Positions 1 through 64,000 of a DNA stretch of 64,000 nucleotides are shown in pieces; position 1 is the first letter of the stretch; each line of letters starts with the position of its first letter. Both the position numbers and the translations under genes were made by a program. The notes below the pieces were generated by a model, which saw nothing but the letters and a program-made list of their open reading frames with translations, was not told the origin of the DNA and made no database searches. Source of the DNA: Nitrosomonas nitrosa (GTDB lineage Bacteria > Pseudomonadota > Gammaproteobacteria > Burkholderiales > Nitrosomonadaceae). The DNA lies in the NCBI RefSeq assembly GCF_003051105.1, contig NZ_QAOO01000008.1:62001-126000 (forward strand), in the 5' to 3' direction.

Positions 1-381
1 TTCAGCGATCAAACGCGCCTCGATCGCTCTTGCTGCAATCAGCTGACCACGGGTGATCTCAGCTTGTGCCTTGACCTGAATATCATTCATCTTTACGAGC
101 ACTTGGCCTTCCTTGACCAAATCCCCTTCCTTCACAAGAATGTCCTCTACGATTCCACCGGTCTGATGTTGAACAGCCTTACGGTTGGTAGCGACCATCA
201 CCGATCCTGATAAAGGGACACCTTTATCCAGTGGCGCAAAGGTCGCCCACAGAAAAAACCCCCCCACCCCTACGAGGACAATCCACCAGCCAAGCCGGGC
301 ATGGCGGGTCTCATCTGTTTTAACGTTTCCTGGATCTTCTGCTATAGCATTCCCAAGTACGGTTGCATCTTTATGACTCAT
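1..381 (-). CDS. HlyD-family type I secretion membrane fusion protein, N-terminal part (cut by window edge)
   Basis: Only the first 127 codons are present; the frame is open to base 1. The translation begins MSHKDATVLG, has one membrane helix at about residues 30-48 (rich in W, V, G, F), and then the motif GGIVEDILVKEGDLVKEGQVL, which is typical of the lipoyl-like/biotinyl segment of HlyD/PrtE adaptors. Such proteins bridge an inner-membrane ABC exporter and an outer-membrane TolC-like channel. The start ATG is at 379-381, 28 bases downstream of the stop of the ABC exporter gene, so the two are probably co-transcribed. The outer-membrane partner and the exported substrate are not in the window. 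Confidence 0.9.
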   Translation of the reverse strand, partial: MSHKDATVLGNAIAEDPGNVKTDETRHARLGWWIVLVGVGGFFLWATFAPLDKGVPLSGSVMVATNRKAVQHQTGGIVEDILVKEGDLVKEGQVLVKMNDIQVKAQAEITRGQLIAARAIEARLIAE

Positions 382-409
382 AAATTTTCTAAGTGTTGAT
401 GGTAGGTGT

Positions 410-2185
410 TTATGACGCAGCCGGCGCTGATTCTCCACCAGAGGATGCCGCACCTTGTTGCACAAGTTGCGCTGTTTGCTCGTTCCCTCGCCTGAGCGAC
501 TGCCGTTGTTTACTTAAATCGGCCAGTACCTGCTGGGTCGGCCCAAACATCTGAAGCGTACCTTCGCGCAACAGCAGCAGCTTGTTGGTCGCCGTAATTA
601 TGCTCGTGCGATGTGTAATCACGACAATTGTTTTGCCGCGTTTACGCAAATCGATGATCGCCGCCAGCAAGGCTTGTTCGCCAACATCGTCCAAATTGGA
701 ATTCGGTTCATCCAGCACGATTAAGGAAGGATCCCCATACATTGCCCGCGCGAGACCAATGCGCTGTTTTTGCCCGCCCGATAAGCCTCCGCCACCATCG
801 CCCAGCAATGTATCGTAGCCATTTGGCATGCTCAATATCATCTCGTGTACGCCCGCGCGCTTGGCTGCCAAAATAACTTTATCCGGATCGATTTCGCCAA
901 AGCGCGCGATATTTTCGCTGATAGAACCCGCAAACAACTCGATATCCTGAGGGAGATAACCGATATGAGGTCCCAGCTCATCTTTATTCCATTGGTACAC
1001 ATCTGCGCCATCCAGTCTTACCTTTCCCGCCGTGGTCGACCAAACGCCCACCAATAATCTTGCCAATGTCGATTTACCTGAACCACTGGGCCCGATAATT
1101 CCCAGGACATCTCCGGCCGTGATCGCAAACGTCAATCCTTTGAGAACCGGTACTTTCGAGCCAGGTGGTGCAGCGATGACATTCTCGACGGATACCATGC
1201 CTTTCGGCTTAGGGAGTGCCATGCCAGGCTTACGGTCAGGGTTTTCTTCCAATAGGCTTGTCAACCTTTCGTAAGCGCTTCGAGTATTACCAAATTGCCG
1301 CCAAACACTGATCAGCAACTGTACTGGACCGATCGCCTTACCCAGCAAAATTGAACCCGCGATCATCATCCCAGGTGAAATGCTGTCTTCCAAAACCAAC
1401 AGCGCGCCTAATCCCAACATCAACGATTGCAATGCGACAGAGGTTGCTTTGCTGAAAGCGCTTACGACCCCCGATTTTTCACTTGCTTCGGCTTGTAAAT
1501 TGAGAAAACGGCTATGAAGCTTGTACCAGCGCGCCTGTAAATTGGGAAGCATACCCATCGCTTCGATCACTTCGGCATTGCGTAAGTTATTGGAAGCCAA
1601 TGTTGTCGAGGCTACGGCGACAGCATTGGCTTCCGCAAGCGGTTTGTGGGATAGCTTTTCATTGATATAGGCAAGTACCACCAAAATCACCGTACCAAAC
1701 AACGCGAAGACCCCCAGCCAGACATGAAACATAAAAATAACCAGAATATAGATCGGGAACCATGGTGCATCAAAAAAAGCAAACAGCGCATTACCGGTCA
1801 AAAACTGGCGCAAATTGGTCAAATCTTGCAATGCCTGGCCTGCATTGCTGTTCCCTTGTCGCAAACATTGTTCAAACGCTGCGGTATAGACACGTTTGTT
1901 CATCTTCAAATCAAATTGCGCACCGACTCTAATCAGAACGAAACTGCGGACATATTCCAGTGCTCCCATGAAAATGTAAGCACCCAGCATGATCAGCGTC
2001 AACATCAACAAAGTCATTTCGTTGCGACTGGTCAAAACGCTGTCATAAAGCTGCAGCATATAAAGGGCGGGCATCAACATTAGCAAATTGATGACTGCAC
2101 TGAACATTCCTACCGTATAGAACGCGCGCCTGAAGCTGCTTAGTATTTCTGCGATTTCGTTTTGAGGCGTATTTTTTGCTTTCAT
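410..2185 (-). CDS. Type I secretion ABC exporter (PrtD/AprD family), permease-ATPase fusion
   Basis: A 591-residue protein, the usual length for PrtD-type exporters. Residues 1-310 form the membrane domain, with several hydrophobic helices (for example around 25-50, 60-80 and 145-185). Residues about 335-560 form the nucleotide-binding domain, with Walker A GPSGSGKS near 361, ABC signature LSGGQKQR near 465, Walker B LIVLDEP near 485 and a switch histidine in VVITHR. It powers export of an unfolded protein with a C-terminal signal (protease, S-layer or RTX type) straight to the outside. It is the first gene of the operon with the HlyD-like adaptor. The substrate cannot be told from this window. 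The C-terminal tail (about 30 residues, rich in Q, A, S and G) lies outside the ATPase fold. Confidence 0.93.
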   Translation of the reverse strand: MKAKNTPQNEIAEILSSFRRAFYTVGMFSAVINLLMLMPALYMLQLYDSVLTSRNEMTLLMLTLIMLGAYIFMGALEYVRSFVLIRVGAQFDLKMNKRVYTAAFEQCLRQGNSNAGQALQDLTNLRQFLTGNALFAFFDAPWFPIYILVIFMFHVWLGVFALFGTVILVVLAYINEKLSHKPLAEANAVAVASTTLASNNLRNAEVIEAMGMLPNLQARWYKLHSRFLNLQAEASEKSGVVSAFSKATSVALQSLMLGLGALLVLEDSISPGMMIAGSILLGKAIGPVQLLISVWRQFGNTRSAYERLTSLLEENPDRKPGMALPKPKGMVSVENVIAAPPGSKVPVLKGLTFAITAGDVLGIIGPSGSGKSTLARLLVGVWSTTAGKVRLDGADVYQWNKDELGPHIGYLPQDIELFAGSISENIARFGEIDPDKVILAAKRAGVHEMILSMPNGYDTLLGDGGGGLSGGQKQRIGLARAMYGDPSLIVLDEPNSNLDDVGEQALLAAIIDLRKRGKTIVVITHRTSIITATNKLLLLREGTLQMFGPTQQVLADLSKQRQSLRRGNEQTAQLVQQGAASSGGESAPAAS

Positions 2186-2352
2186 CTAAAAATTTTAACG
2201 AGCCATCTTAATTTGAGAAGATCAAATCTTGCACAGCCAATCATAAAAATGATTCTATATTGACTAGTTGCCGAAATATTACTTTGCCTGACCATAAAAT
2301 CAAACTAGCATTTGTACAACCACCCTTTGAGAAAAAACGTTTTCGCAACGGG

Positions 2353-3246
2353 TCATTCAGGCAAATCTTCTTTCATCAGCTGAAAAGGACGGGGAAGATA
2401 GCGAAAATCACGCGTTGCTTCTGAAGCATCGAACACCAGATCACGATTCATTCGTTCTGCCATCGCAACAGTCCAGTGGCGGTAACGGGGCAATCTCCGC
2501 ATAATATTGACAGCCAAGCGAAAAAACCATCGAGGTATCGTTATTAAAATAGGCGGTTGATTTAATGCCGTGAAGATCCGTTCGATCATCTCACGATAGG
2601 TAAGTGTTTCACCACCATTGATATTATAGGCCCGATTAGCCACGCTACTGGTAAAAAATGCTGAAAAACAGGCCATAGCGACATCATCCCGATGAACCGG
2701 CTGACGCAACCCCCTGGCACATCCAAACAATGGAAAAAATTTAAACCGCCTTATAAAGTGTGCGATTTCAGTGATGTTTTTATCGCGCCCCTGCCCATAA
2801 ATAAGCGTCGGACGCAAAATAACCCATGTGACATGATTGCGCTCAGCCCAGGCACGGAAATAAGCTTCTCCTTCCGCAAGACGTTGAGCGATTAATTGCT
2901 CCCCTTCATCCGAAGAATTGCCTTTGGTAAAAATGCTTGTAGAAGACAAAGCTATGATTCTGCGAGCACCATGCGCAGCAAAAAAATCGAAGTAAGTGGG
3001 TAATGTCCAAATAGGTGCCAAATAGAACCACGAAGTGATCTTGTCGCTGACAGTCGCCCACTTTTTCCCCGAATCTTCATCTTTGAGTTGACGCCAAGTC
3101 ACGGAGGGGCAAATAGACTGTATTCCGGCATCAATCGGCTGACGCGTAAAAGCGACGATTGGCTGACCGCGCTGCACCAGCAACGATAGCAAGCCTTTCC
3201 CAACCGAGCTGGTGGCACCAAACACACCCACACAGGGATCAACCAC
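2353..3246 (-). CDS. SDR-family NAD(P)-binding protein, extended epimerase-like, atypical active site
   Basis: A 297-residue Rossmann protein opening with the nucleotide-binding glycine motif GVFGATSSVGKG (residues 7-18). The extended-SDR landmarks ALSSTSIF and ILRPTLIYGQG are present. The usual catalytic YxxxK cannot be found: the matching place before RLAEGE reads LIAQR. The protein may therefore bind cofactor without normal epimerase chemistry, or act as an NmrA-like protein. The start ATG at 3246 overlaps the stop of the upstream glycosyltransferase gene by 8 bases, so it is the last gene of the polysaccharide cluster. The role is probably sugar-nucleotide modification in that cluster, which is inferred from context only. 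Confidence 0.8.
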   Translation of the reverse strand: MVDPCVGVFGATSSVGKGLLSLLVQRGQPIVAFTRQPIDAGIQSICPSVTWRQLKDEDSGKKWATVSDKITSWFYLAPIWTLPTYFDFFAAHGARRIIALSSTSIFTKGNSSDEGEQLIAQRLAEGEAYFRAWAERNHVTWVILRPTLIYGQGRDKNITEIAHFIRRFKFFPLFGCARGLRQPVHRDDVAMACFSAFFTSSVANRAYNINGGETLTYREMIERIFTALNQPPILITIPRWFFRLAVNIMRRLPRYRHWTVAMAERMNRDLVFDASEATRDFRYLPRPFQLMKEDLPE

Positions 3247-4144
3247 GCCGCAATCCTGTCAGGCTAAATAGATAGCGAAAAGCATATAAGCCCATCGTTG
3301 CAGCGAAGCGCATCCAAATACCGATGGCGACTAGCCCCATCAATAGTTTAGGATAACAATCACCAAAAAATTTTTGGTAAAAGCGCATCATCCCCTTGTG
3401 TTTATGCCAAGCCACAAAAATAGGACGTGCCTGGCTACAGACACCTTTATAGTGCAATACCTGCACATCGGGAACAAACAAGATCTTCCAGCCCTTTTGC
3501 CGAAAGCGCATACACCAGTCCAAATCCTCGCAATGAAGAAAGTAGCCTTCATCCCAAGTACCTACCTGTTCGATCGCCTCTCGTCTCACCAACATTAGCG
3601 CACCGGATATGGCTTCAACCTCGATAGGTTTATCCGGCAACGGCTGGTGATGCCTATGAAAATCATAAAAAAGCCGTGGCCATACCTTTTCCAAACGATA
3701 CAACCCCAGCGCACGCACAAGCGCGCGCCACGGCGTTGGAATCGCCCGTCGGCTCCCACCTTGTTCGCTCCCATCTGGATTGAGTAGTTGTCCGCCGACC
3801 ATACCTACATGATTCTTCTCTGTTATCACTTGTAACAATCGATCCACAGCGCCTGCAGGTAACATACAGTCCGGATTCAAAAACAAAATAAATGGCGAGG
3901 TCGCCGCGTTTAAACCGATATTACAGCCAGCCGCAAACCCAACATTTTTTTCGAGTCGAATTACATTTAAGCGAGATTCAGCCGGAAAACGCTTTTCTAG
4001 CACAAACAGGCTGGAATCCGTCGAGGCGTTGTCGACAACGATAATTTGTTGCGCTTGCTTCAACGCTGCATCGATGCAATCGGCGAGCAGCGCACCCGCA
4101 TTATGATTGACTGTTACAATGGAAACGCTCAGTTGTGGATTCAT
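3239..4144 (-). CDS. Glycosyltransferase family 2 (rhamnosyltransferase-like)
   Basis: A 301-residue GT-A fold enzyme. The N-terminus (SVSIVTVNHNAG, residues 6-17) and IIVVDNASTDSS at about 34-45 are the nucleotide-sugar binding strands. FLNPDC near residue 110 supplies the DXD-like metal site, and HCEDLDWCMR near 206 matches the ED catalytic-base motif of GT2 enzymes of the rhamnosyltransferase type. A hydrophobic C-terminal segment (about 265-290) suggests membrane attachment. The enzyme would add one sugar to a lipid-linked surface polysaccharide on the cytoplasmic side. It overlaps the upstream large glycosyltransferase by 4 bases (ATGA type) and the downstream SDR gene by 8, pointing to translational coupling. 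Acceptor and donor sugar are unknown. Confidence 0.9.
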   Translation of the reverse strand: MNPQLSVSIVTVNHNAGALLADCIDAALKQAQQIIVVDNASTDSSLFVLEKRFPAESRLNVIRLEKNVGFAAGCNIGLNAATSPFILFLNPDCMLPAGAVDRLLQVITEKNHVGMVGGQLLNPDGSEQGGSRRAIPTPWRALVRALGLYRLEKVWPRLFYDFHRHHQPLPDKPIEVEAISGALMLVRREAIEQVGTWDEGYFLHCEDLDWCMRFRQKGWKILFVPDVQVLHYKGVCSQARPIFVAWHKHKGMMRFYQKFFGDCYPKLLMGLVAIGIWMRFAATMGLYAFRYLFSLTGLRRG

Positions 4145-7100
4145 TCTCTGTTCTGCTCGATCACTTGCGGGTCAGCCAAAATCAGCTCCACCGTCTTTTG
4201 AAAATGCTGCCGGTTACAATCACGCTCGACCGCTTTCAATGCCGATGCACGCTTTGTTTCCCAAAGAATGGGATCGTTATAAAGGGCTAGACAAGCTTTG
4301 GCAAAGCTTGAAGGACTCTCTCCTATCACGACTTCCTCCTCCCATCCCAATTGAGACGCGATCAATGGAGTAACCACCATCGGCAGTCCTTGAGCAGCTG
4401 CTTCATGGGCTTTATGAGGAATACCGGCCGCAAACCTAGTAGGAACGATAAATAGCCGAGCATTTGCATAAAACGATGTGACGTTGTCCACTCGGCCATT
4501 GATATGCACGCTATCGGATGCAAACCCCATTACGGTTGGTGCATCGCATAACCCGACAATATCAAGATGGGCGGCACCTTGTGCAGAAATTATCGGCCAC
4601 ACATGGCGCAGAAACCAAATCAAGCTGTCTGCGTTCGGCGAAGCGTCCGACGGCATCGCGCCAACGAACAAATAGCCTGTCCGCTCCTGGAAGCCAGGTG
4701 TTTTATGTGCAATATCGAGTGCATGACCGAGAACGAACACATTTTTCTTGCCATAGCGAAGAAAATGATCTGCCTCGGCCTGCGAAACCGTAATAATACG
4801 GTTTGCATATTTGGTGATCGCCAGTTCCTCACGAATCAGCTGATCGCTTTTTTCGGGTGTAAAGGGTTTTCCATTCACTTCCGCTTGGATGATTTCTCGC
4901 AGGGAAAACATGGCTTCTGCGTCATAAATCAGCGATTTTCTAGAAAACCATTCGGAATGGCAAGAAACGATGCTGTTGAGGACAACCATGTTATGCGGAC
5001 GGCTGACAATGATGGCATGATAAAAATCCTGTCGCGCTTCAAGGAAATCCTGCAACTCGAAAACACCTCGGTTGGCTGCGATCTCCACCGTCTCCGGCAA
5101 AAACTGTCGTGCCTCTTCCCAAAGTTCATGTGGAAACTGCAAAGGGTAATGCGTCACGAAACAACCCGCTTCGACCAATGATTCGATAAACTCAAGCGCG
5201 CGTGGAAAGCCGCTTCCCAAGTCTCGCCGTGGTAGTCGATCATCGATAAACAGAACACGCCGACACCCTTTTTTGAAACGTTGCCGCGCTAGCAGCACAT
5301 TGGCAGCGGACGGTTCCCATTGGGATTGCAGAAAAGCTTGTTGTTTCGAAATAAATACCGATCGATTTTTTTTCTGCAGATTAAACGCGCGTTCCGATTT
5401 GGCGTCCGAGCTGGCAAATTCGAAATGGCGGATACGAATAGCCGGGTCGTAAATAACACGATAACCCGATTGCCACAACCTGACACAATAATCACTTTCT
5501 TCGTAATATGCAGGTGCGTAATCGATATCGAATCGTCCCATCGACTCGAACAAGGCTCGGCGTGTCAGCAAAAAAGCACCCGAACAATAATCGACATCCC
5601 TGACATGGCTGAAAATTGAATCATCAGGATCTTCGTCACGACCATACCCCACGCAGCTACCATCTTGCCAGATAATGCTGCCAGCCTCTTGCAACCTGCC
5701 ACTCCATAAAAGAATTTTCCCGCCCACGGCCCCTGCATCCGGTGTATTCTGCAGGCGCGTAACTGCTGCGGATAAGGCGCCGGGTAACAATACCGCATCA
5801 TTATTGAGAAAAAGCAAAAACTCGCCTGTAGCAATTTTAGCTGCACGGTTACAGGCCAAAAGAAAACCTTCATTTTCTTGATTACGAATAATCCGTGCGC
5901 CTTCGATACGGTCTAACAGCGAATGTGTTGCATCTTCTGAAGCATTGTCAACAATAAGGGTTTCAAACGTCACACCGCGCTCTTCAGACAAGGCCTTGAG
6001 GCAGCGATAGGTCAAACCCGCTTGGTTGTATAACACGAGCAGAATGGACACGACGGGACTGGCGGATGAGGGGAGATGCAATTTCTGGTTCGACTCGAGG
6101 AATTTCATCAAAGCGGCATGACTTTCAGCGCGTACTTTTTCCTTGTCGATCGAGAGTGTCTCGCTATATTGACCACCTGAGATCAACCCTCCTCCCCACA
6201 ATTTTTGTAAAATCCGCCCCATGGGTGATCGCAAAGCATAACTGCGCAAACGGATGCGCAACGTGCTATTGATAGGCAATGCATGATAAATTGCACGGCA
6301 AGCTCTAAAAATAGAACGCCTGAGAAAACCCGATTTTCGCAACTTTGTCATTATCCAACGCAATGGTGCCGTGACACGCCACGATGTTGAAGCCAACAAA
6401 GCAGCTCTATCGCGTTCTAAAATGCCATAAGCATCTTGCAGTCCCTGAAAGTCGGCCTTCATCTTCGCAAGAGAAGAGCGGGACATTTGATAATCCTTAT
6501 CCAACATCTGTAATTTATTGTTTAAAGTTCTCGCCTCCTCAGCGCGTGCAAAAGCGGTTGCGAGCTCATGAGGTGGGATCTTGGACCGCCATTTTTCATA
6601 AAAAACACTTCTCGCCTGCAGTACAAAATGACTATCCGAATCGTTTGAAAGCCCTGAATTTCCAGCAAGACGATAAGTCGCGGATAGACCGGGAATATGT
6701 ATAAACGGTGTCTCGAGCGCAAGCTGAGCCCAAAAATCCCAATCCTCATAAACATCGAATCGCTCATCGAATTTGGCACCAGAAGCAAGTAGGCTACGCT
6801 GGAAAAGTACCGCATGAATCGGCATGAAATTGGCTTGCCATAATCGTATACGATCCCATTCCTCGTCCAAGTGATAGCGTTCTCGAAAATGCTGATCGAC
6901 AATTCTGACACCAGTGTAAACTACACGAGCGAGGGATGTCTGTGCGCCATGTATCAATCGATGAATATGATCGGGATCGATCGTGTCATCATCGTCAAGA
7001 AACAGCAACCATTCTCCTTGCGCCGCATCAAGACCGATGTTTGCCGCTCTGACACGTGATAATCCACGTCCTCCTTGATTGATCAATTTCAAGATGACGT

Positions 7101-7278
7101 GAAAGTGCTTCTCGTCAAGTTCGGTATGGCGGCCCCCCTTGGCATTGACGACCACCACTTCGATATTCGAATACGTTTGCAACGCGATCGAATCCAAAGC
7201 ATCGGAGAGCGTGGGACGATCCATGCTGCGAATGATGATACTTACTAAAGGAAGAGTAGCTTCGTTTTTCTCAGGCAT
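4141..7278 (-). CDS. Three-domain glycosyltransferase (GT2 - GT2 - GT4/GT1)
   Basis: A 1045-residue protein holding three glycosyltransferase modules. Module 1 (about residues 8-240) is GT2: VSIIIRSMDRPTL, then FLDDDDTIDPDH as the metal site. A linker at about 250-300 has coiled-coil character. Module 2 (about 405-650) is a second GT2: VSILLVLYNQAG, LIVDNASEDAT, FLNNDAVLLPG. Module 3 (about 690-1035) has the GT-B look: RRVLFIDDRLP at its start, FVGAMPSDASPNAD, and IPHKAHEAAAQGLP as the donor-binding E-rich loop. A protein of this kind can add several residues or build a repeat unit alone. It sits in the middle of the leftward operon, 41 bases after the PIG-L gene and overlapping the next GT2 gene by 4 bases. 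Confidence 0.9.
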   Translation of the reverse strand: MPEKNEATLPLVSIIIRSMDRPTLSDALDSIALQTYSNIEVVVVNAKGGRHTELDEKHFHVILKLINQGGRGLSRVRAANIGLDAAQGEWLLFLDDDDTIDPDHIHRLIHGAQTSLARVVYTGVRIVDQHFRERYHLDEEWDRIRLWQANFMPIHAVLFQRSLLASGAKFDERFDVYEDWDFWAQLALETPFIHIPGLSATYRLAGNSGLSNDSDSHFVLQARSVFYEKWRSKIPPHELATAFARAEEARTLNNKLQMLDKDYQMSRSSLAKMKADFQGLQDAYGILERDRAALLASTSWRVTAPLRWIMTKLRKSGFLRRSIFRACRAIYHALPINSTLRIRLRSYALRSPMGRILQKLWGGGLISGGQYSETLSIDKEKVRAESHAALMKFLESNQKLHLPSSASPVVSILLVLYNQAGLTYRCLKALSEERGVTFETLIVDNASEDATHSLLDRIEGARIIRNQENEGFLLACNRAAKIATGEFLLFLNNDAVLLPGALSAAVTRLQNTPDAGAVGGKILLWSGRLQEAGSIIWQDGSCVGYGRDEDPDDSIFSHVRDVDYCSGAFLLTRRALFESMGRFDIDYAPAYYEESDYCVRLWQSGYRVIYDPAIRIRHFEFASSDAKSERAFNLQKKNRSVFISKQQAFLQSQWEPSAANVLLARQRFKKGCRRVLFIDDRLPRRDLGSGFPRALEFIESLVEAGCFVTHYPLQFPHELWEEARQFLPETVEIAANRGVFELQDFLEARQDFYHAIIVSRPHNMVVLNSIVSCHSEWFSRKSLIYDAEAMFSLREIIQAEVNGKPFTPEKSDQLIREELAITKYANRIITVSQAEADHFLRYGKKNVFVLGHALDIAHKTPGFQERTGYLFVGAMPSDASPNADSLIWFLRHVWPIISAQGAAHLDIVGLCDAPTVMGFASDSVHINGRVDNVTSFYANARLFIVPTRFAAGIPHKAHEAAAQGLPMVVTPLIASQLGWEEEVVIGESPSSFAKACLALYNDPILWETKRASALKAVERDCNRQHFQKTVELILADPQVIEQNRE

Positions 7279-7319
7279 TTTTTTGTAATAAGTAATAAAA
7301 GCTTAAGAAACTAGCTAAC

Positions 7320-8105
7320 TCAGTTCCTCAAAAAACTTTCCAGATAGAACCGCAAATTTAGCATTGTTTGCTGTAAACTTTTCCAACTATCCTTCTTTTC
7401 AGCTTCGACAAAAGCTTCAGCATAGCTAGGCTTTTGTTGTTTTAGTAAGTAAAGGCCACGGTATTTAGCTAATCCAATACTAGCGGAAAAATAATCACAA
7501 TGAGAAAGTGGCAATATATACTTTGAAATGGCAAGTTTCTTGAGATCAATCACACTACTAACATCTACCACTAAGGTGGCTGGTAATGGGCACCAAATCT
7601 CATAAAAGAATGCACGTCCAGCGCCAGTCCAGCTCTGCCAGCACGATAAAATAGTATGACTAATAGCTACATGGTCACGGTGGTAATCAAGCACTGAAGG
7701 TAGAAAAATCCAGTCTGGGTTAAATTGTTGCAATAGACTGTAAATCTCATTTTGGATATGAGCTGAATTACGAAAGCTGCCATCAGGCTCATCAAGAAAA
7801 TTAATGTCGTCTATTCCAAGTACAGACAGGGCTTCTTTTGCTTCCTGACGTCTAACTAAAGGCGCATCTTCACTTAGACTACCAGCGCCTGCACTATTAG
7901 TAATAAAAACAACCTTTATTGCACACTTTTTCTTTTGAAGGAGAGCAAGTGTGCCCCCGCATCCTAATACTTCATCATCTGCATGGGGTGCAAAGACTAA
8001 TATTCTTCCATCCTCAATAGGTATCAATGGAATCGGAAGTGGGCAAAGCCTAAGCTGGTTTATCTTAGTTATTTGTAGCTTTTCGATAAATCGCTTCATA
8101 AGCAT
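7320..8105 (-). CDS. PIG-L (LmbE) family N-acetylglucosaminyl-type deacetylase
   Basis: Zinc-dependent deacetylase fold. The hallmark AHxDDE motif appears as FAPHADDEVLGCGG early in the protein, and DYHRDHVAISH near residue 150 supplies the second metal-binding histidines. Family members deacetylate GlcNAc-containing glycolipids or sugars, so the likely job is trimming N-acetyl groups of the surface polysaccharide or its precursor. The frame is open back to 8162, but I prefer the ATG at 8105 (MLMKRF), which has AGG six bases upstream and reduces overlap with the preceding GT4 gene to 41 bases; an ATG at 8099 is the alternative. DNA here is visibly AT-richer than the gene before it in map order. 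Confidence 0.85.
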   Translation of the reverse strand: MLMKRFIEKLQITKINQLRLCPLPIPLIPIEDGRILVFAPHADDEVLGCGGTLALLQKKKCAIKVVFITNSAGAGSLSEDAPLVRRQEAKEALSVLGIDDINFLDEPDGSFRNSAHIQNEIYSLLQQFNPDWIFLPSVLDYHRDHVAISHTILSCWQSWTGAGRAFFYEIWCPLPATLVVDVSSVIDLKKLAISKYILPLSHCDYFSASIGLAKYRGLYLLKQQKPSYAEAFVEAEKKDSWKSLQQTMLNLRFYLESFLRN

Positions 8106-9246
8106 CTGTAACCTGAACAATATTTGGCCATTCCGCAGCTCTTGCGCGTCCTTTTTGTGCAATTAATTGACGTAATTCATCATCTTCTAATAAACATTGA
8201 ATCGCCGTTATCAGCGAATCTAAGGTTGAATCGATCAGTATCGCTCCATTACCTACTACCTCAGGTACACCCCCTACCGCGGTGCATATTGCTGCCGTAC
8301 CGGAAGTCAGAGCTTCCAGATTAGCTAAACCAAAAGATTCTGAAGCAGAAACACTGACGTATAAATCAGCAGCACAAAGATATAAGCCAATATCATCGGT
8401 AATTGCAAACTGTATTTCCTGTGCGAATTTAAGTTGCTTTGCTACTATCTTTAGATTATTGTAATCTCCCTCACCCAGGATAACTAATTGAAAGTTTTTC
8501 TTAATTTTCAATCTGGCACAGGCTTCTAATAACAGTGGAAACTGTTTTACCGGTGCAATGCGGCCAACACCAAGTATATAAGCTACGCTGTCGTCCCATC
8601 CAAGACGTTTCCGCGCTTCCTCCTTACTATAATGATTAATTACTGGCCGAGCATGGACTACACAATGCCAGTTTGTTGGAAGTTTAGATATTTTTAAATC
8701 ATCAGCGATCTGTTTAATTCCTATGTTAGTAGGTGCGATTACCCAGTTAGCAGAAAGCAGCGTACTCACTTCCAAGTACTGCATCAAGCGCATTACAAAT
8801 TTTCCAAGCTTAACACCATCTTTAGAAATGGCTTGAGTGTAGCAACCAAAACCATGTTCTGTTATTCCCCATACAGCATTACATCGCAAATTAAATCCTG
8901 CAAAAAACCGAAAACCAGTTGCAATGATAGGATCATGGCAATGAACGTGAGTGTATCCATGCCTTACAACGAATTTGACAGCTAGCCGCCCCATATTGAT
9001 ACGTTCAAGTAGAACTTGAAGAAGTACTGAGAAATCAGTTTCAAATTTTACAATTTGAGCCAATCCGGTGAAAAAACGATGAATACGGTGCTGCCATAAA
9101 ACTGACCGAGCCCCCAAATTAGTTTGGCAAATATAATCGACAGTAATACCACGTTGTCGGAACTCCAAAATTAAAGGCATTAAACTCCGCCCGAGTCCAT
9201 AACGCTTTTCAGCCTGAGTTTCACGAGTGACCATTAGAATTTTCAT
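8065..9246 (-). CDS. Glycosyltransferase family 4
   Basis: A 393-residue GT-B enzyme. The N-terminal half carries the acceptor side (KILMVTRETQAEKRYG at the start). The C-terminal half shows the GT4 donor features: GVGRIAPVKQFPLLLEA near residue 227, LVILGEGDY near 255, and SASESFGLANLEALTSG near 303 with the EX7E pair. It probably transfers a nucleotide-activated hexose to the growing polysaccharide in the cytoplasm. It lies second to last before the PIG-L gene in transcription order and overlaps it. Together these two genes form an AT-rich block, which may mean they arrived separately from the rest of the cluster. Confidence 0.9.
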   Translation of the reverse strand: MKILMVTRETQAEKRYGLGRSLMPLILEFRQRGITVDYICQTNLGARSVLWQHRIHRFFTGLAQIVKFETDFSVLLQVLLERINMGRLAVKFVVRHGYTHVHCHDPIIATGFRFFAGFNLRCNAVWGITEHGFGCYTQAISKDGVKLGKFVMRLMQYLEVSTLLSANWVIAPTNIGIKQIADDLKISKLPTNWHCVVHARPVINHYSKEEARKRLGWDDSVAYILGVGRIAPVKQFPLLLEACARLKIKKNFQLVILGEGDYNNLKIVAKQLKFAQEIQFAITDDIGLYLCAADLYVSVSASESFGLANLEALTSGTAAICTAVGGVPEVVGNGAILIDSTLDSLITAIQCLLEDDELRQLIAQKGRARAAEWPNIVQVTDAYEAIYRKATNN

Positions 9247-9330
9247 TGCTTCTTTTCTCTATCGTATGTGTGAGAATTATCAGCAACAATTAATAAATGA
9301 TGGCTTATCAAATCAAAATCACAGCTTAAA

Positions 9331-11007
9331 TCAACGAAAATCGGTATCTCCACTCATCAACCACCAATGATCACGCAACATCGTCGGTGTCGGCCCTGCA
9401 CTCCAAATATTAGTAGGGATATGAATATCCAATGTCTGCCGAATTCCACCTGTTGCTGTGAAATGTGCAATAAATCTTTCCGTGATACGACAAAATAACC
9501 GATAATCACCGCTGATACCTGTAACTCTTCTTGCATGTATTACCAGTAAGGGAATTTCATTCAAAGGTGCAACTAAATCAACGATTTCACATCCATTTGA
9601 ATCATGCCGGAGCACCAATACTCCTCGCACTTTTCCACCAAAGCGATTGATCACCAGCACAACCTGATATTGGTGATGGGGATGGTGGAGATAGCGTTTC
9701 TGCAAATAGCGCCAATCCCGAATACCCACGATTCCTTCACGCAAAGATACGCTCATATCCCGCCAGCATTGATCGATAGCGGTTGCCACCCAAGTTTGTT
9801 CAGCACTGGCTTTATCGATTACCTGTAATCGTGTTTGCCAATGAGGGGTTTTAGCCAAAGGCGGCCACTCGAGTTCGACCATGTGACCTACTTCAGCGTA
9901 CAAATGCAATCGCTCAGCCACTTTCATCGCTCTTTCATTGGGAAATCCGAATCCCAATAAATAGGGCTTGCCATAACCTATGTAACGTTCCAGAAATGTT
10001 GCTGCCATCAGAAAAAAAGGGCCTTTTTTAGTCAGTGTGCCGCGCTCTGCTTTGTCAACCATGACATCGCCGATCTGGACGGCTGTTTGGGGTTGGCCAA
10101 AATACAAAATTTTTCGTACCATTCCACCATAATGAGCAATCAAACGACCCTCGCGCCATGCGCCAATTGCATGGCCTCGCCCCGCACCATACTTCCATCG
10201 CCACATAGCAGGCGACATACTATGACCAAATGTCTGTTCAAACAGAACGAGCATATCAGGGATATGGTTTTCTCCCAGCAGTTGCAAACGCCAAGTAGGC
10301 AGCTGCTGTTTTACGAAATATAGGAATACATAACACGACTGGCCTGATTCATATTTTTCTTGATGATCTGGTACGAGTGTTTCTTTAACGGATAGATCCA
10401 ACTGTTCAACTAATTCAAACCCCATCCGCTTAGCCAATGCCAGAAAATCTTCCAGCAAATGCAATCCTGCCTGAAACGGACCAGGCTGTCTGCATGAACT
10501 GAATTCATCCATGATGAGCAAACTTCCTCCTACAGGCAACAAATCAAGCCCTTTATTAAAAAGGGAGAGCGGCTCAATAGCCCGTACAGACTCTTGAAAC
10601 AGAAGGACATCGAAATTATTTCGAACCGCTGCTAAATCCTCTAGGCGCTGAAACGCGTCACGGGGTTGGGCTTCGATCCGATCATTGGGTTGATCAGTGT
10701 TCTGCTCTTCCTGCAGGAGGCTACATACTTGATAACCCTTCTGATCTAGCGAAGCGCAGATTGCAGTCAAACCCGTACCTACCCCCAGGATACGACAAGG
10801 AGGGGCAGGCAAGCGACCCATCAGTAACGTTGTTGAATACTGTTGTAGCGTCACCGAATCGGTTTTTTTTTGTTGAATCGGCCCATCAGACAAATGTTCT
10901 GCTTGCCTTTCTTGTTGTAGGATATTGTGACCATGAGCTGCCATTGAATGTGTCAGCGCCCTGTCTATAAACGGTAACTGTCCCGAGGAGGGTTGCTTAA
11001 ATTTCAT
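9331..11007 (-). CDS. Fusion of SAM-methyltransferase-like domain and GNAT-like acetyltransferase
   Basis: Residues about 70-240 look like a class I methyltransferase: ILGVGTGLTAICASL is motif I, FDVLLFQESVRAIEP the following strand, and LPVGGSLLIMDEFSS the post-motif strand. Residues about 245-558 resemble a GNAT-type acyltransferase: a MLVLFEQTFGHSMSP entry, QIGDVMVDKAERG as the central strand, and GFGFPNERAMKVAERL as a likely acyl-CoA pyrophosphate loop. Together they could add methyl and acyl groups to a surface glycan, for example as chain-terminating caps; this is inference. I chose the ATG at 11007 (MKFKQPSSG), which overlaps the Wzt-like gene by 11 bases. The frame is open to 11088 but that start would deepen the overlap. 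About 558 residues. Confidence 0.72.
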   Translation of the reverse strand: MKFKQPSSGQLPFIDRALTHSMAAHGHNILQQERQAEHLSDGPIQQKKTDSVTLQQYSTTLLMGRLPAPPCRILGVGTGLTAICASLDQKGYQVCSLLQEEQNTDQPNDRIEAQPRDAFQRLEDLAAVRNNFDVLLFQESVRAIEPLSLFNKGLDLLPVGGSLLIMDEFSSCRQPGPFQAGLHLLEDFLALAKRMGFELVEQLDLSVKETLVPDHQEKYESGQSCYVFLYFVKQQLPTWRLQLLGENHIPDMLVLFEQTFGHSMSPAMWRWKYGAGRGHAIGAWREGRLIAHYGGMVRKILYFGQPQTAVQIGDVMVDKAERGTLTKKGPFFLMAATFLERYIGYGKPYLLGFGFPNERAMKVAERLHLYAEVGHMVELEWPPLAKTPHWQTRLQVIDKASAEQTWVATAIDQCWRDMSVSLREGIVGIRDWRYLQKRYLHHPHHQYQVVLVINRFGGKVRGVLVLRHDSNGCEIVDLVAPLNEIPLLVIHARRVTGISGDYRLFCRITERFIAHFTATGGIRQTLDIHIPTNIWSAGPTPTMLRDHWWLMSGDTDFR

Positions 11008-12274
11008 TTCCAGCTTCCCAGCGATGGGGCACTGTAAAGTAGCCTTGCAGTCTTCCTTCTTGCTGCACGCGCAACTTCGACACGCCATTTACAGAGTCAT
11101 AGAGATGGATACCCTTCTCACAAAGCAGATAAACGCTTACGAGATACTCTCCTTTGAGTAAAGGTAGCTGATCAAAAATAACGGTCGTTTGCCCAGTTCC
11201 TTCCCCAGTTCGCTTCAACACAACATGATCCTCCCAGGTCGCTGCGCTGGTCAGCATCCGCCCATCCATGGCATGAAGAGTAATCGCAACCGTTGGACAA
11301 GGTACTGCAGGATCTGAAGCGAATGAAACTGTCACACTGACCGTTGAACAACTACTTTTGACAACCGCATCGCTACTCGTCTCACCATCGACAAGGACGT
11401 CAACCTTATCGAGTCGCGCATGACCAGGAACGTATCCAGTCGCAACAGGTGAATTGATTGAAACCGATTCGACGGCTTCATCTTCGGCAGCAACAGGCTC
11501 CGTAGCAATCAATACACTTTTATCCAAAAATGTCTGATAAGCAGAAACGACATCTTTTGCATCACCCTCTGCCATCAGCCTGCCTTGATTGATCCAAAGC
11601 ACCCGAGTGCACAATGATTCAATCTGAAAAAGAGAGTGAGAACAAAACAATATCGTTCTACCATTGTCCTTTAGCTGCATAATACGATTAAAAGATTTTC
11701 TTGCAAACGAGCCATCTCCCACAGAAAGCGCTTCATCGATAATCAAAATATCCGGATCGACGCTGACAGCCACTGAAAAAGCCAATCGCACATACATACC
11801 ACTCGAGTAGGTCTTGACCGGTTGATCAATAAAATCTCTAATTTCAGAAAAATCGATAATCTGCTCAATACGTTCGGCAATTTCGTCTTGAGATAAGCCC
11901 ATGATGGCTGCATTTAGCCAAATATTTTCTCGTCCGGTAAATTCTGGATTAAATCCAGCCCCCAGCTCTAATAAAGCTGCTAGACGCCCCTTGACTTGTA
12001 TTTCTCCACACGTGGGCGTCAGAGTGCCGCAGATAAGCTGCAATAATGTTGATTTTCCCGAACCGTTTCGGCCGACGATACCGATTACTTCACCTGGCAT
12101 GACTTGCAGATTGATTTCCCGCAAAGCCCAAAGTTCTTGGTAAAACTGCCTCTTCCCGCGCCATAGGAATTGTTTTAAACGATCTTTAGGCTGTGCGTAT
12201 AGCTGATAGCATTTACCTAGATTTTGAATGCGAATGGCAGAATGCAGGGGGGCTGAGATTTGACCAACTTCCAT
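10997..12274 (-). CDS. wzt: Polysaccharide ABC export ATPase with C-terminal glycan-binding domain (Wzt type)
   Basis: A 425-residue protein. Residues about 10-245 are an ABC ATPase of the capsule/O-antigen export class: Walker A GIVGRNGSGKST, the class-typical signature TYSSGMYVRLAFSVA, Walker B ILIIDEALSVGD and switch region CSHSL. Residues about 280-415 form a beta-rich extension like the Wzt C-terminal domain that reads the chemical end-cap of the finished glycan before export. It is the first gene of the leftward cluster, with dnaA divergent on the other side. The partner permease (Wzm), normally directly upstream, is absent. The gene after it encodes possible capping activities, which fits a cap-recognition mechanism. 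Confidence 0.88.
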   Translation of the reverse strand: MEVGQISAPLHSAIRIQNLGKCYQLYAQPKDRLKQFLWRGKRQFYQELWALREINLQVMPGEVIGIVGRNGSGKSTLLQLICGTLTPTCGEIQVKGRLAALLELGAGFNPEFTGRENIWLNAAIMGLSQDEIAERIEQIIDFSEIRDFIDQPVKTYSSGMYVRLAFSVAVSVDPDILIIDEALSVGDGSFARKSFNRIMQLKDNGRTILFCSHSLFQIESLCTRVLWINQGRLMAEGDAKDVVSAYQTFLDKSVLIATEPVAAEDEAVESVSINSPVATGYVPGHARLDKVDVLVDGETSSDAVVKSSCSTVSVTVSFASDPAVPCPTVAITLHAMDGRMLTSAATWEDHVVLKRTGEGTGQTTVIFDQLPLLKGEYLVSVYLLCEKGIHLYDSVNGVSKLRVQQEGRLQGYFTVPHRWEAGNEI

Positions 12275-12592
12275 GCTTATCGATAATTCCTTAGGTTCGA
12301 TTGCTTATGAGCACTACCGGCAAAAGGCGGTAAAAAAATCCATTTTTGATAAACAAGATACTTAGGAAGAGGTTTGTTAGTAACCACACATAAAAACAGG
12401 ATTGCAAGTTACCTATCATTATACTATCGTTATACGCAAAAATACTGATCGATAATAATCGATTGATTTTTTTGAAAAAGATCAATTTTTATAATTTTAT
12501 TGATGAGGGATCCGCGCGTTTTCTCACATCAGTGTAGAATACCTGGTGGGAAAATTGTAGTTTGAGATAACCTTAACAAGAATCTTCCACCT
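12275..12592. other. Divergent intergenic region between wzt and dnaA (AT-rich)
   Basis: A 318-base gap that must hold the promoters of dnaA (rightward) and the polysaccharide cluster (leftward). I see no gene. It is strongly AT-rich around 12440-12500. It carries an ATCGAT-AATA-ATCGAT palindrome near 12450, a T-run/A-run inverted repeat at 12463-12485, and one imperfect DnaA-box-like site TTATACGCA at 12430-12438 (one mismatch to TTATNCACA). A possible -10 element TAGAAT lies at 12535-12540 without a clear -35. It may contribute to the origin, but boxes are weaker here than between dnaA and dnaN. Confidence 0.5.
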
Positions 12593-13966
12593 ATGCAGGC
12601 AATAGAAACTTTCTGGTACTCCTGTCTAAAGCATTTCGAGAATGCACTCAATGCCCAACAATTCAATACTTGGATTAAGCCGTTACAGTTGGATCTTTCA
12701 CAATGTGATGACAACAGTCCGGTACTGATTGCGCCCAATCGATTCGTTTTGCAATGGGTGAAGGAAAATTTCATCCCTCATATTGAAGTGATGGCTCAGC
12801 AGCACTTTGCTAGAGAAATTCATTTTCAGTTGATACTGGGAAATTCGGTTGAGGCGAAAACCATCAATGGTGAAAATAATATTCGGAACATGAGCGAGCA
12901 AGCCATTCCAGCTGTTTCAGTCAAGCCTGCTTCCAAGAAAAAGAATGTGAGCCAGCTCAATCCTAATTTTACGTTTGACAGCTTCGTAACAGGCAAAGCC
13001 AATCAGCTCGCCCGTGCAGGTGCGATCCAGGTCGCTGAACGTCCTGGCATCGCCTATAACCCTCTTTTTATTTATGGCGGCGTCGGGCTAGGTAAAACGC
13101 ATCTGATCCAAGCGATCGGTAATTATGTTCTTGAGCATAATGAAGAAGCAAAGGTCCGCTATGTCCACGCTGAAAAGTATGTCTCGGACGTCGTCAGTGC
13201 ATACCAGCACAAATCATTCGATAAATTCAAACTATATTACCATTCCCTGGATGTCCTTCTCGTTGATGATGTTCAATTTTTTGGCGGAAAAAATCGCACG
13301 CAAGAAGAATTTTTTTATGCTTTCAACACGCTGATAGAAGCCCATAAACAAGTTATCATTACCTGCGATTGCTATCCTAAGGAAATTTCAGGGTTGGAAG
13401 AGCGGCTCGTGTCCCGATTCGGTTGGGGCTTAACGGTAGCCGTCGAACCCCCTGAGCTTGAGATGCGGGTGGCTATCCTGCTAAAGAAAGCACTTATAGA
13501 TAAAATCGTTTTAGACGAACATGTCGCTTTTTTTATCGCCAAACATATCCGCTCCAATGTTCGTGAACTAGAAGGTGCCTTAAAGCGTATTCTGGCCTAT
13601 TCTCGGTTCACTGGCCATTCCATTACACTCGAACTTGCAAAAGAAGCGTTGAAAGATTTGCTGGCAGTACAAAACAGACAAATTTCCATCGAAAATATAC
13701 AAAAAACAGTCGCAGATTATTACAAAATCAAAGTCGCTGAAATGTATTCAAAAAAACGCACGCGTGTGGTGGCAAGACCAAGGCAGATAGCAATGGCAGT
13801 CGCTAAAGAGTTGACTCAATTAAGTTTGCCGGATATTGGTGAAGCTTTTGGGGGAAGAGATCATACAACGGTTCTACATGCATACCGGAAAATAACGGAA
13901 CTAAGAGCTTCCGATCCTACTATTAGCCGCGATTACAACGCTTTGCTGCATATTCTGCGCGGTTGA
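12593..13966 (+). CDS. dnaA: Chromosomal replication initiator protein DnaA
   Basis: A 457-residue AAA+ initiator. Domain I is at 1-85 ([25 protein letters not shown]). A short variable domain II ends near 125. Domain III carries Walker [10 protein letters not shown] at about 162-170 and Walker B-like [10 protein letters not shown] near 221. Domain IV closes with the DNA-binding signature [11 protein letters not shown]. It binds DnaA boxes and opens the origin. It is followed at 13998-14041 by two perfect DnaA boxes and then dnaN. The start ATG at 12593 agrees with the family N-terminus. Confidence 0.98.
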
Positions 13967-13997
13967 TGCTGTTAATTTGGAAATCATCTGAATAAAT

Positions 13998-14006
13998 TGT
14001 GGATAA
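13998..14006 (-). promoter_or_regulatory. DnaA box (perfect TTATCCACA, minus strand)
   Basis: The plus strand reads TGTGGATAA, the exact reverse complement of the consensus R1-type DnaA box. It lies 31 bases after the dnaA stop codon and faces the plus-strand box at 14033. Confidence 0.85.
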
Positions 14007-14032
14007 CTTGAAAAAAATTTAGCTATGGCATT

Positions 14033-14041
14033 TTATCCACA
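14033..14041 (+). promoter_or_regulatory. DnaA box (perfect TTATCCACA, plus strand)
   Basis: Exact match to the consensus DnaA box. A weaker relative, TTATCCAAG, follows at 14044-14052. Together with the minus-strand box at 13998 it forms an inverted pair next to AT-rich DNA. Confidence 0.85.
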
Positions 14042-14173
14042 ATTTATCCAAGCTTAACAGACAGTTTATACCCTCTAAAAAAATTAACCATACAATTGAT
14101 AATTAATGAATTTTTAGAGATATACCGGAATTAGCCCTCTTTTATCTATTATTACTAGAGTTTTATAACAACT

Positions 14174-17775
<3,602 letters not shown>

Positions 17776-17893
17776 CAGCCTATATATTTCTAGAAAGGGT
17801 ATTTTGTTGAATTTCACAACAAATATTTCGCTTTACACCCTAATAATTTGCACAACCAGTAGGATGCTCTCGAGAAAATTGATTCATTCCGCG

Positions 17894-17922
17894 TTGACTC
17901 ATGGGCTTAAGCAGGTTAGAAT
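17894..17922 (+). promoter_or_regulatory. Predicted sigma70 promoter of the atp operon
   Basis: TTGACT at 17894-17899, a 17-base spacer, then TAGAAT at 17917-17922. It lies 66 bases upstream of the atpI start in the 213-base gap after gyrB. Spacing is optimal and both boxes are close to consensus, so this is the best candidate for the main atp promoter. Confidence 0.65.
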
Positions 17923-17988
17923 CCGCGTTCTTTTATACAAGCGTGTAGACGGATTTTTTCGATTCTAAGTAAAAGAATAATCGTTTTG

Positions 17989-18375
17989 ATGACTTGGATA
18001 AGAAACAGATCACTATACGTGGTGATACGCTGGCAAGTGCTATTTACCCTATTCATGGCATTGCTATGTGGATGGATTACGGGAATACACGGTGCATTTT
18101 CCGCATTTTTGGGAGGAATGGTAAGTGTGATCTCTTCCCTAGCATATGCAATGATGGTTTCTCGTCATAAAGGATATACAGCGGGTAGCGCGGTTAGAAC
18201 GGCCTTGAGAGCAGAAGCGGTAAAAATAGTCATCATAATATTTTCCCTCTGGGCAGTGTTCGCAGCGTATACAGAAGTTGTTCCGGTTGCATTTATCGGC
18301 GTTTTTATCATGGCGGTTATTATCTTTAGTATGGCTTTGTTCGTGCCGAATGACGCTAAAGATAACACTAAATGA
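17989..18375 (+). CDS. atpI: ATP synthase subunit I (AtpI)
   Basis: A 128-residue membrane protein with four predicted helices (around 12-30, 33-55, 72-90 and 95-115). It sits at the head of the atp operon, where atpI normally lies. AtpI is thought to assist assembly of the c-ring and is not part of the finished enzyme. I chose the ATG at 17989; a TTG three bases earlier is also in frame but less likely. The stop is 44 bases before atpB. Confidence 0.85.
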   Translation: MTWIRNRSLYVVIRWQVLFTLFMALLCGWITGIHGAFSAFLGGMVSVISSLAYAMMVSRHKGYTAGSAVRTALRAEAVKIVIIIFSLWAVFAAYTEVVPVAFIGVFIMAVIIFSMALFVPNDAKDNTK

Positions 18376-18419
18376 AATAACATAAATAACATCATTTTTC
18401 GATAACAAATTCACCAATA

Positions 18420-19229
18420 ATGGCATCAGATCTTGAGCTTACTCCAAACTCGTATATCACCCATCACCTCACAAATCTAACTACATCGGTAGGAGAAGGA
18501 CCTTTTTGGGTATTGCATGTGGATACCCTTGTGATGTCGGTTATTCTCGGTATTTTGGGAATGGGATCTTTGTGGCTGGTGGTTCGAAAGGCAACACCCG
18601 GTGTTCCAACAAAGCGGCAAGCATTTGTGGAATTGCTTATTGAATTTATCGATACACAGGTAAAAAACACGTTCCACGGAAACAGGCATACTTTCGTAGC
18701 GCCCGCAGCACTCACCATTTTTGTATGGGTATTGTTGCTGAATACAATGGATTTATTACCCATCGATATTATGGCTTGGGTATATGAAAATGTATTCGGT
18801 ATACATAATTGGCGTAACGTGCCGACGACGGATGTCAATACAACTTTCGCATTAGCGTTGTCAATATGGTTCTTGATGATATTTTTCAACCTCAAGGTCA
18901 AAGGGTTGGGGGGGTGGCTTTTTGAATTATTTTGCACACCATTTGGTAAGAACCCGATTTTGTGGCCGTTGAATTTATTGTTCAACGTAATTGAGTATGT
19001 ATCGAAACCCCTTTCTCACTCTTTACGGCTTTTCGGTAACATCTACGCTGGTGAAATTATTTTTCTATTGCTAGGTATGTGGGCTGCAACAGGTGTTGCA
19101 GGATCTTTTTTCAGCGCTATTCTAGGTGCGGGATGGGCAATTTTCCATATACTTATAGTAACGTTGCAAGCGTTTATTTTTATGATGCTATCTGTGGTTT
19201 ATCTTTCGATGGCACATGAATCTCATTGA
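18420..19229 (+). CDS. atpB: ATP synthase F0 subunit a
   Basis: A 269-residue, multi-helix membrane protein. The essential arginine of the proton half-channel is in [14 protein letters not shown], in the penultimate-helix region. The motif [11 protein letters not shown] in the earlier loop is also typical. Subunit a carries protons to and from the rotating c-ring. It is followed after 45 bases by atpE. Confidence 0.97.
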
Positions 19230-19253
19230 TTGGATAAGAGTTTTTTAACATAA

Positions 19254-19547
<294 letters not shown>

Positions 19548-19586
19548 AATCCATTTTGTATTAATAAAACTTACACGAAGCTGGCT

Positions 19587-20060
19587 ATGAATATTAATTT
19601 CACTCTCATATCACAAGCAGTAGCCTTTTCGGTATTTATCTGGTTTACAGTCAAATTTGTATGGCCGCCACTGCTACGCGCAATTGAAGAGCGGCAAAAA
19701 CAGATTGCTGATGGTTTAGCAGCAGGTGAACGCGGTAAAAAAGAACTGGAGCTGGCAAGTCACAGGTCTTCAGAAGTTTTGAAAGAAGCCAAGCAGCGTG
19801 CAACAGAGATCATTACGCAAGCCGAAAAACGTGCTGCCGAGATTGTCGAGGAAGCTAAGGAAAATGCAAAAATCGAAGGAGATCGGATTCTTGTAGGCGC
19901 AAAAGCAGAAATCGACCATGAGGTTTTTGCAGCAAAAGAAGCATTGCGTCGACAAATTGCAGATTTGGCTTTAGCGGGCGCTACCAAGATTTTACGTCGT
20001 GAGGTCGATGCCAAAGTGCATGCCGATTTACTTGCATCTATAGAGGAAGAATTGAAGTAA
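19587..20060 (+). CDS. atpF: ATP synthase F0 subunit b
   Basis: A 157-residue protein, the standard length. It has one N-terminal membrane helix (about 8-26, [21 protein letters not shown]) and then a long charged coiled coil to the C-terminus. The b dimer forms the outer stalk that holds F1 still. Its stop overlaps the atpH start by one base (TAATG), suggesting coupled translation. Confidence 0.96.
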
Positions 20061-20596
20061 TGGCCGAGCAAATAACCATTGCTAGGCCTTATGCTGAAGC
20101 AGTATTTAAGCTAGCAAAAGAAAAGGATGCGCTATCAGCGTGGTCAGATATGCTGAAAGTGATTTCACAAGTCACGTCATTTGAGCAGGTACAGGCCCTT
20201 GTTTCTAATCCAGGCATTACTGCAGATAAATTATTGGCAATAATTTTAGATATCTGTGGAAACAATCTAAATGATGAAGGTAAAAATTTAGTTGCTTTGT
20301 TGATTGAAAACAATCGCATAGAAGTACTACCTCAATTAAGCGATTTATATGAACAATTGAAGGCGCAGCAGGAAGGGGTACTAGAGGCTAACATCGCTTC
20401 GGCCTATGCAATTTCCGAAAAGCAACTAGAGAAATTAGTTTCAGTGCTTGAAAAAAAGTTTAAATGTAAAATCAAAGCGAAAGTGAATATTGATCCAGAG
20501 TTAATAGGCGGAGTAAAAGTTGTAATAGGCGATGAAGTTATTGATAGCTCCGTACGCGGTAAACTCGAAACCATGTCTGTTGCCCTCAAAAGCTAG
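20060..20596 (+). CDS. atpH: ATP synthase F1 subunit delta
   Basis: A 178-residue soluble protein. It starts with ITIARPYAEAVFKLAKEK, the conserved N-terminal helix that binds alpha, and ends with the family motif IGGVKVVIGDEVIDSSVRGKLE. Delta joins the top of F1 to the b stalk. It starts within the atpF stop codon and is followed after 12 bases by atpA with a GGAG ribosome site between. Confidence 0.96.
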   Translation: MAEQITIARPYAEAVFKLAKEKDALSAWSDMLKVISQVTSFEQVQALVSNPGITADKLLAIILDICGNNLNDEGKNLVALLIENNRIEVLPQLSDLYEQLKAQQEGVLEANIASAYAISEKQLEKLVSVLEKKFKCKIKAKVNIDPELIGGVKVVIGDEVIDSSVRGKLETMSVALKS

Positions 20597-20608
20597 GAGT
20601 TATTAAAA

Positions 20609-22150
20609 ATGCAGTTAAATCCATCAGAAATCAGTGAGCTGATTAAAACTAGGATTGAAGGACTTTCTATTTCCTCGGAGATTCGTACTCAGGGGACTAT
20701 CGTATCGATAACAGATGGAATTGTCCGTATACATGGTCTATCAGATGTCATGCAAGGTGAAATGCTTGAGTTTCCGGGCAATACCTATGGTCTCGCTCTG
20801 AATTTGGAAAGAGATTCGGTGGGTGCGGTTATTCTGGGCGCTTATGAGCACCTTACAGAAGGGGATACGGTCAAGTGTACAGGGCGTATCTTGGAAGTGC
20901 CGGTGGGAGAAGGATTATTAGGGCGTGTCGTTAATGCGCTGGGACAACCTATCGATGGCAAAGGACCGATAACTGCTCAGGGAACGGAACCGATAGAGAA
21001 AATTGCACCCGGCGTGATCTGGCGTCAATCTGTAGATCAACCTGTTCAAACTGGATTGAAAGCTATTGATTCCATGGTGCCAGTAGGTCGTGGCCAGCGA
21101 GAATTAATTATCGGTGATCGTCAAACGGGAAAAACAGCTGTTGCGATAGATGCAATCATTAATCAAAAAGGTGAGAATATGATTTGCATCTATGTGGCCA
21201 TTGGACAAAAGGCCTCATCGATAGCAAACGTGGTTCGTAAGCTTGAAGAACATGGTGCGATGGAGTACACCATCGTTGTTGTCGCTTCTGCTTCAGAATC
21301 TGCTGCAATGCAATTTATCGCACCCTATTCAGGGTGCACCATGGGTGAGTATTTTCGTGATAATGGTCAAGATGCACTCATAGTTTATGATGATTTGACC
21401 AAGCAAGCTTGGGCGTACCGTCAAATATCGCTGCTTCTACGACGCCCTCCTGGAAGGGAAGCGTACCCAGGGGATGTCTTTTATTTGCACTCCCGTTTAC
21501 TTGAGCGGGCTGCCAGGGTAAATCCAGAGTATGTAGAGAAACATACCAATGGCAAAGTAAAAGGCAAGACTGGCTCGCTGACAGCACTACCCATTATTGA
21601 AACGCAGGCCGGTGACGTAACCGCATTTGTACCAACAAACGTGATTTCCATTACGGATGGTCAGATATTCTTGGAGACTGATTTATTTAATGCAGGTATT
21701 CGTCCAGCAATTAATGCAGGTATATCCGTGTCACGGGTCGGTGGTGCAGCGCAAACCAAAGTGATCAAAAAATTGGGGGGCGGTATTCGCCTGGCATTGG
21801 CGCAGTATCGAGAGCTTGCAGCTTTTGCACAGTTTGCATCAGATTTGGATGAAGCGACACGTAAACAATTGGATCGAGGAAAAATGGCGACGGAGTTGAT
21901 GAAACAATCACAGTTTGCCACCCTCAGTGTTTCAGAGATGGCGCTTACGCTATTTGCCTTGAACAAAGGCTATTTGGACGATGTCGATGTCAAGCGAGGT
22001 TTGGCGTTTGAATCTGCACTAAGAAGTTATATGCGAAGCCAGCATGCTGCAATCATGGATAAAATTGAGACAACTAAAAATCTGGATGAAGCAACTGAGC
22101 AAGCATTGGCAGAAGCTATCGAAGATTTTAAGAAAAACGGGACCTATTAA
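20609..22150 (+). CDS. atpA: ATP synthase F1 subunit alpha
   Basis: A 513-residue protein, same length as in E. coli. Walker A GDRQTGKT lies at about 169-176. The motif [23 protein letters not shown] (Walker B region) and the C-terminal helical domain follow. Alpha carries non-catalytic nucleotide sites and supports the catalytic beta subunits. Gap to atpG is 3 bases. Confidence 0.98.
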
Positions 22151-22153
22151 CCG

Positions 22154-23035
22154 ATGGCTGGAAGCAGGGAAATACGCAATAAAATCAGAAGCATAAAGAA
22201 TACGCAGAAGATTACTCGCGCCATGGAAATGGTAGCTGCATCAAAAATGCGTAAGGCTCAGGATCGTATGAGAAAGGCGCGGCCTTATGGCGAGAAAATT
22301 CGTAATGTGGCTGCACATATGAGTCGAGCAAGTACCGAATATCACCACCCTTTTCTGGTTGAACGCGATACTGTGAAGCGGATCGGCGTAATTGTGATTA
22401 CTTCTGATAAAGGCTTATGTGGCGGATTGAACACAAATGTACTGCGTAAGGCATTAAATCAAATGCGTGCCTGGGAAGCGGAAGGAGAACAAATCGAAGT
22501 TTGTTGCATAGGCAATAAGGGCTTGGGCTTCATGAGCCGAATTGGAGCAAATGTTATTTCGCAGGTAACGGGGCTGGGTGATACACCTAATATCGAAAGA
22601 TTGATAGGTGCGATCAAAATTGTCCTTGATGGATATACGGCAGATCGTTTCGATCGGGTTTACATATTTTATAATCGCTTTGTTAATACAATGAAGCAAG
22701 AACCAACGATGGAACAGTTGTTGCCGCTATCTGATGAGCGCATGAGTGGCGAAGAAAATGACGCGAGTCAGAATAAGTTGTGGGATTACTTATATGAGCC
22801 TGAAGCGAAGCCTATTATCGATGACATCATGGTCAGATATGTGGAAGCGTTGATTTACCAGGCTGTGACTGAGAATATGGCATCGGAGCAATCTGCGAGG
22901 ATGGTTGCGATGAAAGCAGCTTCAGATAATGCGGGTAATTTAATCGACGAATTGACTCTGATTTACAACAAATCTCGTCAAGCTGCTATTACTAAGGAAT
23001 TATCAGAAATCGTAGGTGGCGCAGCCGCTGTTTAA
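22154..23035 (+). CDS. atpG: ATP synthase F1 subunit gamma
   Basis: A 293-residue rotor shaft. The N-terminus [30 protein letters not shown] and the C-terminal [20 protein letters not shown] form the paired coiled coil that turns inside the alpha-beta hexamer. Central Rossmann-like part contains [12 protein letters not shown]. It lies in standard order between atpA and atpD. Confidence 0.98.
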
Positions 23036-23053
23036 TCAATATTTTAGTATTAG

Positions 23054-24442
<1,389 letters not shown>

Positions 24443-24463
24443 TTAATCACTATAGTGGATAAA

Positions 24464-24886
24464 ATGGGCACAATATTTCATCTGGATATTGTTAGTGCTG
24501 AGGAATCAATCTATTCTGGGCCTGCTGAGTTCATGGTTGCGCCTGCACTGATGGGCGAAGTTGGGATTTACCCTCATCACACACCGATGCTAACGCGGAT
24601 TAGGTCGGGGATGGTGCGTATTAAGGCACCGTTAAAAGATGAAGAATCAGTTTATGTGTCGGGGGGTATGCTTGAAGTACAGCCTGATATAGTCACGATT
24701 CTTGCCGATACTGCGATAAGGGGTGAAGATCTCGATGAAGCTAAAGCTTTGGAAGCCAAGAAAAGGGCGGAAGAGGCTATGAAAAATAAAACATCCGAGA
24801 TTGAATACGCCCGAGCGCAAGCTGAACTGATGGAAGCGGCTGCTCAACTAACAGCGATTCAGAAACTTAGAAAACGCGGTCACTAA
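24464..24886 (+). CDS. atpC: ATP synthase F1 subunit epsilon
   Basis: A 140-residue protein with an N-terminal beta sandwich ([15 protein letters not shown]) and a C-terminal helical hairpin rich in A, E and K. Epsilon links gamma to the c-ring and can inhibit ATP hydrolysis. I chose the ATG at 24464; an in-frame GTG at 24455 would add three residues. Neither has a clear ribosome site. It is the last gene of the operon, followed by a hairpin. Confidence 0.94.
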
Positions 24887-24904
24887 ATCAGTAGATAGAT
24901 TTGA

Positions 24905-24949
24905 CTAATCTATCGTCATGGTTCATAGATGAACCATGACGATAGTTAG
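24905..24949 (+). terminator. Long hairpin after atpC, probable terminator or 3' stabilising stem
   Basis: A perfect 17-base inverted repeat (arms 24910-24926 and 24929-24945) with only two bases between the arms. It can be extended by four more pairs (CTAA/TTAG) past one bulged T. It lies 23 bases after the atpC stop. A good T-run does not follow (the sequence continues GCTATTTTC), so it may protect the mRNA end or work in both directions rather than act as a classical intrinsic terminator. Confidence 0.65.
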
Positions 24950-25535
24950 GCTATTTTCACAGGCGAATATTATCGTTACTGTGATGATGTGCTCTCGCAG
25001 TTTTTCAGATTCATGCTAATTCTTTTCACCAAGGCTTAGTTTTAGCGCATTGCCGTTTCAATCCTGCTTACTACGTGTTCTTCATAGTTGCTGATAGGCA
25101 TACGAGGTGGAAGTATCTAACTGCCTACATCTCATTATCCTTAATTTCTGTACCTTCCATAGATAAAGCTTCGAAATGCAACATTTCGAACGACGCAAAT
25201 TTTCAGTAATTTGCTACCTGTCTTCACTTTTCACCTGATTAATAACAAAGATTTTTCTTTGTTGGTTACATCCTCCTAGTTGTGTAAATGACACTTGTGC
25301 TAAAAAATTGTCAACTTTATCCATTATGAGCAGCTAGCCGCTAAATCAGGTGATTGTATAGTTTGTAACCAATTTGGTATCAAGTTCCTCAGAATTTAGT
25401 CGTTGTATGCAGCATGGTTCGTAATCCTGAAATGACTTCTTTTCTGGTTTACAGGAGATCTGTGTAAATCATAAATGAAATACATTGCATAGTCGTTACC
25501 TCCTCTTACAAGTGACAGTTTCTATTCAAAAAGGC
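24950..25535. other. Intergenic region between atp operon and broken GGDEF/EAL gene
   Basis: About 590 bases with no convincing gene on either strand, only short ORFs with frequent stops. The one structured item I see is a second hairpin, TTCGAAATG-CAA-CATTTCGAA, at 25170-25190 (9-base perfect arms, 3-base loop). An in-frame TTG at 25485 could extend the following gene, but that start has little support. Confidence 0.5.
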
Positions 25536-28500
25536 ATGAAAGCAAAATTGTTTTTAACCCAGTATGACCGACGAATAAATTTAGTGGGGAGCTTGATTCT
25601 CATAACCCTCATCTTGGTCACGGGTATTTTTGTATATACAACGATGCATCGTCAGAGCGTGCGCCTCTTGGATATGAGTCTTGAAACGCTGTCGCAGCAA
25701 GAAGCACAATTGCTAAATAGCCAGATTCAGGCGATGGTCAGCGATACGAAATCGATAAGTGCTCGCTTTTCATTGATTGATGCTTTACAGCAAATAAATA
25801 GCCAACAAGGTGAAACAGATGCTATTGAAAAGCTGGAGCAATATGTAAATGCATTGTTGCATAATGGCTTTAACTCCATATCAATTTATGATTATGCCGG
25901 TAATAACGTCGTCCAGGCCGGCCCAACCAGCCAGGAATTGACCGAATCCCTTTCTTTTGAGCTCGAAAGCGCGATGATAACGCTCTGGTGGAATGAGCGT
26001 TATATACAGCGCATCCAGATGGAAGTATTCGACCACAATGGCCAACAAATTGGGTATATCGTCACGGAAAAAAATCAATCTTTACTCACACAATCTTTGT
26101 ACGAAATAGGAGCAATTGGTGAAAGTGGTGAGTTTATGCTTTGTACTCCCTGGAGGGAAGATAGATTAAAGATGGAATGCTTCTTGATGAACGCTGCTGG
26201 CGTGCAGTTTCGGCGTTTATCCCGTGTGTTGGCCGATAAAGCTTTGCCCATGGACTATGCGTTGAGAGGAGAATCCGGTGTGGTGACAACTGGCGATTAT
26301 CGTCAGATACGCGTTGTCGCAGCCCATACTCCTGTCGGTGAGTAAGGACTCGGTTTAGTCGTCAAGATTGACGAAGAAGAGTTATATCAACCTATTACTG
26401 CGCGGGCAAAAGAAATATTTTTCTATATCATTTTATTGATGGTCATGGCTTTGCTGTTGCTCAATTGGCAACTGATGCCGTTAGTGCGTAAGCTTGTCAG
26501 ATCAGAGCAAGAAATAGAGAAAGTCAATGCCAATTTGCATAGATCCAAGGAAATTATTGAACGTAATCTTTCTGAATTGACACATTATAACGAAGCGGTT
26601 GGTAAACTCGCACTTGTTTCTGTCGCCGATCAGAAGGGACTCATTATTCAAGCTAACAGCAAGTTTTGTGAAGTGAGCGGATACAATGAAGAGGAATTAA
26701 TCGGACAGGATCACCGTATTCTCAATTCTGGTATCCATCCCAAGGTTTTCTGGACTGAGATGTGGAGAACGGTCTCTCTTGGCGATACTTGGCATGCGGA
26801 AGTCTGTAATCGCACCAAGGGAGGAGAGCTTTATTGGGTTGACACGACCATTGTCCCGCTGAGGGACAGTAGCGGGAGGATTTACCGGTATCTTTCGGTG
26901 CGTGTCGATATTAGTGCTCGTAAACAAAAAGAGTTGTCGTTATGTCAACAGCTCAAGGAAAGTAACTGCCTCCAGTTAATTCGTCAAGCTATGGATTCAG
27001 AGCTATCGGTGAGCAAGCTATGCCAGCACATTTTGGCGCACTTAACCGCTGCTGTGCAATATCCAGAAATTGCTTCCGCTAAAATTGAGTTGGCAGGTGA
27101 GCAGTTCGTTACTGATAATTATGTTGAAGTCTTTGCGCAACGATTAAGTGCGGAAATCATCGTTAATGGTAACAACATAGGGGAATTGCAATTAGGCTAC
27201 CTTGAAAGCAAGCTTTTTTGGCTCCCAGAAGAACAGAATCTCATCGATATCATTGCCAATGATCTGGGCCGATGGTATGAGCGCAAACTGGCAGATCAGC
27301 GTATCAGCTATCTGGCGACACATGATAATTTAACCGGTTTGCCAAACTGGCATTTGCTTCAGGATCGTATCGCGCAAGCGATTGCCCATGCAGGCCGTCA
27401 TCGAAAGCGGGCAGCGATTTTGTTCATCGATCTGGATCGATTCAAGATCATTAATGATTCACTCGGGCATGAAATGGGTGATTTATTGCTAAAAGAAACC
27501 GGTATCCGGCTCAGATCGTGTGTGCGTGCTGAAGATACGGTCGCCCGTCAAGGCGGGGATGAATTTGTCGTGCTATTGCAAGGCATTTCAGATCATCAAA
27601 GCGCGGGAGCGGTAGCGAAAAAGATATTGGAAGCGATCAAGCAACCTTATCCGATTGGTGGTAAGAAACTACATATCGGGTGTAGCATTGGCATTGCGGT
27701 TTTTCCGGATGATGGTGAAAACGCCGATATCCTGCTGAAAAACAGTGATATCGCAATGTATCATGCCAAGGAAATCGGGCGAAACAATTATCAGTTTTTT
27801 ACTGCGGATATGAATCAGCAAATCATGGAAAGGCATTTGCTGGAAACAGATTTGCGTCGCGCGGCAGAGCGTAAAGAGTTTCAGTTGTATTTTCAGCCTG
27901 TTATCGATATGCCTGAGCAGAAACTGAAAAGCATGGAAGCATTGCTACGCTGGAAGCACCCTAAGCTAGGGTCGGTTCCGCCTTCCAAATTTATTTTGCT
28001 GGCAGAGGAGACCGGCATGATCATATCTATTGGCGAGTGGGTATTGAAAGAGGCTTGCTTGCAGATCAAAGCGTGGCAGGAACGGGGTTATCAGGTGCCG
28101 CGTGTCGCGATCAATTTATCTGCCAGGCAATTCCGGTGTAAAACGCTCGTCGCCGATATTACACGTATTTTAAATGAAACGGGGGTTTCACCTAGTAGCT
28201 TGACACTGGAAATTACCGAAAGTATGTTGATCCAAAATGTCGATGAAGCCGTTGAGATTCTTACCCAGCTGAGATTAATGGGGTTTGAGCTATCAATCGA
28301 TGATTTTGGTACGGGTTATTCAAGCTTAGGTTATCTGAAGTTTTATCCGATCAATATACTTAAAATCGATCGTTCATTCATACAGAATATCGTTTCAGAA
28401 CCAAATGATGCAGCGATCATTGCGGCTATTCTTGCCATGGCTAAGACACTGAAAGTGGCGGTCATCGCCGAGGGCGTAGAAACGCAAGAACAGGTGACTT

Positions 28501-28598
28501 TTTTGACGCAACAAGGATGTAACCGCTATCAGGGGTTTTATTTTAGCGAACCGTTAACAGCCGAAGAGCTAGAAAGTAAATTGTGTGCGAGTCAATAG
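25536..28598 (+). pseudogene. Membrane sensor diguanylate cyclase/phosphodiesterase, interrupted by an in-frame stop
   Basis: One reading frame of 1021 codons is broken by a single TAA at 26343-26345. The 30 codons after it, before the next ATG at 26436, are in the same frame and continue the expected protein (GLGLVVKIDEEELY). The first part (269 codons) holds membrane helix 1 (about 10-32) and a dCache-like periplasmic sensor. The second holds membrane helix 2, PAS, a GAF-like stretch, GGDEF with RxxD inhibitory site (RAEDTVARQGGDEF) and a complete EAL domain (MEALLRW, DDFGTGYSSL, IAEGVET). Everything but the stop looks intact, so inactivation is recent, or it is a sequencing error. I start at ATG 25536 because an upstream TTG at 25485 is unlikely. 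Confidence 0.85.
26436..28598 (+). CDS. Downstream fragment of the broken gene: PAS-GGDEF-EAL output module, possibly still translated
   Basis: The first ATG after the premature stop gives 720 residues in the original frame: one membrane helix at the start (MVMALLLLNW), a linker, PAS (about 55-160), a GAF-like region, GGDEF (about 290-445, active-site GGDEF and RxxD both present) and EAL (about 460-715, all main motifs present). No ribosome site is visible before 26436, so separate expression is doubtful. If made, it would be a c-di-GMP enzyme without its periplasmic sensor. Which activity dominates cannot be told from sequence. Confidence 0.45.
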   Translation: MMVMALLLLNWQLMPLVRKLVRSEQEIEKVNANLHRSKEIIERNLSELTHYNEAVGKLALVSVADQKGLIIQANSKFCEVSGYNEEELIGQDHRILNSGIHPKVFWTEMWRTVSLGDTWHAEVCNRTKGGELYWVDTTIVPLRDSSGRIYRYLSVRVDISARKQKELSLCQQLKESNCLQLIRQAMDSELSVSKLCQHILAHLTAAVQYPEIASAKIELAGEQFVTDNYVEVFAQRLSAEIIVNGNNIGELQLGYLESKLFWLPEEQNLIDIIANDLGRWYERKLADQRISYLATHDNLTGLPNWHLLQDRIAQAIAHAGRHRKRAAILFIDLDRFKIINDSLGHEMGDLLLKETGIRLRSCVRAEDTVARQGGDEFVVLLQGISDHQSAGAVAKKILEAIKQPYPIGGKKLHIGCSIGIAVFPDDGENADILLKNSDIAMYHAKEIGRNNYQFFTADMNQQIMERHLLETDLRRAAERKEFQLYFQPVIDMPEQKLKSMEALLRWKHPKLGSVPPSKFILLAEETGMIISIGEWVLKEACLQIKAWQERGYQVPRVAINLSARQFRCKTLVADITRILNETGVSPSSLTLEITESMLIQNVDEAVEILTQLRLMGFELSIDDFGTGYSSLGYLKFYPINILKIDRSFIQNIVSEPNDAAIIAAILAMAKTLKVAVIAEGVETQEQVTFLTQQGCNRYQGFYFSEPLTAEELESKLCASQ

Positions 28599-28610
28599 GA
28601 TAACTTCCCT

Positions 28611-29549
28611 TTATCTTGATTCACGGAGATAACGATTATTGATTTTCATAGCGACTGAGCCAATAGCGATAAAGGCAATTCCGCATATGATTAACACCAA
28701 TGGCCAGCCAAGCGTATTACTGAAATGCTCATAGGTGAAATAGCTGATATAAGCCAGCATGGATACTGTACCGATCAGCAATAGAACCCGGCTGCGGGTA
28801 GTGGTGCTGATATAGATTAGCGTTGCGCTCAAACCCAAATAAAGCACTTCAAAAGGACTATCTTGTAGCAAATCAAAAGCGGAAATTAGCAACAGACTAG
28901 AACCGATTAAATACCAAAATGCAGCGATGGCGCGATGAGGAGAATTACTGAGCGCCCATGAGATGCACATCAGTGATGTTCCAACAGCTAGAGCGATGAG
29001 GTTTCCGTCTATTTCCAGGAGGGACATTGCAGTGAAAAAAAAGCTGCAACCGAAAAAAATTGTTGTGAATGCGAGCGTCGTGCGTTGCTTGTAGCAAAAT
29101 ATAGCACCTTGCTGAATGAGCATGATGATCGACATAAACAGAACTCCGTACAACGGATCACCTCCTCGCGAATATTCATCAAGCATGACAACGATCCCAG
29201 TCGGTTGGAATAATGCGGCCATCAACAAGAAAGGTGTCGCTGCACGGTCATATTTAGGATGATCCATGGTGGCAAGCCCTAGCAAAAAGGCAATGAATCC
29301 TGAACCGAGCGTGATCGCCACACGTTCTCCTGAGCTAAGCTGATCCCATTGCATCCCGATCAAGATACAGATTCCCGCAAAGACCAGAATACTGCCGATG
29401 TAGCCAAACATGCGAGAAAGAATACCGTGCGATTGTTGAACAGCAATGGCTTGACTGTCCCTCATGGCCGCCACAACTTCATCCACAGACAAGCGATGAT
29501 TTTGCGCAATGGTAATGATTTCCTGTAATGCTTCCTGCTTATTGGCCAT
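28611..29549 (-). CDS. DUF2157 family multi-pass membrane protein
   Basis: A 312-residue protein. The N-terminal 35 residues are soluble and helical (EALQEIITIAQNHRLSVDEVVAAM). About eight to nine membrane helices follow from residue 45 to the end. This arrangement matches DUF2157, whose function is unknown. It starts 11 bases inside the end of the upstream gene, so the two are translationally coupled. It ends 12 bases from the convergent GGDEF/EAL pseudogene. Confidence 0.8.
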   Translation of the reverse strand: MANKQEALQEIITIAQNHRLSVDEVVAAMRDSQAIAVQQSHGILSRMFGYIGSILVFAGICILIGMQWDQLSSGERVAITLGSGFIAFLLGLATMDHPKYDRAATPFLLMAALFQPTGIVVMLDEYSRGGDPLYGVLFMSIIMLIQQGAIFCYKQRTTLAFTTIFFGCSFFFTAMSLLEIDGNLIALAVGTSLMCISWALSNSPHRAIAAFWYLIGSSLLLISAFDLLQDSPFEVLYLGLSATLIYISTTTRSRVLLLIGTVSMLAYISYFTYEHFSNTLGWPLVLIICGIAFIAIGSVAMKINNRYLRESR

Positions 29550-30171
29550 AGTTTAGCGATCCGTTTTGATCTGAATTGATCATCCATCCAATAAAATTGA
29601 AGTTACCGTAAGAATAGGCGTTACCGTAGTCGGGAATGACATAACTTGCACCGCCCTCTTTTTTTATGCGTGGAACATAGCGTCCGGAATGGCCGCCGAA
29701 GAGTTCTAACCAAAGACCACGTGAGCGATATTGACCGGGTACGAATTGGTAGCCATCAGGAGATTTACTATTGTTATCGATGAGGACATCCTTGAATTCA
29801 GCGACCAGTATTTCGTTGTCGCCAGCATGATCTATATCGCTCGGTATTTGATAATGAATTTTACGTACGCTTCCCTTCTGTCCGTTAAAAACAAATAATT
29901 CTTTGAGGTAGACAGCTTCTTGTTCTTTTTTAGGTACAAGCTTCATATACAACTTTTTGTTTTTGATGATGAAATCGACATGCATCGGTGCATGCAGGTC
30001 ATAGCGTGAGCTGCTGAAAATCAATTCATGCTGTGGAGGTGCTCCAAGCTTTTGGGGTAAATGGCTCGCAACTAAAAACCCTAGAACTAATATGACAGGC
30101 AGCGCGAGGCCGATGATCAAGGCAAAATTTGCTTTAAAAAAGTGGTTCTGCGCCATAGGTAATGGTCTCAT
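29539..30171 (-). CDS. Unrecognised membrane-anchored protein, partner of the DUF2157 gene
   Basis: About 210 residues: one N-terminal membrane helix (about 15-37, FALIIGLALPVILVLGFLVASHLP) and then a hydrophilic, beta-rich domain that is probably periplasmic, ending in a G/Y/N/S-rich tail (IPDYGNAYSYGNFNF). I do not recognise the domain. The position beside a DUF2157 gene recalls GDYXXLXY-type partners, but the GDYxxLxY motif is not seen. The frame is open to 30498, which would run into copA, so I use ATG 30171; ATG 30156 is equally possible. It is divergent from the copper operon. Confidence 0.65.
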   Translation of the reverse strand: MRPLPMAQNHFFKANFALIIGLALPVILVLGFLVASHLPQKLGAPPQHELIFSSSRYDLHAPMHVDFIIKNKKLYMKLVPKKEQEAVYLKELFVFNGQKGSVRKIHYQIPSDIDHAGDNEILVAEFKDVLIDNNSKSPDGYQFVPGQYRSRGLWLELFGGHSGRYVPRIKKEGGASYVIPDYGNAYSYGNFNFIGWMINSDQNGSLNYGQ

Positions 30172-30243
30172 TCGATATGCTGAAAACGTACTATGCCTGA
30201 AGCCGTTGTAACAGAAAAGAGATATCGCTTGTGTAAGCAGAAT

Positions 30244-30260
30244 ATACCCCTTATAGGTAT
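30244..30260. promoter_or_regulatory. CsoR-like operator, upstream copy
   Basis: ATACCC-CTTAT-AGGTAT: imperfect dyad of the same layout as the downstream copy (one mismatch in the right half). Its last base is the first base of the -35 box. Its centre is 23 bases from that of the second copy, about two helical turns, so the two sites lie on nearly the same face of the DNA. Confidence 0.55.
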
Positions 30261-30288
30261 TGACTAATACCCTTATGGGGTATATGAT
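30260..30288 (+). promoter_or_regulatory. Predicted sigma70 promoter of copA
   Basis: TTGACT at 30260-30265, exactly 17 bases, then TATGAT at 30283-30288, 36 bases before the copA ATG. The 17-base spacing is a normal promoter and not the stretched 19-base spacer of MerR/CueR-activated promoters. This fits repression by the CsoR encoded at the end of the operon. Confidence 0.7.
30267..30283. promoter_or_regulatory. CsoR-like operator inside the copA promoter spacer
   Basis: ATACCC-TTATG-GGGTAT: perfect 6-base half-sites around a 5-base centre. It fills the space between the -35 and -10 boxes, so a bound repressor would block RNA polymerase. C-run/G-run dyads of this kind are typical of CsoR/RcnR-family operators. 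Confidence 0.65.
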
Positions 30289-30324
30289 CGCTGCAGCTTT
30301 ATTATTGAAATAAGGAGCACCACA

Positions 30325-32718
30325 ATGAATGTATTGGCCTCTAAACATATTGAACTCCCGATAGAAGGGATGACTTGTGCAGCATGTGCGGCGCGTATAG
30401 AAAAAAATCTCAATAAATTGCCTGGTGTTAAAGCAGCAGTCAATTTTGCCAGCGAGAAGGCGACGATAACGTTTGACGAGATGGCAACCCCACCTCAAAC
30501 GTTAATTCATTCGATCGAGAAAACCGGTTTCAATGTCGTACCTCATTCGGTTCAATTGCAAATCAGCGGCATGACTTGTGCTGCTTGCAGCAGCCGTATC
30601 GAAAAAGCTTTGACTAAAATGGCGGGCGTTACCGCTAACATCAATCTAGCGACAGAAATTGCCAGTGTGACTTTCATACCAGGGACAACTACGGTAGGCG
30701 ATCTCATTGTGGCCGTGGAAAAGGCAGGCTATGGTGCAACAGTGATGAATGCGGTAAATCGTAATGAAGAAAAAGCAAGGCGACTAGCCGCTTATCAGGC
30801 AGAATTTCGTATGTTTCTGATCTCGGCTGCCCTTACATTACCCTTTATGTTGCAAATGGGGGTCATGCTTAGCGGAGACCATACAGATTGGTTGCCTCGG
30901 TGGTTACAGTGGTTATTGGCGACCCCGATTCAATTTTGGGTAGGTAGGCGTTTCTATAGCGGAGCTTGGCATGCTTTGCGAGGGGGTGGCGCCAACATGG
31001 ACGTATTGATCGCATTGGGAACCAGTATGGCCTATTTTTTTAGTGCCGCTGTTACGCTTTTTGCACTTGATCAGCATGTTTATTTCGAAGCGAGTGCTGC
31101 CATCATTACGCTGGTATTATTGGGCAAATTAATGGAGGCACGAGCTAAAAGCAAGACTTCAGCAGCTATCGAGGAGCTCATCAAATTACAGCCTAAAACA
31201 GCAAGAATCGAACGTGATGGCCAGATTATCGAAGTCGATGTGAACACCCTCAAGCAAGGCGATATTTTTATCGTACGCCCAGGAGAACGTTTGCCTGTAG
31301 ATGGAGAGGTGATCGAAGGGGTGTCCAGCGTGAACGAGTCGATGTTGACGGGCGAAAGTCTACCTGTAACAAAACGTGCAGGTGCAAAGGTGTTCGCAGC
31401 GACTCAGAATCAGGAGGGGTTATTGAAATGTCAAGCAACCCGCGTCGGGGCTCAGACACAACTCGCAGCTATCATACGTTTGGTAGAAGAAGCTCAAGGT
31501 TCCAAAGCGCCCATTCAGCGGACAGCAGATGCGATTGCAGCCCTATTTGTACCCGTTGTCGTTGGTATCAGCCTCTTGACTTTGATTTTAACCTGGTGGT
31601 TGACAGAAAATTTCGTTCTCTCACTGATCAATGCGGTGGCTGTGCTGGTGATTGCTTGCCCCTGCGCATTGGGATTAGCCACACCGACAGCTATCATGGT
31701 CGGTACAGGGCGCGGTGCGCAAGTCGGTGTACTTGTAAAAAATGCGACGGCACTCGAACATGCGGAGAAAATTAGAACTTTAATCGTAGATAAAACAGGC
31801 ACGCTTACAGAAGGTAAACCTGTTGTCACGGATATCGTTCCGGAAGCATCGATCGCTGAACACACTCTGTTACAAATTGCGATGACATTGGAACAAGGCT
31901 CAGAACACCCGCTCGCTAAAGCCGTACTGGAATATGCCGCACACTTGCGTATTCGTTCCCTACCGATGAGCGATTTCAAAGCGGTGACCGGCAGTGGAAT
32001 CATGGCAAAAGTACAAGATGTCGAGTATGTACTTGGTTCACCCAAATTTCTACAGTCACAAGGTGCCGTCATAGACGAATCGCTCATTGCGTCACTTCAA
32101 GCGGAAGGCAAAACCGTAGTGGGGGTAGCCGCGAAATCAGGAAGTTTAAGCCAAGTGCTAGGCTATCTGGCTATTGCCGACCGGTTGCGTACTACCTCGG
32201 AGCAAGCAGTTAAACGACTCCAAGCGATGGGTATACAAGTCATCATGCTAACGGGCGATAATTCAGCCACAGCTGCGGCGATTGCCAAGCAGGCAGGGGT
32301 AATGCACTACCATGCAGAAATCTTGCCACAAGAAAAAGCGGCTGAAGTAAACAAAATTAAGGGCAATGGAGAATTCACCGGCATGGTTGGAGATGGTATT
32401 AACGATGCGCCTGCACTGGCTGCGGCTGACGTGAGTTTCGCTATGGGAACGGGTTCCGATGTCGCAATCGAAGCAGCAGATATTACGCTGATGCATAATG
32501 ATTTAATGAGTGTGGCCGACGCTATCTCGCTTTCCCGGGCAACACTGCGCAAGATTCGTCAAAACTTGTTCTTTGCTTTTATTTACAATGTGCTAGGCAT
32601 ACCGTTAGCGGCGATCGGTATGCTCAACCCGATTATCGCCGGCGCCGCGATGGCGATGAGCTCTGTATCGGTCGTGAGTAATTCGCTATTGCTCAAGCGT
32701 TGGCAGGCAGGCAGTTAA
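30325..32718 (+). CDS. copA: Copper-exporting P1B-type ATPase
   Basis: A 797-residue protein with two N-terminal heavy-metal domains, GMTCAAC at about 15-21 (C18, C21) and again near 82-88 (C85, C88). Eight membrane helices follow. The metal-passing CPC motif is at 445-447 in [20 protein letters not shown] has the phosphorylated D489. SEHPL and [14 protein letters not shown] complete the P1B set. It pumps Cu(I) out of the cytoplasm. The ribosome site AAGGAG precedes the ATG at 30325. It is first in the operon with copZ and csoR. Confidence 0.97.
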
Positions 32719-32750
32719 TCAAATTTATTCATACTAAAAAGGATATCGAT

Positions 32751-32960
32751 ATGCAAACGACGGTCATCAATATTAAGGGTATGACTTGCATGGGATGCGT
32801 AAGCAGTATTAAAGCCGTATTGGAAAAAATACCGGGTGTGAGCCATGCTGAAGTGTCATTAGAAGATGCACAGGTAAGAATCGAGTTTGACGAATCGCGC
32901 ACAGGGATAGACCATTTTAAACATACTATAGAGGATGCAGGATTTGAAGTCATTACCTAG
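32751..32960 (+). CDS. copZ: Copper chaperone CopZ-like heavy-metal-associated protein
   Basis: A 69-residue single HMA domain with metal site GMTCMGC and the usual beta-alpha-beta-beta-alpha-beta layout. It would carry Cu(I) to CopA or to the repressor. The frame is open to 32700, but ATG 32751 has the ribosome site AAGGA and gives the family N-terminus. It starts 32 bases after copA and overlaps csoR by 26 bases. Confidence 0.9.
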
Positions 32961-33255
32961 TAATCAACCTTGCCATACGCCCAATCGAGTGATACAGCCT
33001 GATAAGGAAGCGCTGATAAAGCGTCTTAACCGGATCGAAGGCCAAGTAAGAGGCGTTGCTAAAATGATCACTGAGGACCGCTATTGTGTGGATATCCTGA
33101 ATCAGGTTTCCGCCTTGCAGTCAGCATTGGATGCGGTAGCGATACGATTGCTTGAAAACCATGCTCATGGCTGTGTGCATCATGCCATTCAATCCGGAAA
33201 TGGTGAAGCGGCGATCGACGAGCTTATGACCGTGGTACGAAAATTTGCCCGTTAG
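32935..33255 (+). CDS. csoR: CsoR-family copper-sensing repressor
   Basis: A 106-residue, all-helical protein of the CsoR/RcnR/FrmR family ([19 protein letters not shown]). The Cu(I) ligands expected for CsoR are present: C51 (RYCVDIL), H76 and C80 (HAHGC, the HxxxC pair). This supports copper rather than nickel or formaldehyde sensing. As third gene of copA-copZ-csoR it would repress its own operon through the two palindromes at 30244-30283. The ATG at 32935 lies inside copZ in another frame; the N-terminal 20 residues are less conserved in the family. Confidence 0.88.
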
Positions 33256-33277
33256 TGTCCAGTGTAGAGGGGTGCGT

Positions 33278-33982
33278 TTACTTGCTACGGGATAGGCAGG
33301 CAATGACATGATTGCGGAAAAATGAGCCTGTCAAACCAAGAATACTGGCTTCGTTTTGGCATTGGCGAAAGCGTGGGTGGGTTGTTGTATCGTTCCTCTG
33401 GCGTGCAGGTAATCGCGGGATGGGTTCGTCTGGGACAGCAGTGAAGTCAGAAGGCAGAGATTCCATATCGAGACGAACAGGAATCATGCCGGCCGAACCA
33501 AAATTAAGGTGTAGGGCGGCTTGTTTTGACAAATTGATGATTCGGTTCCCACCCCCACCCCAACGGTCATTAATCCTTACGATGATATGCTGCTGGTTTT
33601 TGAGATTGGTTACGCGTATCTGGCTTCCTAGGGGTAATGTTCTATGCGCTGCGGTTAATTGTCTGGGATCGTAGGGCTCGCCACTCGAGGTGAGCCGCCC
33701 TTCCATATCCGATGCATAGTAAGTGGCCATACCGGTTTCTGAGGGCCAGTGCTCTGTTTGAGGAGCATTGTCTAGGGGAGGTGCTGATATTAGATGGGTT
33801 TCCTCGTCTAATTTTTCCGGTGTGTTAGGTAACGGATAACCGCTTTCTACAGGAAGCTCTGCATCCTGAGCTGATTTTGATTCGGTATTAACAGGGGCTA
33901 ACGGCAGTATATCGCGATGGTGCGGTTGAGTCGTGCATGCGCTTAAGAATAAAATGGTAATACCTATTCCTGATCGATTCAT
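33278..33982 (-). CDS. rlpA: RlpA-like septal-ring lipoprotein (double-psi beta-barrel)
   Basis: A 234-residue protein with a lipoprotein signal (ITILFLSAC, lipid-modified C about 16), a 75-residue low-complexity linker rich in P, E and S, and then the RlpA barrel: GMATYYASDMEGRLTSSGEPYD, AAHRTLPLGSQIRVTN and VRINDRWGG. RlpA proteins bind or cleave peptide-free glycan strands of peptidoglycan. There is no SPOR domain here, so it is the short form. The last 60 residues are outside the barrel. It is convergent with csoR, 22 bases apart. Confidence 0.85.
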   Translation of the reverse strand: MNRSGIGITILFLSACTTQPHHRDILPLAPVNTESKSAQDAELPVESGYPLPNTPEKLDEETHLISAPPLDNAPQTEHWPSETGMATYYASDMEGRLTSSGEPYDPRQLTAAHRTLPLGSQIRVTNLKNQQHIIVRINDRWGGGGNRIINLSKQAALHLNFGSAGMIPVRLDMESLPSDFTAVPDEPIPRLPARQRNDTTTHPRFRQCQNEASILGLTGSFFRNHVIACLSRSK

Positions 33983-34044
33983 CGCAAGATACTCCCATTT
34001 GCTGAAGATGGATGGATTCTATCATTGATTTCGGTATCTAGGAT

Positions 34045-37000
34045 TTATGATGAACAGGGAATGGCCGCTCCTGGACGCCCAAGGTAATAGCCTTGGGCAA
34101 GGTTGACGCCCAGGCTTTTTATCATTTTCATGGTGGCAGCATCTTCGACAAATTCAGCAACCGTTGCTTTTCCCAATCCACGAGCAACTTCTACCATAGC
34201 TTTGACAAAAATCTGATTGTCCCGGTTACTGGGAAGATCATGAATGAATGAGCCGTCTATTTTGAGTATTTCAACACCGAGATACTTCAGATAGCTGAAG
34301 GTAGAAAACCCACTGCCAAAATCATCCAGGCACACACGGCACCCTGCTTGATGAACGGCTTCAATGAAGCGTTGAGCGTCTTGAATATCGGATACGGCTG
34401 CGGTCTCAGTGAGTTCGATGATGAGACGTCTGGGATCGACCTTGAATTCGGTTAATAACCCGCGGATATAATGAGGTATTGCTGGATCATCGAAGGTACG
34501 GCCCGAAATATTAATCGCTATCGACGGCATATCCGTACGCTGGCTGAGCAGCAAAATACACTGCTTTATCACCCATCGGTCTATATTGACGATCTGTCCA
34601 TTTTTTTCTGCAATTGGAATGAATTGGCCTGGCATGATCAAATTATCGGGTGCATCGAGGTCTCGCATCCTGACAAGGGCTTCTAGGTGGGCTAGCGATC
34701 CTTGATTTGTTTCATAGACACCTTGAAAGTGAATTTCAAAAAGATCTTGCTCAAGGGCTTGTGCGATTCGGTTATACCAAGTCATGCGGTGTACCATGGC
34801 CTCAGAAGCGTCGCGTGTCGGATCGTACACGGCCCAGGTATTCTTGCCTTTATTCTTGGCTTGATACATTGCGGCATCGGCATGCGCGATGAGATCTTCC
34901 GCTGTTTCGCCATGTTCAGGAAAGACGGCGACCCCGACACTACTGGTCAGGCGAAGGTTTGTCTCCCGGAAGCGCATCGGAATTGAGGCAACCGTTCCAA
35001 CAATACGCGCTGGCAGGGCAGTGATGTCATCTTTAGGCTGGAGTTGACTCAAAATGGCAAATTCATCGCCCCCCAAGCGCGCAAATATATCGATTTGCCG
35101 GACTATGGTGGAAATTTCGCCAGCCGTTCGAACCAATACCGTATCTCCCGCCCGATGACCAAAGGTGTCATTGATGTATTTGAAATCATCCAAGTCAAAA
35201 TAGAGCAAGGCAAATTTGCTTTGATTGCGCAAAGAGACTGCGATCAAGTCATCCAGTTCTTCCTGGAAACGGTGACGATTATATAGCCCCGTCAGGGGGT
35301 CGCGTTCGGCCAGGTAAATGAGCTGTTGTGCCGTTTGCCTTTCTTGGGTAACGTCTTCATAGATCCAAAGCCTGCCAATAGCGCGATTTTTGATATCGTA
35401 AACCGGGTAGGACAATTGCGTCAGAATGCGTCCATCGTTGAGCTCGATCTCAAATCGTTCACTGATTTCATGTGCATCCAGTTCGGCAAGTACGTAGCTT
35501 GCGGCATGAGGAGGTTGAACATAATGCTTAGTAGCGTGCTCAAGTAACGTGCGGGTTGACAGATTCAGTAAGTTTTCTCGTTCACTGATTCCCCACATCC
35601 GCAGAAATGCGGGATTGAGATATTCGATGCATTGTTTTTCGTCCTCAAACAGAATGCCGATGTTCATTGCGGATAATAGCGCACTCATGCGGCTCTGTTC
35701 TCGTTCCGCAAACGTACGCAGTTCACGCTGATGCTTTTCAGAAATACGCAGCTCTTCGATGACTGAATTTAATTTTTCTTCTGCTTGTCTTTGCATCGTG
35801 ATATCAAAAACGACGCCTTGAAGCAAAATGGGCTTCCCTGCACTGTCTTTCAACCAGGTGGCTTCATCCCTCACCCAAGCGACTGTGCCATCTTTCTTGA
35901 TCATACGATATTCCCTGTTATAGGATTCGCCTGTCGCAAGGCTCGCAGAAAAGCTATCGAAAATTCGTTCTCGATCATCATCGTGTATCTGTTTAACCCA
36001 TAGATGGGGATCGTTAAGCCATTCCTGCACACTAAAGCCAAACTGAGTTTCTATTTGTGGGCTAACATAAAAAATGTGTGCAATCGGATTGATATCGACG
36101 ATATAGGTGACAGCGGGAATTTGCTCAATCAGCGTTCGGTATTTCGATTCCACTTGCATCCGATCAGTTACGTCTCGCGCATATCCCAGGACACCAATGA
36201 TTTCTCCGCTGGTATCCCGTAAGGGTAGCTTTAAGGTGTCGAACCAGCGTAGCTGCCCATTTGCGAGTGTCGCCGGGTCAGCAGGATTATGTATGGTTTT
36301 TCCGGAGAGTGCCTCATTGTCATCGGCATGAAACCCCTTTATGCCCTGAGCCGGATCGCCCACACACAAATGCTGCGGCCAAAAATCAGAATCGGGTTTT
36401 CCGATCATTCCTTCTGGATCAATGCCTTGGCTATTGGCCAACGCTTGATTGACCAGCATAAAACGATGTAGCTTATCTTTAACGAATATCCAATCTGGGG
36501 TTGCGTCAATTACTGTGCGCAGTAATGATTTTGCGTGTTTGATGGCTTCTTCAGCAAACTTTCGTTCGCTGATATCTTGAACAGTACCGAGTGCTTCGAT
36601 AGGCTTGCCGCTATTGTCAAAAGTAACTTCAGCCTGTTCTTTGACCCATTTGATTTTCCCGCTAATATGAATCCGGTGCTCGATATCATAAGGTTCGCCC
36701 CGCAAAGCGGCTTGCCAAGCATTCTCAACCAGACTGCGATCTTCTGGTACAACGTAGGTAAGGAAGTGTGCATAATCCAGAGGTGTACATTCTTTAAAAC
36801 CGAAGATTTGAAAGGTTTCCTCAGACCACGTCAGCACGTTATTTTTTAAATCTAAATGCCAGCTGCCCAGCTTGGCAAGAGATTGTGCGCGGCGCAGTGC
36901 TTCTTCACTTTTACGTAACGCCAGCTCCTTAGCTTTCCGGTCACTGATATCCGTATGTATGCCTAACATGCGTAGTGGGTGATTGCGCTCATCCCGCTCA

Positions 37001-38226
37001 ACAATCTTACCCGTCGAAAAGATCCACTTCCAATCACCTTGCTGGGTTAATTGGCGAAATTCTACCCGGTAGTCATCGCATTGGCCCTGTAGGTAGTCCT
37101 GGTAGAGTCGACAAACGGCTTCTCGATCTTCCGGGTGCATGCGGTCACGCCAGCGGTTGTGGGTTTCCTCGAAAGTTTGTGGATCGTATCCCAGCATCTG
37201 GGCATATTCGGGGCTAACGGTTGTCGATCCGGTTTGCACATTTAGATCAAAAAAACCTTGATTTGATGCAATCAGCGCCATGCGGAGACGAGATTCACTG
37301 TCGCGCAAATTTTGTATGGCGAGCCGTCTTCCTGCCTGAATGCCGATCATCATGTACGAGATAAGCACTGTCGTTGCGATGAACAGAGATAAAGTTAGTT
37401 GGTCGATGTGGAAGTTGCCTCGAGCAAACGGACCAAGATTTTGAGAGGTTCCCCAAACGGCAAGTAAAGTAATCGATAAAGCGGCAATGGAAGCGCCGAG
37501 GACATCAAAACGCAGCCCCGCCCAAATCAATGGGGGAAATACCAGAAAGGCAAGCGAGAGTTTAAGATGGCCGAGTGAGAGGGTATCGCCGAAAACGAGC
37601 CATGTCATCGCAATACAGCAGCCCATCACTAATATAAGTTCAAAGCGACGGTGAACATGCCGATGTCCTGATGTTGCCTGATAGCTTGCCCATGCAAGCA
37701 GGGGAGGTGCAAAAATCATGACGCCAATCGTATCGCCTAGCCACCAAACTAGCCACGCACTCAGAATTAACTCACCTGGCAACAATTCGCTCACATAAAG
37801 CGACAATATGCCATTGGTTGCGCTCAATACCATGATGCAGGACGCAACTAGGATAAATACGACGACATCCTTTCCATGCGTGAAAATGTGATCGAAAGAG
37901 ATACTTTTTTTTAGAATGAGTGCGCCGAGTAACGGAGCGAGGGTATTGCCGAATGCGATAGTAAGCGCAGCCCCAAGGGGGAGCGCTCCTGCAGATAAAT
38001 TAATCAACAAAGAACCGAGGAAAATACCTGGCCAACATACGGTCCCCCATACTAATACCGCTACCAGTGCAATACCGGAGGGTGGCCAGAGTAATGTAAT
38101 ATTCGAGCCTATATAAGGCATACTCAAACCAAAAGAGCCTGCCAAAAAATATACGGTGGCCAATGCGAAAATGCGGAGAGCCAAAGATCGTGACAATGTA
38201 AAAGATGTAAAGGAGAATGATTTCAT
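34045..38226 (-). CDS. MASE1 - five PAS - GGDEF - EAL signalling protein
   Basis: A 1393-residue protein. Residues about 10-300 are the MASE1 membrane sensor (eight or more helices). Five PAS/PAC repeats follow from about 310 to 950, seen from repeated linkers of the type DISDRKAKE and DVTDRMQVE. GGDEF at about 955-1120 has active-site RLGGDEF and the RxxD inhibitory site (RQIDIFARLGGDEF). EAL at about 1135-1385 has LEALVRM, ELTETA, DDFGSGFSTF and AQGYYLGRP. Both catalytic domains look complete, so it may make and break c-di-GMP. Ligands are unknown. It runs away from the cysK-cysE operon. Confidence 0.92.
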   Translation of the reverse strand: MKSFSFTSFTLSRSLALRIFALATVYFLAGSFGLSMPYIGSNITLLWPPSGIALVAVLVWGTVCWPGIFLGSLLINLSAGALPLGAALTIAFGNTLAPLLGALILKKSISFDHIFTHGKDVVVFILVASCIMVLSATNGILSLYVSELLPGELILSAWLVWWLGDTIGVMIFAPPLLAWASYQATSGHRHVHRRFELILVMGCCIAMTWLVFGDTLSLGHLKLSLAFLVFPPLIWAGLRFDVLGASIAALSITLLAVWGTSQNLGPFARGNFHIDQLTLSLFIATTVLISYMMIGIQAGRRLAIQNLRDSESRLRMALIASNQGFFDLNVQTGSTTVSPEYAQMLGYDPQTFEETHNRWRDRMHPEDREAVCRLYQDYLQGQCDDYRVEFRQLTQQGDWKWIFSTGKIVERDERNHPLRMLGIHTDISDRKAKELALRKSEEALRRAQSLAKLGSWHLDLKNNVLTWSEETFQIFGFKECTPLDYAHFLTYVVPEDRSLVENAWQAALRGEPYDIEHRIHISGKIKWVKEQAEVTFDNSGKPIEALGTVQDISERKFAEEAIKHAKSLLRTVIDATPDWIFVKDKLHRFMLVNQALANSQGIDPEGMIGKPDSDFWPQHLCVGDPAQGIKGFHADDNEALSGKTIHNPADPATLANGQLRWFDTLKLPLRDTSGEIIGVLGYARDVTDRMQVESKYRTLIEQIPAVTYIVDINPIAHIFYVSPQIETQFGFSVQEWLNDPHLWVKQIHDDDRERIFDSFSASLATGESYNREYRMIKKDGTVAWVRDEATWLKDSAGKPILLQGVVFDITMQRQAEEKLNSVIEELRISEKHQRELRTFAEREQSRMSALLSAMNIGILFEDEKQCIEYLNPAFLRMWGISERENLLNLSTRTLLEHATKHYVQPPHAASYVLAELDAHEISERFEIELNDGRILTQLSYPVYDIKNRAIGRLWIYEDVTQERQTAQQLIYLAERDPLTGLYNRHRFQEELDDLIAVSLRNQSKFALLYFDLDDFKYINDTFGHRAGDTVLVRTAGEISTIVRQIDIFARLGGDEFAILSQLQPKDDITALPARIVGTVASIPMRFRETNLRLTSSVGVAVFPEHGETAEDLIAHADAAMYQAKNKGKNTWAVYDPTRDASEAMVHRMTWYNRIAQALEQDLFEIHFQGVYETNQGSLAHLEALVRMRDLDAPDNLIMPGQFIPIAEKNGQIVNIDRWVIKQCILLLSQRTDMPSIAINISGRTFDDPAIPHYIRGLLTEFKVDPRRLIIELTETAAVSDIQDAQRFIEAVHQAGCRVCLDDFGSGFSTFSYLKYLGVEILKIDGSFIHDLPSNRDNQIFVKAMVEVARGLGKATVAEFVEDAATMKMIKSLGVNLAQGYYLGRPGAAIPCSS

Positions 38227-38577
38227 ATCAGGATTTACTGCGACTAGAAAGAGTGTAATAGCCGAATTGTGGTGGATCAGATCGATAAATGTCCGCTACG
38301 CAGGCACAAAACCGTGTCATCCTCTGATAACATATCGTTACACTGACTACCTATAATTACATTCATGTGCGCTAATCGATATCAATGCATAAAACCATCC
38401 TTTTGAATTCCATAGTTATCAATAGATTGGCAGAAACCGCATTATAGTATTAGAGTCTGATTTTATGTCATTTAAATTTCAAAAGCGCTCACTAGCGTAG
38501 GAAAGTAGAAAGTATATTGAATATATTTTTTGTTCAGATGAGCAAAGTGTTAAGCCAACCAGAAAAAGGAACGTTTT
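38227..38577. other. Divergent intergenic region upstream of cysK
   Basis: A 351-base AT-rich gap between the divergent MASE1 gene and cysK. I see no gene and no clear sigma70 promoter pair. The ribosome site AAAAGGAACG lies just before the cysK ATG. A regulator-binding site cannot be assigned. Confidence 0.4.
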
Positions 38578-39558
38578 ATGCCAAATTGGTTTTCCGATAA
38601 TACCCAATCGATTGGGCGTACCCCGTTGGTTCGGCTCAATCGCATCACGGAGGGAGCAGTCGCGACCGTACTCGCTAAGATAGAAGGACGTAATCCTGCG
38701 TACTCGGTCAAATGTCGTATCGGAGTGGCGATGGTCGAGGATGCAGGGCGTCGTGGATTGCTTGTCCCAGGCAAAACATTGGTAGAGCCAACGAGCGGGA
38801 ACACCGGCATTGCACTGGCTTTTGTCGCTGCCGCGCGTGGCATCCCGCTCACATTGACAATGCCGGAAACGATGAGTATCGAGCGCAGAAAGTTGTTGGT
38901 TGCTTTTGGCGCCAATCTCGTTCTCACTGAAGGGGCTCGTGGTATGAGCGGAGCGATTGCCAAAGCGAATGAAATCGTAGCCTCGGATCCAACACGTTAT
39001 GTATTGTTACAACAATTTAAGAATCCGGCTAATCCAGCAATCCATGAACAAACGACAGGCCCTGAAATTTGGCAAGATACCGATGGTGCAGTCGATATTT
39101 TTGTCGCAGGGATCGGAACGGGCGGTACGATGACAGGGGTATCCCGTTATATCAAGCGTACCAAAGGAAAAACGATGACATCTGTTGCAGTAGAGCCCAC
39201 AGCGAGTCCCGTCATTACTCAGCAGCGGTCAGGTCAACCTTTGGTTCCAGGACCCCATAAGATTCAAGGAATCGGTGCAGGTTTTGTACCAGAGAATCTT
39301 GATCTTTCTTTAGTGGATGAGGTTGAGCAGGTAAGCAATGAGGAGGCCATATCGTTTGCACGCCGCCTCGCTCGTGAAGAAGGGATTATTTCGGGTATAT
39401 CCAGCGGGGCTGCGGTAGCTGCAGCTCTGCGGCATGCAAAGCGACTGGAAAATACAGGAAAGACAATCGTTGTCGTTTTACCAGATTCCGGGGAGCGCTA
39501 TTTGAGTAGTATGCTCTTTGAGGGTATGTTCAATGAACAAGGATTGAATATAGAGTGA
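38578..39558 (+). CDS. cysK: Cysteine synthase A (O-acetylserine sulfhydrylase)
   Basis: A 326-residue PLP enzyme. The Schiff-base lysine is in [11 protein letters not shown]. The substrate loop is [12 protein letters not shown] and the PLP-phosphate loop is [27 protein letters not shown] closes the site. It makes cysteine from O-acetylserine and sulfide. CVSV-type alternatives (cysM) are less likely because SVKCRIG is the CysK form. It overlaps cysE by 4 bases, so the two steps of cysteine synthesis are coupled. Confidence 0.93.
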
Positions 39559-40505
39559 CGAATGTGAATAGAATTAGCGATCTCCAGCTAAGAAGCACCT
39601 ATCTGGAGATTGACCAGATCGTGGGTGAGTTACGTACTTTACGAATCGCTTCGCTGGAGCATCGGCAGGGACATAAGCGTCCACCCAAACTTCCCTCACG
39701 AAAAATTCTGGTAGGTGTCGCCGAAGGGTTGAGTGCGGCGATGTTTCCAAATCGCCTGGGTTCTGCCGACCTGGCTGATGAAGGGGTGGATCATTATGTT
39801 GGACACACTTTGAATACCACTTTGCGCGCGCTGCTGGTCCAGATTCAGCATGAATTGCATTTCAACTCTGGACTGGAATCCTTGAATGACGAAGATCGTG
39901 AACGCGCAGTAGAAATTACACAAGCATTTGCCAAACGGCTACCTGCCATCCGCAGTTTGTTGGAAACCGATATCGTCGCTGCTTATGAAGGCGATCCGGC
40001 CGCGCATAGCGTAGATGAGGTGCTGGTATGTTATCCAGGCATCATGGCCATTACTTATTACCGGTTGGCACATGAATTACATTTACTGGGTGTTCCGCTG
40101 ATTGCGCGGATGATTTCCGAAATTGCGCATTCGTCGACTGGAATAGAAATTCATCCAGGTGCGCGAATCGGCGGTAGCTTTTTTATCGACCATGGCACCG
40201 GTGTCGTGATCGGAGAGACCGCGATCATCGGCCGTAACGTAAGGCTTTATCAGGCGGTTACATTAGGCGCCAAGCGCTTTCCGGTCGATGAGCATGGTGC
40301 TTTGGTAAAAGGTATTCCACGCCACCCGATTGTCGAAGATGATGTGGTGATTTATGCCGGGGCGACGATTTTAGGACGCATTACGATTGGACGAGGTTCG
40401 ACGATAGGCGGGAATGTTTGGTTAACACGGAGTGTGCCGCCTGGCAGTCATATCACCCAGGCACAAATCCGCCATGAAACTTTTGAAGGTGGAGCGGGGA
40501 TTTAG
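39555..40505 (+). CDS. cysE: Serine O-acetyltransferase (long, EpsC-type)
   Basis: A 316-residue protein with an N-terminal helical domain of about 180 residues and a C-terminal left-handed beta-helix of hexapeptide repeats ([28 protein letters not shown]). The catalytic histidine is in FIDHGTG. It acetylates serine with acetyl-CoA, feeding CysK. It starts with GTG overlapping the cysK stop (GTGA). It is longer than the E. coli enzyme (273) because of the extra N-terminal part, usual for this subgroup. Confidence 0.92.
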
Positions 40506-40524
40506 AATTATTTAAGGAGCAACC

Positions 40525-40941
40525 ATGATAGCGCATAAGCTTTGTTTGACACTCGATGATGCCAAGATAATTGCTGCAGCCGCGGAAGCTGAAGCTAGGC
40601 GCAATGATTGGCCGGTCGTCATTGCAATCGTGGATGATGGCGGACACCTGCTGTTTTTGTTGCGGCTGGATAATACGCAATATGGCAGTATTGAAGTTGC
40701 CATACAGAAAGCGCGATCCGCAATCGCTTTCCGGCGGCAAACCAAAGTACTGGAAGAACAGGTTACCCAGGGACAGGTTCGTTATCTGGGTTTGCCAGGT
40801 GCTATACCCATCGAAGGCGGCTTACCGATTGTGGTGGAAAACCAATTTATTGGCGCAATCGGCGTCAGTGGTGTGCGATCGCATCAAGATGCCCAAATTG
40901 CTCAGGCGGGTATCGACGCTCTTGAGCAGCATACCCCATGA
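40525..40941 (+). CDS. GlcG/HbpS-like (DUF336) protein
   Basis: A 138-residue single-domain protein of the GlcG/HbpS family. The conserved core VVIAIVDDGGHLLFLLRLD and the C-terminal GAIGVSGVRSHQDAQIAQAG are present. Family members include haem-binding HbpS and proteins near glycolate oxidase; the cellular role here is unknown. It has a strong ribosome site, AAGGAG, and follows cysE by 19 bases, so it may be the third gene of that operon. Confidence 0.82.
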   Translation: MIAHKLCLTLDDAKIIAAAAEAEARRNDWPVVIAIVDDGGHLLFLLRLDNTQYGSIEVAIQKARSAIAFRRQTKVLEEQVTQGQVRYLGLPGAIPIEGGLPIVVENQFIGAIGVSGVRSHQDAQIAQAGIDALEQHTP

Positions 40942-41019
40942 AGGTCAATTTCAGCCGGAATACAATAGTGCTGCCTTCATTTGTGGGGCAAAGCCGATCT
41001 AATTTCGTATTCCCTATCC

Positions 41020-41475
41020 TTAAACGACAAAGAATTTGGTGACGATCTCTTCTGGAGTTTGTATAGGTTCGCTGACAGAAATTTGTAACAAACCCAGGAT
41101 ATTATGCAGGTTATCTGCAGCGGTAATTGCGTGAGTAAACGCCTGTTCGGTGCTGTTTTCTGCCATACTCCCATTTTGCTGGGTCATAGAGCACATTTGA
41201 CCTAGGGCATCGCATAGCTGATTGGTGTAGCTTTGCGCTTGTTGTAGCTTGCCGGAAATTGCACCATCGGCATCTATCTGAATATTCAATTCCTGGATAG
41301 CGATAATTGCTTTTCCAGCAAAGGCGGTATCTGCCGTCATTTGGGCTGCCATTCTGCCTAATTGGGACAACGTAGGGACCGTATCTTTGAGCAAATCAAG
41401 ACTGCGGACGTTTTCAGCAATGATTTCCTGACTGAAGGCATATATATCTGTATAAAGCTTGTTTGACTCTATCAT
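41020..41475 (-). CDS. Hypothetical all-helical protein, 151 residues
   Basis: I do not recognise this gene. The product appears helical throughout, with no signal peptide or membrane segment, an alanine/glutamine-rich centre and TPEEIVTKFFVV at the end. Heptad-like spacing suggests a helical bundle. A good ribosome site (AGGAAAAC) precedes the ATG at 41475. It stands alone, convergent with the GlcG-like gene and divergent from the YdjM-like gene across a 478-base gap. Confidence 0.6.
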   Translation of the reverse strand: MIESNKLYTDIYAFSQEIIAENVRSLDLLKDTVPTLSQLGRMAAQMTADTAFAGKAIIAIQELNIQIDADGAISGKLQQAQSYTNQLCDALGQMCSMTQQNGSMAENSTEQAFTHAITAADNLHNILGLLQISVSEPIQTPEEIVTKFFVV

Positions 41476-41953
41476 CTTGTGTTTTCCTAATAGGATGTGC
41501 TTCTTTTTATTAACGCAACATTAAGGGGCATCTTTAGTATATGCTTTAGAAAAATATATCAAGCTATCCCACTCATTTGATCAGTCCCTTTGTATTCATT
41601 GATCTATCTTTTTGTTTGATAAGTAAAATTAACACGCTTAGTGACTATTTCCGCATAGGGTAGATCATTTTGCCAAGCTTTAACAGTAAAAATACTATTG
41701 CTTGTGCAGCTTTTAAATTGCTGTATTGCTAATTATCTATTAAATAGTCGAATTCAGGGTGTAGGATCGATTTTTAGATAGCTTGCATGTAAGGGAATCA
41801 GCAGCATTTTGTCATTTTCGTTTAGGATGATGTTCATTAGGATGCGTGGCGTTAACGATATAACAAGCAGGTATACGAATAGCGATGTGACAACTAAACA
41901 GGGTAAACTAACAACCCGTTATAAAATTTAAGTTTGCTTTAATTCTTTAGAAA
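41476..41953. other. AT-rich divergent intergenic region
   Basis: A 478-base gap between the hypothetical protein gene and the YdjM-like gene. No ORF of note, no tRNA. A small imperfect hairpin (AACAGGGT...ACCCGTT) lies near 41897-41920, just before the rightward gene. Nothing else can be named. Confidence 0.4.
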
Positions 41954-42964
41954 ATGGATTTACTCACACAGGGGTTGTTGGGTGCGGGTCTTGCCCAGGC
42001 GGGCGCACGACAACACGAAACCCGTATCGCCACAGGGGTTGGATTTTTTGCTGGCTTGTTAGCCGACGCGGATATTTTGATACAGTCATCTAATGACCCC
42101 TTGCTCACCGTCGAATTTCACCGTCATTTTACACATTCACTTTTTTTCGTTCCGCTGGGGGCGCTCATTGCGGCGGCCATACTTTGGTTGTTTGTTCGAA
42201 GGCGGCTATCGTTCTCACGGCTATATTTATTTTGTTTTCTTGGTTACTGTTTGAGTGGTGTACTGGATGCATTGACGAGCTATGGCACCCATTTGTTCTG
42301 GCCAGTCAGTGAAGGGCGTGTCGCACTCAATATTATTTCCGTCATCGACCCCATTTTCACTTTGATTTTGTTGATTGCGGTTATCTATGCGTATAAGCAG
42401 CATAAAACGATTGTTGCCAGAATGGGTTTGACGATCGCAGGAATTTATCTTGTGTTTGGTTGGATGCAGTTACAACGTGCGGAAGCGGTGGCAACAACCC
42501 TGGCTGCTTCGAGAGGGCATACCATTGAGCAATTGATCGTGAAACCTACTTTGGGAAACTTGGTGCTATGGCGTTCCATTTATGAAACCGATGGCAAATT
42601 CTATGTTGATGCAATTCGAGTCGGTTTATTTTCGGAAGCGCGTGTTTATGCAGGAGATTCCATCACAAAATTCGTGCCTACGTTGCATCTAGATCCATTA
42701 CCTGAAAACTCAGTCTTGGCGAAGGATATCGCGCGCTTCACGGTTTTTTCAGATGGCTTTGTCGCAATTCAACCTGATCAACCCAATCTATTGGTCGATG
42801 TGCGTTACTCAAATTTGCCGACAACGGTTTCACCATTGTGGGGTATAGAAATGGATATGCAAAACCCTGGGCAGCATGCCCACTACAGGTTATTCAGGGA
42901 TGCATCCAAGGAAACCCGGCAGAAATTTCTTACCTATTTGATGGGGGAGCCGATAGAGCATTAA
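41954..42964 (+). CDS. YdjM/DUF457-type membrane-bound metal-dependent hydrolase
   Basis: A 336-residue protein. The N-terminus MDLLTQGLLGAGLAQ, the ADADIL turn and RHFTHSLFFVPLG supply the D and H residues that mark this membrane metal-dependent hydrolase family. Four to five membrane helices lie within residues 60-170. The C-terminal half is soluble. The substrate is not known. It converges on darP with 13 bases between the stops. Confidence 0.82.
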   Translation: MDLLTQGLLGAGLAQAGARQHETRIATGVGFFAGLLADADILIQSSNDPLLTVEFHRHFTHSLFFVPLGALIAAAILWLFVRRRLSFSRLYLFCFLGYCLSGVLDALTSYGTHLFWPVSEGRVALNIISVIDPIFTLILLIAVIYAYKQHKTIVARMGLTIAGIYLVFGWMQLQRAEAVATTLAASRGHTIEQLIVKPTLGNLVLWRSIYETDGKFYVDAIRVGLFSEARVYAGDSITKFVPTLHLDPLPENSVLAKDIARFTVFSDGFVAIQPDQPNLLVDVRYSNLPTTVSPLWGIEMDMQNPGQHAHYRLFRDASKETRQKFLTYLMGEPIEH

Positions 42965-42977
42965 CCGACTAGCATTT

Positions 42978-43514
42978 TTACGAAAGATTCGATGTGGCGT
43001 TTTCCGGGATCACCGTCCGCAATTCCTGGAACAAAGCTCGGAAACTTTTTGGGGGTTTTCCTGCCAACTTTTCCTTATGCGCATTACGCGCCAGTGTTCG
43101 CAGGCGATGAAGATCGGCGTGCGGGTAATGCTGCCCAAATTCAGTAAAAGCGGCTTCATCCGTCATTAAACGTTCCCGCCAGTTTTCCACTAGATGCAGC
43201 CAAGCGGTATGTTTCACGCCGGTGCTATGAAATGCACTGATTTTTTCCTGGATGGGCGCGGCATCAATATCCCGCATCAGTTTGCCGATATATTGCAACT
43301 GACGCCGCCGAGCGCCATGTTTGGTCAGGCGTTTAGCTTCAAGGATGGCATCTAACAGTATTTCAGGTAAATCGATTTCGGTGATTTGTTTGCTATCGAG
43401 CGCCACCAATTGTTCGCCTAGCTCCTGCAGTGCATGCATGGCATGCTTGCGACGCGTTTTGCTTGGTGGCAATGTTTGTTCTTGCTCTAATTCGTCTGGG
43501 ATGTCATTTTGCAT
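42978..43514 (-). CDS. darP: Ribosome biogenesis factor DarP (YjgA, DUF615)
   Basis: A 178-residue highly charged helical protein of the DUF615 family. PSKTRRKHAMHALQELGEQLVALD at the start and the RRRQLQYIGKLMRDID stretch in the middle are characteristic. The E. coli member helps late 50S subunit maturation. It is divergent from pmbA with 129 bases between, the usual neighbour pair in beta- and gammaproteobacteria. Confidence 0.9.
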   Translation of the reverse strand: MQNDIPDELEQEQTLPPSKTRRKHAMHALQELGEQLVALDSKQITEIDLPEILLDAILEAKRLTKHGARRRQLQYIGKLMRDIDAAPIQEKISAFHSTGVKHTAWLHLVENWRERLMTDEAAFTEFGQHYPHADLHRLRTLARNAHKEKLAGKPPKSFRALFQELRTVIPENATSNLS

Positions 43515-43643
43515 GGTGAGTGGTGTAATGCAATCCTAAGAAGCTGTTATCATAGCGCTCTTTGAGCATGCATCTTGTAAAATTTTCCTTGAAATGCCTA
43601 TTGTGATTTCATCGTGGGTTGATCTTTTTAACACTAACTATTT

Positions 43644-45002
43644 ATGAATAACCAACTTTCGCCATCTCAGGAATTTTCATATCCTTTCGAAACGCTCCAG
43701 CAGATTGCGCGCGATATGCTCGCGCACGCAAAAAAAGGCGGTGCAAGCGCGTGTGAAGCCAATGTATCCGATGGTTGCGGTTTAAATGTTACCGTGCGGC
43801 AAGGTGCAGTGGATACCATAGAGCACACACGTGACAAAGGTTTGTCCGTTACTGTTTTTATAGGACAGAAGCGCGGTCATGCCAGTACTTCAGATTTTTC
43901 ACCCCAGGCAATTAGCGATACGGTGACGGCTGCGCTGTCTATTGCGCGCCATACGGCTGCTGATGATTGTGCTGGCTTGGCTGATGCGGATTTATTAGCT
44001 AACTCATTTCCAGACCTGGATTTATACCACCCTTGGTCGTTGTCGGTAGAGCAAGCAATCGAACTGGCCAAAGCGTGCGAAGCGGCCGCTTTTGCGGTAG
44101 ACAAGCGCATCACCAATTCGGAGGGCGCTACGATTTCACTCAGCAGCTCACAATTTGTCTACGCAAATAGCCTGGGGTTTCTCGCCGGCTACCCCCTTTC
44201 ACGGCATAGTGTCAGTTGCGCGATGATTGCCAGCGAGCAGGACATGATGCAGCGGGATTATTGGTACAGCATCGCGCGTGACGCGGCAGATTTGGAATCT
44301 ATCGAAGAAGTCGGTAAAAAAGCAGGAATGCGAACGATTGCCCGTCTGGGTGCGAAAAAAATTGCGACCTGCGATGTACCCGTTTTATTTGAAGCACCGA
44401 TCGCTTCGACGCTGATGGGGCATTTTACGCAAGCGGTGAGTGGAGCCAGTCTTTATCGTAAATCATCGTTTCTACTCGACAGTATCGGCAAACAAATCTT
44501 TTCTCCCGATATTCAAATACGTGAATTGCCTCATATCAAGAAGGGCTTGGCAAGTTGCATATTTGATGACGAGGGCGTCGCCACTCGTGACCGCTTTGTC
44601 GTTGAAAATGGCATTGTCCAAGGCTATTTTCTCGGGAGTTATTCGGCGCGTAAACTTGGTTTGCGATCTACCGGCAATGCGGGTGGAAACCATAATCTGG
44701 TATTGGAAAACGCGACAGCATTGTCCTTTAATGCATTATTAAAAAAAATGGGCACGGGTCTACTGGTCACCGAATTACTTGGACATGGCGTGAACAGCGT
44801 GACAGGGGACTATTCACGCGGTGCAAGCGGGTTTTGGGTTGAAAACGGGGAAATCAGCTATCCCGTCGAAGAGATTACCATTGCCGGAAATCTAAAAGAA
44901 ATGCTGCAAGGGATCATTGGTGTGGGTGACGATACCATCGTGCGAGGTTCCAAGCAATGCGGGTCGTTGTTGATTGAGCGGATGACGGTTGCAGGACATT
45001 GA
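43644..45002 (+). CDS. pmbA: Metalloprotease TldE/PmbA subunit
   Basis: A 452-residue protein of the TldD/PmbA family. The C-terminal GHGVNSVTGDYSRGASGFWVENGEI is the hallmark of the PmbA (TldE) half, which lacks the HExxxH of TldD. The TldD-TldE heterodimer degrades unfolded peptides and processes some antibiotic peptides. tldD is not in the window. It lies divergent to darP. Confidence 0.93.
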   Translation: MNNQLSPSQEFSYPFETLQQIARDMLAHAKKGGASACEANVSDGCGLNVTVRQGAVDTIEHTRDKGLSVTVFIGQKRGHASTSDFSPQAISDTVTAALSIARHTAADDCAGLADADLLANSFPDLDLYHPWSLSVEQAIELAKACEAAAFAVDKRITNSEGATISLSSSQFVYANSLGFLAGYPLSRHSVSCAMIASEQDMMQRDYWYSIARDAADLESIEEVGKKAGMRTIARLGAKKIATCDVPVLFEAPIASTLMGHFTQAVSGASLYRKSSFLLDSIGKQIFSPDIQIRELPHIKKGLASCIFDDEGVATRDRFVVENGIVQGYFLGSYSARKLGLRSTGNAGGNHNLVLENATALSFNALLKKMGTGLLVTELLGHGVNSVTGDYSRGASGFWVENGEISYPVEEITIAGNLKEMLQGIIGVGDDTIVRGSKQCGSLLIERMTVAGH

Positions 45003-45076
45003 GGTAATTCGCGGGCAAACGGTGGACAGCATGAAGAATCGCGATTCCCCCCGGGTGATGATCGATTTGTAAAATG

Positions 45077-45304
45077 TTATTTTTTCTGTAGATAAAACAA
45101 AAATTCACCAGCGGCTTCATTTAAAGACAATAATTGATTCCCTGTTTGTTCAGCAAAGACCTGAAAATCAATGACAGCACCGGGATCCGTGGCGACGATT
45201 TTGAGGATTTGTCCATGCGTCATGTCTGCCAGGGATTTTTTGGTGCGCAAGATGGGGAGGGGGCAAACCAATCCCCGCACATCGAGCTCCTTATCAAAAT
45301 TCAT
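45077..45304 (-). CDS. tusA: TusA-family sulfur carrier protein
   Basis: A 75-residue protein with the TusA motif RGLVCPLPILRTKK, in which C14 carries the persulfide. It is used for sulfur transfer to tRNA thiolation, molybdenum cofactor or sulfur oxidation. No other tus or dsr gene is nearby, so the pathway is open. It is convergent with pmbA, leaving 74 bases between the stops. Confidence 0.88.
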   Translation of the reverse strand: MNFDKELDVRGLVCPLPILRTKKSLADMTHGQILKIVATDPGAVIDFQVFAEQTGNQLLSLNEAAGEFLFYLQKK

Positions 45305-45454
45305 GCTTCTCCCTTAGTATTAAAAAATGATGGAGCATAATTTTACCGGGCATGGCTTGAGGTGCCAAATAAACTGCTATGCGTCATTCTAATGAATCCG
45401 ATGATACAAAATACGCTATGATCGCTCTGATTTTTTCTTTAAAAATAGCATTAT

Positions 45455-46684
45455 ATGCCAGTTAATATTCCACCTTTATTACCGCAACAATTATTACCTA
45501 TTCGCGGCATTTCGCTCGGCGTGACGGAAGCTGGGATTAAACGCCCTGATAGAAAAGATCTTCTCGTGATTGCGCTTGATGAACAGATCAGCGTTGCGGG
45601 TGTATTTACGCAAAACCGATTTTGTGCGGCGCCGGTTGTGGTTGCTAAAGCACATCTTTCAACTGCCGATTCGATCCGGGCCTTGGTCATTAATACCGGC
45701 AATGCCAATGCGGGAACCGGAGAAGAAGGTATCCTGAACGCACGCAAGACCTGCGAGGAAGCGGCCAAGCTACTTAACTGCCTGCCGCAACAAGTGCTGC
45801 CATTTTCCACGGGCGTGATCATGGAGCCGCTGCCTGTCGAGCGTATCGTACAAGGGCTGCCGCATGCAGTGAGCGCGCTCAAAGCGGATAATTGGTTTGC
45901 CGCAGCGCAGGCGATCATGACTACCGATATTGTGCCTAAAGGCGTTTCTAGCCAAATCCGAATTGCCGATAGCACGGTCACGATAACAGGGATTGCCAAA
46001 GGATCGGGCATGATTCATCCCAATATGGCGACCATGCTGGGTTATATCGCAACCGATGCCCCTATTGCGCAACCCTTGTTGCAGCAAATGCTACACCATG
46101 TAGCAGATCGTTCATTCAACCGAATTACGGTCGATGGTGATACCTCCACCAATGATGCGTTGCTGCTGCTGGCGACTGGCGCTGCTGCTCATCCACAGAT
46201 CGTCGATGCGTTAAGTGCTGAATATAGCCAGTTACAAGATGCAATCTTGCGGGTCGCACAGCAATTGGCGCAGATGATCGTGCGCGATGGCGAGGGCGCG
46301 ACCAAATTCATAACGGTCCAGGTAGAAAAAGGAAAAACAGAGGCGGAATGCGCACAAGTTGCCTATGCTATTGCACATTCACCACTCGTTAAAACCGCTT
46401 TTTTTGCTTCTGATCCTAACTTGGGAAGGATACTTGCTGCAATTGGTTATGCTGGCATTGAAAATTTAGACGTCGAAGCGATTCAACTCTATCTCAATGA
46501 AGTGCTGGTTGCAGAGCAAGGTGGCCGAGCTAAAAGCTATCGTGAGCAGGATGGCCAACGCGTCATGCAACAATCTGAAATCATGGTACGTGTCATACTG
46601 AATCGAGGGGATGCCGAAACCAAGGTATGGACATGTGACTTTTCGTATGATTACGTAAGAATCAATGCAGATTATCGAAGCTGA
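45455..46684 (+). CDS. argJ: Bifunctional glutamate N-acetyltransferase / ornithine acetyltransferase
   Basis: A 409-residue Ntn-type enzyme. The self-cleavage site is in [14 protein letters not shown], where T193 becomes the N-terminal nucleophile of the beta chain. NTGNANAGTG lies in the alpha chain. It moves acetyl from N-acetylornithine to glutamate in the cyclic arginine pathway. One base of its stop overlaps the next gene's start. Confidence 0.95.
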
Positions 46685-47559
46685 TGGAGATGAGTGATAC
46701 AGATAGAATTTATGATCGGTTGGATAAATTACTGGCAAGGATAGAGAGCATACTGCCTCCCCAACACGTTTCTTCCGATCTCGGCACCTCGATTGCATTC
46801 CGGTGGCGTAAATTCGCGCATACGGGCTATATCCAGGCTATTGCCCATCCCCATAACATCGTACTTGACGCACTACATGGGATCGACGAGCAGAAGCGGC
46901 AAATCGATCAAAATACGCTTCAATTTGTATCGGGGTACCCGGCCAATAACGTTTTACTGACGGGCGCGCGTGGGACGGGGAAATCATCGTTGATCAAAGC
47001 GTTGCTGAATAAATATGCCAGCAAGGGGTTGCGTCTGATCGAGGTAGAAAAACAACACCTCATCGACTTGCATGACATCGTTGAGCAAGTTTGTCGGCGG
47101 CCGGAACGTTTTATTTTGTATTGTGACGACTTGTCATTTGAAACCGATGAGCCAGGCTATAAAGCGCTGAAAGTTGTGTTGGATGGTTCCATTGCAATGG
47201 CATCCGACAATGTGCTCGTTTACGCAACTTCAAACCGTCGCCACTTGATGCCAGAATCGATGCGGGACAATCTTGATAGCCGCCATATCGATGGCGAGAT
47301 CCACCCCAGTGAGACGATTGAAGAAAAGATTTCGCTGTCGGAGCGTTTTGGTTTGTGGCTATCGTTTTATCCCTTTGATCAAACGCAATACCTGGAAATT
47401 GTCCACTACTGGCTTGCGTTCTATGGTGTTCAGGACATAACGCCACTTATACGGGAGGAAGCGCTGCGATGGGCGCTGGGACGCGGTTCGCGCAGTGGGC
47501 GCGTGGCATGGCAGTTTGCGCGTGACTGGGCTGGAAAGTGTAAGTTGACGCATGGCTAG
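46684..47559 (+). CDS. DUF815 family AAA+ ATPase
   Basis: A 291-residue P-loop protein. Walker A is GARGTGKSS near residue 97, and FILYCDDLSFE near 139 is Walker B. VYATSNRRHLMPE is the sensor-1 region. This matches DUF815, a conserved single-domain ATPase of unknown role found in many proteobacteria. It starts in the argJ stop codon (TGATG) and is followed by the Nudix-ThiE fusion gene, an order kept in many betaproteobacteria. Confidence 0.88.
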   Translation: MEMSDTDRIYDRLDKLLARIESILPPQHVSSDLGTSIAFRWRKFAHTGYIQAIAHPHNIVLDALHGIDEQKRQIDQNTLQFVSGYPANNVLLTGARGTGKSSLIKALLNKYASKGLRLIEVEKQHLIDLHDIVEQVCRRPERFILYCDDLSFETDEPGYKALKVVLDGSIAMASDNVLVYATSNRRHLMPESMRDNLDSRHIDGEIHPSETIEEKISLSERFGLWLSFYPFDQTQYLEIVHYWLAFYGVQDITPLIREEALRWALGRGSRSGRVAWQFARDWAGKCKLTHG

Positions 47560-47586
47560 CCTTTGCAAACACTTGATGACAAGGCG

Positions 47587-48549
47587 ATGACTCTTTCGCA
47601 CCCATCCGTTGTTTCGCTCGTTGAGGTGGCTGCCGCGGTCATCATGCGTCCTGATGGTTATTTTTTACTGACCAGCCGTCCGGAAGGCAAGCCGTACGCT
47701 GGCCATTGGGAGTTTCCTGGTGGCAAAATCGAGGAGGGTGAATCGGCAGTCGATGCGCTTTCCCGGGAGTTATACGAAGAGCTCGGCATTCAGGTCAGGT
47801 GGGCTTATCCTTGGATAACGCGTGTATTTACTTATAGCCATGCCACGGTACGTTTGCATTTCTACCGTGTCGTCGAGTGGGAAGGTGAGCCACATGCCCG
47901 GGAGCAGCAGACATTGTCTTGGCAAATCGCCGATCATCTTTCCGTTTCCCCTTTGTTGCCAGCCAATCTTCCCGTGCTGCGAGCGCTTGCCTTGCCGCCA
48001 ATCTACGCGATTACCAATGCGGCTGAGTTAGGTGAAGCGGCCATGCTGCAAAAGCTTGAGCATGCTTTACAACAAGGATTGAAGTTTGTACAAATTCGCG
48101 AAAAAACGATGTCAAGCGCTAGCTTCCGCTGGCTGGCAAGTGAAATCATTGAGCGTGCCCATGCATCGCAAGCCAAGGTACTCCTCAATAGTGATGTTTC
48201 GCTTTCCCGTGAGCTGGGGGCGGATGGCGTTCATTTAACAACGGCGCAGCTGATGTCCCTTACCAGCCGCCCAGAAGTACCTTGGTGCGGTGCTTCCTGC
48301 CATAATGCAGAAGAACTTTACCAGGCAGAGAAGCTAGGGTTGGATTTTGTCGTGCTAGGCCCTTTATCGCCCACGCTGAGTCACCCGGGTATCGCAGTAC
48401 TGGGTTGGCGTAGGTTTGCTGCCTTGATAAGGGATTATTCTTTACCCGTTTATGCGTTGGGTGGTTTGTGGATGAGCGATTTAGCGATCGCTCAAGAACA
48501 GGGTGGCCACGGCATTGCCATGATGCGCGCTGTTTGGGGAGATCAATGA
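47587..48549 (+). CDS. Fusion of Nudix (MutT-type) hydrolase and thiamine-phosphate-synthase-like domain
   Basis: About 320 residues. The Nudix domain (about 5-125) has the complete box GKIEEGESAVDALSRELYEELGI (G-x5-E-x7-REUxEExGU). It cleans oxidised nucleotides such as 8-oxo-dGTP. The C-terminal half (about 135-320) is a TIM barrel like ThiE/TenI: FVQIREKTMS, LLNSDVSLSRELGADGVHL, LGPLSPTLSHPG. The usual GVHLGQ-D loop of ThiE reads HLTTAQL, so it is closer to TenI-type than to true synthase. The frame starts with TTG at 47563; I chose ATG 47587. Confidence 0.86.
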   Translation: MTLSHPSVVSLVEVAAAVIMRPDGYFLLTSRPEGKPYAGHWEFPGGKIEEGESAVDALSRELYEELGIQVRWAYPWITRVFTYSHATVRLHFYRVVEWEGEPHAREQQTLSWQIADHLSVSPLLPANLPVLRALALPPIYAITNAAELGEAAMLQKLEHALQQGLKFVQIREKTMSSASFRWLASEIIERAHASQAKVLLNSDVSLSRELGADGVHLTTAQLMSLTSRPEVPWCGASCHNAEELYQAEKLGLDFVVLGPLSPTLSHPGIAVLGWRRFAALIRDYSLPVYALGGLWMSDLAIAQEQGGHGIAMMRAVWGDQ

Positions 48550-48583
48550 AAGCGCAGTTTCACGAATGACCCAAGCCTACCCA

Positions 48584-48769
48584 TCATTCACTCGATTCCT
48601 TATTGCTGTCTGTTTCCTGCGTCGTTTCCGGTATGCGGTAGGATTCTGTCGCCCATTGTGCCAGATCTTGCATTTTGCAGCGCTCTGAGCAGAAGGGGCG
48701 ATAGCGGTTGGTAGTCTTCCAGGTGAGAGCCTTTCCGCATTGAGGACAATTAACGATTAATTGTTTCAT
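48584..48769 (-). CDS. yacG: DNA gyrase inhibitor YacG, zinc-binding
   Basis: A 61-residue protein with zinc ligands C8, C11, C27 and C31 (CPQC and CSERC). E. coli YacG binds GyrB and blocks DNA binding. It ends the coaE-zapD-yacG series, 12 bases after zapD. The C-terminal 15 residues are acidic and unconserved. Confidence 0.9.
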
Positions 48770-48781
48770 TTCATCGAATAG

Positions 48782-49537
48782 TTACAAATTGCAAAAAGTC
48801 AATTCAAAGTCGATATCCTCTTCATAAGTAATCGCTTTCTGGTCTGTTCCAAATCGGATAAAACGGATGTTCAGCGCGAATTTGTTGGCGCTGATTTCAG
48901 GAAAACACGGCAAGGTATCATCGATGATCAAGCGTAGCAAATGCGCAGCGTGCTCGGGATCGGTTTGCTGGAATAATCCTTGATAGGCGGTATAGCGAAA
49001 AGTTCTACCACTATTTCTGAGCAACTTTAAGACGATATTGAAGCTGTTACGAATGGGTAGTAAAGGTGTAATCCAATCCTGGAAGTCTTGATGGCGTACT
49101 TCCGGAGCAATACTTAACCAGTAATGGTAAGAAGGTAAATCGAACTCGCATGCACCACCTGGAATATTCATACGCTGTTTGATGCTCATCAGCCACTCGT
49201 TGTCGCGCAAGTGGCTGCCTGCTCTGCCTGTAACATTGAGTAAGCCACGAAAGGCAATTTTTATCTCATCCAGTATTTGGTTCAATGCTGCTTCTGAAAC
49301 ATCGGGATTCTTTCGCAGATTTTCCAGTGAACTCCTTTGTCGTTCGAGCTCTTGTAACAAATCTGATTTGATATCGGCACGACTGGTAACATCGAGAATT
49401 TCGAACAATGCGACCAATGCAGCATGATGTTCGTTAGCCGTCGTACGTTTTGCAAAGAAATCAACCTTATTGAATAGATCTTCAAGCCGCAATAATGTGC
49501 GAATTCGTTCAGTGAGTGGGAGTTCGTAGCAAATCAC
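48782..49537 (-). CDS. zapD: Cell division protein ZapD
   Basis: About 251 residues, standard for ZapD. The N-terminus YELPLTERIRTLLRLEDLF and the C-terminal VDFELTFCNL-like strands match the family. ZapD crosslinks FtsZ filaments. I prefer the GTG at 49537 because it puts the start at the family position; an ATG at 49582 would add 15 residues. Neither has a clear ribosome site. It follows coaE by about 96 bases in the pil-coaE-zapD-yacG series. Confidence 0.9.
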   Translation of the reverse strand: MICYELPLTERIRTLLRLEDLFNKVDFFAKRTTANEHHAALVALFEILDVTSRADIKSDLLQELERQRSSLENLRKNPDVSEAALNQILDEIKIAFRGLLNVTGRAGSHLRDNEWLMSIKQRMNIPGGACEFDLPSYHYWLSIAPEVRHQDFQDWITPLLPIRNSFNIVLKLLRNSGRTFRYTAYQGLFQQTDPEHAAHLLRLIIDDTLPCFPEISANKFALNIRFIRFGTDQKAITYEEDIDFELTFCNL

Positions 49538-49633
49538 AGTATGTATATCGAGTGTGTAATGTAAATAACATAGCAGCATCATACTTTATGAAACGTGATG
49601 TCTGCATGCAAGCTTATTTTTAAAGCGAGTCAA

Positions 49634-50263
49634 TCAATGTTCGCTCGTTTTGTCATGGCACATGCTTTTTGCCAAAGCGAGATATTTGAGATGTATCTGC
49701 TTGAGCTGGGTATGCAAGTGAGTGAGGTCTCGGTCATTGACTACGACATCGTCTGATTGCTTTAGGCGCACCGCCCGTGAAATTTGTGTAGCTATGATGG
49801 CGCGCACTTCTTGTTCGTCCAATTTACTACGTGCGATTGTACGTGAAATCTGTAATTGTTCAGAACAATCGATGACTAAAATACGTTGGACGAGTGCGCG
49901 AAATGCAGTATTTTCTAATAACAGGGGCACGACCACGACGATATATGTAGAGGTTGCCAGACCGATACGGCGGACAACTTCTTCGTAAATGAGCGGATGT
50001 AAGATTGCTTCGAGCTTTTGCTTGAATGTTGCGTCTGAAAATATCAGCTTCCGCATTTTGCTTCTATCTAAGGCCCCCTCATCGGTGATGAACGCTGTAC
50101 CAAACGCTTCTTTGATCGGTGTGATTGCCTTTCCCGCTGGCAACGTGAGTTCATGTGCGATGATGTCAGTGTCAATGATATCCACACCCAGTGCTGCAAA
50201 AAAATTGGCAGCACTGGATTTTCCACAGCCGATACCACCCGTCAATCCGACAATCAATGGCAT
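49634..50263 (-). CDS. coaE: Dephospho-CoA kinase
   Basis: A 209-residue P-loop kinase. GLTGGIGCGKSSAANFF at the start is Walker A, and VDIIDTDIIAHEL supplies the conserved DxD. It performs the last step of coenzyme A synthesis, phosphorylating dephospho-CoA. It starts 3 bases after the pilD stop. Confidence 0.95.
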   Translation of the reverse strand: MPLIVGLTGGIGCGKSSAANFFAALGVDIIDTDIIAHELTLPAGKAITPIKEAFGTAFITDEGALDRSKMRKLIFSDATFKQKLEAILHPLIYEEVVRRIGLATSTYIVVVVPLLLENTAFRALVQRILVIDCSEQLQISRTIARSKLDEQEVRAIIATQISRAVRLKQSDDVVVNDRDLTHLHTQLKQIHLKYLALAKSMCHDKTSEH

Positions 50264-50266
50264 GCG

Positions 50267-51130
50267 TTAGAATAAAGCAAGGTATGCATGGTTAAGCGTA
50301 TTTCCCCAAAACAGGGCAATAATGCCGCCTCCAGCGAGATAAGGACCAAACGGGATCGCCGAGTTGCGTTGATATTTCTTAAAAATTATCAGAAAGATAC
50401 CGACTGTTCCACCTACAAACGAGGAAAAAAGAATGACCAATGGTAGCATTTGCCAGCCCAGCCATGCGCCGATGGTTGCGAGCAGCTTGAAATCGCCGTA
50501 TCCCATACCTTCCTTACCCGTCGTCAACTTGAAAATCCAATATACGGACCATAGCGCGAGATAACCTGCTACCGCGCCGATGACTGCCGACTGAATATCG
50601 GTAAAGCCGTTCGCTAAATTGAATAATAGGCCAAGCCAGAGCAAGGGAAGTGTCAAGACATCGGGTAATAACTGCGTATCGAGATCGATGAAAGTGAGCG
50701 CAATCATTACCCAAATAAAAATGAGAGCAGCCATAGCTGCCGAGCTGAAACCGAAGTGCCAGGCGGCCAAACCGCTCAACGCCCCGGTGAGCATTTCGAC
50801 AACAGGGTAGCGTAGGGAAATACGTGCATGGCATTGTGAACAGCGTCCCCGCAGAAACAGATAGCTGAGAAGGGGGATATTCTCGAACAGAGTAATGCTA
50901 TGACCGCATTGGGGGCAAGTTGAACGGGGTGTTATAAGATTGAAATCCGGCAAATTGTGGTGGTGGTCTTCTCCACGGAGCTCGGCGCATTGTTGCTGCC
51001 AAGCGCGTTCCATCATTCTGGGTAATCGATAAATGACAACATTCAAGAAACTCCCGATGACTATTCCTATGATAGTACTGAAGATGATGAATAGCGTGGG
51101 CGCATCCTGGAGCGTTTCAATTAGCGACAT
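50267..51130 (-). CDS. pilD: Prepilin peptidase / N-methyltransferase
   Basis: A 287-residue inner-membrane aspartic protease. It has the four cytoplasmic cysteines (CPQCGHS...CSQCH), the first catalytic aspartate in FIDLDTQLLPD and the second in GMGYGDFKLLATIG. About eight membrane helices. It cuts type IV prepilin leaders and methylates the new N-terminus. It lies 21 bases after pilC. Confidence 0.95.
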   Translation of the reverse strand: MSLIETLQDAPTLFIIFSTIIGIVIGSFLNVVIYRLPRMMERAWQQQCAELRGEDHHHNLPDFNLITPRSTCPQCGHSITLFENIPLLSYLFLRGRCSQCHARISLRYPVVEMLTGALSGLAAWHFGFSSAAMAALIFIWVMIALTFIDLDTQLLPDVLTLPLLWLGLLFNLANGFTDIQSAVIGAVAGYLALWSVYWIFKLTTGKEGMGYGDFKLLATIGAWLGWQMLPLVILFSSFVGGTVGIFLIIFKKYQRNSAIPFGPYLAGGGIIALFWGNTLNHAYLALF

Positions 51131-51151
51131 ATTTTTATGATAAATATTGTT

Positions 51152-52372
51152 TTAGACGACTTGGCCCATTTTAAAAATGGGTAAATACATTGCGATAACC
51201 ATACCCCCGATCAACGTGCCGAGAACGACCATAATGAGCGGTTCCATCAAGCTGGAGAGCGCTTCTACGGCATTGTCGACTTCCGCTTCGAAGAAATCGG
51301 CGATTTTACTCAACATCGAATCTAGCGAGCCCGATTCTTCCCCAATTGCCACCATTTGGAGAACCATACTAGGAAAAACATTCGTTTGGGTCATCGCATC
51401 AACTAGACTATTTCCGGTACTGACTTCAAGCTGTATTTTTTTTGTGGCATCGTAATAAACATGATTCCCCGCTGCACCGGCAACGGATTCCAATGCTTCA
51501 ACCAGTGGAACACCCGCTGCAAACATGGTTGAGAGTGTACGAGACCAGCGTGCAATGGTGGCTTTTCTGATGACCTCGCCAAAAATAGGCAATCTCAATG
51601 CAAGCCGGTCCATTATACGTTGCATGGTTGCTGAGCGTTTCCATATATAAAAAAAAGTATAAAGACTTGCACCGATACCACCAAAAATTGCCCACCAATA
51701 ATCAACGAAAAAATCAGAAATAGCCATAACAAGGAGCGTGGGCGCAGGGAGATCGGCTCCAAAACCTTCAAATAATTCCTTGAATGAGGGAATTACAAAG
51801 ATCATGATGACCGCTGTGATGATGAAGGCAACGACTATAATCGACAGGGGATAGAACAACGCAGATTTGATCTTTCCTTTGATTGCCTGAATTTTTTCTT
51901 TATAAGTCGCCAGCCGGTCCAACAAATTATCCAAGATACCGGCCGCTTCGCCAGCGGCGACCAAATTACAATAGAGTGAATCGAAATAGAGTGGGTATTT
52001 ACGGAATGCATTGGCAAGGCTGCTTCCTGTTTCAACGTCCAATTTGATATCCATCAGTAGCTTACTGACTGCTCGGTTACTATGTCCTTTTCCGACGATA
52101 TCGAAAGCTTGTAACAATGGGACGCCGGATTTCATCATGGTAGCAAGCTGACGCGTGAACAAGGTAATATCCTTAGCTTTAATGGTACCACTCGATTTGG
52201 TTTTGGTAACCTTGGTAACGCGGATACCTTGGCGGCGTAGCGTGGATGTAACTATGATTGCGCCCGCTGCGCGCATTTCTCCCTTTACAGCCTTGCCAGA
52301 ACGATCTTTACCTTCCCAGGAGAAGCTGACTTCTTTGATTTTTTTTTCTGGCCGTGTTGAGATTGTTGCCAT
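51152..52372 (-). CDS. pilC: Type IV pilus inner-membrane platform protein PilC
   Basis: A 406-residue protein with two copies of the T2SSF domain (about 70-195 and 275-395) and three membrane helices (about 175-195, 215-245 and 375-400). LFTRQLATMMKSGVPLLQAF and LSTMFAAGVPLVEALESVAG are the paired repeats. It is the platform driven by the PilB ATPase. pilB, usually just upstream, is absent and replaced by a 160-base gap and an SDR gene. The ribosome site AAGGAG precedes ATG 52372. Confidence 0.94.
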   Translation of the reverse strand: MATISTRPEKKIKEVSFSWEGKDRSGKAVKGEMRAAGAIIVTSTLRRQGIRVTKVTKTKSSGTIKAKDITLFTRQLATMMKSGVPLLQAFDIVGKGHSNRAVSKLLMDIKLDVETGSSLANAFRKYPLYFDSLYCNLVAAGEAAGILDNLLDRLATYKEKIQAIKGKIKSALFYPLSIIVVAFIITAVIMIFVIPSFKELFEGFGADLPAPTLLVMAISDFFVDYWWAIFGGIGASLYTFFYIWKRSATMQRIMDRLALRLPIFGEVIRKATIARWSRTLSTMFAAGVPLVEALESVAGAAGNHVYYDATKKIQLEVSTGNSLVDAMTQTNVFPSMVLQMVAIGEESGSLDSMLSKIADFFEAEVDNAVEALSSLMEPLIMVVLGTLIGGMVIAMYLPIFKMGQVV

Positions 52373-52532
52373 AACAACTCCTTATTAACCTAATTTTTTA
52401 ATTAACTTACCCAAAATAGGGGGTACACGCGCCAATTGAATTACTGCTTCAAAAGCGGTGCAAAAAGTTTCTGTGAACTTAGGTAATAACGACCATTACT
52501 CTAAATTTGTTTAGCGATATGTTCGTCCTGTT

Positions 52533-53435
52533 TTATCCGTTTATACACGGGGCTACGTGAGCGATACCCGCAGCGACTGTCGGGTAGAGTAAATTGATAT
52601 GTAATTCTTGCTTAATACGCGTGTTAGTCAACCGCCGCGATTCGTTCATGAATGATAATAGGCTGGGTGAGATCACATCCCTTGCCTGATGGCGAGGGAT
52701 GCGTGGCGGACGAGGCAAACCGAAAGAATCGGCTACCAGATCGAAATAATCTCCCATCTTTAAATGGGAATCGTCACTCGCATTATAAATTCTGCCGGGT
52801 TTTCCATGATGAAGCGCGGCGCAAATGATACGAGCGAGATCATCTGCGTGGATATGATTTGTATAACTGTCTTCATCGGCAGAAAGGACGGGCGTTCCTT
52901 GACGTAAGCGTGCAAGAGGAAGCCGATCGGCGGCATAGATTCCCGGTACACGAAGAATGGAAATAGGCACATTGTTACGTGTGCCCCATTGTCGCACTTG
53001 CATTTCTGCGTCGACACGCCGTATAGCGCGTGCATTGGTAGGATTGAGCGGATGGTTCTCGCTCACCCATTCGCCCCGGCAATCACCATAGACACCGCTG
53101 GTACTGATATAGATCAAGCGTTGTGGTAGTATTCTCCTTTTTGCGAAAAGTGGTTGTCGAGTCAATGCGGCCAACAGGTGAGTTGTTCGTGGATCTTTTA
53201 GGCCGTCAGCGGGTGGTGGTGCGAGGTGCAATACTGCCTGTGCTATTCCAGCGAGTTTGCTGAGACTGCTGGGTTGATCAAGATCGCCGATTATGGGTGT
53301 AATAGCGTGAGCGCGTAATTTGCTGAAATTTTCAGGTTTTCGACATAAACCCAGGATCCGGTATCGATGTTGCAGCAGTGGTGCTACCCGTAAAGCGATA
53401 TCACCGCACCCTACCATTAAAAGCGTTTTTTTCAT
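52533..53435 (-). CDS. NAD-dependent epimerase/dehydratase-like SDR protein (YeeZ type)
   Basis: A 300-residue Rossmann protein beginning with MVGCGDIALRVAPLL (glycine-rich NAD loop, residues 7-20). YISTSGVYGDCRGEWV and ILRVPGIYAADRLPLARL are typical of the YeeZ-like branch of the extended SDRs. That branch does not keep the YxxxK pair, and here the place reads RAIRR. Function unknown. It sits where pilB is normally found and is divergent from the ferredoxin-reductase gene. Confidence 0.78.
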   Translation of the reverse strand: MKKTLLMVGCGDIALRVAPLLQHRYRILGLCRKPENFSKLRAHAITPIIGDLDQPSSLSKLAGIAQAVLHLAPPPADGLKDPRTTHLLAALTRQPLFAKRRILPQRLIYISTSGVYGDCRGEWVSENHPLNPTNARAIRRVDAEMQVRQWGTRNNVPISILRVPGIYAADRLPLARLRQGTPVLSADEDSYTNHIHADDLARIICAALHHGKPGRIYNASDDSHLKMGDYFDLVADSFGLPRPPRIPRHQARDVISPSLLSFMNESRRLTNTRIKQELHINLLYPTVAAGIAHVAPCING

Positions 53436-53477
53436 TGTTATTTATTTTGTCAATCCGTCTTTTTATTTAACTGAGAA

Positions 53478-54518
53478 ATGTCGTATCAAATCATTATTAA
53501 GCCAAGCGAGCATACTTTCACTGTAGAGCCGGGTGAGACAGTATTAGAGGCTGCATTGCGGCAAGGGTTGTCACTTCCTTACGGTTGTCGTAACGGTTCG
53601 TGTGGTGCATGCAAGGGAAAAATCGTACAAGGTATTGTTAATTATGGCAGATATAATGAAGAAACGCTTACAAACACGGAAAAACAACAAGGCCTAGCAT
53701 TGTTTTGCTGTGCACAACCGTTGACCGATCTGATTATCGAGAGTCGTGAAGTGGACGCGATTAAGGATATCAAGATCAGGACAATGCCCAGTCGCGTACA
53801 AAAGCTCGAGCGCGTGGCGCCTGATGTGATGATTATTTATCTGAAATTACCTGCGAATGAGCGATTGCAGTTTCTTCCTGGTCAATATATCGATATTTTA
53901 TTGAAAGATGGCAAGAGGCGGAGTTTCTCGTTAGCAAATGCGCCTCATGACGACGAGTTTTTGCAAATTCACGCGCGAAATTACGCCGGTGGTGTGTTTT
54001 CGGAGCATGTTTTTTTGCATATGAAGGAGAAAGATATCCTTCGATTTGAAGGTCCTCTCGGCTCTTTTATCCTGCATGAAAACGACGCAGATTTACCGAT
54101 TATTTTTCTGGCAAGTGGGACTGGATTTGCCCCAATCAAGAGCATGCTCGAGCATATTTTTTATACAGAAAATACGCAGGAACGCCTACGAAAAATGACA
54201 TTGTATTGGGGTGTGCGGACTAAAGCAGATCTTTATCTCGAGGATTTAGCACGAGAGTGGGCGCGGCAGCATCATAACTTCACATTCATTCCGGTATTGT
54301 CAGATGCGCTTCCCACAGATAATTGGACAGGCAGAACGGGGTTAGTGCACCAGGCTGTACTTGAAGATTACGAAAGCTTGGTAGGCTATCATGTTTATGC
54401 CTGTGGTTCGCCACTCATGGTGAAAGCAGCCTACCAAGATTTTACGACCCTAAAAAATCTACCGGCTACTCATTTCTACTCAGATATTTTTGTACCTTCT
54501 GTCAGCGTATCTGTTTAG
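53478..54518 (+). CDS. Ferredoxin-NAD(P)H reductase, CDP-6-deoxyglucoseen-reductase-like
   Basis: A 346-residue protein with an N-terminal plant-type 2Fe-2S domain (CRNGSCGACKG, about residues 37-47, plus a later LFCCAQ cysteine), an FAD domain (RRSFSLANAP near 148) and an NAD domain (LASGTGFAPIKSML near 213). Such proteins pass electrons from NAD(P)H to an iron-sulfur partner. The AscD-like name refers to similarity; a deoxysugar role is not supported by neighbours. It ends 4 bases from hemY, convergent. Confidence 0.88.
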   Translation: MSYQIIIKPSEHTFTVEPGETVLEAALRQGLSLPYGCRNGSCGACKGKIVQGIVNYGRYNEETLTNTEKQQGLALFCCAQPLTDLIIESREVDAIKDIKIRTMPSRVQKLERVAPDVMIIYLKLPANERLQFLPGQYIDILLKDGKRRSFSLANAPHDDEFLQIHARNYAGGVFSEHVFLHMKEKDILRFEGPLGSFILHENDADLPIIFLASGTGFAPIKSMLEHIFYTENTQERLRKMTLYWGVRTKADLYLEDLAREWARQHHNFTFIPVLSDALPTDNWTGRTGLVHQAVLEDYESLVGYHVYACGSPLMVKAAYQDFTTLKNLPATHFYSDIFVPSVSVSV

Positions 54519-54522
54519 GGTT

Positions 54523-55689
54523 TTAAGCTTGTTGCTTTTTCAACGAAAACCCTAGCCCTTTATGGTAATGATCGGCTGCTTCATCATGTTTCTCTAATTT
54601 TTCAAATAATTGTGCCAGTGCGAGATGTGCGGCCCGGCTGGGTTCGATCGATAAACTTGCTTCCAAGTAATTCTGAGCTTTACCCCATAGTTCACAGTAG
54701 GTACATAATTTTCCGAGTGTAAGTAACAATTCGGCATTGTTAGGATGTCTTCTCAGCCATCCTTCTGCACGCTGAATTTGCCAGCTTACGCTACCATCCA
54801 GACATTTAGCATAAAGTGAAATAAGCTCGGAATCTAATTTCGAATCAATGCTTTGTTCAATGATTTTTTGAGCCATGGATACCTCGCCAAGCGCCATGTA
54901 CGCACGCGCAGCCGTTGCTGCTAACCGGCTATCCAGTTTTTCTGCTGGGGATAGGCTATTCCAGTATTTATTAAGCGATTCTAAGTGTGCCCCATTTTTC
55001 TTGATATTTTCTATATGTGCATGGTGCTTGATTTGCTCGATCGCCGCTCTATTAACGGAATGGCGCTTTTCGAGGATACTGGCTAATTCCAGGACAGCAT
55101 CCCAGTTTTGGGCTAATTGTTGTGCTTTTAATTCAAGTTGGAGCACTGAGGTACTTTGCAACCCCCCTTCTGAGTAAAGCGTTTGTAAGGCCTTCAGCGC
55201 TTCTTCGTAACGTTCCTCCTCGAGCAATAGCTCTGCTTGCGTAACGAGTCTTAGCTCCTTTTCTTCAGGGGCTTTTTGCTCTGAAATTGCGAGATAGTGG
55301 TCGCGTTGTGAATAATTTGCTTGTTTATGTGCAGAGCGCGCTGCAATGACAGCATTTATCGCGCTGATAGTAGAAGGGGAATTCGATTTCACTACAGAAG
55401 CCGCCGCCTTTTCCGCTTTATCAAAGCGTGCTTCGAAGAAAGCTTTGGTTGCAGTAAGCGTAGATTCATTAATTCTCTTCCGGTGTAAGCCAAATAGGTT
55501 TGCCAATAATCTTAGGAGGAGGTAGAAAAGAAAAAAAGCGGCAATCAAAACGATGATAAAAATATTTATCGTAAGCTCAATCTTGTAAGGTGGTACAACA
55601 AATAATACGGAGCCATGATCATATTGGGCGGCAATCACAACAGCTGCAGCCGCAGCAAATAGAGTTAACACCCAGAGTACTAATTTCAT
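54523..55689 (-). CDS. hemY: HemY, TPR membrane protein of the hem operon
   Basis: A 388-residue protein with two N-terminal membrane helices (about 5-22 and 40-65) and then TPR-like helical repeats to the end (KALQTLYSEG, AAHLALAQLFEKLEKHDEAADHYHKGL). This HemY is not the Gram-positive coproporphyrinogen oxidase; it is a scaffold of the hemCDXY operon in proteobacteria. It overlaps hemX by 4 bases. Confidence 0.9.
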   Translation of the reverse strand: MKLVLWVLTLFAAAAAVVIAAQYDHGSVLFVVPPYKIELTINIFIIVLIAAFFLFYLLLRLLANLFGLHRKRINESTLTATKAFFEARFDKAEKAAASVVKSNSPSTISAINAVIAARSAHKQANYSQRDHYLAISEQKAPEEKELRLVTQAELLLEEERYEEALKALQTLYSEGGLQSTSVLQLELKAQQLAQNWDAVLELASILEKRHSVNRAAIEQIKHHAHIENIKKNGAHLESLNKYWNSLSPAEKLDSRLAATAARAYMALGEVSMAQKIIEQSIDSKLDSELISLYAKCLDGSVSWQIQRAEGWLRRHPNNAELLLTLGKLCTYCELWGKAQNYLEASLSIEPSRAAHLALAQLFEKLEKHDEAADHYHKGLGFSLKKQQA

Positions 55690-56447
55690 TCATCCTCCCC
55701 ATCTAGTATAAGCCGATAATTGCGTGCCGAAAGTTTGGACAGCGCTTCGCCGATTGTATAACTGTGTAATTGATTTAACTCGTTTAGTATGTCGATGACT
55801 GACTCTGTTTGCTTGTCATAATGGCGATGTATCAAGTTTATCGCAAGCGCTAGATTTGTTTGAAAATTTGTTTGATCGTGAGTAAGCAGCGAATATTGTG
55901 CTAGACGTAATCTTAACTTGATGTTTTCACGGATGAGATCGCGTTGAGAAGGTGACAGCAATTCAATTGACGGATCATCGATTTTCTGAATTCGTATAAG
56001 CTGTTGAAGATCATGCCCTATTTCATTTATAAATTGATGCCAGCGATGACCTTGTGGTGATATGAGCTGTTCTAACGGAAAATTGACCTTAACCAAATGC
56101 GTATCCATCGCTAAGGGCAATGCATCAATCGACTCAATCAGATGTGAGAGTCGATCCGCCAATGCAAGATGATCCGGGGATATTACGTCCTTACTGAGCT
56201 TATCAAGCTGCCTTTGAGTTTCTTCGGCGGTCGTTAGCACTTCAGCGATGCGCTGGCGGGGCAGCTTGCCAAAGAAATCAACATTGTTCAGATATTCGGC
56301 CAGCGTTCGTTTTGTTTCAACGATATGGCCCTGTCTATCTGCCCATTGCCATGTATAAAAAGCAATAATGGTCAAAAAGATTAAAAGCAGGATGGTCACG
56401 CCTAAGTGTGACGTTTTTGGTGGAGCTGTTTGTGTTTCTCTATTCAT
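55686..56447 (-). CDS. hemX: HemX, membrane protein of the hem operon
   Basis: A 253-residue protein with one membrane helix at about 16-37 and then a long helical, coiled-coil-like region. It has none of the SAM-binding motifs of uroporphyrinogen methyltransferase although the family carries that name. It is the short version of HemX. It follows hemD by 19 bases and overlaps hemY by 4 bases. Confidence 0.87.
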   Translation of the reverse strand: MNRETQTAPPKTSHLGVTILLLIFLTIIAFYTWQWADRQGHIVETKRTLAEYLNNVDFFGKLPRQRIAEVLTTAEETQRQLDKLSKDVISPDHLALADRLSHLIESIDALPLAMDTHLVKVNFPLEQLISPQGHRWHQFINEIGHDLQQLIRIQKIDDPSIELLSPSQRDLIRENIKLRLRLAQYSLLTHDQTNFQTNLALAINLIHRHYDKQTESVIDILNELNQLHSYTIGEALSKLSARNYRLILDGEDE

Positions 56448-56466
56448 GATGTTCGAGAAGCCATTT

Positions 56467-57249
56467 TTAATTTTTAATTGATAAAAAATATTCCAGCAAC
56501 CCTTTCACTAAACCTTCATCTCCAGCCGCAGTTATATGCACATCTGTCAACCCAAGTTCTGTTGCGATATGCGCAATTCGTTCATGTGCAGTAAATAAAG
56601 GCGTCTTTTTTAGTAATTGTTGGCCAACTTCGCCTATCATGTCAAATAAATTATGCAAGCCTTCGCTACTTGTGATGGTAATTGCGTGCAAACCGTTATT
56701 TGCCCAGCTTTTCAGCAGTTGAGTCGGATCCGTTTTTGGCTTGCTGCGACGATAGCATTCGATATATTCCAGTTGGGCGCCACGTTCAATTAAGGTATCA
56801 CCCAGTAAGCGACGGCCATCGTTCCCTCGAAATATGACGATACGTTTATTGAGTACGTCTTGCAGAACCGGCTGCTCAAGTAGTGCTTCGCTGTCATTTC
56901 GGCCGGAAGGCACAATGATTTCATGGATGCCATATTGTCTTAGCTTGTTAGCGCTGCCTTCTCCTACCACGGCAATTTTCAGATGTGGTGGTATAGACCG
57001 GGTAGCCAGGATTAAACGCATGGCTTTGTCAACAGCGTTTGGACTGACAAAAATTGCTAAATCGAATTGATCGAGACGCTGAATCGCGCTCAGAAGAGGG
57101 TAAGGATCGTTGGTGTCAGCGATTTCTAACACCGGGAACAACACAGGATTCCCCCCCACTTGCTTGATTCTGTCAACTAGATGAGTTGCTTGGTGTGCCG
57201 GGCGAGTGACTAATATGGATAAACCTGCTAGCGGTTGCATTTCAGGCAT
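56467..57249 (-). CDS. hemD: Uroporphyrinogen-III synthase
   Basis: A 260-residue two-domain protein. SILVTRPAHQATHLVDRI at the start, FVSPNAVDKAM and VVGEGSANKLRQYG in the middle, and TITSSEGLHNLFDMIG near 193 are the family landmarks. It closes the tetrapyrrole ring with inversion of ring D. It lies 24 bases after hemC and 19 before hemX. Confidence 0.92.
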   Translation of the reverse strand: MPEMQPLAGLSILVTRPAHQATHLVDRIKQVGGNPVLFPVLEIADTNDPYPLLSAIQRLDQFDLAIFVSPNAVDKAMRLILATRSIPPHLKIAVVGEGSANKLRQYGIHEIIVPSGRNDSEALLEQPVLQDVLNKRIVIFRGNDGRRLLGDTLIERGAQLEYIECYRRSKPKTDPTQLLKSWANNGLHAITITSSEGLHNLFDMIGEVGQQLLKKTPLFTAHERIAHIATELGLTDVHITAAGDEGLVKGLLEYFLSIKN

Positions 57250-57273
57250 GAAATCATCTTTAGGTAATATTAT

Positions 57274-58212
57274 TTAGGCTAAAGCCGCCAAAATTTTATC
57301 CGCGCCTTGTGCTATTAGATTCTGGGCTAATTGCTGCCCAAGGGTTACACCAGCTTCCGGCTTGCCACATAATTCATCGCTTATCATGTTTGATCCATCG
57401 GGATTAGCGACAAAGCCGCGCAAAGTAAGCACACCGTCAGCAATTTCCGCATACCCACCCAGCGGAACTTGGCAGCTTCCTCCTAACATGCGGCTCATCG
57501 CGCGCTCCGCCTCAACACAATAAGCCGTTTCTGCGTGATGCAAGGGCTGCATCAGTAACGCTAGATCAGCCCGATCATCGCGACATTCGATGCCGAGTGC
57601 CCCTTGCCCCACAGCCGGCAAACTTAATTCAGGTTCAAGCAATGAAGTGATCCGGTAGGTCAATTCCAGGCGTTTTAATCCCGCCGCGGCGAGTATGATC
57701 GCGGCAAATTGTTCCTCATCCAGTTTCCTGAGCCGTGTTTGAACATTTCCACGTAAAGGTTTCACCTGTAAATGTGGGAAGCGGGCACGTAATTGCGATT
57801 CGCGCCGCAAGCTCGAGGTACCGACGACACTGCCCTTTGGAAGCGCTTCGAGATGGGCATATTGATTAGAAACAAAAGCGTCACGGGGATCTTCACGTTC
57901 GGTGATGGCTGCCAACCTGAAACCCGGCGGCATATTCATGGGCACATCTTTCATGGAATGAACGGCAATATCAGCGCGTCCATCTTCTAGCGCTTGCTCG
58001 AGTTCTTTGATGAATAATCCCTTTCCTCCTATTTTTGAGAGTGTGACATCAAGGATCTGATCGCCTTGGGTGGTCATGCCAAGTATGTTGATTTCGGTTT
58101 GCGGGTATAATTCACGTAATCGGTCCTTTATAAAATTGGCTTGCCACATGGCAAGCAGGCTTTCACGTGAAGCAATAGTAATTTTTGAAGGGGGTGTAAA
58201 TGAATTTGACAT
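57274..58212 (-). CDS. hemC: Hydroxymethylbilane synthase (porphobilinogen deaminase)
   Basis: A 312-residue enzyme. [15 protein letters not shown] is near the start, with DxxxxxxKDVP as [11 protein letters not shown] and [15 protein letters not shown]. The cofactor-binding cysteine is C247 in [13 protein letters not shown]. It joins four porphobilinogens. It heads the hemC-D-X-Y operon and is divergent from ppc with about 123 bases between. Confidence 0.96.
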
Positions 58213-58335
58213 TGAGCTTAATTTGGAAAGAATAGAAAACTTTCAGATTCGCGCCATTTTAGCATGGTCATCTATCGTATGGATTGGAGCGTGTGTGAAA
58301 GATTTGATTTTTATAAGAAAGGGAGACGCATTGAG

Positions 58336-61131
58336 ATGAACGCTGATGCTGGCGTAAGCGATTATGCTGACAATAACGTGGGTGAGGAAAAAGACAAACC
58401 CCTACGCGAAGACATTCGTATGCTTGGACGCATGCTTGGAGATACGTTACGGGAGCACGAGGGCGAAGCAACGTTTGAGTTAGTCGAAACGATTCGCCAA
58501 ACAGCGGTCCGCTTTCGCCGGGAAAAAGACCCTAAGGCGCGGCAGGAGCTCGATGAAATTCTGAATCGGTTAAGTAACAAGGCAACTATTGCTGTCGTAA
58601 GGGCGTTCAGTTATTTTTCACTACTTTCCAATATTGCAGAAGATCTGCACCATAACCGCCGAAGGCGCGCTCATTTGCGCCAGGGCTCATCTCCACAACC
58701 AGGAAGCGTTACTCTGGCGTTGGAACGCGTGCTCGCAAGGGGTATCGATAGTGCAACCTTGGGGAATTTTTTTGCAAAAGCAATGGTGTCACCCGTATTG
58801 ACAGCGCATCCAACGGAAGTTCAGCGAAGGAGCATTTTGGATTGCCAGTTGACCATACAACGGCTATTGCAGGAGCGCGACCGCATTCAGTTGACACCGA
58901 ATGAAATGCGGCACAACGAGGAAGCAATGCGTGCTGCCATTCAGATTTTGTGGCAAACCCGTATGCTGCGATCAGTACGTCTTACCGTTCATGACGAGAT
59001 CGAGAATGGGCTAATTTATTATAGCTATACGTTTTTAAGCCAGGTGCCCTACGTTTATGCAAAGATCGAAGATTTGCTGGAGCGGCGCCTAGGCAAGGAC
59101 GCACCACGTGTTGCTTCTTTTTTGCGAATTGGAAGCTGGATAGGCAGCGATCGGGATGGTAACCCGTTCGTCACGCACCAAGTCATGTTGCACGCAGCGG
59201 AGCGGCATGCTGCGTTGGTTCTGGATTTTTATATGGATGAAATCAGCAAGATTGGACAGAATATGAGTCTTGCCGAACGATTAATCAGCGTGAGCGACGA
59301 ACTCGAGCAATTGGCGGCTTCTTCACCGGACATACCCGCGAGCCGTATAGATGAGCCCTATCGGCGTGCTTTTCTTGGTATGTATGCACGGCTCGCTGCA
59401 ACGAGTCAGCGGTTTGGGTTGACAGTGGTGCAGCGGTTGCAGGTCAGCCCTACGGAACCTTACGCAGACAGTGCGGAGTTTGTTCATGATCTCGATATCG
59501 TGATCAATTCGCTGAAGCAGCATCGCTCCCATTGGCTGGCAAAGGGTGCGTTGCGAAAATTGCGTCGTGCGGCTGATGTATTCGGATTCCACTTGGCGCC
59601 ATTGGATATGCGGCAGCATAGTCAAGTTCATGAACAGGTTGTCGCAGAGTTGTTTGCGAAAGGTACCCATCAAGACAATTATCTCGAGTTAACAGATGCT
59701 GAGCGAATAGAATGGTTGCTTGCAGAAATCAGTAGCTTAAGATTGCTGCATTCACCGTATTTGAGCTATACCGATACAGTGCAGAGTGAGTTGCGCATCC
59801 TGCACATGGCGGCAGAAATACAACGGCGTTTTGGTCATGCGGCGTTGCCGAATTACATTATTTCCATGACAACAAGTGTCGCCGATGTGCTGGAGGTTGC
59901 GTTACTCCTGAAAGAGGTCGGTTTGTTACATGCGGGCGAGAGCCCCCAGTTGGGTCTCAACATCATTCCATTGTTTGAGACGATCGAGGATTTGCGCAGC
60001 TGCAGCAAGATCATGGATGAATTGTTTTCACTACCCTATTATCGTAAGCTATTGAATTCAAGGGGTAATGTCCAGGAGGTCATGCTTGGCTATTCGGATA
60101 GCAATAAGGATGGTGGATTTCTGACTTCTAACTGGGAAATTTACAAAGCTGAAATCGAATTGACGAAAGTATTTGCTAAGCATAATGTTGAGCTGCGCTT
60201 GTTTCATGGACGAGGGGGTACCGTAGGGCGGGGCGGCGGACCAAGTTACCAGGCAATCATGGCGCAGCCACCAAAAAGCGTAAATGGGCAGATACGGTTG
60301 ACGGAACAAGGGGAAGTGGTAGCCAGTAAATATACCGATCCAGAAATTGGGCGACGTAATCTTGAAACATTGGTTGCAGCCACAATCGAAGCAACATTGC
60401 TGAGCCATGACGCTATCCAGGAAAATGCGCCTCGCTATTACCAAGTGATGGAGACCTTATCGTCCCATGCATTCGCTATTTACCGAGATCTGGTATACGA
60501 AACTCCGGGCTTCAAGCAGTTTTTTCAAGAGGCCACCCCGATTAGGGAAATCGCTGGATTGCATATTGGCAGCAGGCCATCTTCACGTAAACCTTCTGAT
60601 AAGATTGAAGACTTGCGCGCTATCCCATGGGTGTTCAGCTGGAGTCTCAATCGAACAATGCTTCCTGGCTGGTTTGGCTTTGGTTCGGCAGTTGAGGAAT
60701 TCGTTCAGCGAGATCAACAGAACGATAGATTGGCACTCTTGCAGGAAATGTATCTTAAGTGGCCATTCATGCAAGCGCTCTTGTCAAACATGGATATGGT
60801 GTTGGCTAAGACGGATATGGGCATTGCATCGCGCTATGCAGAGCTGGTTACCGACACGGCTTTGCGGGATGAGGTTTTTGGGCGCATCCATGCGGAATGG
60901 GAGCGGAGTGTAAAATGGTTGTTTGCAATTACTGGGCATAAAGAGCTCTTGCAGGAAAACCCGACCTTGTCACGCAGTATTCGTATTCGTTCACCCTATA
61001 TTGATCCGCTCAATCACTTGCAAATTGAGTTGCTGCGGCGTTATTGTGCAGGTGATGACGTTGAACAAGTGCACCGCTCTATCCATTTGACGATAAATGG
61101 CGTTGCAGCAGGACTTAGAAACAGCGGCTGA
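58336..61131 (+). CDS. ppc: Phosphoenolpyruvate carboxylase
   Basis: About 931 residues, usual for the bacterial enzyme. LTAHPTEVQRRS has the catalytic histidine, IGSWIGSDRDGNPFVT and GYSDSNKDGGFLTSNW the active-site loops, and FHGRGGTVGRGGGP the glycine-rich PEP loop. The C-terminal RNSG is the conserved end. It makes oxaloacetate from PEP and bicarbonate, refilling the citric acid cycle. The frame opens at 58264, but I chose ATG 58336 (MNADAG), which leaves room for the divergent hem promoter. Confidence 0.95.
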   Translation: MNADAGVSDYADNNVGEEKDKPLREDIRMLGRMLGDTLREHEGEATFELVETIRQTAVRFRREKDPKARQELDEILNRLSNKATIAVVRAFSYFSLLSNIAEDLHHNRRRRAHLRQGSSPQPGSVTLALERVLARGIDSATLGNFFAKAMVSPVLTAHPTEVQRRSILDCQLTIQRLLQERDRIQLTPNEMRHNEEAMRAAIQILWQTRMLRSVRLTVHDEIENGLIYYSYTFLSQVPYVYAKIEDLLERRLGKDAPRVASFLRIGSWIGSDRDGNPFVTHQVMLHAAERHAALVLDFYMDEISKIGQNMSLAERLISVSDELEQLAASSPDIPASRIDEPYRRAFLGMYARLAATSQRFGLTVVQRLQVSPTEPYADSAEFVHDLDIVINSLKQHRSHWLAKGALRKLRRAADVFGFHLAPLDMRQHSQVHEQVVAELFAKGTHQDNYLELTDAERIEWLLAEISSLRLLHSPYLSYTDTVQSELRILHMAAEIQRRFGHAALPNYIISMTTSVADVLEVALLLKEVGLLHAGESPQLGLNIIPLFETIEDLRSCSKIMDELFSLPYYRKLLNSRGNVQEVMLGYSDSNKDGGFLTSNWEIYKAEIELTKVFAKHNVELRLFHGRGGTVGRGGGPSYQAIMAQPPKSVNGQIRLTEQGEVVASKYTDPEIGRRNLETLVAATIEATLLSHDAIQENAPRYYQVMETLSSHAFAIYRDLVYETPGFKQFFQEATPIREIAGLHIGSRPSSRKPSDKIEDLRAIPWVFSWSLNRTMLPGWFGFGSAVEEFVQRDQQNDRLALLQEMYLKWPFMQALLSNMDMVLAKTDMGIASRYAELVTDTALRDEVFGRIHAEWERSVKWLFAITGHKELLQENPTLSRSIRIRSPYIDPLNHLQIELLRRYCAGDDVEQVHRSIHLTINGVAAGLRNSG

Positions 61132-61216
61132 TGCAGTAAGGCAAGCTGCGGGAATGACGACTGGATTTTTCTTGCAGCTTATTCCGAAGTAATCCATTCA
61201 GGAGGGTGGGGCCATC

Positions 61217-63199
61217 ATGCAATATCGTATTCCACAAGTCGATATCACTCGCTCCCGAGATCATGAATCATTGCCGTCTTCAGGCCGGCCGCCCTGGCTA
61301 CGATCCAGCAGGTTGTTGATTTTTATCGTTTCATTTTCAGCCTGTGCTTTGATCACGCTGATCTATGTGTTTGGCCGTTCCCCAGTCTATCAGAGTTATG
61401 CGACATTATTGACAGTAGCCAAAACCCCGATTGATCAGAGGAGTAGTGATGCGGATATCCAGCATGTCGCCATTCAGAAGCAAATTCTATTTGGCGCTGA
61501 ATTGCTGGCGGAAACGGCAAAACGTCTTCGATCCCTTCCTCGAGAAGATAAGGGAAGCCACATAGCCGTTGCCGATATACGCAATATACTTGATGTGAGA
61601 TCTGTGCCCGATACCAATTTGGTGGAGCTGGTTGCGGAAGGCCCCGATCCTGCTCTGCTTCCTGCACTCATCAATACTTGGATTGAGGTTTACCTTGAAG
61701 CGAGATCGGCGGAAATTGCCAGAACCATCGGTGTGACAGCCCAGATGCTACGAGAGGAGCTGGCGGAACTCACTGAAAAAATCAACTTAAAACGTGCTGA
61801 ACTGGAGCACTTCAGGGAAAAAAACCATATTGTCTCCATGGGGCGCGAAGAAAACGAAGCGTTGGCGCGATTGAGAGGACTCAATGACGCTTTGAACAAG
61901 GCAAGTGAAGAGGAAGTTAATACAAAAGCGAGACTTGACTCGATCAAACAAGCCATCGCGCGTGGCCAGACAGTTGTTCCCAGAGAGGATTCTCTAACAT
62001 TGAGCCAGCTTGAAAGGCGTGCTCAGGAGTTACGAGAAGAATTAGAAGAGCTGGATAGACGTTTTACACGTGAATACATGGCATTGACACCTTCTTTAAA
62101 GGTTATTCCAGAGAAACTGGCCAATCTACAAGCTGAAATTGAGCGTATGCGTAAAACCGGACAAGCCATTGTCGTTTCGGAGGCAGAGCAGGCTTATTCA
62201 GCCGCACGGCAGGCGACACAAGCTGTTCGGGAGCAGCTTGATGAACATCGAAGAAAAGCGGCTGAATTCACGGCGCGATTTGCCGAGCATGAGGCGCTGA
62301 AGAATGATCTGGAAGGGCTGGAGCAGCTTTTTCGAGAAACTCAAGAAAGATTGGTACAAATTGAGGCCCGCTATACCGGGAAATACCCTCAAGTCGATGT
62401 TGTTGAATGGGCCTTTTACCCTGATCATCCCATCTGGCCAAATTATTCGAGGGACGCACTTATTGCCCTTCTTAGCTCTTTGCTGTTTGGGCTTTTTTGC
62501 GTGTGGTTAGTTGAATTTTTAACCCGGAAAGAACGTGCAAAACTTGCAATTAACTTGTCAGGTATCCATGTGTACAGTAACGAGAAACTTGCCTCTGAGG
62601 CAATCGATCAACTGCCATTTTCACAGAGCGCACTGAATCAACCACCGCAATATGCGCTCAAGCAGTCACTGATAAAGGAAATGCCTGCTGAACAGATCGA
62701 CGTGCTGATTAAAGCTGCCAATAAAAAGGAGCAGCAACTGTTGGTATTGTTATTGAGCGGATTGACTTTACAAGAAATCGCAGCATTGCAAATCGAAAAT
62801 ATTGATCTTGAGAAGGCTATTGTGACCATTACTGGCACTTACCCTAGGCACATCCCATTACATCCATTGTTAAAAGCGAGTTTGCAAGAGTATGGGTTGG
62901 CACTCGTGAATCCATCCGGCGATACGCTTTCTCAAGATGACCTGGCAGCATTGTTGACGTGCGCGATTGTCGATGCAGGGTTACCTGTTACGGATGATAT
63001 CTCTGCTGCTTCCTTGCGGCATACCTACATTGCTTATCTTGTGAGACAGGGTGTACGCCTTTCGGAACTTGAGAAAATCGTCGGCTACGTTCCTCCGGCA
63101 GAATTATCGATCTTGAGCAAGTATGCGCCAGTTGGCCCGAAACGCGGCATTGACGAAATTGAACTGTTTTATCCGTTGGCCCCATCGCCTCAAGCGTGA
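61217..63199 (+). CDS. Wzz-like chain-length regulator fused to a degenerate tyrosine-recombinase-like domain
   Basis: A 660-residue protein with three parts. Membrane helix 1 (about 33-52) and helix 2 (about 414-434) flank a long periplasmic helical coiled coil (about 150-390; RAQELREELEELDRRFTREY), as in Wzz/GumC polysaccharide co-polymerases. After helix 2 comes a cytoplasmic part of about 225 residues. There, 495-640 resembles the catalytic half of a phage integrase: LLLSGLTLQEIAALQIENID, RHIPLHPLL, and SLRHTYIAYLVRQGVRLSELEKIVG. ArgII R601 with H602-T603 remains. The ArgI place is T517, the beta-hairpin lysine is missing, HisII is A598 and the His/Trp place is Y624; Y636 may be a remnant of the tyrosine. 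BY-kinase motifs are not seen. A strong AGGAGG ribosome site precedes the ATG. Confidence 0.78.
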   Translation: MQYRIPQVDITRSRDHESLPSSGRPPWLRSSRLLIFIVSFSACALITLIYVFGRSPVYQSYATLLTVAKTPIDQRSSDADIQHVAIQKQILFGAELLAETAKRLRSLPREDKGSHIAVADIRNILDVRSVPDTNLVELVAEGPDPALLPALINTWIEVYLEARSAEIARTIGVTAQMLREELAELTEKINLKRAELEHFREKNHIVSMGREENEALARLRGLNDALNKASEEEVNTKARLDSIKQAIARGQTVVPREDSLTLSQLERRAQELREELEELDRRFTREYMALTPSLKVIPEKLANLQAEIERMRKTGQAIVVSEAEQAYSAARQATQAVREQLDEHRRKAAEFTARFAEHEALKNDLEGLEQLFRETQERLVQIEARYTGKYPQVDVVEWAFYPDHPIWPNYSRDALIALLSSLLFGLFCVWLVEFLTRKERAKLAINLSGIHVYSNEKLASEAIDQLPFSQSALNQPPQYALKQSLIKEMPAEQIDVLIKAANKKEQQLLVLLLSGLTLQEIAALQIENIDLEKAIVTITGTYPRHIPLHPLLKASLQEYGLALVNPSGDTLSQDDLAALLTCAIVDAGLPVTDDISAASLRHTYIAYLVRQGVRLSELEKIVGYVPPAELSILSKYAPVGPKRGIDEIELFYPLAPSPQA

Positions 63200-63205
63200 G
63201 TGGAA

Positions 63206-64000
63206 TTATCCATTACCTAGAAGTGTATTAATCAGCTTGGTTTCGATCGCTTGATAGAGGGGATTCTGGTTTCGGGCTGCAGAAGGCTTTTGCCACGCAG
63301 GGTTTTGCTGAAGTGTGCTGATCATGCTGGACCAATCACTCGGTAATTTTTCTGTAGCAGAGGCTGTAACTGTGTTGATTTGATCAATATGGTAGGCTGC
63401 GTGACCGCGATGCATGAGCTTTGACAGTAATTGCTGCTGGCGTAGAAACAGTATTTGTAAAGTATTCTCATCTGCACATAACCATTGTGTGCCTTGTATT
63501 TTTGCTTTGATTTCTTTGCCGTATCGTTTGAATGTCGACCAGCCGGTGCCCGCAATAGCGCCAAAAGCACTGGCAGCACCGAGACTGAGCCCGCCTACCA
63601 TCAGATCGATTCCGGCCCCTGCCGCAGCCCCCTTGAGTGCCGCGCTTCCAACATCAAGACCATAGGCCTTGAGCACGCCCGGCGCGAAAAGATCGATCTG
63701 CCATTGACCATTACTTACCGGAATTTTTTGCAAGGCGATATCTTTCTCCGAAAAATTAAAAATAGCAAGCAAGTCTTGCAGACAACGCTGCTCGGCTTTT
63801 CTAACAAAATCCTTTAACTTCTGGGCGGCGGTATTGACAGTATTATCACTCTGACTATGTTTACTCTCGCGATGACAGGCGACAGAAACAATGAGGTCGG
63901 CGATCCGCTTGGCTGCGGATAAACAAAGCTGATCCCAGACCTTAGCCCGGTGGTTGATCAATTTTTGTAATTTATCGTAGTGTAATTCCACTAGGCTTTG
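63206..64000 (-). CDS. DUF3482-type GTPase, C-terminal part (cut by window edge)
   Basis: The frame is open to base 64000 (upstream codons read Q-S-L), so the N-terminal GTPase domain lies beyond the window. The visible 264 residues are the helical C-terminal domain, with a glycine/alanine-rich membrane-like hairpin (about 120-150; GAAAGAGIDLMVGGLSLGAASAFGAIAG) and the end KLINTLLGNG. This fits the DUF3482 domain that follows a GTPase domain in a conserved proteobacterial protein. The in-frame GTG at 63991 is not the true start. It converges on the Wzz-like gene with 6 bases between. Confidence 0.72.
   Translation of the reverse strand, partial: QSLVELHYDKLQKLINHRAKVWDQLCLSAAKRIADLIVSVACHRESKHSQSDNTVNTAAQKLKDFVRKAEQRCLQDLLAIFNFSEKDIALQKIPVSNGQWQIDLFAPGVLKAYGLDVGSAALKGAAAGAGIDLMVGGLSLGAASAFGAIAGTGWSTFKRYGKEIKAKIQGTQWLCADENTLQILFLRQQQLLSKLMHRGHAAYHIDQINTVTASATEKLPSDWSSMISTLQQNPAWQKPSAARNQNPLYQAIETKLINTLLGNG

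Follow-up and report, generated by a model that had tools for sequence, protein, structure and literature searches.

The window (the whole stretch of DNA that was analysed, 64,000 nucleotides from Nitrosomonas nitrosa) carries a gene in which a polysaccharide co-polymerase (PCP) is joined to a catalytically dead domain of the tyrosine-recombinase fold (Table 1). The first-pass annotation had described one uninterrupted frame with a strong ribosome site, and both are borne out, since there is no interruption anywhere in 61217-63199 and an AGGAGG element precedes the ATG. Upstream, on the same strand, an ORF that looks like ppc stops at 61131, and a convergent ORF meets the fusion gene at 63206; the labels hemC, hemD and ppc for genes of the window were assigned by eye. 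A simple scan of 60900-63400 returned neither a sigma-70-like promoter nor a terminator-like site on the forward strand. Membership in a PEP-CTERM/RpoN regulon was also considered and rejected: when the 300 bp upstream of each of the 94 family members were scanned with a sigma-54 pattern, 4 reached a score of at least 9, and the mean in shuffles that preserved base composition only was 3.9. No common operon partner was found either, the neighbours varying by lineage across the longer loci (the gene was located in 61 of 63). The scan of neighbour proteins covered 20 representatives, and some copies may still lie in a polysaccharide cluster. A family-2 glycosyltransferase adjoins the fusion in three loci (L047, L098 and L111), and heptosyltransferase genes lie near the short forms of the family, which are devoid of the C-terminal domain.

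Table 1. Positions in the window of the fusion gene, its ribosome-binding site and the parts and residues of the encoded protein.
Feature	Position	Strand	Basis or remark
Ribosome-binding site AGGAGG	61200..61205	+	11 nt upstream of ATG
Co-polymerase/pseudo-recombinase fusion ORF, 660 aa, single frame	61217..63199	+	ATG start; 93 other distinct full-length relatives
TM helix 1, residues 31-53	61307..61375	+	AF2 full-length model
Periplasmic co-polymerase domain with long coiled coil, residues 54-409	61376..62443	+	AF2; Foldseek Wzc/KpsE/WzzE; HMM matches below cut-off
TM helix 2, residues 410-436	62444..62524	+	AF2 full-length model
Disordered linker, residues 437-489, with LSGIHVY at 447-453	62525..62683	+	pLDDT <50 at 438-484
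Catalytically dead tyrosine-recombinase (CAT-like) domain, residues 490-655	62684..63181	+	Pfam, NCBIfam, AF2, Foldseek, VIA-align, alignment columns
R544	62846..62848	+	kept in 93/94 members
R601, ArgII place	63017..63019	+	kept in 88/94 members
L633, column of the nucleophile Tyr	63113..63115	+	Y in 77/94 members, L in the window

According to the predicted models of its architecture and fold, the protein is an inner-membrane PCP with two TM helices and a large periplasmic domain. The AF2 helices flank a mostly helical periplasmic region, in agreement with the two membrane helices around a periplasmic coiled coil that had been read from the letters. The N-terminal two thirds of the protein are matched in NCBIfam by TIGR03007 (E 1.7e-17), TIGR01005 (1.5e-14) and EpsF (7.3e-08), all below their curated cut-offs; the best of them, TIGR03007, reaches 62.8 bits where 278.85 are required, and Pfam Wzz gives 15.6 bits, below its cut-off of 25.5. 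Foldseek with the full-length model places Wzc first (E 1.9e-10, with low TM-scores of 0.27 and 0.26), followed by XerA, KpsE and WzzE. The pTM of this model is 0.36, so the placement of the domains relative to each other is undefined in it. The form of the LSGIHVY motif in the linker is present in 60 of the 94 full-length members. This motif resembles the TGxxxLG segment that follows TM helix 2 in XrtA co-polymerases; that it could be a kinase-docking strand is only an idea.

The cytoplasmic region had been proposed to be a degenerate integrase domain, and the profile searches uphold this proposal. Taken alone, the C-terminal 219 residues match Pfam Phage_integrase with E 9.2e-07 (29.2 bits, cut-off 27.1); in the whole-protein scan the same profile gives 26.2 bits (E 7.8e-06), just under that cut-off, and NCBIfam XerA matches the C-terminal part with E 1.9e-10, below its curated cut-off. 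Above chance, the domain matches integrases and recombinases only, be it by Pfam, NCBIfam or fold. The AF2 model of the domain (31 sequences) has a mean pLDDT of 79.4, with values of at least 90 at 122 of 223 residues and below 50 in the first 45, which belong to the linker. Structure prediction combined with fold search, which had been suggested as a check, recovers the integrase fold: the best PDB match by Foldseek is XerA 5hxy (E 2.2e-08), with other integrases following, and VIA-align gives Z 16.4 to the Xer recombinases 5hxy and 4a8e (for 4a8e, rmsd 2.3 with 151 aligned). The core-binding DNA domain is absent from the AF2 model, in which a disordered linker of about 50 residues and a TM helix precede the recombinase-fold domain. 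Release of a free domain from an internal start was discarded, because residue 489 is Met in only 1 of 31 aligned members.

The state of the active site was studied by aligning to the family 29 recombinases (28 distinct) from five member genomes; these controls were drawn, as best matches, from 30 loci, of which only L206 did not match the family profile. Column 517 (ArgI) is Arg in 28/29 recombinases and in none of the 94 members, most of which have Thr (55) or Ser (31), and column 598 (HisII) is His in 28/29 recombinases and again in 0/94 members. His or Trp occupies column 624 in 28/29 recombinases against 4/94 members, and the hairpin Lys of column 542, which is present in 17/29 recombinases, is found in 1/94. 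ArgII persists in 88/94 members (column 601, Arg in 29/29 recombinases). The sole exception among the controls at columns 517, 598, 624 and 633 is L202, a row of 0.4 bits that is probably a wrong reading frame or a misalignment. These columns confirm the residues T517, A598, R601 and Y624 assigned to the window protein in the first-pass annotation, as well as the loss of its hairpin Lys. The suggestion that Y636 stands for the nucleophile has to be abandoned: the nucleophile column is 633 (Tyr in 28/29 recombinases), as HMMER alignments to 3nkh and 4a8e also indicate, and column 636 holds Leu, Val or Ile in 23/29 recombinases. Since column 633 is Leu in the window protein, its nucleophile is missing, and of the R-H-R-H/W-Y set plus hairpin Lys the protein retains ArgII alone. 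Because the catalytic set is lost in all 94 members, the domain, as judged from these alignments, is unable to carry out recombination by the known mechanism.

Besides ArgII, several positions persist throughout the family. G515 is kept in 94/94 and E520 in 92/94 members, and there are residues that are near-invariant in the family and not in recombinases, namely D586 (85/94), Y604 (90/94), Q611 (90/94) and L618 (94/94). Of R601 and Y624, whose conservation across the fusions the first-pass annotation had proposed to check, the former is kept and the latter is not, positions 598 and 624 varying freely. This pattern bears on a first alternative, in which the old active-site pocket would act as a ligand switch that binds an anion, a nucleotide or a sugar-phosphate and signals to the co-polymerase how well precursors are supplied. 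Despite the lost catalysis, R601 and R544 rank with the most strongly conserved positions, and a flexible linker would fit a sensor domain. The free variation at 624 and 598 concerns the pocket itself, however, and R544, which is also found in 20/29 ordinary recombinases, may simply be structural. We consider such a switch unlikely.

Another alternative is that the protein is a membrane-tethered anchor for DNA or the nucleoid, in which the domain would keep sequence-specific DNA binding, like MrpR/YopR, and would couple the making of envelope polysaccharide with the chromosome or with transcription. The fold is the same, a non-catalytic recombinase-fold repressor (MrpR) does exist (PMC10516654), MrpR matches the domain model at a VIA Z of about 12, and both ArgII and R544 are kept. 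The composition of the domain points the other way. Over the same columns, all 94 domains are net acidic (-14 to -1, median -6; -7 in the window), whereas the 29 recombinases range from -5 to +10 with a median of +4, 27 being positive; the span including insertions could be measured in 12 of these 29 and gives +5 to +14. Column 586, the place of the family Asp, is Arg or Lys in 15/29 recombinases. Moreover, the core-binding domain is missing, with the linker and the TM helix in its place. The acidic composition thus speaks against DNA binding, although charge alone is not decisive because two of the 29 real recombinases are also net negative. Of the platform role that had been envisaged for the domain, a non-catalytic platform seems plausible and a DNA platform is disfavoured. 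We think that a DNA anchor is decidedly improbable.

The fusion is not confined to the window. A scan of the genome collection found 27 relatives in Nitrosomonas, Methylobacter, Methylomicrobium, Methylococcaceae and three MAGs, the latter named only to Burkholderiales or Gammaproteobacteria; the best named relative is that of Nitrosomonas sp. Nm132, with 74% identity. Among 85 Nitrosomonas genomes, 25 have the domain above 250 bits, in frames of 655-715 aa, and none has a stand-alone copy of it above 40 bits, the next matches giving at most 39.3 bits. Carriers are also frequent in the order of genome G309 (83 of 251 genomes, short and fragmentary forms counted), which we take for Methylococcales, as its sequences are intermixed with those of named Methylobacter and Methylomicrobium in the tree described below. 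Elsewhere they amount to 7/36 genomes in the order of G374, 6/369 in the class and 2/299 in the phylum. In total, 157 ORF matches at E <= 1e-40 were reduced to 113 by deduplication, of which 94, the window included, are full-length. Seventeen rows are short, three of them (L052, L054 and L130) stopping at a contig or locus end, so that they are not losses, and two further rows are fragments that belong to neither the full-length nor the short set. By match range, there are 16 short carriers in the order of G309, and 14 of them are in the tree. Two further explanations of the family were tried and rejected. A link to copper membrane monooxygenases (AMO/pMMO) was sought with the marker PF02461 in the 369 genomes of the class; it is enriched (3/6 carriers against 8/363 non-carriers), and the explanation was dropped because the marker is not exclusive and two of the three positive carriers belong to one genus. 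A defence system was searched for with PADLOC, which gave weak matches only, to the coiled coil.

The domain is under purifying selection. In 18 non-overlapping pairs, out of 37 at 80-97% identity, its dN/dS is 0.04-0.27 (18/18 pairs) with a median of 0.14, the medians for the PCP part and the linker being 0.08 and 0.19, respectively. The history of the domain was followed in a tree that was built from the PCP part of 113 rows by maximum likelihood, with a quick search and with SH-aLRT as the only support measure. The 14 complete short forms, all from one genus (g304), make up a single clade (SH-aLRT 94) that has a full-length sister (86) and is nested in a 25-row clade (100) with more full-length members; because of this nesting, the domain was most simply lost once in the g304 clade, with the PCP being kept. 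The computed number of changes is 2, as L130 was labelled short in the tree. A 22-row Nitrosomonas group lies inside a 55-row clade (100), the rest of which consists of rows of the methanotroph order and one unplaced MAG, and this nesting suggests a transfer between the Nitrosomonas and the methanotroph groups. The deepest forks of the tree are unsure because of long branches.

These data also allow for assessing whether the domain is a passive leftover, that is, an old integrase beside a PCP gene that was joined to it by chance and has no job. One clade has indeed dropped the domain while keeping the PCP, and the domain changes more quickly than the PCP part does. Nevertheless, dN/dS is low in all of the pairs, there are conserved residues specific to the family, and the domain has been retained across several bacterial families, so we regard a jobless leftover as very improbable. 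An assembly error joining two genes, a possibility raised in the first-pass annotation, or a chance match can practically be dismissed, as 94 distinct full-length sequences from independent genomes show this fusion in a single frame, and fold, HMM and control alignments concur.

The first-pass annotation had left open which other process near the membrane the fusion might be tied to, and the co-occurrence with a co-polymerase of the XrtA/PEP-CTERM type supplies a candidate. TIGR03007 was taken as a proxy for the XrtA system, exosortase A having been looked at in the relative G006 only. Among the Nitrosomonas genomes of one genome search, a TIGR03007 co-polymerase above the cut-off is present in 11/11 carriers and in 0/15 non-carriers, the latter chosen out of 26 fusion-free genomes of the genus. 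In the order of G309, where at most five candidates were scored per genome, a match with E <= 1e-60 is found in 75/83 carriers against 39/168 non-carriers, and one over the cut-off in 74/83 against 27/168. Counted by genus, 25/26 against 8/22 have a TIGR03007 PCP, and 59/67 carriers have it when the 16 short forms are left out. An XrtA co-polymerase is present without the fusion in 39 of the 114 positive genomes, and 8 of the 83 carriers are without an XrtA co-polymerase at E <= 1e-60. The Fisher tests on this co-occurrence ignore shared ancestry, which inflates the association, and their p-values should not be taken at face value.

The XrtA cluster of G006 comprises an export protein, a PCP, the XrtA tyrosine autokinase, a TIGR03016 protein, an ATPase, a deacetylase, FemAB and exosortase A. 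A PF02563 export protein adjoins the TIGR03007 gene in all 11 Nitrosomonas carriers; OPX/PF02563 proteins as such are non-discriminating, as 11 of the 15 chosen non-carriers also have one, elsewhere. In the window's genome, the genes of the TIGR03007 PCP and the kinase are direct neighbours on a contig of 11 kb. The fusion is on contig C8 and the TIGR03007 gene of the same genome on C48, which places the fusion outside the XrtA cluster. A profile of the PCP part of the fusions gives 14-40 bits to three XrtA co-polymerases and 62-93 bits to six others that are EpsF/GumC-like or bear a kinase, these six having been picked since an earlier genome search had found them. Because the XrtA co-polymerases score lower, the PCP of the fusion, as far as profile scores tell, is not simply a copy of them.

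Co-polymerases with kinases or pseudokinases are already known, and so is a dead recombinase that acts as a repressor. Wzc-type PCP-2a proteins share with the fusion the two TM helices, the coiled-coil periplasmic domain and the single large C-terminal cytoplasmic domain, which is a BY-kinase P-loop domain in Wzc and has a tyrosine-recombinase fold instead in the fusion. The domain thus occupies the place of the tyrosine kinase, as had been pointed out before. PCP-2a proteins are defined by a C-terminal BY-kinase and a Tyr-rich tail; the window protein has a recombinase fold there and no separate Tyr-rich tail. Of the comparators tried, the kinase-less EpsF/GumC-like co-polymerases come closest to the PCP part, with up to 93 bits, but they end shortly past TM helix 2 and are without a recombinase-fold domain. 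The XrtA chain-length determinant (TIGR03007) is alike in being the best NCBIfam match of the PCP part and in its genome co-occurrence; unlike the fusion, it has no C-terminal domain and lies inside the XrtA cluster. As for the domain, Xer recombinases (XerA, XerC and XerD) share the catalytic-domain fold, yet they have both the catalytic set, which is lost in 94/94 members of the fusion family, and a core-binding domain. MrpR/YopR phage repressors also have the recombinase fold without recombinase activity, MrpR being a repressor that has lost catalysis (PMC10516654), but they are DNA-binding regulators, whereas the fusion is membrane-bound, acidic and without a core-binding domain. Searches of the PMC open-access literature brought up no earlier description of a co-polymerase fused to a dead recombinase, a result that argues only weakly for its absence. 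The matching papers either mention the terms in unconnected places or deal with viral integration, and PMC1569441 uses neither integrase nor recombinase as a word in its main text.

In the proposed way of working, the fusion resembles the pairs EcpK/EpsV and HfsB/HfsA, in which a dead-enzyme module stands in for the kinase of a PCP (PMC12004946). EcpK is a dead kinase that serves the co-polymerase EpsV, for which it has been proposed to be a phosphorylation-free scaffold (PMC12004946). The dead enzyme of these pairs is a separate protein with a BY-kinase fold, whereas the fusion has a recombinase fold in the same chain; the likeness to BY-pseudokinase PCP-2 systems of the EcpK type is therefore limited to the proposed way of working.

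Our preferred reading, to which we would give slightly less than an even chance, is that the fusion is an accessory PCP for an XrtA-type exopolysaccharide, with the pseudo-recombinase replacing the tyrosine kinase as a phosphorylation-independent module for docking and assembly. The fusion would be a second co-polymerase serving that polysaccharide, and the dead recombinase domain, which does not cleave DNA and probably lacks DNA binding as well, would be a protein-protein module on a flexible tether. This module might steady or control the oligomeric PCP without phosphorylation, as proposed for EcpK with EpsV, by docking either from domain to domain or onto a partner in the cytoplasm, for which the XrtA kinase and glycosyltransferases are candidates.

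Recombinases dock onto each other when building rings on DNA. By analogy, the dead domains of adjacent PCP chains may dock through their C-terminal segment (about residues 627-655), such recombinase-type docking in trans replacing Tyr phosphorylation. Wzc kinase domains likewise dock through their tails: the kinase ring holds the Wzc octamer together, with the Tyr-rich tail entering the active site of the neighbour (PMC8285477). We think of this specific arrangement as possible and rather doubtful.

Co-polymerases set the length of bacterial surface polymers, and the best-known control of this process is the ring of tyrosine kinases. If the preferred reading as an accessory PCP with a docking module is true, the fusion would represent a further, unrelated solution besides pseudokinases, in which a DNA enzyme has been turned into a part of the cell envelope. 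The natural forms that have lost the domain make its role directly testable. The fusion is also a candidate for an extra component of XrtA/PEP-CTERM exopolysaccharide systems, both in ammonia oxidisers and in methanotrophs.

A short motif resembling LSGIHLY occupies residues 447-453 of the disordered linker between the second transmembrane helix and the recombinase domain, and it is present in 60 of the 94 full-length members. A related form of the motif (e.g., TEFQIY) was found in 13 of the 14 short forms that have lost the domain, this count having been obtained with a different and looser pattern than the one used for the full-length proteins. Most of the short forms have in common a neighbourhood with heptosyltransferase, HD domain plus DUF3391, and cupin genes, and RND efflux genes are also near many of them.

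Features considered in this section
Feature	Location	Strand	Genus	Remarks
Short forms without the recombinase domain	loci L118-L129, L131, L132		g304	frames of 494-555 aa
Gene convergent with the fusion	window 63206-64000	minus		truncated by window edge

Three genomes of genus g334 (G570, G648, G660) carry the fusion twice, both copies being full-length, and in the tree of the PCP part the second copies form a separate, long-branched clade. The fusion copy of a MAG labelled Gammaproteobacteria bacterium (L042) is nested among Nitrosomonas sequences in the tree and has an N. marina-type gene neighbourhood. Therefore, we think that the label or the binning of this MAG may be wrong.

The full-length counterpart of the convergent gene adjoins the fusion in N. 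europaea (L056) and, judged by eye, looks like a P-loop GTPase.
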